Shown here: positions 1-36,009 of the stretch, piece by piece | How positions within the stretch are numbered: the first letter of the stretch is position 1 | Layout of the letters: the number at the start of each line of letters is the position of its first letter | Origin: a virus | Virus record (IMG/VR): IMGVR_UViG_3300007162_000013 | Location: 1 to 36,009 of that record | Length of the DNA stretch: 36,009 bases | Direction: 5' to 3' (one strand) | Notes under the pieces: model-generated | What the model was told of the DNA's origin: nothing | Databases searched by the model: none | What the model saw: the letters and a program-made list of their open reading frames with translations, nothing else | Program-made: the position numbers and the translations under genes

Positions 1-615
1 GGTCGCGTGAAGGCTAAGCTTCAAAAGCATGAGGACATGGCTGCGTCCAAGGCTCACAAGGGCCTGAAGACCGGTGGTGTCGTCAAAGGCAACGGTGGCG
101 GCTACAAAAAAGGCGGCATGGTTGAGGGTGACACCAAGACCTACGAGCAGTACGCTGACGATGGCAACATCATCAAGACCAAGTCACACAAGACGACCAA
201 AGTAGTTCAGGCCAAACCTGATCACTCCCCCGCCAAAACGGGAGATGTGAAGCTGGGCAATGGCGGTGGCTACAAGAAGGGCGGAATGGCTTGTGCAACT
301 GGTGGTGTGGTTGACGGTCAAGGTGGTTACAAAAAGGGCGGTATGGCAAAAAAGGCCTACGCCACGGGGGGAAGTGTTAATAAAGAGGGCGCTCCCGTGG
401 CCATGCCCCAAGGTCGTAAGCCCGCTCCAAAGCCTGTGTACATCACGGAGCTTGCCGGTACGTATAAGACCGGTGGCAAGGTGACCCCTGCACAGGGAAG
501 GTTGCAGAAGATCTTTGATAAAGAGAATGCACCTGCAATGAAGGCTGCCAAGAAGGACTCGAATGAGAAGTACGGTCCCAAGGTAGTTAAAAAGGCTTAC
601 GGCGGCTCGTGCTAA
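1..615 (+). CDS. Gly/Lys-rich repeat protein, 5-prime partial
   Basis: The frame is open to the left edge of the window, so the gene probably starts upstream; an internal GTG at 7 is the first candidate start. The roughly 200 visible residues are basic and glycine-rich, with three copies of a GGYKKGGM motif and several ATGG/KTGG variants in a low-complexity background. No catalytic motif is visible. Short Gly-Lys repeat proteins of this kind occur in virion gene blocks of aquatic phages, and the neighbours here are structural, so a virion or DNA-associated role is possible but not shown. A GC-rich hairpin follows the stop. Existence is likely; function is unknown. Confidence 0.75.
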   Translation, partial: GRVKAKLQKHEDMAASKAHKGLKTGGVVKGNGGGYKKGGMVEGDTKTYEQYADDGNIIKTKSHKTTKVVQAKPDHSPAKTGDVKLGNGGGYKKGGMACATGGVVDGQGGYKKGGMAKKAYATGGSVNKEGAPVAMPQGRKPAPKPVYITELAGTYKTGGKVTPAQGRLQKIFDKENAPAMKAAKKDSNEKYGPKVVKKAYGGSC

Positions 616-619
616 ACCG

Positions 620-639
620 GTGGGGGCTTAGGCCCCCGC
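620..639 (+). other. GC-rich intergenic hairpin
   Basis: GGGGGC (622-627) pairs with GCCCCC (632-637) around a TTAG loop, with two further closing pairs. There is no run of T directly after it, so it is a poor rho-independent terminator. It resembles the hairpins between small genes at 33739, 33992, 35155 and 35735. A role in mRNA 3-prime-end protection or partial termination is inferred. Confidence 0.55.
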
Positions 640-658
640 TTACTTTTAGGATCGAATC

Positions 659-1063
659 ATGGCTGACGCAGTAACGAGTCAAACGCTTTTTGATGGCGAG
701 CGAATGGCCATCATGAAATTTACGAACGTCAGTGATGGCACCGGTGAGTCCGCTGTGCTCAAGGTTGACGTTTCTTCCCTATCGTCTAGTGCCTCAGGTA
801 AAGCCTGTGATGGCGTGACGATCAACAAGATTCACGCTTCTACTGCCGGCATGGGGGTCAATATCCTGTGGGATGCTGATACTGACGTGACCGCTTTTGT
901 GGTGGGCGCTGATGGCTCTTACACGTGGGATTTCTCCATGTTTGGGGGCCTTACGAACAATGCCGGCGATGGCAAGACGGGTGACGTGAGATTCACAACC
1001 GTTGGGGCCACAAGCGGTGACACTTATTCCATCGTGCTTGAGATGGTAAAGAGCTACGCATGA
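659..1063 (+). CDS. Small virion structural protein (putative)
   Basis: This 134-residue protein starts at an ATG preceded by TTTTAGGA and overlaps the next gene by 4 bp (ATGA). The sequence is Gly/Ser/Thr-rich with alternating beta-type hydrophobicity and has no membrane segment or signal peptide. Its style, and its place just before another structural protein, match small virion proteins (head decoration or neck) found after the capsid gene in aquatic podoviruses and pelagic phages. I cannot tell which virion position it takes. The call as structural is an inference from context and composition. Confidence 0.7.
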   Translation: MADAVTSQTLFDGERMAIMKFTNVSDGTGESAVLKVDVSSLSSSASGKACDGVTINKIHASTAGMGVNILWDADTDVTAFVVGADGSYTWDFSMFGGLTNNAGDGKTGDVRFTTVGATSGDTYSIVLEMVKSYA

Positions 1064-1842
1064 GCATCATCTCGTCCGCTACAAGACAGGGGGCTTACGA
1101 GCCCTTTGAGTTACAGGTAGCTCGTGGTCAGATCTACGAGCACAAAAATCTGTTCCGATTTGGCAATAATGCGGACATCAATGGATCGACAGAAACCATT
1201 TGGTCGCATGGTGGGTTGTACGCATATCCTGCCGCTGCGATTCAGATGAAGGTGTCAAGCGCAAGTGCGGATGATGATGCGTCAGGGACGGGGGCCAGAA
1301 CGGTTGTCGTGACGGGTCTGGATGCAAATTACAATGAAATTAGTGAAACCGTTGAGCTCGATGGCCAGACCGCGGTCCTTACGACCAAATCGTTCCTTCG
1401 AGTTTTTATGGCTTACGTTGCTACTGCTGGCTCTGGCGGGACTGCTGCTGGCATTATTTACGTGGGCACGGGAACCGTCACTGCCGGGGTACCTGCTACC
1501 GTCTACGCTGAGATTCCTATAGGTGCCAATCAGTCCCAGATGGCCATGTGGACTGTACCGGCTGGGTACACGCTATACATCACGGGCGGTACGTTCTCGG
1601 CCGCTTCAAATAACGTTGCCCAGTACGTGTTGGGTCAGTTCTTCTTCCGCCCTTTTGGGGGTGTGTTTTTGAACACTGCGGACATTACGGTCAACTCAAA
1701 CGTATTCCGTTATGACTGGGAGATCCCCTTGCCCATTCCAGAAAAGTCAGACATCGAGGCTCGAGCGATTGCTCTGTCTGGGTCGAATTTCTTCATTACG
1801 GCCTCGTTTGAGGGCATTTACATCAAGAATGAGGGCGTCTAA
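1060..1842 (+). CDS. Virion structural protein (putative)
   Basis: This 260-residue protein is translationally coupled to the preceding gene (ATGA overlap) and to the following one (TAATG overlap). It is rich in beta-prone Gly/Thr/Val sequence, with a mid-part resembling an Ig-like or jelly-roll fold, and aromatic residues in its second half (FFFRPFGG, around residues 194-201). No enzyme motif is visible. Similar proteins occur in aquatic phage genomes between capsid and tail genes and are recorded only as structural. The head, neck or tail-accessory role cannot be decided from sequence alone. Confidence 0.7.
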   Translation: MSIISSATRQGAYEPFELQVARGQIYEHKNLFRFGNNADINGSTETIWSHGGLYAYPAAAIQMKVSSASADDDASGTGARTVVVTGLDANYNEISETVELDGQTAVLTTKSFLRVFMAYVATAGSGGTAAGIIYVGTGTVTAGVPATVYAEIPIGANQSQMAMWTVPAGYTLYITGGTFSAASNNVAQYVLGQFFFRPFGGVFLNTADITVNSNVFRYDWEIPLPIPEKSDIEARAIALSGSNFFITASFEGIYIKNEGV

Positions 1843-2246
1843 TGCCTGCCAAGTCTAAAGCTCAGTTCAAGCTCATGAAGGCCGCTGAAAACAATCCCAA
1901 GTTCGCAAAGAAGGTTGGGATCAAGCCTTCTGTGGCCAAAGAGTTCACCGAAAAAAATGTAGGAAAAAAAACATATGACAAGCTTCCTGTCCTCCTTAAA
2001 AAGGGTGGCCCGAGCCTTGCGATTGGCCGCGGTGAAAAGCTTCCAGCGGATCAAGGCGCTGGTCTTACGGCTAAAGGCAGGGAAAAGTACAATCGTGAAA
2101 CCGGATCAAACTTGAAGGCTCCACAACCTCAAGGTGGTAAGCGCAGGGATTCATTCTGTGCGAGGATGGGTCCGGTAGCAGAGAAGAGCGAGAAGGGCAG
2201 TAGAGCTCGCGCATCGATGAAACGTTGGAATTGCCCGGGTTGGTGA
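1842..2246 (+). CDS. Small basic protein with DUF3008-like start and DUF6321-like end
   Basis: This 134-residue, strongly basic protein begins MPAKSKAQ, the hallmark start of DUF3008, and ends with a block containing AKGREKYNRETGSNL, RDSFCARMGPV and RWNCPGW. I associate that block with DUF6321-type phage proteins. Its start overlaps the previous stop by one base (TAATG). The conserved Cys, Arg and Trp residues of the C-terminal block suggest a small fold that binds nucleic acid or a protein partner. Biochemical function is unknown. A DUF5872 gene in the second structural block (11031) is similar in size and charge and also precedes an adaptor gene. Confidence 0.72.
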   Translation: MPAKSKAQFKLMKAAENNPKFAKKVGIKPSVAKEFTEKNVGKKTYDKLPVLLKKGGPSLAIGRGEKLPADQGAGLTAKGREKYNRETGSNLKAPQPQGGKRRDSFCARMGPVAEKSEKGSRARASMKRWNCPGW

Positions 2247-2248
2247 CC

Positions 2249-3310
2249 ATGGCTTATTCAGGAACCGTAGGAACGACTGTTATTGATGTTCAAACCCTGA
2301 TTGATCATGGGGCGAGACGTTGCGGCAAGCTTGCTGAGGAGTTGACCTCTGAGCAGGTTCTATCTTCACGTCAGTCGTTGTATTTCCTGCTCTCAAACCT
2401 GATCAACATCGGTATTCAGTACTGGGCGATTGAGAAGAAGGTTTTCGGCCTGAGGGCTGACAAATACATCTACGACCTCCCCTTGGGTGCAAATGACGCC
2501 CTGAACGTCCTTTATAGGCAGATGGAGCGCCCCTCTGGGAGCTACGCCTCGAGTGCCGGCGGAAACGTTGAGAACGCCTTTGACGACAATGTGGATACGA
2601 TCTGTACGCAGAACGCTGCGAACGGGAATATCTCGGTTGATTACGGTGCTGACAACCCAACTTACATTGGGTCGATTGGAGTGCTTCCCGGCACGTCTGG
2701 GACCTTCAATGTGACCTTTGAGTGGTCCAATGACGGAATTACTTGGAACACCCTCTATACGCCCGGTGCAACGGCTTGGGTGAACGATGAGTGGCTCTGG
2801 TATGACATCCCAGCCGGCGCAACAGCTCGTTTTTATCGTATGCGAGAAACTGGCGGCGCAACCCTGTCAGTTCGTGAGCTGTACTTCGGCAATGATTCGC
2901 TAGAGGTCACGATGGCTCGTTTGAACCGCGATGACTACACGAACCTGCCGAACAAGAACTTCACTGCAAACCAGCCGTATCAATTTTGGTTTGATCGAAC
3001 AGTTCCTCAGCCGTCGGTGTACCTGTGGCCAGTCCCGTCAAGCAATTTTGTGCAGATGACGGTTTGGTACTCGAGGCAGATCATGGACGTTGGATCTTTG
3101 ACTGGTGAGCTCGAGATCCCGCAGAGGTGGTATGAGGCGACTGTGATGATGTTGTCGCACCGGATGGCCTTAGAGCTTCCCGGGGTGGATTTGCCAAGAA
3201 TTCAGTATCTAGAGCAGCAGGCTGACAAGTACTTGTTGCAGGCAGAGATGGAGGAGCGTGACCGCGGACCAATCTACCTTGCGCCCGGAATCCAAGTCTA
3301 TACGAGGTAG
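2249..3310 (+). CDS. Head-tail adaptor-like virion protein with inserted discoidin-like domain
   Basis: The ATG at 2249, two bases after the previous stop, is preferred over an in-frame TTG at 2225 inside the upstream gene, giving 353 residues. The N-terminal ~100 residues are helical (TLIDHGARRCGKLAEEL and following). Residues ~105-215 are a beta-rich insert with FEWSNDGITWNTLY and FYRMRETGG, which looks like an F5/8 type C (discoidin) carbohydrate-binding fold. The C-terminal part resumes with NRDDYTNLPNK, YLWPVP and a helical tail. This layout recalls phage neck/adaptor proteins carrying an accessory sugar-binding domain. The stop is TAG. Structural role likely; exact position uncertain. 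Confidence 0.65.
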   Translation: MAYSGTVGTTVIDVQTLIDHGARRCGKLAEELTSEQVLSSRQSLYFLLSNLINIGIQYWAIEKKVFGLRADKYIYDLPLGANDALNVLYRQMERPSGSYASSAGGNVENAFDDNVDTICTQNAANGNISVDYGADNPTYIGSIGVLPGTSGTFNVTFEWSNDGITWNTLYTPGATAWVNDEWLWYDIPAGATARFYRMRETGGATLSVRELYFGNDSLEVTMARLNRDDYTNLPNKNFTANQPYQFWFDRTVPQPSVYLWPVPSSNFVQMTVWYSRQIMDVGSLTGELEIPQRWYEATVMMLSHRMALELPGVDLPRIQYLEQQADKYLLQAEMEERDRGPIYLAPGIQVYTR

Positions 3311-3312
3311 CG

Positions 3313-3585
3313 ATGCCGATCTTCTTGGACACGGAGGGAATGTCAGACATCGCGATTGCGGTATGCGATCGATGCAGGATGAAGCGCCCCCACGCAATCA
3401 TGCGAAACGACCCGAATTTTCCGGGTTTATTGGTTTGTCCTTACGGCTGCGCGGATGAGTTTGACCCGTACAGATTACCCGCAAGAAAAACCGAAAAAAT
3501 CACAATCAGATTTCCCCGACCTGATGTATCTTTGACCGAGGTGGACGATCAGTCGCCTGAGTATCAAGGGAAATATGGACCGTAA
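3313..3585 (+). CDS. Small zinc-ribbon-like phage protein
   Basis: This 90-residue protein starts two bases after the preceding stop. Four cysteines sit as CDRC (18, 21) and CPYGC (42, 46), which fits a structural zinc site, followed by EFDPYRLPARKTE and a C-terminal RFPRPDVS segment. Proteins with this exact layout (two Cys pairs, then DPYRLP) recur in tail modules of aquatic phages but have no assigned role. Its place between the adaptor-like gene and the tail fibre suggests tail assembly or a minor virion component. Second cysteine spacing is slightly wide, so metal binding is inferred. Confidence 0.7.
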   Translation: MPIFLDTEGMSDIAIAVCDRCRMKRPHAIMRNDPNFPGLLVCPYGCADEFDPYRLPARKTEKITIRFPRPDVSLTEVDDQSPEYQGKYGP

Positions 3586-3595
3586 AGGAATGTAA

Positions 3596-6500
3596 ATGGC
3601 ACAGTCTGGCTACACCCCTATCAAACTATATTACAGTACCGTCACCGGCAACGCGCCTACTGCCACCAACCTTTCGGATGGCGAGCTCGCGATAAACATT
3701 GCTGATGGAAAGCTGTTTTATAAAGACAGCGGTGGAACGGTATCGGTCTTGGCGCAAGCTGGCGCAGTGGTGGCAAACGCGATTGCGGGCGGCACTGCGA
3801 ATCAGGTCGTCTATCAAACGGGCCCCAATACCACATCATTCATTGCCGCTCCATCCACACCCGGCACGTTTCTTTATTGGAGTGGGTCGTCGTTTTCGTG
3901 GCTTACGGGTGCTGGCCTTGGATCAGTCACCTCGGTTGATGCTGACGGCGGAACGACCGGTCTAACATTCACTGGCGGCCCGATCACGACGGCTGGAACT
4001 CTCACCATGTCAGGAACCTTGGCGGTTTCTCATGGGGGGACTGGAATCACTTCATTTGGTACCGGTGTTGCGACAGCGCTTGGATACAACACCACCGGTA
4101 GTGGCGGGATGGTGCTTGAGGACTCGCCATTGTTGGTGACTCCGAATCTTGGCATCCCCTCGGCTGTAGACCTAACTAATGCGACAAATGTCCCCGCTGA
4201 TGAGTTAGTAGGTACGGTTGACGTGACGAATGGCGGCACCGGGGCAGCAACCCTCACGGCAAACAGCCTCATTGTTGGAAACGGCACATCGCCTGTGGCC
4301 GGGATTGCCCCGGGCGCTTCTGGCTATGTGCTAGCGAGTAACGGGACCAACTGGGTGGCCGTTTCTCCAGAAGCCGCAGGTGGTTCTCCGATTGGAACCA
4401 TGGTGTACATGGCCGGAACCACTACCACAGGCTACCCCGGAACCACGTGGCTCAAGTGTGACGGCAGCATCATTTCGAAATCTACGTACTCAACGCTTTT
4501 TGATCGGATTGGGTACGCTCCTGATGGCTTCTCTACGCAGACCCAATGGGGTTATATGGGTCAGGCCACTACCAGTACGATCTGGCGCATGACTTATGGC
4601 GGCGGCAGGTGGATTTATGTAAATAACGGTGGCCGTATTGGAACGTCTACAGACGGCTTCAAATGGTCGGCAGAGACGACTGTTACGACATCCATTCTGT
4701 ACGATGTTAGCTACGGCGGCACGAATAATCTTTACACCGTCGTGGGTAACGTAGGTGTTTTGTATACCTCTACTAACGCGGCCTCTTGGTCCGTTGGCAC
4801 GTCAAATACCACCTCTATTCTGTATGTAACGCATGCCACCCCTTCGCTAATTTCCATAGCGGGTGATTTTGGAGCCTATCAAGCGTCTACGGATGGCGTC
4901 ATTTACTCCACGTATGGCATCAACATGCAGTACACCACTGCGAATGCTACGCCAAGGGTGGCCCGCAACGGAAACACCTATGTTGCTGCTGGTGGTCTCG
5001 GATTCATATCGTACGCAAATGCTGCATTGAGCTTTACTCAGTGGAGCGCTGCCACTTCTGGAACGGTTAGCGAGCTGAGGGACGTCATTAGTAACGGCTC
5101 AAACCTGTTTATTACTGGTGGTGTGGGTGGTGTACTTCTAACATCTCTAAACGGCGCTACTTGGACGGCAAGAACATCTGGAACCACTAGCCACATTAAC
5201 TGCCTGACGAATAATGGGACCACTCTCTACGTTTACGCTGGTGTTGGTGGGGCATTGTCCACTTCTCCTGATGGAACCACGTGGACGGCTCGGACATCTG
5301 GAACTGCCAGCGAAATTCGAGATATTCATTGGGATGGAAGCCAGTATGTGTACGTTGGGGTTGGTGGCGTAGTCGCAACATCTCCGAACGCAATTACATG
5401 GACTGCGCGTACGTCCACCGTTACTTTTCAGCTTGAAGGTGTATGGGGGAATGGAACAAGGTGGGTAGCTGCCGGTTTTGAAGGAACCGTGGTCACGTCT
5501 ACCGACGCCATTACATGGTCGACCACTACGACCCCAACCTTCTCCCGCGAGGATTTCAGCTCAGTTGCGTTTGGAAACAGCACTTGGGTTCTTGTAACCC
5601 AGTCTGGCCAATCATTCACGTCGACTGACGGCATCACTTGGGGCTGGGGCAAGAACTTTAACTTGGAGTTCCTAAATGTGAACTTCTTAAGTGGCGTCTT
5701 TGTTTTCAGCGCGTCGAATTTTGTCGCCACTTCTACTGACCTGATCTCTTATGTTTACGCCGGTGGATCGGCGATGAACCGCAGAATTTACGACATTACT
5801 ACCAACACAGCAAATGACAAGTGGGTGATGGTTTCTACGTCGAAACAAAATAACTCCACCGCCCAGAATCGTTGGTCGAATATCAGGTATTCAAGCGATG
5901 GCTACACTTGGCTGGGGGCCCCAGTACAGGGCGATGGGCCTTATACGCAAAACTGTTTGGCCACCACGGTGACCTATCTTTCGGTTGGTTATGGTGATGG
6001 TATGTACGTCGCCGGCGGAAACAATGGTCAGGTGCTCACCTCGACCGATGGGGAGACATGGACATCCTATGGTCTGGCAACGAACTCGACCGCCACGATG
6101 CTTGAGTTCGGAACGGATCTGTACGTCCTCGGGTATGAGATGCAGCGCAACTCAACTCAGACAACGTGGTGGAACTGGACAACTGCCCCGAACCCTTCGA
6201 CCGCAAACCAAGGATTGTTTGCGCCGGTTAGGGCCATCAACGACGGCACAAAAATCGTTACGTGCGGCGGTTCTGGGCTAGCTTGGACCACCACTGATTG
6301 GAGCGCTTGGACGCAAGTTACGGCCACCACTTCGGGCCAACAGCTTAACTGCCTAAGTTACAACGGCTCCGTGTACGTTATTGGTGGTCAGGCTGCTACT
6401 ATCCTGTCCTCAACAGATGCTGTCACATGGACTCCACGCACCTCTGCCGGAGGTACCCATCACTACGGGTTGGCATGGGGTTCTGGGCCCGGTTTGTGGG

Positions 6501-8179
6501 TCATGACGAGCAACACGGGTGCTATTCAGACCTCGCCCGATGGCATTACTTGGACGGCCCGCACGTCGGGTACTGCACAATCGCTCAACTGGGCGCATTA
6601 TGCGAATAATCTGTATGTCGCGGTCGGGAACAACAATACGGTTGTCACATCAACCAATGGGACCACTTGGACCCTAACATCTGCGGCGGTTGGCAGCTGG
6701 GGTTATGTCACTTACGCCCAGAGCAAATGGGTTCTATCCGGAACCGCTAATGTTCTAACCACGACTGATTTTGTTACCTTCTCAACCGTTTATACAAGCC
6801 CTCAATCTGCGCTAGCAGTCAGGGCGTACTACGGCGACATTTCCGGCAAATGGTACCTTGTTCATGATTACGGAAACATTGTTACCTCCACCGACCTTGT
6901 GACATTCAGCAAGCGTTACGGTGGGGTTCCGCAGAATGCGGCCATCAACGGAATGACGTATGACGGCACTTATTGGGTGGCGGGTACTTCAACAAACGTT
7001 TCGACTGCTGCTGGTAGAAATCTGTTCACCTCGACGGATGCACAGACTTGGGTGGCCACAGGAAGCCAGCAGGAGACCATCTCGGTCTGCAACTACGTTG
7101 AGTATGGGAATGGTATTACCCTTGCCGTAGGGAACGCTGGACGCGGCTTCTACGCAGCTACAGACCCGTCAGTGTCGTTCTACTCTTGGGCGCTACTTAC
7201 GACCTCTACTCCGAGGAGTATCGCGTATGGTTCAGACGGCAAGGTAGTAGTGGTCGGTCAAGGCGGATTCATTCGTTATTCAACTGACGGAAGGGTGTTT
7301 AACACCGTCACCTCTGGGACCACTTCGGTACTGAATACCGTTTCCTACGGAAATGGGCTGTGGGTGTGCGCTGGTGATGGTGGCGCTTTAAGGACCTCTA
7401 CAGACGGTATCACATGGACTGGAACCACGCTGGGTGGCGCTCCATCGGTATTGGACATCATCTATGTGCCAGAGCAGAGCTTGTGGCTCTACACCACTGC
7501 TGGCGCTCCCGGTGGAGTGGTTACGACCACAGACTTCGTTACTTTTACTGGGCGTGCGACAACCATTGCTACGGGCAACATTTACACTGCCGTTTGGGGT
7601 AATGGACAGCTCATTGTTGGCTCAGATACCGGCGAGATGTCGATATCGAACAATGCCGTAAATGGATACTGGGCGGTATGGAGAGCTATCACAAGCCCGA
7701 CTGTAAGTACTCAGGGGATTCTCCGGCTCAATTACTTTGCGGATGATCCAAAGATTAACTATATATTCGGCTCGAGCAATGGTGTAATTGCTACATCTTC
7801 TGGTGGCTGGGAATGGGACATGCATCGATGCATGAGCGTAGGAACCACGACGGCCCAGTTTGGAGCTGTGTGGTCAAGTGCTTATCACGACGGCTACTAC
7901 TTCATCGGCGGCCAATTTGGTTCCACCTTCTATACCCGAGATCCGAACAAATGGACCACAAGAATCATCCCTACAATTACGAGCTACGACATTTACGAGT
8001 TTGCCAGCACACCATATGGTCTGTTGTCGATTGGCTTGTCTAGCGGCATATACCATATCTACAGTCCCACTTATAACTACAATACGGCCATCGAATTCAG
8101 GGTTCCCGACGCTATCCCTGAGTATTTGCCAAGCGTCAATGGAGAAGTAGACTCGGCTTTGTGGATAAAAGCCTTATAA
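3596..8179 (+). CDS. Giant tail fibre with about 28 beta-propeller blades inserted in a collar domain
   Basis: This 1527-residue protein is preceded by AAAGGA. Residues 1-60 (NLSDGELAINIADGKLFYKD) are a common phage fibre N-terminus that anchors to the tail. Residues ~130-260 hold GGTG-type beta repeats. Residues ~267-315 (GTMVYMAG, WLKCDGSIISKSTY, LFDRIG) match the first half of a phage tail collar domain. Residues ~319-1493 hold about 28 repeats of ~40 residues of the form WVAxGxxGxxxTSTDGxTWT, like BNR/Ycf48-type propeller blades. Residues ~1499-1527 (EFRVPD then ALWIKAL) look like the missing second half of the collar. It is probably the receptor-binding fibre. The glycosyltransferase and tail chaperone genes follow directly. 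Confidence 0.85.
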   Translation: MAQSGYTPIKLYYSTVTGNAPTATNLSDGELAINIADGKLFYKDSGGTVSVLAQAGAVVANAIAGGTANQVVYQTGPNTTSFIAAPSTPGTFLYWSGSSFSWLTGAGLGSVTSVDADGGTTGLTFTGGPITTAGTLTMSGTLAVSHGGTGITSFGTGVATALGYNTTGSGGMVLEDSPLLVTPNLGIPSAVDLTNATNVPADELVGTVDVTNGGTGAATLTANSLIVGNGTSPVAGIAPGASGYVLASNGTNWVAVSPEAAGGSPIGTMVYMAGTTTTGYPGTTWLKCDGSIISKSTYSTLFDRIGYAPDGFSTQTQWGYMGQATTSTIWRMTYGGGRWIYVNNGGRIGTSTDGFKWSAETTVTTSILYDVSYGGTNNLYTVVGNVGVLYTSTNAASWSVGTSNTTSILYVTHATPSLISIAGDFGAYQASTDGVIYSTYGINMQYTTANATPRVARNGNTYVAAGGLGFISYANAALSFTQWSAATSGTVSELRDVISNGSNLFITGGVGGVLLTSLNGATWTARTSGTTSHINCLTNNGTTLYVYAGVGGALSTSPDGTTWTARTSGTASEIRDIHWDGSQYVYVGVGGVVATSPNAITWTARTSTVTFQLEGVWGNGTRWVAAGFEGTVVTSTDAITWSTTTTPTFSREDFSSVAFGNSTWVLVTQSGQSFTSTDGITWGWGKNFNLEFLNVNFLSGVFVFSASNFVATSTDLISYVYAGGSAMNRRIYDITTNTANDKWVMVSTSKQNNSTAQNRWSNIRYSSDGYTWLGAPVQGDGPYTQNCLATTVTYLSVGYGDGMYVAGGNNGQVLTSTDGETWTSYGLATNSTATMLEFGTDLYVLGYEMQRNSTQTTWWNWTTAPNPSTANQGLFAPVRAINDGTKIVTCGGSGLAWTTTDWSAWTQVTATTSGQQLNCLSYNGSVYVIGGQAATILSSTDAVTWTPRTSAGGTHHYGLAWGSGPGLWVMTSNTGAIQTSPDGITWTARTSGTAQSLNWAHYANNLYVAVGNNNTVVTSTNGTTWTLTSAAVGSWGYVTYAQSKWVLSGTANVLTTTDFVTFSTVYTSPQSALAVRAYYGDISGKWYLVHDYGNIVTSTDLVTFSKRYGGVPQNAAINGMTYDGTYWVAGTSTNVSTAAGRNLFTSTDAQTWVATGSQQETISVCNYVEYGNGITLAVGNAGRGFYAATDPSVSFYSWALLTTSTPRSIAYGSDGKVVVVGQGGFIRYSTDGRVFNTVTSGTTSVLNTVSYGNGLWVCAGDGGALRTSTDGITWTGTTLGGAPSVLDIIYVPEQSLWLYTTAGAPGGVVTTTDFVTFTGRATTIATGNIYTAVWGNGQLIVGSDTGEMSISNNAVNGYWAVWRAITSPTVSTQGILRLNYFADDPKINYIFGSSNGVIATSSGGWEWDMHRCMSVGTTTAQFGAVWSSAYHDGYYFIGGQFGSTFYTRDPNKWTTRIIPTITSYDIYEFASTPYGLLSIGLSSGIYHIYSPTYNYNTAIEFRVPDAIPEYLPSVNGEVDSALWIKAL

Positions 8180-8193
8180 ACCTAGGAGAGAAA

Positions 8194-8898
8194 ATGCAGC
8201 AAGATATTCACGTACTTGTAGTAACACCTGCGTATAGCGGAAAGGTCAATGCTCAGTACGCCGTGGCACTTGCGGACACTCAACTGTTGCTGAAAAGCAA
8301 GGGAATCAACATCACATTCAGAATTTCTGCCTCCGGTTCGTTGCTGGTAGCTGAGAGAAATCGGCTCACGCAAGCTTTTATGGAGTCAGAAGCGACGCAC
8401 ATGTTGTGTATTGATTCGGACCTCGGGTGGCCACCTGAGGCAGTTTTGAAGATGTTGGAAGCTGACAAGGAGTTTGTGTGTGGCATTTACCCGGTTCGGG
8501 GTCACAACACATTTACGTTTAGGCCCGACTGCAACCCCAATGGGTCAATTATCCAAGAGGGTCACCTGCTAAAGATGCAGTATGTTCCCGCTGGATTCAT
8601 GCTCATAAAGCGCAGCGCCATTAAGAAGATGCAGGAAAAGCACAAGGACACCTACTTTAGCCCCAAGCATCATGAGAATCCCACCGGATCTGGCTACTGC
8701 CTTTTCAATACCGAGGTCTATGAGGGTGAGTTTTGGGGCGAGGATTATGTGTTTTGTAGAAAGGCTACTGAGGCGGGTGTCGATATTTGGGCCGACCCGC
8801 TCATTACCTTTGATCACAATGGAACCGTAGGGGTTCTAACGTCGGTCCTTAGCGATAAGCCGCCTGAGGACCAAGTGACTGATGTTGAAGCCAAATAG
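8194..8898 (+). CDS. GT-A-type glycosyltransferase
   Basis: The ATG at 8194 is chosen because AGGAGAG lies just upstream; an in-frame GTG at 8161 lies inside the fibre gene. The 234-residue product has a GT-A (Rossmann-like) pattern: VLVVTPAYSG at the start, ERNRLTQAF near 54-62, and the metal/nucleotide-sugar DxD motif at residues 74-76 (MLCIDSDLGWPPE). A C-terminal GEDYVFCRKATEAG plus DHNG completes the family pattern of an acidic catalytic region and a late histidine. It would transfer a sugar to an unknown acceptor. Position between the fibre and its chaperone suggests modification of a virion protein, but DNA or host surface glycan remains possible. Confidence 0.8.
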   Translation: MQQDIHVLVVTPAYSGKVNAQYAVALADTQLLLKSKGINITFRISASGSLLVAERNRLTQAFMESEATHMLCIDSDLGWPPEAVLKMLEADKEFVCGIYPVRGHNTFTFRPDCNPNGSIIQEGHLLKMQYVPAGFMLIKRSAIKKMQEKHKDTYFSPKHHENPTGSGYCLFNTEVYEGEFWGEDYVFCRKATEAGVDIWADPLITFDHNGTVGVLTSVLSDKPPEDQVTDVEAK

Positions 8899-8906
8899 GT
8901 GATTGC

Positions 8907-9296
8907 ATGTTAGTGTCCCGACTAGATCAAAATGGTGTGTTCCTCGAGGCCGTGGAGTATGAGTTTTCAGACGGCGTTATGGTCCTTCCCAAGGGCTACA
9001 GCTTCTCGTTGCCACCAGAGATTCCGTCGGGGCACTACGCAATCCTTCAGGGCGACTGGAAGATTATTGAGGGCAGCCCATATGGTGCTCCTGAGTCTAA
9101 TGAGGACGCCCCCTCTTTAATTGATTTTCGGATACGAAGGAATGAGCTCCTGTCCGAATCTGACTGGACTCAGCTTGCTGATGCTCCACTCACGGCTGAG
9201 CAGAAATCTGCATGGGCCACGTACCGTCAGGCATTGCGAGATATCCCACAGTCCGAGGGCTACCCTGATAGCTTCATATGGCCCAATAGACCGTGA
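8907..9296 (+). CDS. Phage tail assembly chaperone-like protein
   Basis: This 129-residue protein starts at an ATG after AGGTGATTGC. Its last ~60 residues carry the signature of the phage tail assembly chaperone family (Phage_tail_APC type): RRNELLSESDWTQLADAPL, then WATYRQALRDIP and a closing IWPNRP. The N-terminal half is a variable beta-rich part that in relatives adapts to the local fibre. Its place two genes after the giant fibre fits a role in fibre folding or attachment. Its stop overlaps the next gene's GTG start. The family call is confident; the precise client is inferred. Confidence 0.85.
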   Translation: MLVSRLDQNGVFLEAVEYEFSDGVMVLPKGYSFSLPPEIPSGHYAILQGDWKIIEGSPYGAPESNEDAPSLIDFRIRRNELLSESDWTQLADAPLTAEQKSAWATYRQALRDIPQSEGYPDSFIWPNRP

Positions 9297-9793
9297 TCGA
9301 CCCAATAACCGCCCTAGCCACCGCGACGGCAGTCTTTAATGGACTGAAGAAGGCGGTTGAAATAGGCAGAGAGGCCGAGGACATCTTCGGCCAACTGTCT
9401 AAATGGGCTACGGCGGTTGCAGACGTACACGAGGGGATTGCTCAGGCGGACAAGCCGCCTCCCCTCTTTAAGAAGCTGACCTTTGCGAATGACAATGCCG
9501 CAGCCTTTGATGCGTATGCCGCCAAGGTTAAGCTTCAGCAACAGGAGAAAGAGCTGTACGAGATGTTCCTGTACGGGGAGCTTCAGCACCTCGGGGTGGA
9601 TGGGTACAAGGAACTCATCAACATGCGCCGCAAGATCAAAGAGGATCGGGAGCGGCAGATCTACGCACAGGCTCGACGACGAAAAGAGTTTGTGGACGCT
9701 GTGGGTACATGGGCGCTGGTTTTACTGGCGCTTTTAGTTGCTGGCGTAGCAATCTGGCTGACGATCCACGTCATCACGAATAGGGGGCTGTAA
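9293..9793 (+). CDS. C-terminally anchored membrane protein of the lysis region
   Basis: This 166-residue protein starts with GTG overlapping the preceding TGA (GTGA). The N-terminus (MIDPITALATATAVFNGLKKA) is a hydrophobic/amphipathic helix, followed by a long charged helical part (residues ~85-138). One clear transmembrane helix at ~140-162 (WALVLLALLVAGVAIWLTI) ends seven residues before the C-terminus. Proteins of this shape precede holin genes in aquatic podoviruses. A lysis function (antiholin or spanin-like) is possible, though there is no lipobox and no signal sequence. Function not established. Confidence 0.7.
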   Translation: MIDPITALATATAVFNGLKKAVEIGREAEDIFGQLSKWATAVADVHEGIAQADKPPPLFKKLTFANDNAAAFDAYAAKVKLQQQEKELYEMFLYGELQHLGVDGYKELINMRRKIKEDRERQIYAQARRRKEFVDAVGTWALVLLALLVAGVAIWLTIHVITNRGL

Positions 9794-10296
9794 TGCTGTC
9801 ACTCATCTCGACCCTTGGCGGGCTCTTGGTCTCTGGCCTACCTAAACTGCTTGAGTTCTTCCAAGACCGTGCTGACAAGGCTCACGAGGCTAACCTCATG
9901 CGGCTTCAGATGGAGCGCGAGCTGGCCATGGCTGCCCAAGGATTCGCTGCCCAAGCCCAAATGGAGGAGATTCGCACCGAGCAGGTCATGATGGAAACGA
10001 CGGCTGAGATGACCAAGGCCGCTCTGAAGCATGACGAGAAGGTTCTGGATCGTGCCCATAAATGGGTAGCGTCTTATGTCGGCACGGTGAGGCCAACGGT
10101 GACCTACATTTTTGTGTTTGAGCTGGTCGGAATTAACATCTGGTTGTGCTTCTATTTGTGGAATAACCCCCAGCTCATTAACTCAATCGACGACGTGATG
10201 CGATATGCGGACGTCCTGTTTTCCTCTGATGAGATGGCCATGTTAGGGGGAATTATCGGCTACTGGTTCGGAAGTCGAGGTTGGAGTAAGCGGTGA
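9793..10296 (+). CDS. Holin-like protein (3TM/GTA holin type)
   Basis: This 167-residue protein starts with TAATG coupling to the upstream gene. It has an N-terminal hydrophobic stretch (LISTLGGLLVSGLPKLLEF, ~3-21), a long Gln/Met/Glu-rich helix (~25-88), a transmembrane segment at ~99-121 (VTYIFVFELVGINIWLCFYLW) and a C-terminal hydrophobic GGIIGYWFGSRGW (~151-163). The order and the closing GYWFGSR motif match holins of the 3TM gene-transfer-agent-release type. It would open the inner membrane for the endolysin encoded next, whose GTG start overlaps this stop. Direct neighbourhood with a GH24 lysozyme supports the call. Confidence 0.75.
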   Translation: MLSLISTLGGLLVSGLPKLLEFFQDRADKAHEANLMRLQMERELAMAAQGFAAQAQMEEIRTEQVMMETTAEMTKAALKHDEKVLDRAHKWVASYVGTVRPTVTYIFVFELVGINIWLCFYLWNNPQLINSIDDVMRYADVLFSSDEMAMLGGIIGYWFGSRGWSKR

Positions 10297-10811
10297 AAAC
10301 ATCCTCTTCCACACGGGAGATGATGGCGCATCACGAGGGGGTTAGATTAAGGCCGTACCTTTGTCCGGCGCATCTTTGGACGCTTGGAATTGGATCGGTT
10401 TTGCACCCCGAGCAGATCAAATTGCCGATGGTGAGGAAGGATGGATACACAGGACCGTTACGCAAGGATTTCCCGCTTGGAGATCAGTACCGCAAGAAGT
10501 TTACAAAAGAGGAGGTCATGGACTTCTTTGAGAAAGACTTGGGTCGTTTTGAGCGTGGTGTTCTTCGATATTGCCCTCGCGTACTGGGCAACCAAGCAGC
10601 TTTTGACGCTCTTGTCAGTCTGAGCTTTAACATCGGCTTGGGGGGCCTGCAAAGGTCCTCCGTAAGGATGAAATTCAACCGTGGGGACTACCTCGGAGCG
10701 GCTGAAGCGTTTATGATGTGGACCAAGGGTGGTGGCCGTATTCTGCCCGGTCTTGTCAAACGAAGGCTTGATGAGAAGAAACTTTTTTTGAGTGGATTTG
10801 AGGACGAATAA
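10293..10811 (+). CDS. Endolysin, GH24 (T4-type) lysozyme with Cys in the catalytic triad
   Basis: This 172-residue protein starts with GTG (GTGA overlap with the holin; GGAG upstream). It has the GH24 muramidase core: HEG with E15, then YLCP and HLWTLGIGSV. Relative to T4 lysozyme's Glu-8aa-Asp-5aa-Thr triad, the spacing is kept, but the aspartate position is Cys24, with Thr30 conserved. A later NQAAFDALVSLSFNIG block is the standard family helix region. There is no signal peptide or signal-anchor helix, so export through the holin lesion is expected. It cleaves the glycan strands of peptidoglycan. The Cys form is a known natural variant of this triad. Confidence 0.92.
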   Translation: MKTSSSTREMMAHHEGVRLRPYLCPAHLWTLGIGSVLHPEQIKLPMVRKDGYTGPLRKDFPLGDQYRKKFTKEEVMDFFEKDLGRFERGVLRYCPRVLGNQAAFDALVSLSFNIGLGGLQRSSVRMKFNRGDYLGAAEAFMMWTKGGGRILPGLVKRRLDEKKLFLSGFEDE

Positions 10812-11053
10812 TGGATTCACAAACCCTTCTAAATGTGGCCTTTGCTTGTGCTGGATTTTTTGGTGGCTGGACAATCAACTCGCTTTCCCGTTCGATCATC
10901 CGTATTGAGGACAAGCTTTCAGAGCTTCCGCTGGTTTATGTGGCCAAGGATGATTACAAGCGAGATATTGACGACGTCAAGAGCATGTTGACAAGGATCT
11001 TTGACAAGCTTGACGGAAAGGTGGACAAGAATGAGTTCCGCAGTCAAGGCTGA
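10811..11053 (+). CDS. Small membrane protein of the lysis cassette
   Basis: This 80-residue protein starts with TAATG coupling to the endolysin. An N-terminal hydrophobic helix (LLNVAFACAGFFGGWTINSL, ~6-25) is followed by a charged amphipathic part (SIIRIEDKLSELPLVYVAKDDYKRDIDDVKSMLTR), consistent with one membrane pass plus a short coiled coil. Small proteins with exactly this plan follow lysozyme genes in many aquatic phages and could act as an inner-membrane spanin or lysis accessory, but no partner outer-membrane lipoprotein was found. The 3-prime end overlaps the next gene by 23 bp. Confidence 0.7.
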   Translation: MDSQTLLNVAFACAGFFGGWTINSLSRSIIRIEDKLSELPLVYVAKDDYKRDIDDVKSMLTRIFDKLDGKVDKNEFRSQG

Positions 11054-11423
11054 TCCGACCAAATGGAAGCGGATTGTCGCTTCTGTCAAAGCCTCCGATA
11101 AAGGGGGCAATCCGGGCCAGTGGAGCGCGAGGAAGGCTCAACTAGCCACCCAGAAGTACAAAGCCTCTGGAGGGGGTTACAAGGGCCCCAAAAAGGCCGA
11201 TAATTCGTTATCGAAGTGGACGAAGGAGGACTGGGGAACCCGGTCTGGAAAGCCGTCTACGCAGGGACCTGAAGCGACCGGCGAGCGTTATTTGCCGAAA
11301 GCGAAACGAGAGAAGCTGACCCCTTCTGAATACGCGGCAACAACGAGAGCCAAACGCGAGGGAATGCGGCAGGGGAAACAATTTGTTCCTCAGCCTGAAT
11401 CGATCAAGAAAAAGGTTTGGTAA
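11031..11423 (+). CDS. DUF5872-type basic protein
   Basis: The ATG at 11031 is preferred because AAGGTGG lies just upstream; an upstream in-frame TTG at 11001 lacks such a site. The 130-residue product is strongly basic and shows the DUF5872 pattern: ADPTKWKRIVASVKASDKG, NPGQWSARKAQLATQKYK, NSLSKWTKEDWGTRSGKPS, TGERYLPKAKREKLTPSEY and a C-terminal KGKQF-like GKQFVPQP. Function is unknown. Members occur in phages and giant viruses. Here it sits between the lysis cassette and the adaptor gene, so it may be packaged with DNA or bind DNA; that is inference. Confidence 0.85.
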   Translation: MSSAVKADPTKWKRIVASVKASDKGGNPGQWSARKAQLATQKYKASGGGYKGPKKADNSLSKWTKEDWGTRSGKPSTQGPEATGERYLPKAKREKLTPSEYAATTRAKREGMRQGKQFVPQPESIKKKVW

Positions 11424-12059
11424 ATGACTGCTGCTGCCGTAATGACTTATGACAGCCTCGTCGAAGACATTGAGTCTTATCTCGATCGAACTGATCAGGC
11501 CACCATTCAAAAAATACCGACATTCATCATGCTGGCTGAGCAGGTTATCGCTGCTGAGCTCAAGTTCCTTGGAAACCTGACGGTCAACACCTCAAATTTC
11601 GTCAAGGGTCAGGCGATTGTAGACAAGCCTGCTCGCTGGAGAAAGACCGTTTCTATGAACGTGACAGTGGCTGGCGAACGTCGCCCTGTCCTCCTCCGCA
11701 AGTACGAATACCTTCGTGAGTACTGGCCAGATCCAGCCGAAGAGGGCGTTCCTGCTTACTACTGTGATTATGACTACACGCACTGGTTGGTAGCGGCTAC
11801 ACCAGACGACGATTATGAGTTTGAGGTGCTGTATTACGAGCGATTGCAGCCGCTAGATTCCTCAAACCAAACGAATTGGTTTACCCAGTACGCTCCTCAG
11901 GCGATGCTATATGGCAGCCTTTTGCAGGCCATGCCGTTCCTGAAAAACGACGAGCGAATTCCGATGTGGCAGGGCCAGTACGACAAGATTATGGGGGTTC
12001 TCAAAGTTGAGGATATTTCTCGTATTGGTGACCGCCAAACAATTGTGAGGGATTCATGA
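11424..12059 (+). CDS. Head-tail adaptor (P22 gp4-like)
   Basis: This 211-residue protein starts directly after the preceding stop. Its mostly helical N-terminus (DSLVEDIESYLDRTDQATIQKIPTFIMLAEQVIAAEL) and later LRKYEYLREYWPDP, YYERLQPLDSSNQTNWFTQYAP and LYGSLLQAMPFLKND match the family of podoviral adaptor/head-completion proteins related to P22 gp4. In that family, monomers form a ring beneath the portal and receive the nozzle. The nozzle gene lies one gene downstream, which supports the assignment. ATGA coupling links it to the following fibre-like gene. Confidence 0.82.
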   Translation: MTAAAVMTYDSLVEDIESYLDRTDQATIQKIPTFIMLAEQVIAAELKFLGNLTVNTSNFVKGQAIVDKPARWRKTVSMNVTVAGERRPVLLRKYEYLREYWPDPAEEGVPAYYCDYDYTHWLVAATPDDDYEFEVLYYERLQPLDSSNQTNWFTQYAPQAMLYGSLLQAMPFLKNDERIPMWQGQYDKIMGVLKVEDISRIGDRQTIVRDS

Positions 12060-13294
12060 GCTATAACAGTCCGTTTACCGGTAACGTAGTACAGCCTACC
12101 GATGTTTCCTATCGGTCGGTAACCCTTTCCGCCAACACTCAGCTCGAGTGGCCGATCAATGGCAGCGCAACCAACAATTACGCTGCTCGAATCATGGATG
12201 TCTCGGCCACTTCTGCCGGCCTTCAGCTTCGGATGCCACCGGCGAATCAGACATCGGTAGGTAACGATGCGATGATTCGGAACGTGGGGGCCAACACCTT
12301 CACGGTCTACGATTATGACGGGCAAAACACCATCGTCAGTATCGCGGCGGGTGAGGCGAAGTACATCTACATCACCACCAACGCCAACACAGCCGGAACT
12401 TGGGGCACGTTGGGATTTGGTGCTGGGACATCATCTGCGAACGCTGCGACCCTAGCTGGTTTGGGTTTGGTTGCTTCTGGCTCAACCCTAAATCAAAGCC
12501 ACCCAATCCAATCGATTGTTAACGGGTCGACCATCACTTCCGGCGCTAGAGCGCAGACATTGTTGTGGTCTGGTGGCACAGGAACCGTTACGCTGCCTTT
12601 GGCTGCTAGTCTTGGTGCCAACTGGTTTACGCTCATTAAGAACAATGGCACTGGCACCTTGACGGTTAATACGAGCAGTAGCCAGACCATTGATAGCTCC
12701 CTGACTAAAAACTTTAACCCGAATGAGTCGGCTTTCATTATCTGCACCGGAAGCGATTTCATTACGGTCGGTTATGGCGTAAGCACTAATTTCTCGTACA
12801 CGGTTCTAACAAAGCCCGTTACAGCAGGTTCGTATACGCTGACTGCTAGCGAGGCTTCAAACGTTATTCAGGTCTTTACTGGGACCCTGACGAATAACGT
12901 GGTGATCAACTATCCGCCGGTTGTGAACTTTTACGTGGTGTCGAATCAGACGTCTGCTGGTGGTTACACGCTGACGCTGCAAACTGGGATATTAGGTGGC
13001 GCGACAGCCACCATTCCAGCCGGAGGTCAGGCGACCGTAATCTGCGACGGAACGAATTTCCTAAACGCGAACACCGTTCAAGCGGGTGCTACTTCTATTC
13101 AGGTGGTCGATGGGTCGGCTGGCTCACCATCTATTCAGTTCGCCTCAGAAACTAACACCGGAATTTATAGGCCCGGAGCTGGTACTTTCGGCATATCAGT
13201 ACTCGGAAACAACATCGTTGACGTGACCACATCTGGCCTATCCGTGACTGGTAGCGGAAACTTTACCGGAGGCATCTCCGGCGGCACGTTCTAA
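12056..13294 (+). CDS. Tail fibre/appendage-like structural protein
   Basis: This 412-residue protein starts with an ATGA overlap (GAGGGA upstream) and ends in a TAATG overlap. It is built of beta-rich segments with two similar carbohydrate-fibre-style modules (LPLAASLGANWFTLIKNNGTG and YTLTASEASNVIQVFTGTL) and a C-terminal SIQFASETNTGIYRPGAGTF block. The latter is a common fibre or tailspike motif. Placement between adaptor and nozzle suggests an appendage bound near the tail hub. No depolymerase motif is visible. The structural role is well supported by context; its exact location is not. Confidence 0.72.
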   Translation: MSYNSPFTGNVVQPTDVSYRSVTLSANTQLEWPINGSATNNYAARIMDVSATSAGLQLRMPPANQTSVGNDAMIRNVGANTFTVYDYDGQNTIVSIAAGEAKYIYITTNANTAGTWGTLGFGAGTSSANAATLAGLGLVASGSTLNQSHPIQSIVNGSTITSGARAQTLLWSGGTGTVTLPLAASLGANWFTLIKNNGTGTLTVNTSSSQTIDSSLTKNFNPNESAFIICTGSDFITVGYGVSTNFSYTVLTKPVTAGSYTLTASEASNVIQVFTGTLTNNVVINYPPVVNFYVVSNQTSAGGYTLTLQTGILGGATATIPAGGQATVICDGTNFLNANTVQAGATSIQVVDGSAGSPSIQFASETNTGIYRPGAGTFGISVLGNNIVDVTTSGLSVTGSGNFTGGISGGTF

Positions 13295-15282
13295 TGTCAA
13301 AAAAAGTATTCGCCCTTGATACGTTGCCCGGTATTCAGCGGGACGGAACCCTTTTCGACAAGGGCTTTTATGCAGACGGTCGCTGGTGCAGGTTTCAGCG
13401 TGGACGTCCTCGCAAGATGGGCGGCTATCGCGAGATCACACCATCTATCGCTGGTATCTCGAGAGGCGTGTACGTAAGCCCGCAGAATGGCTTTAACAAT
13501 GTGTTTAACGGCTACCGAGATGGCCTTCAGGTTACGCCGATTAACAATGACGGTGTCGGTGCTGGTATTACGAACCTGACGCTCACCGACTTTAGCCAGA
13601 ACATAAACAATCTCTGGCAGTTCGACACTTTCACTGACACGCTTGGGTCTGGGAATACGCTGCTGCTTGCTCATCCCGGTCAGAATCTAGCGCAGATTGA
13701 TAGCACGACCAATACGCCGGTACTTCAGGGCCCTATCGCTGGTGGGAACATGTCTGCGATCGGTGTGTTTACCGACTCATTGACGCTTACCTCTGGATCT
13801 CCTACGGCAACGCTTGCCACGGCAAACCCGCTCATCGGAGCTGGACAGAGCGTGTCTGGCACGGGCATTCCAGCGGGCACCACGGTGGTGTCCGTAGTTT
13901 CGACCACTGTGACGCTGTCCCAAAATGCAACGGCTTCTGGCGCGCAGACCATCACGTTTGATAACAACGTCGACGTGTCCGGTGGTGTAGTGGTGCTGCA
14001 CCCTTACGTCTTCGTATATGGCAATGACGGGCTTCTGCGGAACTGCTCCTCTGGGAACATTAACGACTGGGTTTCTGCTGATGCCAATGAGGTTAACGTG
14101 GCCACCGGCAAGATCGTCAAGGGCCTACCCGTTCGTGGCGGATCAAATTCACCTTCGGGTTTGTTTTGGTCGCTGGACTCCTTGGTTCGGGTGTCCTATG
14201 TCGGGGGTGTGGGCACCCCAGCCCAATTCTGGCGATATGACGTGATCACGAGCCAGACCTCCATCATGTCTTCGCAGTGCGCGATTGAATACGATGGCAT
14301 CTACTACTGGATTGCTACTGACCGCTTCATGCTGTACAACGGCGTGGCCAAAGAGATCCCAAACAATTTCAATCAGAACTTCTTCTTCGACAACCTAAAC
14401 TACGCTCAACGCCAAAAGGTATGGGCTACAAAGGTTCCGCGGTTTGGAGAGATCTGGTGGTATTACCCTCGTGGCGACTCCACCGAGTGCAACGACGCCA
14501 TCATTTACAACGTCCGTGAAAATGTCTGGTATGACGCTGGGACCGCTCTTGGAGCTCGTCGGTCGGCTGGATTCTTCTCTCAGGTCTTCCGTTATCCGAT
14601 TGCAGCCGGATGGGAGCCTAACGCGGTTGGTGGTGTAGACGACTTTATCCTTAATAGCGGCGGATCTGGATACACGGACGGCACGTACCTATACATCCCG
14701 CTGACTGGTGGCTCGGGGACCGGAGCAACTGCCACGATTACTGTAGCCTCCGGGGTTGTAACGACGGTGGTAATCGAGGATCAGGGCGTGAACTATGTGG
14801 TCGGCGACCTCCTGTCTGTTGATCCAGCCGCTCTTGGTGGTGGATCTGGATTCGAGATAGAGCTCACGGTACTTGAGACCTTTGTGTCCCTGTGGCAGCA
14901 CGAGGTTGGCACGGATGCTGTTAAGGGTACAAATGCGCTGGCCATTGAGAGCTTTTTTGAGACCAATGACCTTGGCTGGGTGAGTGGCGGGCCTTCTCAG
15001 CCCTCCCCGGTTGGTGAAAACAGATGGTTATTGTTGGAGCGTGTTGAGCCAGACTTTTTGATGTCGGGTGATATGGAGCTTTATGTCATTGGAAGACCGT
15101 ACGCTCAGTCTGAAGATTTGGTGTCAAGCCCATTTGTGTTTGATGAAAACACCAATAAAATTGACATGAAGCAGCAGAGGCGAGAGCTAAGACTCAAGTT
15201 CGTTTCTAATACCTCTGGTGGGAATTACCAGTGCGGTCGAATCATTGTCAACGCTGAAGTTGGCGACGTCAGGGGATATTGA
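13294..15282 (+). CDS. Tail nozzle / packaged-DNA stabilisation protein (P22 gp10-like)
   Basis: This 662-residue protein starts with LDTLPGIQRDGTLFDKGFYADGRWCRFQRGRPRKMGGY and contains CAIEYDGIYYWIATDRFMLYNGVAKEIPNN plus ECNDAIIYNVRENVWYDAG. These are the propeller signatures of podoviral nozzle proteins of the P22 gp10 group. Two compact beta modules seem inserted: residues ~161-222 (TSGSPTATL through SGTGIPAGTTVVSV) and ~450-527 (NSGGSGYTDGTY through GGGSGFEIELT). The protein would close the tail channel below the adaptor encoded by the gene at 11424. The family call is strong; the insert boundaries are approximate. Confidence 0.88.
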   Translation: MSKKVFALDTLPGIQRDGTLFDKGFYADGRWCRFQRGRPRKMGGYREITPSIAGISRGVYVSPQNGFNNVFNGYRDGLQVTPINNDGVGAGITNLTLTDFSQNINNLWQFDTFTDTLGSGNTLLLAHPGQNLAQIDSTTNTPVLQGPIAGGNMSAIGVFTDSLTLTSGSPTATLATANPLIGAGQSVSGTGIPAGTTVVSVVSTTVTLSQNATASGAQTITFDNNVDVSGGVVVLHPYVFVYGNDGLLRNCSSGNINDWVSADANEVNVATGKIVKGLPVRGGSNSPSGLFWSLDSLVRVSYVGGVGTPAQFWRYDVITSQTSIMSSQCAIEYDGIYYWIATDRFMLYNGVAKEIPNNFNQNFFFDNLNYAQRQKVWATKVPRFGEIWWYYPRGDSTECNDAIIYNVRENVWYDAGTALGARRSAGFFSQVFRYPIAAGWEPNAVGGVDDFILNSGGSGYTDGTYLYIPLTGGSGTGATATITVASGVVTTVVIEDQGVNYVVGDLLSVDPAALGGGSGFEIELTVLETFVSLWQHEVGTDAVKGTNALAIESFFETNDLGWVSGGPSQPSPVGENRWLLLERVEPDFLMSGDMELYVIGRPYAQSEDLVSSPFVFDENTNKIDMKQQRRELRLKFVSNTSGGNYQCGRIIVNAEVGDVRGY

Positions 15283-15521
15283 TGTCAATTCTGTACGACC
15301 CGAGGCACCAAACCTTTGAGAGCTGGGCGAGCCTCTTGGTTGAGCAGTATGCGGCTCAGCAGCTTGAAATTCCCAGCCCCTCTACTGACTGGAAAGATTG
15401 GGGAAGGGGCTTAAAAGCCATTGATGTCTTTGCAAACGAAGCGATCCCGGGTACTGAAGATTTTGAAAACTGGCAGGACTGGGCTCAGGCGTTAATCGGC
15501 AGCGTAAATCCGGCGGCATAA
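15282..15521 (+). CDS. Small virion-associated protein after the nozzle
   Basis: The ATG at 15282 overlaps the nozzle stop by one base (TGATG); a TTG three bases earlier is less likely. The 79-residue product is Trp-rich and acidic: FESWASLLVEQYAAQQLEIP, DWKDWGRGLKAIDVFANEAIP and FENWQDWAQALIG, in which W-centred phrases recur. Relatives with this pattern sit next to nozzle genes in aquatic podoviruses. A minor tail or nozzle-associated role is likely by position, but nothing in the sequence shows a mechanism. Confidence 0.72.
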   Translation: MSILYDPRHQTFESWASLLVEQYAAQQLEIPSPSTDWKDWGRGLKAIDVFANEAIPGTEDFENWQDWAQALIGSVNPAA

Positions 15522-18500
15522 ATGGCGATCAACAGAAACATCTCAAGGCTTGCAACTGAAGATGAGCTCAATGGGGCTCTTTCTGTATTTGATCCAAATT
15601 GGATGAACCTCACCCCAGAGCAAAAGCAGCAGAATGCTATGTCTGCGCTTGATCTGTATGGCGGTGATCGCAATCAGTTGCTCTCGAACTTCAACCAACA
15701 GTTCAACACGACTGCTGGGATGTCTGACCTTGATTACCTGCTGAACTACAAGCCGGCGGATCAAGGGGCGGTTGTCTCTGGGCCTATCACCCCTGTTCAA
15801 GATGATTCCTCGGTCGTTTCTGGCCTTGATTACGCTACCAAAGAGGGTGGTATTGGTGAAAACCAGTACTACGAAAATATCCGAAATCGGGTGACAGACA
15901 TTGGTGGTAGTGGTTTGGGCGCCCTTGATCAGGCTGCAAAGCTGCGTGAAGAGGCTGGGCAGTACGGCATCTCAAATCAGGACATTTCGAACGCCTTGGG
16001 CATTCCCCTTGCTGATGTCAATGCCCTCTTGAATCCTGTTGACACGTCAAACGTGTTGGACACGATTGGCGCCACATTTGACCAAGATGCTTTGGATCGT
16101 TTGACCGCCTCAGTTGATGCCGATGCAATCGCAGAGGATCTTTCCCCAAAGGTTGATGAGGCAAAAAAGGACACAGTCCGTGACTTTCAGGGCAATGAGT
16201 TCAGCGGAAGCGAGATCCTGAATCTTGCCCAGCAGATTTCTGGAAGCGTTGACACCTCAAAGGTTGGTGGCGCTGTTTACGGGACCAAGGGTGAATCTAT
16301 TGGCTTTGATTACGAAGAGGCCAAGAATATCTTGGGTCGAGAGCCTACTGCGGCAGATCAGGTTTTGTTGGACATGGCCAGATCCCTCCGTCAAAAGGGC
16401 GTGACTGATCTCAGTCAGATCAAGGTTGAGGATGTTGTCGTCAATCAGGAGTCGTCTGTTTATACGGACCCTGAGACCGGTGAGAAATTTCTGGTTGACG
16501 CTGATGGCGCAAAGATCCGCTCCCTAACTCCTGAAGAGGTGTCCAACATTCGCCTGAAGGAAGTTGGTTCTGGCGACAACACCTACACCCAAGAGGTTCT
16601 TGATACCGAGGTCAAAACAAAACAGACCGTAGGCCCGGATGGGAAGCCGATTTACCTTTATGGTGAAGAGGGCGGAAATGTCTTCGGTGAGACATACACA
16701 GGTGAAGGTGCTACTGACTACGTGATGGTCTTCGATGAGGAGACTGGAAAGCCCAAGTTCTACACCACGGGTCGCTCTACATCGGACATGGAAAAGATTT
16801 CCATGGCGATGACCTTCCTGAGCTTTATTCCCGGGGTGGCTCCGTTCATTCAAGCGATTCAGGGCGCCTATGCATTAAAGGAGGGGGACCCCTTAGCGGC
16901 CATTGCTAACCTTGCTGGAGCTGCCGGGTATGGTGATGTTGCCCGAATCGCTGGAGCGGCTAATGCGGCCTCTAAGGGGGATGTATTGGGGGCTGCTTTC
17001 AGCCTTGCGGGGACGTCTTTTGGCGCTGACTTCCTGAAGACTGATCTGGGCGGCGGATTCACTATGAACGACGTGGTGACCGCAGGCAAGATCGTCTCTG
17101 GTATCGACAAGGGGGACTACGGATTAGCCCTGTCGGCTGCTGGCGACCTGATGAAGAGCTCAGACCTCAAGGTCGCCTCTGCTGGTATCAATGTCTACAA
17201 CGCCATCAAGAGCGGTGATCCGCTCGCGATGATTCGCGCTGTTGATGATGCCAACAAGATTGTTCAGTACATCGGTGGGAATACAAGTGCCAAGGACACA
17301 ATTACTACCACCGCTCCTGCTGGATCTGGGCTAACCGTTCCCGGTAGCACTCCGAAGGTTTCGTTGACCGAGACGGGGCAGGCCTCCCTTACCGGGACCG
17401 GGTCTCTGTCTGATCAGGCTTGGGAGGCTGGCCTCACCTCGTTTATGAATGCATCCAACAAGGGCCTGTCATTTGAAGACGCCCTTGCAGCATCAAACCG
17501 TGAAGTCGGTGGCCTTCTGTCCAAAGAGAGTGGTGGAGCGCTTGCCACGCCTTACACCGGAATTGCGGATCTCAAAGGCAAAGAGGATTGGGACAAGGCG
17601 GTTAATGCCTACACCTACGCGATCAATAAGGGAGCTGACCCCAAAGACGCATTTACCTTCTCAAAGCTTGTTGCGAGTGGCCAGCAAATCGTCCCAACGG
17701 AAACCAAGCTGGATGCAAACAATGTCACGCTGACCAAGTCTGATGACAAGACAGCCGGAGGTAGCACTCAGGTTGGATCAATAAAGCTCTCTTATGGAAC
17801 CGAGGGTGACAAGGACATGGGGACCATTTATGTCTTTGGTCCGAATGCCCAAGCGTCTTTTTCTGAGGTGATGAATCTTCCCGGGGCCCAGAAACTTAGC
17901 CTTCTCGACAGAAAAGACGGTGAGATCTGGGAGGTTGATGACCAGACCTATTACAAGAACGGCGACAAGATTTACAGCATGCCGACTGTTGCAGCTCAGG
18001 CAATTGGTGTTCCCATCGCAGCTCTAGGTGAAATGATGTCCGCTGCTGGAGGGGCTGCTGCGGCCACTGGCGCTGCAAAACAAGACAACTGGTTCACTCG
18101 AACTGGAAACGAGCTAAATACAAAAGGCATTGAGGCGCTGGGTCAGGATGTAAACACTGAGCGCAAGAACATCGTAAACGCCGTCCAGAACGAAGAGGGT
18201 TTCTGGAACAAGTTCAAAGCGGTTGTAAAGAGCTCAATCGACAACCCCCTTGGAGCCGCTTCTTACGTTGCTGTAGAGCTTCCACAGGAGTTTGCTGTGA
18301 TTGGCGCTGCCACAAAGGTGGCTCGTCTCTACGGCATCGTTGCTGGTGTTGGTGCCGATATGGGCATGAACGCCATTGAGGCTGCTGGTGCTGGATACAA
18401 CGAGGCTTACAACCAAGCGATCAGGGCAGGCAAGAACGAGGAAGAAGCTCGAGACGTTGCCATGGATCGTGCACTTGTCGACGCTGCACTGGCCGCGACA

Positions 18501-20582
18501 GTTGGTAGCGTGGTTGACGCCTCAATCATTAAGAGCATGACCAAGGCTAGTGATGACGTAGTGAATGCCGGATTAAAAACCTTTACTGATAAGGCCGCAG
18601 ATGTTGGTAAAGGTGTTGGAAAGTCGGTCACTACAACCGGAAAAGAATTCGGCACTGAAGGTATTGAAGCTGGTGCTGGTGCGGCGGTAACAGATCTCGG
18701 TATTACTGGAAAGGTCGACTGGAACAACCTCTGGACCTCGGTTGTGATTGAGGGTGCGATTGGTGGAAAGACTGCCGGCACCATCCAGACGAGCGTGACC
18801 GCCGTGGGCCCTGATAGCTCTACCGCTGACGTCGTTTACTCCCTTGCGCCGACGAACGGTGACTCAGTCATGAGCACTGTGTCGAGCATCACCTCTAAAG
18901 GCGGGTCTCCTGCGGACGTGGCGGCCAACCTGAACACCGCATTGACTGATCTTGGCTTGAGTGTTGATCAGGCTAAATCAATCTCGAACACAGCAATTGC
19001 TGAGTCCGCTGTTAATCAGATCAACTCTGGTGGTGTTTTTACAATCGGAGACGTTAGTACGATTGTTGGCACAGACTCGGCAGGTAATAACGTCACACTT
19101 GGGGATGTCATCGCAGACGCCTCACTGAACGCTGGCGGTAAGTTTGATGTCGATTCAAGTGTTGTTATCGGCACAAACGCTGATGGCAGCTCAATGACGC
19201 TGAGTGATCTGGCCGAAGCCTCAAAAGGCGGTACGGTTATCGAGACCAAGTCAGAGGGGGGCGTAACGACGGACACGTCGGTTAATAACGTTACCGGGTC
19301 TACGACTACGACCACTACCGACTCAAATAACAACACCTCAACGACGTCGACGGTAAATGCGAATAACGGCTCAACCACCACAACGACGGTTGATGGAAAT
19401 GCAAACACAGTAACGACTACAGACTCAACTGCGGACGTTAATTCTACTGCTACCGTTGATGGCAACAGCAACACAGCGAATGTTACTCAAACGGATCTGG
19501 ATTCCAACGTAGTGACTGACACGAGTGTTGATGCGAATAACGGCACCGTCACGACTGTAACCACGGACTCGACGTCTGACGTTACGACAACGACAAATGT
19601 GGATAACACCAACAATACTCAGACGTCGGTAACGACCGATGGGGGTGTCACCACTGAAACTAGCGTTGACCCAGATAATAACAATGCTACGGTCGTAACA
19701 ACCGACGGCAACGTTCAGACCACCACAACGATTGACACCAACACGAACACCGTTATTACGGTGACAACCGATTTGAATACTGGTGTTGTGATCAGTGAGG
19801 AAGAGAAGCCGGTTGGGGATGTCCCGATAACCCAGATTCTTAACACGCTTGATCCGACCAAGAAGACCACAAAAACAACCAAGTCGCCAACTGCAACTCC
19901 TACTGGAGCCATGCCTTTGGCCTTAGGCGCTGCTTTGGCGGCTAACCCATCCTTGGCTGCTGAGTTTGAAAACCTATTTTCTGGTCCGGCCAAGAAATTT
20001 AAGTCACCTCTTGATGACTTTATGCAACAAGTAGATGAAAATTATGCTCAACAAGTTGCCGATCAAGAGGCGGCAGAAGCGGCTCAACGAGCTCAAGAGG
20101 AAGAAATGCGAAAGTACTACAGTTATGGCCGAGAGCGCGACATTGACGACATCCTCGGTGAGGGCCTTCTTGAAGAGTCTCCGCTCAGCGAATCATTTGA
20201 GGGTCTTGGGATGTCTGATATGTACCCAAGGGCTGCCAAGGCTGGTGGTCTGATGACCCCTCTGATGGCCAAAGGGGGTAATCCTCCCGCGGTTCATTAT
20301 GCCGGCAAGCCACGGATTGACTTCCGTAAGGGCGCTCATGTTGCAGGCCCCGGAGACGGTCAGTCTGACGACATTCCCGCGATGCTTGCTGACGGTGAAT
20401 TTGTATTCCCAGCGGACGTAGTTGCGGCTCTCGGAAATGGCTCAACCAAGGCTGGATCAGATAAACTGTACGAGATGATGCACGAGATCCGGCGTCGTTA
20501 TCGGTCCGCCAAACCGAAGGATCTGCCTCCACCGGCTAAAAAATCGCCCTTGGAGTACCTGTCGAAGAAAGGTAGGAGATAA
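15522..20582 (+). CDS. Very large ejection/internal virion protein (putative)
   Basis: This 1686-residue protein starts right after the preceding stop. It has an acidic N-terminal part, an Ala/Gly-rich helical and partly hydrophobic middle (MTFLSFIPGVAPFIQAIQGA at ~430; AASYVAVELPQEFAVIGAAT at ~910; a helical segment with AYNQAIRAGKNEEEARDVA at ~965), a Thr/Asn-rich repeat tract (~1247-1427) and a conserved C-terminus (VAGPGDGQSDDIPAMLADGEF then VFPADVVAALGNGS). That C-terminal motif is widespread in large phage virion proteins. Size and membrane-prone segments fit a protein ejected with DNA to form a channel. No lytic transglycosylase motif was seen. Confidence 0.75.
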   Translation: MAINRNISRLATEDELNGALSVFDPNWMNLTPEQKQQNAMSALDLYGGDRNQLLSNFNQQFNTTAGMSDLDYLLNYKPADQGAVVSGPITPVQDDSSVVSGLDYATKEGGIGENQYYENIRNRVTDIGGSGLGALDQAAKLREEAGQYGISNQDISNALGIPLADVNALLNPVDTSNVLDTIGATFDQDALDRLTASVDADAIAEDLSPKVDEAKKDTVRDFQGNEFSGSEILNLAQQISGSVDTSKVGGAVYGTKGESIGFDYEEAKNILGREPTAADQVLLDMARSLRQKGVTDLSQIKVEDVVVNQESSVYTDPETGEKFLVDADGAKIRSLTPEEVSNIRLKEVGSGDNTYTQEVLDTEVKTKQTVGPDGKPIYLYGEEGGNVFGETYTGEGATDYVMVFDEETGKPKFYTTGRSTSDMEKISMAMTFLSFIPGVAPFIQAIQGAYALKEGDPLAAIANLAGAAGYGDVARIAGAANAASKGDVLGAAFSLAGTSFGADFLKTDLGGGFTMNDVVTAGKIVSGIDKGDYGLALSAAGDLMKSSDLKVASAGINVYNAIKSGDPLAMIRAVDDANKIVQYIGGNTSAKDTITTTAPAGSGLTVPGSTPKVSLTETGQASLTGTGSLSDQAWEAGLTSFMNASNKGLSFEDALAASNREVGGLLSKESGGALATPYTGIADLKGKEDWDKAVNAYTYAINKGADPKDAFTFSKLVASGQQIVPTETKLDANNVTLTKSDDKTAGGSTQVGSIKLSYGTEGDKDMGTIYVFGPNAQASFSEVMNLPGAQKLSLLDRKDGEIWEVDDQTYYKNGDKIYSMPTVAAQAIGVPIAALGEMMSAAGGAAAATGAAKQDNWFTRTGNELNTKGIEALGQDVNTERKNIVNAVQNEEGFWNKFKAVVKSSIDNPLGAASYVAVELPQEFAVIGAATKVARLYGIVAGVGADMGMNAIEAAGAGYNEAYNQAIRAGKNEEEARDVAMDRALVDAALAATVGSVVDASIIKSMTKASDDVVNAGLKTFTDKAADVGKGVGKSVTTTGKEFGTEGIEAGAGAAVTDLGITGKVDWNNLWTSVVIEGAIGGKTAGTIQTSVTAVGPDSSTADVVYSLAPTNGDSVMSTVSSITSKGGSPADVAANLNTALTDLGLSVDQAKSISNTAIAESAVNQINSGGVFTIGDVSTIVGTDSAGNNVTLGDVIADASLNAGGKFDVDSSVVIGTNADGSSMTLSDLAEASKGGTVIETKSEGGVTTDTSVNNVTGSTTTTTTDSNNNTSTTSTVNANNGSTTTTTVDGNANTVTTTDSTADVNSTATVDGNSNTANVTQTDLDSNVVTDTSVDANNGTVTTVTTDSTSDVTTTTNVDNTNNTQTSVTTDGGVTTETSVDPDNNNATVVTTDGNVQTTTTIDTNTNTVITVTTDLNTGVVISEEEKPVGDVPITQILNTLDPTKKTTKTTKSPTATPTGAMPLALGAALAANPSLAAEFENLFSGPAKKFKSPLDDFMQQVDENYAQQVADQEAAEAAQRAQEEEMRKYYSYGRERDIDDILGEGLLEESPLSESFEGLGMSDMYPRAAKAGGLMTPLMAKGGNPPAVHYAGKPRIDFRKGAHVAGPGDGQSDDIPAMLADGEFVFPADVVAALGNGSTKAGSDKLYEMMHEIRRRYRSAKPKDLPPPAKKSPLEYLSKKGRR
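19250..19800 (+). repeat. Thr/Asn-rich low-complexity tract within the ejection protein gene
   Basis: About 180 codons encode variations on VTTDSNNNTSTTTVDGNANT. The repeat unit is loose, about 12-20 residues, and switches among T-rich, D-rich and N-rich parts. At DNA level, ACNACN and AACAAC triplets recur but synonymous codons vary, so it is selected at protein level rather than being a recent slippage product. It probably forms an extended flexible linker. Confidence 0.7.
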
Positions 20583-20584
20583 AC

Positions 20585-21541
20585 ATGGCTGATTTTATGC
20601 AGGGGTCGCCGTTACCAGACATAACGAAGACGACCACTAGAACTGCTCCAGAATATTACACCGACTACCTGTCAGCGATTGCAACCGCTGGGCAGCCATA
20701 CCTTACAAAGCCCTCTACTGAGCTTGTCGCCGGCCTTGATCCGCTTCAAATGACTGGTTACGAGGGAATTGAGAGTGGCGCAGGGGCTTACGATACGGGC
20801 CTTGGTGAGGCTGAGTCGGCCATCTCCGGTCTTACTGGCGGGTTCGACGTGGGCCGCATCTCTGACTACATGGACCCGTACAAGAAGAACGTGGTCGAGG
20901 AAATGGAGCGACAGGCTCAGCAGCAGCTTCAGCGATCCATTCTGCCGACCCTTAAAGCGGGTTTTGTTGGAACCGGTGGCCTAGGTGGTCAAAGGTACGC
21001 GGGGGCTTTAGGACAGGCCTTGGCTGATGTTCAGGCAGATTTAACTGGAAAGACCTACGGAGCCCTTTCTGCTGGTTATAAAGACGCTTTGAATGCCGCC
21101 TTGCAAGGGTACGGGATGGAGACGCAAGCCGCTCAGACTCAGGCGAACATTGCGAAGCTTGCTCAGGATCTCGGCATTTCCGAATCTGAGGCGCTTCGTA
21201 AGGCCGGCGCTGAGAAGCAGGCGTTTGAGCAGGCAAAGATCAATGCTCCGCTTTCGACCGCTCAGAATGTTTCCAACCTCCTGCGCGGCTTTGAGTACCC
21301 GACTAGCGAAAAGTATGTTGGCCCCGGCGAAAGAGGCATGTATGGGCTAAGCGACTTTGACAAGATTGCCGGTTTGCTCTCAACGGTTGGTGCTGTGACT
21401 AGCGGTGGAAGCTCTGGCAACAAGCTTACCGACCTGTCAAATCTCTTCAATCAGTTTAAAAATTTGGGTGGCTATAGTCCGTCAAACGTTACCGACATTG
21501 ATATGGATTACGGTGATGTTGATCCATTTGGGATAGGTTAA
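20585..21541 (+). CDS. Ejection/internal virion protein (putative)
   Basis: This 318-residue protein is preceded by AGGTAGGAGATAAAC. It contains SDYMDPYKKNVVEEMERQAQQQLQRSILPTL, FVGTGGLGGQRYAGALGQALADVQ and long Ala/Gln-rich helices (~150-225), then a Gly/Ser-rich tail. The DYMxPYxxNVVxE followed by FVGxGxxGG pattern is common in small ejection or core proteins of aquatic podoviruses. It lies between the two larger ejection candidates, and its helical composition resembles P22 gp7/T7 core proteins in style only. It probably enters the host with the genome. Confidence 0.75.
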   Translation: MADFMQGSPLPDITKTTTRTAPEYYTDYLSAIATAGQPYLTKPSTELVAGLDPLQMTGYEGIESGAGAYDTGLGEAESAISGLTGGFDVGRISDYMDPYKKNVVEEMERQAQQQLQRSILPTLKAGFVGTGGLGGQRYAGALGQALADVQADLTGKTYGALSAGYKDALNAALQGYGMETQAAQTQANIAKLAQDLGISESEALRKAGAEKQAFEQAKINAPLSTAQNVSNLLRGFEYPTSEKYVGPGERGMYGLSDFDKIAGLLSTVGAVTSGGSSGNKLTDLSNLFNQFKNLGGYSPSNVTDIDMDYGDVDPFGIG

Positions 21542-21543
21542 TC

Positions 21544-23232
21544 ATGGCCGAGAAAAAAGGTGCTTTAGCCGCAATTCCAACGTACATGTTTGATGACGAG
21601 GAAAGCAAAGCTCGTCAGAAGGCATATAACGAGGCTCTTGAGCGGGTTCAGAAGTCTTTAGACCAGCGTAAGAGCCGGTTTATTGACCCGACATGGGCAG
21701 CGGCTGCTGAGGCCTTCTTGACGCCTAAGTCGACTGGAAGCTCCTTTGAGGGATTTGGCACTTTAGCCAAGAAGCTTCGAGAGGCTCAGACAACGGAAGA
21801 AGAAGAGGAGCGCATGATCGCTGCTCAGCAGCTCGAGACCGCCAAGCTTGGTGTCGACCTCACCGCTCGTCAGAAGATGATGGAGCAGACTGGTAGGCTA
21901 TTCTCTGGACAGCAACCTTTTGTGTCTCCCGGTGCTGCTTCCGGCGCCCCTCAGGGTGGCCCCTTAACGGCGGAAGAAAATGCCATCGTCGTTCAGTTGA
22001 GGGCAAAAGGCGCCGACGCCCCGTCTATTTTGAAGGCGCTTCAGGACTACCGCTCCGGCAAAATAAAGGTCACAGAAGGCGGTGTTTATGACATCGCGTC
22101 TGGCGCATTCACTCCGTTTGAGAAGGGTGGCGCATCAGTAGAGCGTGACGTTTATGTTCAGGAGCCAGATGGCTCAATGTCTGTTGAGAAGTACAACGTC
22201 CCGCCATCAATCGCCTCAAGGCTTGATTCAGCACTGAGCAAGGGCGACATGGAAGAGTACCGCAAGCTGGCTGACATGGTAACGAGGGGACCGCTTGCTT
22301 CTAAGCCTGCTGCTGCTCCTGCTGCTCCCGCCGGTCCTGCTGCTGCTCCTGTTGCTGGTGCCCCTGCTCCTGCTGCCGCCCCCGCTCCTGTTGGCGCCCC
22401 TGCTGGTGCTCCCCCGGCAGACACTCGTGGGAGACTGCCGTCAGCGTCTGAAAGGGCTGCTGAGTCTGAAGCGAACAAGGTTTTTGCCACAGAAACTGCA
22501 AAAAAATCAGCAGAGATGGAAGCGGCGTTGCCTGATAAATACCAGCAGGCCCTGATGATGTCGAACACGGCGCAGCAAACAGCAAACTTGGTTGCTCAAA
22601 GCCCGCAGGTTTATGGTCAGTTAAGGCAACCCGGTATCGCCTCTGCGATTGGCAGGCTGATCCAAGAGGGAATTCGTGCCGGTAACACAACGATTTCCTT
22701 GGGTGGCTTTGAGGATGCTGTTCGGCAGGTCAACCCGAATATTTCAAAAGCGGACCTTGATAACCTGATGACGGTTGCAGGAAACCTCGCTGAGCTCGAG
22801 CTGATCTACACAAACCTCTACTTGAGGGGCGGCGGTCAGATCACAGAGGGCGAGCGTGAGATTGTTCGTCGGGTGGTCGGTTCGCCAGCCCTTAGCCCGA
22901 AGTTCTTGGTTTTAAAGTCGCAGCTTCTCAAGACCAGATCTGATCAGGATATTGCGTTGTACGATGCTTTCCAGTCGGCTAAAGAGCAAAATCCATCAAT
23001 TCGTTACGCTCAGTGGCTTAACGGGTCTCAGGCGCGTGGCATCCTCAATCAGTTTGATAAACGGTTTAAGAATCTCATGGGGCTGGTTCCGTCCGAAGGA
23101 AAAGGGGCACCCAAGCCGAGTACACCTCCCGCGGCTTCAAGACCCGCCCCGAAGCGTTCACCTGAAGAAGGGGTGGATGTTCCTGAGGCGATTCCCTCTG
23201 GAGGCGCTGTATTAGGTAGGAGAGCTATTTAA
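21544..23232 (+). CDS. Ejection/internal virion protein with Ala/Pro linker (putative)
   Basis: This 562-residue protein starts after AGGTTAATC. A helical N-terminal half (~1-225) is separated by an Ala/Pro-rich linker (~254-290) from a C-terminal half containing NTAQQTANLVAQSPQVYGQL, LGGFEDAVRQVNPNISKADLDNL, YTNLYLRGGGQITEGEREIV and PSIRYAQWLNG. The C-terminal half recurs in large structural proteins of aquatic podoviruses. No transmembrane helix is obvious. Position within the ejection block and its helical nature suggest an internal core protein. The stop overlaps the next start (TAATG). Confidence 0.75.
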   Translation: MAEKKGALAAIPTYMFDDEESKARQKAYNEALERVQKSLDQRKSRFIDPTWAAAAEAFLTPKSTGSSFEGFGTLAKKLREAQTTEEEEERMIAAQQLETAKLGVDLTARQKMMEQTGRLFSGQQPFVSPGAASGAPQGGPLTAEENAIVVQLRAKGADAPSILKALQDYRSGKIKVTEGGVYDIASGAFTPFEKGGASVERDVYVQEPDGSMSVEKYNVPPSIASRLDSALSKGDMEEYRKLADMVTRGPLASKPAAAPAAPAGPAAAPVAGAPAPAAAPAPVGAPAGAPPADTRGRLPSASERAAESEANKVFATETAKKSAEMEAALPDKYQQALMMSNTAQQTANLVAQSPQVYGQLRQPGIASAIGRLIQEGIRAGNTTISLGGFEDAVRQVNPNISKADLDNLMTVAGNLAELELIYTNLYLRGGGQITEGEREIVRRVVGSPALSPKFLVLKSQLLKTRSDQDIALYDAFQSAKEQNPSIRYAQWLNGSQARGILNQFDKRFKNLMGLVPSEGKGAPKPSTPPAASRPAPKRSPEEGVDVPEAIPSGGAVLGRRAI

Positions 23233-24170
23233 TGGACGAGCTTGAAGAAATCACAGTACAGCTTGCAAACGGCAAAGTTGTAAAGGTTGTTGCTCCAAAG
23301 GGAACGACTGATCAAGAGGCATACGCACTTGCTGAGGCTCAAGAGGCTGGCGTTGGCGAGGTAGGCGCCGAGGAAGAATCGGATGAAATACCCGGTCTTC
23401 CTCCTGACTATGAAAAGCGAATGGCCGATGCTGAGGCTGCTGCCCAAAGAGCCGCACAAGAACAGGCGATTGGTCAGGCAAGGGCTACTGGTCAAATGGT
23501 TGGCGGCGGTGCGGGTGGGGCCCTCTCCCTCGCAAGAACCGCGGGTGACGTAGGTAGGTCAATGATGGGAAGGCCCCCTCAGGGACTTCAGTCTCCATTA
23601 GGAACCCTTCCCGGTGGTCTTCAGAACACTCCCGGCCAGAAGTGGGCCGCTAAGGTTGTTGGCCAACCCGGCCTTCAGATGAGACCTGATGACTACTCCG
23701 TTTCTCAAGCTGCCCAGCGTTATCAAAAAGCAATGCCCTCAGGGAAGGTTTCCGGTCCCGCTGCGAAGAAGTACGGGCTTGGTCCCTTAGATATTCGTCG
23801 TCAGCTTTCAACCGCTCCTCCGAGACCAAGCGGGCTCGAGGCCATCACGCAGAGATTCGGTCAGCTTGCGAACTCCGGACCCATGCGGTTTGCTGCTCGT
23901 AAGGTACTGCCCCCTGTAGCTGGCGCATACGGCCTTGGTGAGCTTGCTGCCGCTGCTCAGGAGGGAATGTACTCTGAGAAACCGGACCCTGTTAGAACGG
24001 GTTTAACGGCCCTAGGGGGGCTTGGTGGCGTGTTGTCTATGTTCCCAGCCACTGCACCGGTTGGTGTTCCATTGGCTATAGGGTCCGCTCTGTTCCAGCC
24101 TCCCACTGAGGAAGAGCGCCGGTTCAGGGACATGCAGGCTACAGAGAGCCCGTTTGCTTACGGGCCCTAA
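23232..24170 (+). CDS. Last protein of the ejection block (putative virion protein)
   Basis: This 312-residue protein is preceded by AGGTAGGAGAGC. It begins with a short beta motif (EEITVQLANGKVVKVVAPKGTTDQEAYALAEA) typical of phage protein N-termini, then an Ala/Glu helix (~65-85), a Gly/Pro-rich middle and a mildly hydrophobic C-terminal region (VAGAYGLGELAAAAQEG; GLTALGGLGGVLSMFPATAPVG). The last segment could associate with membrane. It is the last gene before the strong terminator at 24196. The virion/ejection role is inferred from operon position. Confidence 0.7.
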   Translation: MDELEEITVQLANGKVVKVVAPKGTTDQEAYALAEAQEAGVGEVGAEEESDEIPGLPPDYEKRMADAEAAAQRAAQEQAIGQARATGQMVGGGAGGALSLARTAGDVGRSMMGRPPQGLQSPLGTLPGGLQNTPGQKWAAKVVGQPGLQMRPDDYSVSQAAQRYQKAMPSGKVSGPAAKKYGLGPLDIRRQLSTAPPRPSGLEAITQRFGQLANSGPMRFAARKVLPPVAGAYGLGELAAAAQEGMYSEKPDPVRTGLTALGGLGGVLSMFPATAPVGVPLAIGSALFQPPTEEERRFRDMQATESPFAYGP

Positions 24171-24195
24171 GATCTCCTTGTAGTTGCTCTCCTTT

Positions 24196-24219
24196 CCCCG
24201 GCTAGACCGGGGTTTTTTT
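24196..24219 (+). terminator. Rho-independent terminator of the structural operon
   Basis: Perfect CCCCGG (24196-24201) and CCGGGG (24207-24212) arms enclose a CTAGA loop and are followed by seven T. It lies 25 bp after the last ejection gene and separates convergent transcription units. On the minus strand the hairpin lacks a T tract, so termination there would be weaker. The minus-strand stop codon at 24218-24220 overlaps its T run. Confidence 0.9.
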
Positions 24220-24433
24220 ACGGCTTGAGCCTGTCGAGGATCTTCCCGACCTCGGTGTTGAGGTCAGAGACGATTTGTGTGCAGCGTTGATGCTCATCCG
24301 CTCTGATCTTTGGCTCAACGAAGGCCGCGATCTTACGAGCGAACTGAACGATGTCGACCTCATCCGCAATGATTGCGTTGGGTTCGTGTTGATCGCAGTA
24401 AAAGAAAATTTGCTTGATGTCGTCGTCAGTCAT
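24218..24433 (-). CDS. Small hypothetical early protein
   Basis: This 71-residue, acidic and helical protein is preceded by AGGTGGAAAA. It begins MTDDDIKQIFFYCDQHEPN, has a mid-helix VDIVQFARKIAAFVEPKIR and ends in a charged coil (QRCTQIVSDLNTEVGKILDRL). No family was recognised. The start overlaps the upstream gene by 8 bp, so it is translated as the last member of the leftward operon. Its 3-prime end touches the convergent terminator. Confidence 0.7.
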   Translation of the reverse strand: MTDDDIKQIFFYCDQHEPNAIIADEVDIVQFARKIAAFVEPKIRADEHQRCTQIVSDLNTEVGKILDRLKP

Positions 24434-24629
24434 TTTTCCACCTGATCCAATTCAAAATGGTTGTCTTTGCGATGGCTCTTTGAGGGCCACCCACGTATGA
24501 GTTGCAGTCGCTGTTCAGGAAAGCTTCAACGATGTAGTCATTGGAGGCGTTGGTCTCGTGTTGCTGAGCCTCCTTACGGTTTTCGAAGATCTTCCCGTCA
24601 GTCGTCATGTAGGCAGTGATCTCTTTCAT
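24426..24629 (-). CDS. Small phage protein (MKEITAYMTTDGKIFENRKEA type)
   Basis: The ATG at 24629 overlaps the stop of the nuclease gene by ATGA; longer versions of this frame run into the nuclease gene and are not credible. The 67-residue product begins with a beta-hairpin-like MKEITAYMTTDGKIFENRKEA and has a C-terminal helix with AIAKTTILNWIRW. The motif TTDGKIFxxxxEAxxHE recurs in small early proteins of T4-like and other aquatic phages, with no known function. The coupling suggests stoichiometric expression with the nuclease. Confidence 0.72.
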   Translation of the reverse strand: MKEITAYMTTDGKIFENRKEAQQHETNASNDYIVEAFLNSDCNSYVGGPQRAIAKTTILNWIRWKND

Positions 24630-25375
24630 TTGTATTTGTTCTTTGCTTGCCAAAAGGTCAAAAGGGCAGAGAACATGGCCCATCCTCGTTTGAGGTCGGA
24701 CTCTGTCCACTCGTGTACGGTTACCAAACCCGGGACGGTGCGGGACACAAACACGTTCGCACAGCGAGCCTTATGCATGCCCAGACCGACTCGGTAGGCT
24801 GCAAGCTGCATGAGGTGCTCATCGTAGGGGGCGACTTTTGTGGGGTCGTCAAAGTCCTTCGTCTTGATGTCTACAACGACGTCAGTGCCGATCATGTCGA
24901 CCTTTCCACCAAAGCCAAGGTCGTGACAGAAAGCCCGCTCACAGACCCATTTCTGGTCGCCAAAGGTTTGGTATAGGATGCGATCAGTAGCCATGACTGC
25001 GTCACTGGTAGGGACAGGCTTTTCTTCGTAAAACGATTGGATCTGTGCATGAATGTCTGTGCCGGCATCCGCAGCCTTTTTGCCATGCTCCTTTGAGTCG
25101 TGCATGACCCTCTCGAGGAAGACCTCCTCGGACTCCGTTTCCATTCTTGGTAGGGTAAGAGCGGCCATCAGAACCTGACGCTGCATCCAAGCGATTAAAC
25201 CGGGCTTGGCGGCTACATTGAGGATCGTGGTGACCGAAGGTACCAAGTCCATGTTGCGGGCGTCTCTGAGGGTCGTAGGACGCTCCTTGCCGTTCGATCC
25301 GATTACGGTATAGGCAGGGATTCCGTCCCGTGTATACCAGTGACCTGCTTCGGATTGGTGTTCCTTGACAATCAT
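24626..25375 (-). CDS. PD-(D/E)XK nuclease (RecB/Cas4-like family)
   Basis: This 249-residue protein starts at an ATG after AGGAGA. It shows the motif set of RecB-type exonucleases: GTDIH (105-109), Glu147, GGKVD (D160), DIKTK (D169, K171) and QLAAY (190-194). Together these form the metal site and the late Q-x-x-x-Y motif of the fold. N-terminal VPSVTTILNVAAKPGLIAWM is typical of phage members. It probably degrades or trims DNA ends in recombination or host DNA breakdown. It lies downstream of an SSB-like gene in the same operon. No four-cysteine Fe-S cluster is evident. Confidence 0.87.
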   Translation of the reverse strand: MIVKEHQSEAGHWYTRDGIPAYTVIGSNGKERPTTLRDARNMDLVPSVTTILNVAAKPGLIAWMQRQVLMAALTLPRMETESEEVFLERVMHDSKEHGKKAADAGTDIHAQIQSFYEEKPVPTSDAVMATDRILYQTFGDQKWVCERAFCHDLGFGGKVDMIGTDVVVDIKTKDFDDPTKVAPYDEHLMQLAAYRVGLGMHKARCANVFVSRTVPGLVTVHEWTESDLKRGWAMFSALLTFWQAKNKYK

Positions 25376-25383
25376 TTTTTCTC

Positions 25384-25851
25384 CTAGAGTTGATGGTGAT
25401 GGGCGTTACTCATGTCAATGTAGGCGTTTGTCCGAAGAGCTGTGCCTCCATTGATTGTTGCTTGGGTCTCGGTCGTGCAGAGTCTGACGGTAGGGATCAT
25501 CTTGCCGTTTTCAAAGATCCTCTGAATCAGAAGATCCTTAGATTTGACAAGGTACAGAAACCCCACAAACGGTACATTGAGTCCTTCAGCGATCTTGATT
25601 CCCTCCTGAATTTTTGACCACGTCACGAGCCATTCGCTCTGAAACGATTCCCTGAAGGTCTCGAGGGTAGCCTGTCTGCATTTGGTCTCCACAACAGCCT
25701 TGACCTCAGTGTCAATCAAAAGGGCGTCGACAATTGCTGGTTTGTTCTTCGGGGTTTGGACATACTTCATGTTGAAGCGAGCCTCAAACCACTGAGCGAC
25801 GTACTGCTCATCAGCAAGAGACTCCTGCCCCTTAGGCGTCAGGATGTCGAT
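25384..25851 (-). CDS. PD-(D/E)XK-type nuclease-like protein with probable AUC start
   Basis: The first canonical ATG is at 25770 (128 residues). The same frame, however, stays open upstream to a TAG at 25861-25863 and encodes DILTPKGQESLADEQ and VAQWFEARFN, which read as genuine family N-terminal sequence before YVQTPKNKPAIVDALLID. No ATG, GTG or TTG occurs in that extension. AGGGG lies six bases before an ATC at 25851, so AUC initiation (155 residues) is proposed; CTG at 25842 is an alternative. D42 and ETK (55-57) fit a minimal PD-(D/E)XK site. It follows the secreted-protein gene in the leftward operon. Confidence 0.75.
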   Translation of the reverse strand: MDILTPKGQESLADEQYVAQWFEARFNMKYVQTPKNKPAIVDALLIDTEVKAVVETKCRQATLETFRESFQSEWLVTWSKIQEGIKIAEGLNVPFVGFLYLVKSKDLLIQRIFENGKMIPTVRLCTTETQATINGGTALRTNAYIDMSNAHHHQL

Positions 25852-25860
25852 TTTGGGCCC

Positions 25861-26145
25861 CTATTCAACGTAGCGCAGGTTGTCAGATGGGTAGACCTTG
25901 GTCTGAAGGCCACTCCGAGTGAACCAGTGAATGCGGACCATGTTGTCCACGTATTCCCAGCAGCCTTTAGAGGTTTCCCCGTCCCGGTCGTAGGAATAGA
26001 CCTCGAGCAGTGGTCGATATTCCTTGCCGTTGTACATGCACCAACGATTTGTAAGGACTACCTCGCCGCCACCTTGATTGTTGAACCTGAATGTCTGGCC
26101 CCATGCGGGAGTGCAGATCAGAGCCAACACGAGAAGCAGCTTCAT
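25861..26145 (-). CDS. Small secreted protein with signal peptide
   Basis: The ATG at 26145 has GGAGAAAAACAC upstream and overlaps the preceding stop (ATGA). The 94-residue product starts with a clear Sec signal (MKLLLVLALICTPAWGQ), with predicted cleavage after AWG at residue 16. The Cys is not in a good lipobox context. The mature ~78 residues are beta-rich with two cysteines (RWCMYNG; KGCWEY) that could form a periplasmic disulfide, and end in VYPSDNLRYVE. Similar small exported proteins occur in early regions of phages. Superinfection exclusion or envelope modification is possible, but not shown. Confidence 0.78.
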   Translation of the reverse strand: MKLLLVLALICTPAWGQTFRFNNQGGGEVVLTNRWCMYNGKEYRPLLEVYSYDRDGETSKGCWEYVDNMVRIHWFTRSGLQTKVYPSDNLRYVE

Positions 26146-26540
26146 GTGTTTTTCTCCTGCAAAAACTCGTCTATCTTGTGTATCAGTTGTTCCCGGCTCA
26201 GGTCGCTCTCGTAAAACTCTCTTGCCTCCCCGGTGGCCAGCCCAACCCATTCACGCTTTGGGGGTGTGGCGTATAGAGGAATGGCGTTTTCAAACGACTC
26301 ATTACAGATCGCCAGATAATCCTTGGTAAATTCTGCCCACGCCACAGGCTCTTGCCTACCCCACAATAAATTTTCATACCACTGATCGGCATCCTTATCC
26401 TCTGCCCCTGCGATGGCTTGGCGTAGGAGGTGGGCAGACTGAGCGCAATGCCTTCCTACAATTGAATCCTTATTCCAGCCATTTACTTTCTCGACAGACT
26501 CCAAAGCCTCCAATGCTTGCTTCATTGCTGAGATGCTCAT
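26142..26540 (-). CDS. Hypothetical early protein (KREWVGL family)
   Basis: This 132-residue protein has an N-terminal helix (MKQALEALESVEKVNG) and a central NLLWGRQEPVAWAEF, IPLYATPPKREWVGLATGE, ending in LQEKNT. The phrases EPVAW, PLYxxPPKREWVGL recur in a widespread set of modular phage early proteins of unknown function, and in a rearranged form in the gene at 26721. The stop overlaps the next start by 4 bp, and the last codons (CAGGAGAAAAAC) also form that gene's ribosome binding site. Confidence 0.72.
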   Translation of the reverse strand: MSISAMKQALEALESVEKVNGWNKDSIVGRHCAQSAHLLRQAIAGAEDKDADQWYENLLWGRQEPVAWAEFTKDYLAICNESFENAIPLYATPPKREWVGLATGEAREFYESDLSREQLIHKIDEFLQEKNT

Positions 26541-26728
26541 ATGTTCTTCTCCTTTAGTTTGGCTCTAATTGTCGATTCAATAATTCTTTGTTCAGTCCGT
26601 GAATCAACTGGCTCTGCCCATCGCCCACACTTATTACATTGCCAGTTAATCCTGTCGAATGAGTCCCGCTTTATTGTCCCGCCATCATGAAACCAAGAAC
26701 ACCATTGTTCTGATAGCCACTTAGCCAT
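26537..26728 (-). CDS. Small putative zinc-binding protein
   Basis: This 63-residue protein has C10 and H14 (WCSWFHDGG) and C31-x-x-C34 (CNKCGRW), which could together hold one zinc ion, followed by a charged helix ending IRAKLKEKNI. Its ATG is preceded by AAAGGAGAAGAAC, which is also the 3-prime end of the upstream gene. Overlaps at both ends are 4-8 bp. No family was recognised beyond the zinc-ribbon pattern. Function unknown. Confidence 0.7.
   Translation of the reverse strand: MAKWLSEQWCSWFHDGGTIKRDSFDRINWQCNKCGRWAEPVDSRTEQRIIESTIRAKLKEKNI
26542..26564 (-). repeat. 23-bp direct repeat, copy 1 (C-terminal codons plus RBS)
   Basis: An identical 23-bp block occurs at 26729-26751. On the minus strand it encodes the AKLKEKN tail of the gene ending at 26537 and contains AAAGGAGAA, the ribosome binding site of the gene starting at 26540. 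Confidence 0.85.
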
Positions 26729-27281
26729 TGTTCTTCTCCTTTAGTTTGGCTTCGATGGCTCTGGCGAATGGTTGCACACAGTCATAAAAATCGCTTGCTT
26801 CAACATACTTCCAAACTGTTTCCATCTCCTCATCCGTCAGCCCAACCCATTCTCTTTTTGCTCTGAGGTAGCCAAGCACATCTCGTAGCTCAGACTCCAG
26901 TGCGTCTAGCGCCTGATCCATTGTGTCTGCATGGCCTGTTGCTAGGTCAAATGTACCCATGATTCGGATAAGTCGATTTTTGTCAGAAACTCGTACATTT
27001 TTTTCTGACATTACAGGTGCAGTGTAGAGAGGCACATCATCGGGCATGGGCTTCAGACCAAGGTTGGTTTTCCATTCGCTTGCACCCCAGTGTGTTGCCG
27101 ATGCTCTCATACCAGCCAGTTCTTTCCCATTGATCCAGCAGGCAGGCTCTTGCTGATCTGCATTTACTCTCAGAACCGCCAGTGCAAAGCTGATTAGCCC
27201 GTCTTCTGGGAGGTTCCAGCGTCCAAAGTCGTCCATCCACCCGTACTGGTCTGCTAGGTCAAAGATTTCTTCGTCAGTCAT
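26721..27281 (-). CDS. Hypothetical early protein (KREWVGLTDEE family)
   Basis: This 186-residue protein is preceded by GGGAGGTGAGAA. The N-terminus (MTDEEIFDLADQYGWMDDFGRW) is followed by QEPACWINGKELAG, a PLYTAP phrase, a helical segment (MDQALDALESELRDVLGYL) and a second KREWVGLTDEEMETVWKYV near the C-terminus, ending KLKEKNNG. TDEE and EWVGLTDEE repeats point to a modular family assembled from short exchangeable domains. It shares phrases with the gene at 26142. Function is unknown. Confidence 0.75.
   Translation of the reverse strand: MTDEEIFDLADQYGWMDDFGRWNLPEDGLISFALAVLRVNADQQEPACWINGKELAGMRASATHWGASEWKTNLGLKPMPDDVPLYTAPVMSEKNVRVSDKNRLIRIMGTFDLATGHADTMDQALDALESELRDVLGYLRAKREWVGLTDEEMETVWKYVEASDFYDCVQPFARAIEAKLKEKNNG
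26729..26751 (-). repeat. 23-bp direct repeat, copy 2 (C-terminal codons plus RBS)
   Basis: Identical to 26542-26564. It encodes the AKLKEKN tail of the gene ending at 26721 and provides AAAGGAGAA for the gene starting at 26728. The coincidence of coding tail and ribosome binding site suggests a recombination joint between small-gene cassettes. Confidence 0.85.
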
Positions 27282-27490
27282 TTCTCACCTCCCTTGAACC
27301 AAAGCGCGGCACAGACATACTCAAGCCGCTCCGATGGACGCTCGGCATTGAGCGCATCACGAAATCCCTTCTCGTAGGACTGAAGCAAGTCCTTCGCTTG
27401 GAACTCCCTCTCCTGTGCCTTGTACATGAGATGTAACCAACCCACTCCACATAAAAATCCAATAATTAAACCGACGATTGTTTTGCCCAA
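27278..27490 (-). CDS. Small single-pass membrane protein
   Basis: This 70-residue protein has an N-terminal transmembrane helix (IVGLIIGFLCGVGWLHLMY, ~5-23) followed by a charged helical cytoplasmic or periplasmic domain (KAQEREFQAKDLLQSYEKGFRDAL). No family was recognised. The start overlaps the end of the winged-helix gene by 25 bp and the stop overlaps the next start by 4 bp. Function unknown. Confidence 0.7.
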   Translation of the reverse strand: MGKTIVGLIIGFLCGVGWLHLMYKAQEREFQAKDLLQSYEKGFRDALNAERPSERLEYVCAALWFKGGEK

Positions 27491-27681
27491 TTTTTTTTCC
27501 TTAAATTGAACGGGTCATGAGCCTTCAACGTGTTAACGAACTCATACATATATGTCCCGCCAATCTTTCCCGTTCTTTTCCTCATTACTGATCCAGCCTC
27601 ATACATGTCCTTCAATCTCTTCCGGGCGATTGACAGCGTGATCTTGTGTTTTTTTGCGTACTGCTCAGCCGTGAATATCAA
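27466..27681 (-). CDS. Winged-helix-like DNA-binding protein, TTG start
   Basis: The start is TTG at 27681, supported by AGGAGA five bases upstream and by N-terminal sequence that reads as part of the fold. The 71-residue product (MIFTAEQYAKKHKITLSIARKRLKDMYEAGSV then MRKRTGKIGGTYMYEFV) matches a helix-turn-helix plus a beta wing. It is basic. As a small wHTH protein in the leftward early operon it may regulate early transcription or act as an excisionase-like architectural protein; the target is unknown. Confidence 0.72.
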   Translation of the reverse strand: MIFTAEQYAKKHKITLSIARKRLKDMYEAGSVMRKRTGKIGGTYMYEFVNTLKAHDPFNLRKKNWAKQSSV

Positions 27682-27690
27682 GAAAATCTC

Positions 27691-27879
27691 CTATGCAGCG
27701 AATAATTTTGGGATCAGCTTGTTGATGCGCTCCTGACGCTCCTGACCGAGTCGGTTAAGTTCCTCCCAGTCAACGGTTGTCTGTGAGTCGATCAGCTCAC
27801 TGATCACAGCTCTGGCCATCTCTGGCTGGTTTGCGTCCAAGCACTCAAGGGCTAGTTTTAGTTTTGAGATGTCAGTCAT
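27691..27879 (-). CDS. Small hypothetical helical protein
   Basis: This 62-residue protein has GGAGAGCTGA just upstream of its ATG. It is predicted all-helical: SKLKLALECLDANQPEMARAVISELIDSQ, then VDWEELNRLGQERQERINKLIP. No family was recognised. It is the first gene after the terminator-like hairpin at 27890, and its ribosome binding site starts one base after the T tract. It ends with TAG. Confidence 0.7.
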   Translation of the reverse strand: MTDISKLKLALECLDANQPEMARAVISELIDSQTTVDWEELNRLGQERQERINKLIPKLFAA

Positions 27880-27889
27880 TCAGCTCTCC

Positions 27890-27915
27890 AAAAAAAAGCC
27901 GGGGCGAACCCGGCT
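27890..27915 (-). terminator. Rho-independent terminator between the SSB-like gene and the rest of the leftward operon
   Basis: On the minus strand AGCCGGG and CCCGGCT arms (27915-27909 and 27903-27897) enclose a five-base loop and are followed by eight T. It begins six bases after the SSB-like stop. It would limit transcription into the ten genes downstream unless read through or antiterminated. Confidence 0.85.
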
Positions 27916-27921
27916 GTAAGG

Positions 27922-28566
27922 TTAGAAGGGAATGTCGCTATCAAGGTCGTCAAACGGATCAGCCTTGGCTGAGGCCTTGGATGGGGTCTTGTTGCCCTTG
28001 ATTGCGTTCCACTCGGGTGATAGCTCGATCTTGGCCTTGATGCCCTGTGAGAACGTCTCATAGAGCTCCATGTTGGGTTCCTGAAGGTCGAAGATCTGAA
28101 GCTTGTTCTTTCCCTCGGGTAAGCCGGCCTTCTTCATGGCAGCAGGCACAGGGTTCACGTTCGTGACGTTCGTGTACTCCCTGCCATTGTTGCCCTGAGC
28201 GGTAACCACCGAGACCATAGCCCACGCGCCAAGGATATTTTTGAGGTCGAACCCCCTAAGCTCATCAGCCGTAAACTCCCGACCCCTCCAGCTGACGAGA
28301 TCCTTGCGTAGAGTTGCCTTCTCGGAGAGGGAGACGGTGTAGGTTTTTGAAATCGATAGTGGCTCCCCCTTAGCGGTCTGAAGCGGGTTCCCGTTTTCGT
28401 CTTCACTGTGGATCTCCCATTGAACCATCAATTTTTTGGCCATCTTGATCGAGCCCTGAAACTCCGTTTTCTGGGTTCCAAGGTCAACGATGCGGTAACA
28501 CCGAGCGAGCCACATGCCTGCTGGTACGGGGGTGAAGCTACTGCTGTTTTGTTCTGAGATGATCAT
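27922..28566 (-). CDS. Phage single-stranded DNA-binding-like protein
   Basis: This 214-residue protein starts after AGGACTAGGAA. N-terminal FTPVPAGMWLARCYRIVDLGTQKTEFQG, then KMAKKLMVQWEIHSEDENG, TLRKDLVSWRGREFTADEL and FDLKNILGAWAMVSVVTAQG match a common phage early-protein family often found beside recombination genes. The C-terminus ends in an acidic FDDLDSDIPF, closely like the SSB C-terminal tip that recruits replication and repair partners. It probably coats ssDNA in replication or recombination. It is followed by a terminator. Confidence 0.8.
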   Translation of the reverse strand: MIISEQNSSSFTPVPAGMWLARCYRIVDLGTQKTEFQGSIKMAKKLMVQWEIHSEDENGNPLQTAKGEPLSISKTYTVSLSEKATLRKDLVSWRGREFTADELRGFDLKNILGAWAMVSVVTAQGNNGREYTNVTNVNPVPAAMKKAGLPEGKNKLQIFDLQEPNMELYETFSQGIKAKIELSPEWNAIKGNKTPSKASAKADPFDDLDSDIPF

Positions 28567-28702
28567 TTCCTAGTCCTAGTTCGTGTTGAATTAAACGCCA
28601 ATCGTCCTCTGTGGCGGTTCCTTGTTTTGCCCGCAACAGAGCCTCCTCGGTCTGCTGCTGGCGCTCGAGCATCAGTTGATGCCACTCTGCTTGGTCATAC
28701 AT
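28538..28702 (-). CDS. Small leader protein of the leftward operon
   Basis: The ATG at 28702 is chosen because AAAGGAGG lies eight bases upstream; a GTG at 28726 lacks a site. The 54-residue product (MYDQAEWHQLMLERQQQTEEALLRAKQGTATEDDW and following) is a charged, helical, probably coiled-coil protein. It overlaps the SSB-like gene by 29 bp. No family was recognised. As the first gene after the leftward promoter it may be regulatory. Confidence 0.7.
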   Translation of the reverse strand: MYDQAEWHQLMLERQQQTEEALLRAKQGTATEDDWRLIQHELGLGNDHLRTKQQ

Positions 28703-28742
28703 AAATAACGCCTCCTTTGTACCCACACGATGTGGTGAAGAG

Positions 28743-28771
28743 ATAGTACATCCTGTAATTTAAAATTACAA
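28743..28771 (-). promoter_or_regulatory. Leftward early promoter
   Basis: On the minus strand a -35-like TTGTAA (28771-28766) and a -10-like TACTAT (28748-28743) are separated by 17 bp. It lies ~40 bp before the first leftward gene. The -35 element overlaps the palindrome at 28754-28770, so a bound repressor could block it. Confidence 0.65.
28754..28770. promoter_or_regulatory. Perfect palindromic operator candidate 1
   Basis: TGTAATTTAAAATTACA is a perfect inverted repeat of 8-bp half-sites around one central A. It lies between the divergent early genes and overlaps the leftward -35 element. A dimeric HTH protein such as the Cro-like product at 28828 could bind it. Confidence 0.65.
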
Positions 28772-28776
28772 GGGGG

Positions 28777-28806
28777 ACTTGCAAGTTAAATATTTTTGTG
28801 TAACAT
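28777..28806 (+). promoter_or_regulatory. Rightward early promoter with palindromic operator candidate 2
   Basis: A -35-like TTGCAA (28779-28784) and a -10-like TAACAT (28801-28806) are 16 bp apart, upstream of the Cro-like gene. The -35 element sits inside a perfect 10-bp palindrome, ACTTGCAAGT (28777-28786). The promoter match is moderate; the palindrome is exact. Confidence 0.55.
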
Positions 28807-28827
28807 CCACTTTTACGAGGAGGTTTT

Positions 28828-29031
28828 ATGAAGCTATCAGACTGGTTGGATAAGCAGCCCAGAGGGACTAGGGCTCAGTTGGCACGGTCGTTGGGCATCA
28901 CCCCGACGTGGATGTGTCAACTAACGGCAGGAAGAGGTAAGGCGAGCGTTGAGCTGGCCATTGAGATAGAGCGGTTGACCGACGGGCAGGTCACTCGTTC
29001 TGACATGCGCCCGGACATTTTTGGAGAGTGA
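28828..29031 (+). CDS. Cro/YdaS-like HTH transcriptional regulator
   Basis: This 67-residue protein is preceded by GAGGAGGTTTT. It has the layout of a Cro/YdaS-type HTH: MKLSDWLDKQPRGTRAQLARSLGITPTWMCQLTAGRGKASVELAIEIERLTDGQVTRSDM, with the turn helix at QLARSLGIT and recognition helix at TWMCQLTAG. As the first rightward gene after a divergent operator region it is probably a Cro-like repressor of one or both early promoters. No CI-like repressor gene was seen opposite it. It shares its stop region with the next gene. Confidence 0.87.
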   Translation: MKLSDWLDKQPRGTRAQLARSLGITPTWMCQLTAGRGKASVELAIEIERLTDGQVTRSDMRPDIFGE

Positions 29032-29033
29032 AC

Positions 29034-29387
29034 ATGGAAAAGGTACAACAGGAAACACTGCGTCGTGCGTTGATGATGTTGTCTGGATCGGGCTGTTCTT
29101 ACATCGTGAAGGACCCTGACGGCCAAACTCATTCGTTTGGTTCGTTTGAGACCAAAAAGGGAAGAACCGGGTCGTACGAACACGCTGAGCGTTTAGGAAC
29201 GCACGTGAACTACCACCTGAAGGACATCCAGATTGGAGAGGTTCGCCTCATTCCTCTTGGCGATTTTGATAAAGGCAGGTTGCATTCAAGGGTCACGGCC
29301 ATCCTGACAAACAAGTTTGGCAAGGGGTCGTTCACGACCGTAACCAATAAGGAAAAGGGCGCCATTGAGGCTCTGCGACTCTCATGA
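29034..29387 (+). CDS. Hypothetical early protein
   Basis: The ATG at 29034 lies five bases after GGAGAG; the in-frame GTG at 29028 overlaps that site and is less likely. The 117-residue product has an N-terminal helix (VQQETLRRALMMLSGSG), a beta region (SYIVKDPDGQTHSFGSFE) and a C-terminal FGKGSFTTVTNKEKGAIEALRLS. No family was recognised. It is coupled to the following DUF1376 gene by ATGA. Its place next to replication genes suggests a replication or regulatory accessory. Confidence 0.7.
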   Translation: MEKVQQETLRRALMMLSGSGCSYIVKDPDGQTHSFGSFETKKGRTGSYEHAERLGTHVNYHLKDIQIGEVRLIPLGDFDKGRLHSRVTAILTNKFGKGSFTTVTNKEKGAIEALRLS

Positions 29388-29704
29388 ACTGGTACAAATT
29401 TGATCCCTTGCAGCACAGAGTAGAGACGTTCCATCTTGGCAAAGCGGATGACCTTTGTTATCGCTTTTTGATGGACCACTACTACGTAACCGAAAAGCCA
29501 CTTACCGCGGATGTAAGGGCCCTTGCCAAGCATATCGACATGGACGAAGAGGTTGTTCAGGGCGTGCTCGAGGAGTTCTTCACGCTCACGGACCGCGGCT
29601 GGGAGCACGAGCGTATTCAAAAGGACATCGATGCACGCCTACATAGAAGGAAGATGAACCAACGTAGCGGCAAGATGGGAGGGCGACCAAAGTCCTCTGA
29701 GTAA
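29384..29704 (+). CDS. DUF1376-like protein (first of two)
   Basis: This 106-residue protein carries the DUF1376 pattern: a WYKFDPLQHRVETFHLGKADDLCYRFLMDHYYVTEKPL start, ALAKHIDM, VLEEFFTLTDRGWEHERI, then a basic tail. DUF1376 resembles the winged-helix N-terminus of phage replication initiators. It is short, about the size of the domain alone. ATGA coupling joins it to the preceding gene. It may assist the second DUF1376 protein (30058) or be a diverged duplicate. The basic tail (RRKMNQRSGKMGGRPKSSE) could contact DNA. Confidence 0.75.
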   Translation: MNWYKFDPLQHRVETFHLGKADDLCYRFLMDHYYVTEKPLTADVRALAKHIDMDEEVVQGVLEEFFTLTDRGWEHERIQKDIDARLHRRKMNQRSGKMGGRPKSSE

Positions 29705-29855
29705 TGCTTTGGGCATACGCTAAGCAATGCTTAGCGCTTGCTTGTAGCATGCTCATAGCACTCCTTGACGCATCAAAACACCTAAGTGTTATGTGTTGAT
29801 GTTGCGTGATTACTTGTTATGGGTTATTGTTGTTTCACTTTAACAAGGAGGGTTC
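29705..29855 (+). promoter_or_regulatory. Structured intergenic region with hairpins and GCAATGC copies
   Basis: CGCTAAGCAATGCTTAGCG (29718-29736) is a perfect hairpin with 8-bp arms and an AAT loop; it contains the AAGCAATGC motif that is repeated in the gene at 30058. A second nested inverted repeat spans 29771-29801 (CATCAA/TTGATG around AACAC/GTGTT). A weak promoter, TTGACG (29765) with TTATGT (29789), may drive the next genes. No ORF is convincing here. Confidence 0.6.
29718..29736. repeat. Perfect inverted repeat containing AAGCAATGC
   Basis: Arms CGCTAAGC and GCTTAGCG with loop AAT. No T tract follows, so it is unlikely to be a terminator; a protein-binding or origin-related role is proposed because the core matches the repeats at 30402-30456. 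Confidence 0.6.
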
Positions 29856-30068
29856 ATGACACCAAGACTTTTGGCCGCAAAAAATGGCGAGAACAAGTAT
29901 ATCGGTAGTGCGTGTAAAAACTGTGGTTGCACCTCGAAGTGGACGATCAACGCTAGTTGTGTCCAGTGCTCAAATCAACGGGCGCGGGAGAACGTCAAGA
30001 AGAGTCGAGAGGCCATCAAGGAGCTGTTGCAAGAGGCGAAAGATAAGAGGTCTTCCAATGAAGGTTGA
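29856..30068 (+). CDS. Small zinc-ribbon protein
   Basis: This 70-residue protein is preceded by AACAAGGAGGGTTC. Cys20-x-x-Cys23 and Cys35-x-x-Cys38 (GSACKNCGCTSKWTINASCVQCSN) form a zinc ribbon like the small zinc module found beside phage HNH nucleases and early genes; the C-terminal half is a basic helix. It has no nuclease residues itself. Its end overlaps the following DUF1376 gene by 11 bp. A DNA- or RNA-binding accessory of replication is possible. Confidence 0.72.
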   Translation: MTPRLLAAKNGENKYIGSACKNCGCTSKWTINASCVQCSNQRARENVKKSREAIKELLQEAKDKRSSNEG

Positions 30069-30741
30069 CATCTGGATGCCGCTGTATGTTGCCGATTATT
30101 TGGCCGCCACATCTCGCTTGACCACAGAGCAGCACGGCGCTTATCTGTTGATTTTGATGGATTACTGGCGCAACGGTCCTCCACCAGATGATGATCTTGT
30201 CCTCGCTCAAATCACTCGGATGACGCCTGATGCTTGGAGCATTGCTCGAGCATCGATCAAGCATTACTTTGAGATTGAAAATGGGCTTTGGAAACATGCA
30301 AGGGTTGAGCGTGAGCTGGATGCCGCAAAAGACAAGAAAGAGCGGCAAACGGCTAGGGCAAAGGTTGCAGCCCAAAAAAGGTGGGATAAGACTGATGCTG
30401 TAAGCAATGCTACAAGCAATGCAGCAAGCAATGCACAGGGAATGCTTGAGCAATGCCCTTCACCTTCACCTTCACCTATTAAAAAAACTGGGGATAGGCA
30501 AAACAAATTAACCCAGCTTCCTCCAGACTTTGAACCCAACGAAAATGGGATCAAGTTCGCTGAGGAGCAACGCATCGATGTGGCACATGAGCTCAGGTCC
30601 TTTAAAGACCATCACCTTGCGAAGGGCTCGACCTTCAGGGACTGGCAAGCTGCGTGGAGAACTTGGGTTGGCCATGCCGTGAAGTTCGGTCGGGCAAAGC
30701 CTGTCGAGGTTGAGCCTTGGATGGTGAGGAGGGGCATATGA
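30058..30741 (+). CDS. DUF1376 replication-initiator-like protein
   Basis: The ATG at 30058 is preceded by AAGAGG at 30045-30050; longer frames upstream overlap the zinc-ribbon gene. The 227-residue protein begins with the DUF1376 domain (IWMPLYVADYLAATSRLTTEQHGAYLLILMDYW), continues with RVERELDAAKDKKERQTARAKVAAQKRW, a low-complexity SNATSNAASNA and SPSPSPIKK linker, and a C-terminal FEPNENGIKFAEE and FRDWQAAWRTWV domain. This two-domain plan resembles replication initiators of lambda O type. The linker DNA contains iteron-like repeats. A DnaB-like ATPase gene follows with an ATGA overlap. Confidence 0.82.
   Translation: MKVDIWMPLYVADYLAATSRLTTEQHGAYLLILMDYWRNGPPPDDDLVLAQITRMTPDAWSIARASIKHYFEIENGLWKHARVERELDAAKDKKERQTARAKVAAQKRWDKTDAVSNATSNAASNAQGMLEQCPSPSPSPIKKTGDRQNKLTQLPPDFEPNENGIKFAEEQRIDVAHELRSFKDHHLAKGSTFRDWQAAWRTWVGHAVKFGRAKPVEVEPWMVRRGI
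30402..30456 (+). repeat. Iteron-like GCAATGC array (candidate replication origin)
   Basis: AATGC occurs at 30406, 30418, 30430, 30441 and 30452, spaced 12, 12, 11 and 11 bp. The first three are perfect AAGCAATGC and the fifth is AGCAATGC. The motif keeps its DNA sequence while its reading frame changes. A run of TTCACC repeats and then an A-rich segment (30477-30487) follows. Another copy lies in the hairpin at 29718. Confidence 0.6.
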
Positions 30742-31685
30742 TTTTCTCCGACCAAGATTTCCAGATGGAGGACTGGGTTGACCCTCAGGACGCTGGTGAG
30801 CAGGTTCGGTCTGCCTCTCAGTACATCGAGCAGATCCGTGACGAGCTCCTTAACCCTGTCGCTGTTGCTCCACCGGTCGTTATGCCGTGGTCCAAGTCCG
30901 TAGGCAAGTTTCAGTTCCGCCCCGGTGAGGTGACCCTGTGGGCAGGTTCCAACGGTGGGGGCAAGTCCCTGATCACGGGGCAGGTTGCCCTCGGGTTGGT
31001 GCAGCAGGGGCAGACGGTCTGCATTGCCTCGTTTGAGATGAAGCCCAAGCGTTCGGTCTACCGGATGCTCAGGCAGTTCTCAGGGGTGAACCTCGACCAG
31101 ATCGTTCATGGACGTGCCGAGAAGGTCGGCGCTTACCTGAGCGACTTCAAGAGCTTCGCCTCCACCAAGCTCTGGTTTTTTGACCAGCAGGGCTCTACGT
31201 CCGCGGCGATGGTCTTGGCCATGGCTCGGTATTGCGGGACGATTCTTGGGGTGCAGCACATTTTCATCGACTCGCTCATGAAGTGCGTGGCCGGGGAAGA
31301 CGACTACAACGGCCAGAAGGCTTTTGTAGACCAGATCACAGCTCTGGCTCGAGACCTCGATGTCCACATTCACCTCGTGCACCACATCCGCAAGCAGAGC
31401 TCCGAGGAAGGTCTGCCGAACAAGTTCGACATCAAGGGCACTGGGGCCATCACCGATCAGGTCGACAATGTCCTGATCATGTGGCGGAACAAGAAGAAGG
31501 AGCACGACATCCAAAATGGTAAAGCGACGGACCCTTTATCCCCAGATGCCATGCTGATGTGCGAGAAGCAGCGGAACGGCGAGTCCGAGGATTGGTTTCA
31601 CCTGTTCTACCACCGGGACAGCCAGCAGTTTGTGGAGGCTCCAGACTCGGTGCCCTACACGTACAACGCTGGAGCTGAATTTTGA
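30738..31685 (+). CDS. DnaB/RecA-type replicative ATPase (helicase core)
   Basis: The ATG at 30738 has GAGGAGG upstream and overlaps the previous stop (ATGA). The 315-residue product has Walker A GSNGGGKS (70-77), Walker B HIFIDS (174-179), and later motifs VHIHLVHHIRKQ (209-220) and KGTGAITDQVDNVLIMWRN, the pattern of DnaB-family and T7 gp4-like hexameric helicase domains. The N-terminal DnaB domain and any primase domain are absent, so it is a core ATPase only. It would unwind DNA at the phage fork or act with the DUF1376 protein. Confidence 0.87.
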   Translation: MIFSDQDFQMEDWVDPQDAGEQVRSASQYIEQIRDELLNPVAVAPPVVMPWSKSVGKFQFRPGEVTLWAGSNGGGKSLITGQVALGLVQQGQTVCIASFEMKPKRSVYRMLRQFSGVNLDQIVHGRAEKVGAYLSDFKSFASTKLWFFDQQGSTSAAMVLAMARYCGTILGVQHIFIDSLMKCVAGEDDYNGQKAFVDQITALARDLDVHIHLVHHIRKQSSEEGLPNKFDIKGTGAITDQVDNVLIMWRNKKKEHDIQNGKATDPLSPDAMLMCEKQRNGESEDWFHLFYHRDSQQFVEAPDSVPYTYNAGAEF

Positions 31686-31954
31686 TTTTTTACTCAACGC
31701 AGAGCGTGAGGGAGAAGGAATGGAACGAGGGAGAGGGCGATGACCAAGAGCGACACCGGTGTCTTGTCCGGTATGTTATCCGAATGCGTCTTAGTGACCG
31801 CGATAGGGCTCACAAGTGGCTCAACGGTAAAAGCGACGGTAAGGGAGGATGGGTCCGTGGTTGGAATGACATGCACCCGGGGTCCATCCTTGAGCGAGAC
31901 GTCATCGAGCAGTGGAAGCGGGGTAACCGAGGCGAGGGCTGGATTGATTCTTAA
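31682..31954 (+). CDS. Small conserved phage protein, TTG start
   Basis: The TTG at 31682 overlaps the helicase stop and has GGAG a few bases upstream; a GTG at 31707 is an alternative start. The 90-residue protein contains RHRCLVRYVIRMRLSDRDRAHKWLNG and GWNDMHPGSILERDVIEQWKRGNRGEGW. The latter phrases recur between helicase and resolvase genes in other aquatic phages. Basic, Trp-rich and of unknown function. It overlaps the RusA-like gene by 11 bp in another frame. Confidence 0.72.
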   Translation: MIFYSTQSVREKEWNEGEGDDQERHRCLVRYVIRMRLSDRDRAHKWLNGKSDGKGGWVRGWNDMHPGSILERDVIEQWKRGNRGEGWIDS

Positions 31955-32363
31955 CCTGCCTTGGCCGCCAACGATGAACACCTACTGGCGGAACTGGAAC
32001 GGACGCACGGTCATCTCAAAGGCTGGGCGGGAGTACCGGCAGGCGGTGATGGATCAGGTTTCGATCCAAGGTGGTGCTAAAAATTTTACCGGGAAACTCC
32101 GGGTGGTGATCAAGGCCTACAGGCCTGATCGTCGTAAAAGGGACCTCGACAATCTGCTGAAGGCCACATTGGACGCCCTGACCCATGCCGGGGTGTGGTC
32201 TGACGACGGGTTGATTGTCGATTTGCGAATTTACTGGGCCGATGACATGGGCGGTCGACTTGAGGTGGAGATCTATGACGGAGCTTCAAACCCTGCGAAT
32301 CATGCGGGCAGTGCAGAAGGTGTTGAACAACGACCGGCGCAGGCAAACGATGATCAGAGGTAG
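31944..32363 (+). CDS. rusA: RusA-like Holliday junction resolvase
   Basis: The frame is open further upstream, but that part overlaps the preceding gene and lacks family sequence. TTG at 31944, after GAGGG, gives MILNLPWPPTMNTYWRNWNG, the standard RusA start, and 139 residues. The metal site signature KRDLDNLLKATLDAL (D67, D69, N70, K73, D77) and SDDGLI (D87, D88) is present. It cleaves four-way DNA junctions made by replication and recombination. The C-terminal ~30 residues extend past the usual fold and overlap the next gene. Confidence 0.88.
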   Translation: MILNLPWPPTMNTYWRNWNGRTVISKAGREYRQAVMDQVSIQGGAKNFTGKLRVVIKAYRPDRRKRDLDNLLKATLDALTHAGVWSDDGLIVDLRIYWADDMGGRLEVEIYDGASNPANHAGSAEGVEQRPAQANDDQR

Positions 32364-32451
32364 CCGGACAACGAAACGAATTGCAGACGAGTACCTACAA
32401 CGTGACCTGCAAGATCTGAGAAAACTGATACGGGAGACAAACGATGAGTGA
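32275..32451 (+). CDS. Small basic hypothetical protein
   Basis: The ATG at 32275 follows GAGGTGGAGATCT, a good ribosome binding site. The 58-residue product is basic and helical: MTELQTLRIMRAVQKVLNNDRRRQTMIRGSRTTKRIADEYLQRDLQDLRKLIRETNDE. It overlaps the RusA 3-prime end by 89 bp and the next gene by 8 bp. No family was recognised. The large overlap lowers certainty somewhat, but the signal at the start is strong. Confidence 0.65.
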   Translation: MTELQTLRIMRAVQKVLNNDRRRQTMIRGSRTTKRIADEYLQRDLQDLRKLIRETNDE

Positions 32452-32770
32452 GACACCAGACGCAGCGATTGAGTACCTGTTCAAGCAGGGCAAGCGGTAC
32501 GCCCAAGCCAAAGCAGACCGGATTTATCTCGAGGAATACCGCAAGAGCCTGAAGGCGATTTTGATGAAGAGGTCCATGGAGAACGCCGTCAACGCTCAAG
32601 AGCGGGAGGCTTACAGCGATCAGGAGTACATCGAGCTGCTAAACGGATTGAAGGCCGCGGTTGAGACGGAGGAGGAGCTCCGATGGGGGCTGATTGCCGC
32701 ACAGGCTCGGATAGAGGTGTGGAGGACGCAGGAGGCGTCCGCTAGGGCTGAGGTGAGGGCTACCCTATGA
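32444..32770 (+). CDS. Conserved phage helical protein
   Basis: This 108-residue protein starts with MSETPDAAIEYLFKQGKRYAQAKADRIYLEEYRKSLKAILM and ends with LRWGLIAAQARIEVWRTQEASARAEVRATL. This alpha-helical family is highly conserved in early regions of phages of Proteobacteria, usually near recombination genes, but has no assigned function. It is linked by overlaps of 8 and 4 bp to its neighbours. A recombination accessory role is possible by context only. Confidence 0.8.
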   Translation: MSETPDAAIEYLFKQGKRYAQAKADRIYLEEYRKSLKAILMKRSMENAVNAQEREAYSDQEYIELLNGLKAAVETEEELRWGLIAAQARIEVWRTQEASARAEVRATL

Positions 32771-33057
32771 CTTACCGAAATCAGCGGCTTCTAGAGGCTC
32801 TGAGGGGCCTTCCCTGTCAATTGTGCGGGATCGAGGATGGGACGATTGTCGCTGCACACTCAAATCAGCAGATCCATGGCAAGGGAATGGGGGTAAAAGC
32901 TCATGACTGCTACGTGGCTAGTCTCTGCTTCAAGTGCCATGCTCAGATCGACCAAGGGACGATGTACGACAAGCAGACGAAGAAGGAAATGTGGGATCTG
33001 GCCTTCCAGAGAACCATTTTGGAACTGTGGAAGCGGGAAATGATCAGGGTGGCGTGA
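32767..33057 (+). CDS. DUF1364 HNH-type nuclease-like protein
   Basis: This 96-residue protein begins TYRNQRLLEALRGLPCQLCGIEDG with C17 and C20, followed by H31 (AAHSN), GKGMGVKAHDCYVASLCFKCHAQIDQG with C54, C57, H58. This is the DUF1364 pattern, related to NinG/Rap-like HNH recombination nucleases. It probably binds zinc and acts on branched DNA or as a structure-specific nuclease. It is the last gene of the rightward replication block, ATGA-coupled to the previous gene. Confidence 0.85.
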   Translation: MTYRNQRLLEALRGLPCQLCGIEDGTIVAAHSNQQIHGKGMGVKAHDCYVASLCFKCHAQIDQGTMYDKQTKKEMWDLAFQRTILELWKREMIRVA

Positions 33058-33107
33058 TTTTATCTGCCTGATTTCATTAGCATTTTGCTTTTCTCCTAGT
33101 GCTGGAC

Positions 33108-33170
33108 TTGCACAAACTCAAACAAACACCTACAGTACCAATACGGTCACTTCCGACCGGTAACAAGGAG
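33108..33170 (+). promoter_or_regulatory. Promoter and 5-prime hairpin leader, cassette copy 1
   Basis: -35 TTGCAC (33108-33113), a 17-bp spacer and -10 TACAGT (33131-33136). Seven bases later CGGTC (33144-33148) pairs with GACCG (33155-33159), and AACAAGGAG (33162-33170) supplies the ribosome binding site. The hairpin would lie at the 5-prime end of the mRNA. Copies 2 and 3 are at 34632 and 35204. Confidence 0.75.
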
Positions 33171-33177
33171 AAACGAA

Positions 33178-33465
33178 ATGAAAGCAGACATCTTCACCGC
33201 CATCGACGAACTCGGAATGCTTCAGGCTCAGATCGCTGAGCTGACCAAGCGGGCTGAGGAAATCAAGGACGCTATCAAGGACGACGCCAGCCTCTCCGGC
33301 ACCAAGTCTTTCGAAGGCACCCTGTTCAAGGCCACCTACGTTGAAACGAACCGCTCCACGGTTGACTGGAAGGGCATCGCCGCGGTCCTGAGCATCCCTG
33401 CTGAGCTGATCGCTGAGCACACCAAGACCACCGCTGTGTACAGCGTCAAGGTCACCAGCAAGTAA
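33178..33465 (+). CDS. Hypothetical protein, first gene of a promoter-cassette unit
   Basis: This 95-residue protein has an N-terminal coiled-coil (MKADIFTAIDELGMLQAQIAELTKRAEEIKDAIKDD), then a beta-hairpin-like FEGTLFKATYVETNRSTVDWKGIAAVL and IPAELIAEHTKTTAVYSVKVTSK. A similar plan is seen in small early proteins of aquatic phages. It is translated from the leader hairpin with an AAGGAG site. Function is unknown; the coiled coil suggests oligomerisation. Confidence 0.8.
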   Translation: MKADIFTAIDELGMLQAQIAELTKRAEEIKDAIKDDASLSGTKSFEGTLFKATYVETNRSTVDWKGIAAVLSIPAELIAEHTKTTAVYSVKVTSK

Positions 33466-33477
33466 TCGGAGGCCATC

Positions 33478-33732
33478 ATGACATTCGACAAAGCACTCAA
33501 CGATTTGCCAGATGTTTGCGGCTTCGATGCATTCAGCCACAAAACGATCGAGGACCTCTGCTGGCTTTGCTTGCACGAACTGGACCTTCATGCAGAACGG
33601 GAGTACTGGCACCCAGTCGCTGTGCGCAAGAAGTTGGTGGCCTTCTGCAAAAAATACGGCCACCACCAAGACGAAGCGCAAGCGATGTTCAACAAGGGTG
33701 CTGGCTTAAAAAAGTCGGACGCATACCTTTAA
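33478..33732 (+). CDS. Hypothetical protein
   Basis: This 84-residue protein is preceded by GGAGGCCATC. It contains VCGFDAFSHKTIEDLCWLCLHELDLHAEREYWHPVAVRKKLVAF then a His-rich KKYGHHQDEAQAMF. Cysteines and histidines are numerous but not in a clear zinc pattern. No family was recognised. It follows the cassette-1 gene by 12 bp, so they are probably co-transcribed. A UUCG hairpin follows the stop. Confidence 0.72.
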   Translation: MTFDKALNDLPDVCGFDAFSHKTIEDLCWLCLHELDLHAEREYWHPVAVRKKLVAFCKKYGHHQDEAQAMFNKGAGLKKSDAYL

Positions 33733-33738
33733 TCAACC

Positions 33739-33754
33739 GGGGGCTTCGGCCCCC
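33739..33754 (+). other. GC-rich UUCG hairpin between small genes
   Basis: GGGGGC and GCCCCC arms enclose a TTCG tetraloop. No T tract follows; the next ribosome binding site (GAGGAG) begins a few bases later. Same design as 35155-35168. Confidence 0.65.
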
Positions 33755-33769
33755 ATCGAGGAGCAATTC

Positions 33770-33985
33770 ATGAGCAAAACAATTGAAACCCTGCTGGATA
33801 CAAGACGCTGGATCGCCAACATCGATGACGAGCGTGGTGACGGTAGCGGCATCATCGTGACCCTCAAACGAGGCTGGGATTTTGAGGACGAGAAGGGGTG
33901 TGGTGTGCGTGGTTTTGACACCCTTGCTGAAGTGAGGTCGGGCACCACTAGGGCTTGCGTTACTCAGCACAAAATTTACCTGTAA
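33770..33985 (+). CDS. Hypothetical protein
   Basis: This 71-residue protein is preceded by GAGGAGCAATTC. It contains ETLLDTRRWIANIDDERGDGSGIIVTLKRGWDF and GVRGFDTLAEVRSGTTRACVTQHKIYL; the pattern suggests a small beta-rich fold. No family was recognised. It lies between hairpins at 33739 and 33992, in the array of small genes downstream of cassette copy 1. Confidence 0.68.
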   Translation: MSKTIETLLDTRRWIANIDDERGDGSGIIVTLKRGWDFEDEKGCGVRGFDTLAEVRSGTTRACVTQHKIYL

Positions 33986-33991
33986 ATCAAC

Positions 33992-34005
33992 GGGGCCTTG
34001 GCCCC
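33992..34005 (+). other. GC-rich hairpin between small genes
   Basis: GGGGC and GCCCC arms around CTTG, a few bases after the preceding stop and before the next ribosome binding site (GGGAGAAG). No T tract. Confidence 0.6.
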
Positions 34006-34018
34006 TTCGGGAGAAGAC

Positions 34019-34180
34019 ATGAACAAGGGATGGGTAGTAGTGAGATTCTTGGATGACGGCTCCGAGCGGGCTCGAACGGTCGAGTGGTTTGAGGAGCAGT
34101 TTGAGGCGCAGGAGGAGTCTGAGAAGCTGAACGAGCAGGCACCTGCTGGGGTGTGGTACGGATGGGAGAGACAGACATGA
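34019..34180 (+). CDS. Small hypothetical acidic protein
   Basis: The ATG at 34019 follows CGGGAGAAGAC; the frame upstream reads through the hairpin and is not coding. The 53-residue product is acidic: VVVRFLDDGSERARTVEWFEEQFEAQEESEKLNEQAPAGVWYGWERQT. No family recognised. The stop overlaps the next ATG (ATGA). Small acidic phage proteins of this type can be DNA mimics or inhibitors, but there is no direct evidence for that here. Confidence 0.68.
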   Translation: MNKGWVVVRFLDDGSERARTVEWFEEQFEAQEESEKLNEQAPAGVWYGWERQT

Positions 34181-34419
34181 GCATCGCAAGCATCGTCGAG
34201 GAAACGGTCCGGGCACATAGCCTGATTGCCTACTGCGATTACATCGCTGAAACGATTGCCGGCAATCTGAAGGCCAACGATACTGACAGGCTTCTGGCCC
34301 ATGTGGGTTGCCCCCGGTTGGATCTGGCCCCAGAGGGCTACCTTCAGAGCACGAAGAAAACCATCGAGGTTACTGACCGCAACGGAAGGCGCTACCGCAT
34401 CACAGTGGAAGAGGTATGA
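34177..34419 (+). CDS. Hypothetical protein
   Basis: The ATG at 34177 has GGGAGAG eight bases upstream and overlaps the preceding stop; ATG at 34162 is a possible but less likely start. The 80-residue product reads MSIASIVEETVRAHSLIAYCDYIAETIAGNL, then GCPRLDLAPEGYLQSTKKTIEVTDRNGRRYRITVEEV, a helical part then a beta part. No family was recognised. It is ATGA-coupled to the following gene. Confidence 0.68.
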   Translation: MSIASIVEETVRAHSLIAYCDYIAETIAGNLKANDTDRLLAHVGCPRLDLAPEGYLQSTKKTIEVTDRNGRRYRITVEEV

Positions 34420-34610
34420 GCGTAAACGAGCGATACACCAAGGCAGGGGTTGAGGCGACCGTGGTGGGCCCCAAGGGGTCTGCCCGGGTGATACCAGACA
34501 AGGACCGATGGGGCTTTACTGTCTGGGTCGTGTACCACGAGCAGAGACACGAGGCGGAGGGTTACTACCAAGCGGTCGAGTTCGCTAAGAAGCTGGTTGA
34601 GTCGACCTAG
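34416..34610 (+). CDS. Small hypothetical protein
   Basis: This 64-residue protein starts with ATGA coupling. It is a compact beta-rich product: VEATVVGPKGSARVIPDKDRWGFTVWVVYHEQRHEAEGYYQAVEFAKKLVE, ending in a helix. No family recognised. Its TAG stop lies within an 18-base block (34606-34623) that recurs at 35167-35184 ahead of cassette copies 2 and 3. Confidence 0.7.
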   Translation: MSVNERYTKAGVEATVVGPKGSARVIPDKDRWGFTVWVVYHEQRHEAEGYYQAVEFAKKLVEST

Positions 34611-34683
34611 GGTTTGTCCTAACGAAATAGTTTGCACAAACCAAGAAGGTTCTGTACTATATCCATACGGTCACTTCGGACCG
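34606..34683 (+). promoter_or_regulatory. Promoter and 5-prime hairpin leader, cassette copy 2
   Basis: An upstream block, CCTAGGGTTTGTCCTAAC (34606-34623), contains TAGG/CCTA dyad symmetry. -35 TTGCAC (34632-34637), 17-bp spacer and -10 TACTAT (34655-34660) follow. Seven bases later CGGTC (34668-34672) and GACCG (34679-34683) form the leader hairpin, followed by AACAAGGAG. This is the strongest -10 match of the three copies. Confidence 0.8.
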
Positions 34684-34702
34684 GACAACAAGGAGAAGAC
34701 AG

Positions 34703-35149
34703 ATGAAATTCTTTAACATCACCCCCGACTTCAACGTGACCGCCATCTCTGACAAGGTACCCGCAGCCGGTCCAAATGTATGGTGGTCAGCCACGCAAGC
34801 CGGCTGGGCCTGTCGCAATGACTTCGAGACCCTTGAGATGGCCCAGAAGGTGGCCGCTTCGGCCTCCAACCTCACTGGCGACACTTACATCGCCACCGAC
34901 GCCGGCGAGGGCTGCTATCCCCGCTACAACGTGATTGAGGCCCCTTCGGTAGGTGAGGAGGTGTCCTACACCTTCAATGGCGATTACTACCCCTGCGGCA
35001 CCATCGTCAGCATCAGCAAGTCGATGAAGCTCATCGTGACCAGCACTGGCCGCAAGTTTTACCGCCGTGGCCAAAGTGGCGCATGGGTGAACAACAAGAT
35101 CTGGTCAATGGTTAACGGCCACATCACCCGCTGGAATCCCGAGTTCTAA
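34703..35149 (+). CDS. Hypothetical protein of promoter-cassette unit 2
   Basis: This 148-residue protein follows cassette copy 2 with an AAGGAG site. It contains KFFNITPDFNVTAISDKVP, WACRNDFETLEMAQKVAASA, a VGEEVSYTFNGDYYPCGTIVSISKSMKLIVTS and GRKFYRRGQSGAWVNNKIWSMVNGHITRWNPEF. The second half looks like a small beta-barrel (SH3/KOW-like) domain seen in early phage proteins of unknown function. Its own promoter argues for regulated, possibly high, expression. A UUCG hairpin follows the stop. Confidence 0.78.
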   Translation: MKFFNITPDFNVTAISDKVPAAGPNVWWSATQAGWACRNDFETLEMAQKVAASASNLTGDTYIATDAGEGCYPRYNVIEAPSVGEEVSYTFNGDYYPCGTIVSISKSMKLIVTSTGRKFYRRGQSGAWVNNKIWSMVNGHITRWNPEF

Positions 35150-35154
35150 TCGGT

Positions 35155-35168
35155 GGGGCTTCGGCCCC
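35155..35168 (+). other. GC-rich UUCG hairpin ahead of cassette 3
   Basis: GGGGC and GCCCC arms around a TTCG tetraloop, six bases after the stop of the preceding gene. No T tract follows. The recurring 18-base block of cassette 3 begins within its 3-prime arm. Confidence 0.65.
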
Positions 35169-35264
35169 TAGGGTTTGTCCTAACAAAAAAAACACAAAAA
35201 AAGTTGCACAAACCAAGAGGGTTTGAGACCATATGTCTACGGTCATTCCGACCGGTAACAAGGA
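35167..35264 (+). promoter_or_regulatory. Promoter and 5-prime hairpin leader, cassette copy 3
   Basis: The same 18-base block as in copy 2 (35167-35184) is followed by an A-rich tract, -35 TTGCAC (35204-35209), a 17-bp spacer and a weak -10 GACCAT (35227-35232). Seven bases later CGGTC (35240-35244) pairs with GACCG (35250-35254) and AACAAGGAG follows. Geometry is the same as in copies 1 and 2. Confidence 0.75.
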
Positions 35265-35271
35265 GATGAAA

Positions 35272-35727
35272 ATGAACACAGCACAGCAATACCGCGAATC
35301 AGCAGCTAAGCACATTCAGGCGGAGCAGGAGTCTTTCGAGCGTTGTGACACTGATGGGTTTTTGAGCCAGTGGGCGCATAGCGTCAGCGCACGACTCGAT
35401 GACGCAAAGGCACGAATCGTTGAGAACGGCAACACCTCAGTTTTCTTTGGCCTCTATGATGGCGACCGCCGTGTGGCCGCGAAAATCATTGAGACGCAGT
35501 TTGGATCGACTTGGTTGCTGTCTGACGAGGAGGCTAACCAGTATGGCCGCAAGTTTGTCCCGATTGGATCGAAGAGCCGTGTTCAGAAGCAGCTTGGCCT
35601 GCGTGAGCGCAAAGAGATTGCTCCGGCATGGGTCACCCTGAGCGGCAAGACGGCAGTGAACGTCCGCCCCTTCATCTTTCGCACCGGCGACAAGTGGGGC
35701 TCCGACGCAGTTCTTTGCCAAGAATAA
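35272..35727 (+). CDS. Hypothetical protein of promoter-cassette unit 3
   Basis: The ATG at 35272 is at good distance from AAGGAG; ATG at 35266 is too close. The 151-residue product has a helical N-terminus (MNTAQQYRESAAKHIQAEQESFERCDTDGFLSQWAHSVSARLDDAKARI) and a beta-rich remainder (GNTSVFFGLYDGDRRVAAKIIETQFGSTWLLSDEEANQYGRKFVPIGSK). No family was recognised. It is followed by a GC-rich hairpin and another small gene. Function is unknown. Confidence 0.77.
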   Translation: MNTAQQYRESAAKHIQAEQESFERCDTDGFLSQWAHSVSARLDDAKARIVENGNTSVFFGLYDGDRRVAAKIIETQFGSTWLLSDEEANQYGRKFVPIGSKSRVQKQLGLRERKEIAPAWVTLSGKTAVNVRPFIFRTGDKWGSDAVLCQE

Positions 35728-35734
35728 TTTCAAC

Positions 35735-35750
35735 GGGGGCTCCGGCCCCC
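35735..35750 (+). other. GC-rich hairpin between small genes
   Basis: GGGGGC and GCCCCC arms around TCCG, eight bases after the preceding stop. No T tract; the next ribosome binding site (AAGGAG) is four bases downstream. Confidence 0.6.
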
Positions 35751-35767
35751 TCACAAGGAGAAACCAA

Positions 35768-36009
35768 ATGGCTTTTCAAGAAATGGACAAGATCGTAGAG
35801 CGCTTCTTTGACAACCCTGCATTCACTGCGCCCGCCAACAGCCGGCGTGAGGAGCGTGCAGATCGCTGGATGAACGAGCGCTATGGTGAGCTGCTTGACC
35901 TATGCAAGAGCGGCAAGAGGTCGGAGGGCGGCTGGTACATGAGCCACACAGCTTCGGCTCGAGATGATGCAATCGCCTTCCTCATGGACAACGACTGCTT
36001 CCAAGAGAT
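35768..36009 (+). CDS. Small hypothetical protein, 3-prime partial
   Basis: The ATG at 35768 has CACAAGGAGAAACCAA upstream, and the frame stays open to the end of the window (80 codons seen). The product reads AFQEMDKIVERFFDNPAFTAPANSRREERADRWMNERYGELLDLC, then GGWYMSHTASARDDAIAFLMDNDCFQE, mostly helical and charged. No family was recognised. It continues the array of small genes. Its real length cannot be seen. Confidence 0.75.
   Translation, partial: MAFQEMDKIVERFFDNPAFTAPANSRREERADRWMNERYGELLDLCKSGKRSEGGWYMSHTASARDDAIAFLMDNDCFQE

Follow-up and report, generated by a model that had tools for sequence, protein, structure and literature searches.

The window analysed here, the whole 36,009-nucleotide stretch of the viral record IMGVR_UViG_3300007162_000013, encodes what is very probably a tail fibre of a short-tailed phage, in which a loop of the collar domain holds four tandem seven-bladed β-propellers and the chain then returns to finish the collar. 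This reading, which largely bears out the one made earlier from the letters alone, draws on the split order of the collar sequence, the blade repeats, the sevenfold steps in blade number among relatives, and the seven-bladed fold modelled for one of these relatives. The features discussed below are all on the + strand.

3596..8179, +: fibre gene (ORF, 1527 aa; Pfam Collar half), with anchor/shaft, split collar and 28-blade array
3596..4393, +: N-terminal anchor and shaft, residues 1-266, common to hundreds of viral contigs with differing C-terminal tips
4394..4528, +: collar first half (strands, WLKCDG, helix LFDRIG), residues 267-311; PF07484 columns 2-37/57, 28.5-30.2 bits
4538..4555, +: probable closing strand (TQTQWGY), residues 315-320; from alignments with relatives, role putative
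4559..5410, +: blades 1-7 (blade profile), residues 322-605, putative propeller 1; the grouping by seven here and below follows family insert lengths
5411..6322, +: blades 8-14 (blade profile; 10, 13 and 14 diverged), residues 606-909, putative propeller 2
6323..7189, +: blades 15-21 (blade profile), residues 910-1198, putative propeller 3
7190..8062, +: blades 22-28 (blade profile), residues 1199-1489, putative propeller 4; last blade without outer strand
8063..8176, +: probable collar second half (EFRVPD...ALWIKAL), residues 1490-1527; C-terminal conservation in relatives, weak profile gain when joined
8161..8898, +: glycosyltransferase-like gene directly downstream, overlapping the fibre stop; PHROG 1574/34859
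8907..9296, +: tail fibre assembly chaperone, two genes downstream of the fibre; PF16778 Phage_tail_APC, 80.7 bits

Two SU10-type adaptor proteins are encoded in the record, one of them scoring below the cut-off, and they point to the tail module of a short-tailed phage. The N-terminal ~255 residues of the fibre recur in hundreds of viral contigs in combination with different C-terminal parts, as would be expected if exchangeable tips were carried on a common anchor and shaft. A Pfam search of the fibre protein gave no match to the domain as defined in PMC10743442.

The collar breaks off after its first half

Residues ~267-315 had been read from the sequence as the first half of a tail collar domain, and the Pfam Collar profile (PF07484) bears this out. 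The match covers residues 269-307 and columns 3-37 of 57, and at its widest no more than residues 269-311 and columns 2-37. It scores 23.1 bits when the whole fibre protein is searched and 28.5-30.2 bits when only the segment is, the cut-off being 24 bits. The continuity of the profile through F-x-LPD-x-RG is absent: the match breaks after column 37, and the F-x-V-P motif of the fibre, which lacks RG, lies ~1190 residues beyond the break. No second collar was found anywhere in the 36-kb record by a six-frame Pfam search, which disposes of the concern that an intact, separate collar might be encoded elsewhere in it. In alignments, TQTQWGY just after the first half is the counterpart of the [VP]WT[SQ]R motif that opens the insert in relatives. 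Intact PF07484 proteins, exemplified by XAI96525 of Microcystis phage Mae-JY35, have the same first half, helix and terminal strand motif; the Mae-JY35 collar, unlike that of the window fibre, is intact and without a propeller.

Between the two parts of the collar, residues 322-1489 consist of tandem units of ~41 residues that follow the pattern WVAxGxxGxxxTSTDGxTWT. With a profile made from the fibre's own repeats, 27 units were detected, spanning residues 323 to 1456; the last blade (1458-1489) lacks the TSTDG motif but can be aligned with the terminal blade in relatives. The window total is accordingly 28 units, averaging 41.7 aa, in agreement with the ~28 blades estimated earlier by eye, and the count is to be read as ±1, with blades 10, 13 and 14 diverged. 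The propeller profile DUF6242 (PF19755) reached 16.1 bits on the fibre, below its cut-off of 29, and a PDB sequence search returned no relative of the fibre or of the propeller profile.

Blade number steps by seven in a wider family

A DNA pattern combining W-L-x-C-D-G with the blade motif within ~60 residues retrieved 11 viral stretches, nearly all of the same gene kind, and the complete members found in this way end in F-[QAVR]-[VL]-P ... [YW]IKA. Further pattern and profile scans added many split-collar members, including proteins of the isolated Caulobacter phages KSC and Percy. The order of collar half, blades and collar end is shared by 48 non-redundant proteins, a recurrence that excludes chance, and split-collar fibres apparently constitute a wider, previously undescribed family. 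Some members stand in tandem gene arrays. A pattern scan of genome contigs gave mostly chance matches and one split collar, in Paludibacterium, the genome of which carries several prophages with one copy of the gene each. The same scan gave one Massilia propeller protein, which lacks the collar motif.

Estimated as the insert length divided by each protein's own blade spacing, the inserts of the 48 proteins hold about 7 (19 proteins), 14 (24), 21 (2), 28 (2), or 42 blades (1). The mean offset from a multiple of seven was 0.31 blades, compared with 1.75 by chance, in a set in which kinship partly remains and the Monte Carlo p value is not strict; modules of 4-6 and 8-10 blades did not fit the insert lengths of the same 48 proteins. 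The single outlier (L084) is a copy with a frameshift. Insert length on its own would give the window fibre 29.5 blades, since some of its blades are long, whereas the unit count is 28. The stepping of blade number by seven among relatives is the strongest argument that these 28 units form four seven-bladed propellers, as the sequence-only reading had proposed. The window fibre is not the largest of its kind, the longest relative having 2059 residues and ~42 blades.

Predicted structures of relatives

The AlphaFold2 model of a complete 7-blade relative (L090, 368 aa; 14 sequences) is confident (pLDDT 89.9, pTM 0.82), and seven-bladed propellers match it over residues 58-355 with Z scores of 29.6-33.9; for residues 60-341 the matches include virginiamycin B lyase (Z 33) and the designer protein v13WRAP-T (Z 29.6). 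In this model, the propeller is preceded by strands TIT, WLK, and VYL and a helix, corresponding to the collar first half, and is followed by strands QFA and TYIK, corresponding to the second. The model of a 14-blade relative was poor (pLDDT 61.6), with one ring matching seven-bladed WD40 proteins. Some of the WD40 alignments of this 14-blade model include a strand near residue 60 along with the last ring, in a part of the model with pLDDT <50; such an arrangement would place both ends of the insert side by side. Among deposited predicted structures, a propeller-like match at rank 22 is named tail collar protein.

The C-terminal segment as the probable collar second half

The final residues of the fibre are EFRVPDAIPEYLPSVNGEVDSALWIKAL, matching the segment EFRVPD...ALWIKAL that had been singled out as the end of the collar. 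Intact collars carry F-x-LPD...YIIKT, and F-x-[VL]-P and the C-terminal [YW]IKA/T succeed each other in that order; F-x-[VL]-P...[YW]IKA is kept at the C-terminus of relatives, and F-x-[VL]-P...[YW]IKA/T is retained in diverged ones with 7-42 blades. By itself, the second half matches no profile. Joining it to the first half raised the score from 29.4 to 33.2 bits against PHROG 523 and from 15.9 to 21.5 bits against PHROG 4924, and shuffled or blade controls gave little or no rise compared with the ~4-6 bits for the real end. Against a profile of 27 intact collars from which the T4-type insert had been removed, the joined window sequence ranked in the top ~4-5% of shuffled or unrelated-tail controls, and 13/13 members scored above the control mean, most of them not significantly when taken singly; a shorter, simpler intact-collar profile gave no signal for the window. 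The motif proposed to complete the collar in the last ~28 residues is present and conserved, while the sequence signal for its homology is weak, with small gains in the joined search.

One further relative (L196) bears on this point. In this protein, one propeller separates the first strand from the segment equivalent to CDG and another separates the helix from F-V-T-P, and the C-terminus still reads F-V-T-P...YIKA. Propellers at two places in one collar are difficult to account for if the collar does not serve as the scaffold.

The same evidence can be set against a truncated collar with appended propellers, in which the first half would serve as a linker and the C-terminal F-x-V-P...WIKA, unrelated to the collar, would cap the last propeller. 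The lack of a profile match for the second half alone and the slight rise of the joined scores are what such a protein would give. Nevertheless, the terminal motifs follow the order of intact collars and persist in diverged relatives with 7-42 blades, both form strands outside the propeller in the 7-blade model, and the relative with propellers at two collar places retains the terminal motif, so that we regard this arrangement as unlikely. Giving more weight to the conserved position of the motif and the strands of the 7-blade model than to the profile scores, we take the C-terminal segment to be the probable second half of the collar, a reading weakly supported by sequence alone.

Comparison with known fibres

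In T4 gp37, the D11 tip (882-1009) splits the D10 collar into two stretches, 811-881 and 1010-1026 (PMC6957217), and the collar of the short tail fibre gp12 is of the same kind as that of gp37 (PMC3004832). In both T4 proteins, the chain leaves the collar for the receptor-binding part and returns with the last strands, as the sequence order and the strands of the 7-blade model suggest for the window fibre. The gp12 structure (1OCY) aligns unbroken through LPDMRG to an intact phage collar, which indicates that the gp12 insertion follows that strand. The insertion site thus differs, lying before F-x-V-P in the window fibre and after the LPD strand in gp12, and so does the insert, which consists of propellers in the window fibre and a needle or bonnet in T4. 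At the T4 site, the insert measures 68-220 aa in the 27 intact collars and is reduced to ~20 residues in the window fibre. A collar interrupted by a host-contacting part is therefore a known principle, represented by gp12 and gp37, and propellers placed before F-x-V-P are a new form of it. A common scaffold of phage fibres would then accept very large inserts at a loop other than that used in gp12.

Closest in kind among isolated phages are the KSC gp039 and Percy tail fibres, which share a degenerate collar half, ~14 blades by insert length, and an F-[RS]-[VI]-P...Y[VL]KI end; they differ in having a T7-like N-terminal part and no downstream glycosyltransferase, and are annotated only as tail fibre. 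Their architecture makes the family accessible in the laboratory. β-Propellers occur in known or proposed receptor-binding proteins of phages, namely, Staphylococcus phage phi11 Gp45, PhiKZ gp131C, and PRD1 P2 (PMC4901313), as single five- or seven-bladed propellers outside any collar. Tentaclins and the fibres of eCIS are likewise modular phage-type adhesins, some with a collar and others with a propeller, and no case of a propeller within a collar was found among them. Nor was a propeller-interrupted collar found in the literature searched, the coverage of which excluded most subscription journals.

Proposed architecture

We suggest that the shared N-terminal anchor and shaft carry a collar, trimeric by analogy with T4, at their distal end, and that four seven-bladed β-propellers in tandem take the place of the loop that would link the collar helix to the F-x-V-P strand. 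Beyond them the chain would return and its last strands complete the collar, presumably rejoining the two halves. The insert opens with the outer strand of a blade and ends one strand short, so that the usual velcro closure of blades is possible. The propellers probably lie at the fibre tip and bind the receptor, given the parallel with gp12 and gp37 and the exchange of C-terminal tips on a shared N-terminal part. They would display host-contacting surfaces, most likely toward surface glycans, and their many copies per fibre could provide avidity. Within the split-collar family, the size of the array has changed by whole seven-bladed propellers, which makes the collar look like an expandable holder for the receptor-binding part, and growth in one-propeller steps offers a testable picture of how a host-contacting surface might be enlarged without rebuilding the trimer core.

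The array might instead be an enzyme, a depolymerase or lyase cutting a surface glycan. The best fold matches of the 7-blade propeller are virginiamycin B lyases, and phage endosialidases use propellers (PMC4901313). However, identity to these fold matches is 13%, a match to virginiamycin lyase is generic among seven-bladed folds, the blade repeats are degenerate and vary freely, and Pfam, NCBIfam, and PDB sequence searches returned no enzyme family; we consider a catalytic array slightly less likely still than the truncated collar and prefer the binding array. That the blades form one long solenoid or larger rings is highly improbable: no similarity with a period of seven was detected among the window's own blades (p 0.31) and the ring boundaries of the poorly modelled 14-blade relative are unsettled, but insert lengths are quantised at seven, and the confident seven-bladed model of the 7-blade relative excludes, at the family level, the β-solenoid named as a danger at the outset.

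Glycosyltransferase-like gene downstream of the fibre

The glycosyltransferase-like protein has no solved-structure match by profile and no Pfam or NCBIfam name. Genes for its relatives immediately follow the fibre gene in 6/6 14-blade loci in which the region is covered and were present in 3/3 further contigs searched beyond the end of the fibre locus; the gene was found in 0/10 control records, which include 7-blade ones and the Caulobacter phages. Nearly all relatives with at least 14 blades thus have the gene directly behind that of the fibre, which raises the question of fibre glycosylation. A tentative and rather doubtful extension of the propeller-bearing collar is that it acts as an expandable holder gaining and losing whole propellers (1, 2, 3, 4, and 6 are seen), sometimes in tandem fibre genes, and that forms with at least 14 blades are modified by the downstream glycosyltransferase as a dedicated enzyme, plausibly at the Ser/Thr-rich TSxTxS turns between blades; if so, the phage adhesin would come with an enzyme that decorates it. 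The turn motif T-S-x-T-x-S occurs 3-11 times per protein in seven enzyme-linked fibres, a pattern that relatedness could explain, and 0 times in nine fibres without the enzyme.

A scan with the enzyme yielded ~51 loci at ≥43% identity, mostly with a propeller gene directly upstream. Some have another long or fibre-like gene in that place, which indicates that the enzyme tracks the fibre slot and not strictly the propellers. Distant homologues (≤34% identity) have a different gene context, and the enzyme also accompanies some of the 7-blade tandem genes (L311, L330).

A glycosyltransferase-like gene downstream of the fibre

Directly 3' of the gene for the split-collar propeller fibre lies a glycosyltransferase-like gene, and the record also encodes two SU10-adaptor-like proteins, one of them scoring under the cut-off:

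8161-8898, glycosyltransferase-like gene
2225-3310, SU10-adaptor-like protein (20 bits, under cut-off)
11424-12059, SU10-adaptor-like protein (90 bits)

Relatives of the glycosyltransferase-like gene (43-61% identity) directly follow propeller fibres in most of the approximately 51 viral loci, and the gene, predicted for three previously unseen contigs, was present in all three. The 14- and 28-blade fibres followed by the enzyme carry 3-11 copies per protein of a T-S-x-T-x-S turn motif, which is absent from all 9 fibres lacking this enzyme, a contrast that kinship may explain.

Variation in the propeller arrays

One split-collar fibre (L398, 963-7139, minus strand; 2,059 residues) has approximately 42 blades, equivalent to six propellers, and a 2,054-residue phage protein with no recognised collar (L136, 559-6720, plus strand) has 34, or 35 if a weak last blade is counted. 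In L196 (2344-4545, plus strand), propellers of approximately 7 blades each are inserted at two separate sites of a single collar. Three split-collar propeller genes stand in tandem in L399 (627-9722, minus strand; 28, 21, and 21 blades) and in L400 (403-3864, plus strand; 7, 7, and 7 blades). Paralogous 7-blade genes in tandem, with the CDG motif lost from the collar half, occur in L129, L130, L131, and L138. One genome, probably of Paludibacterium denitrificans, carries a 7-blade copy in each of four prophages (L120-L123); two of these copies are frame-shifted, either genuinely or by assembly error.
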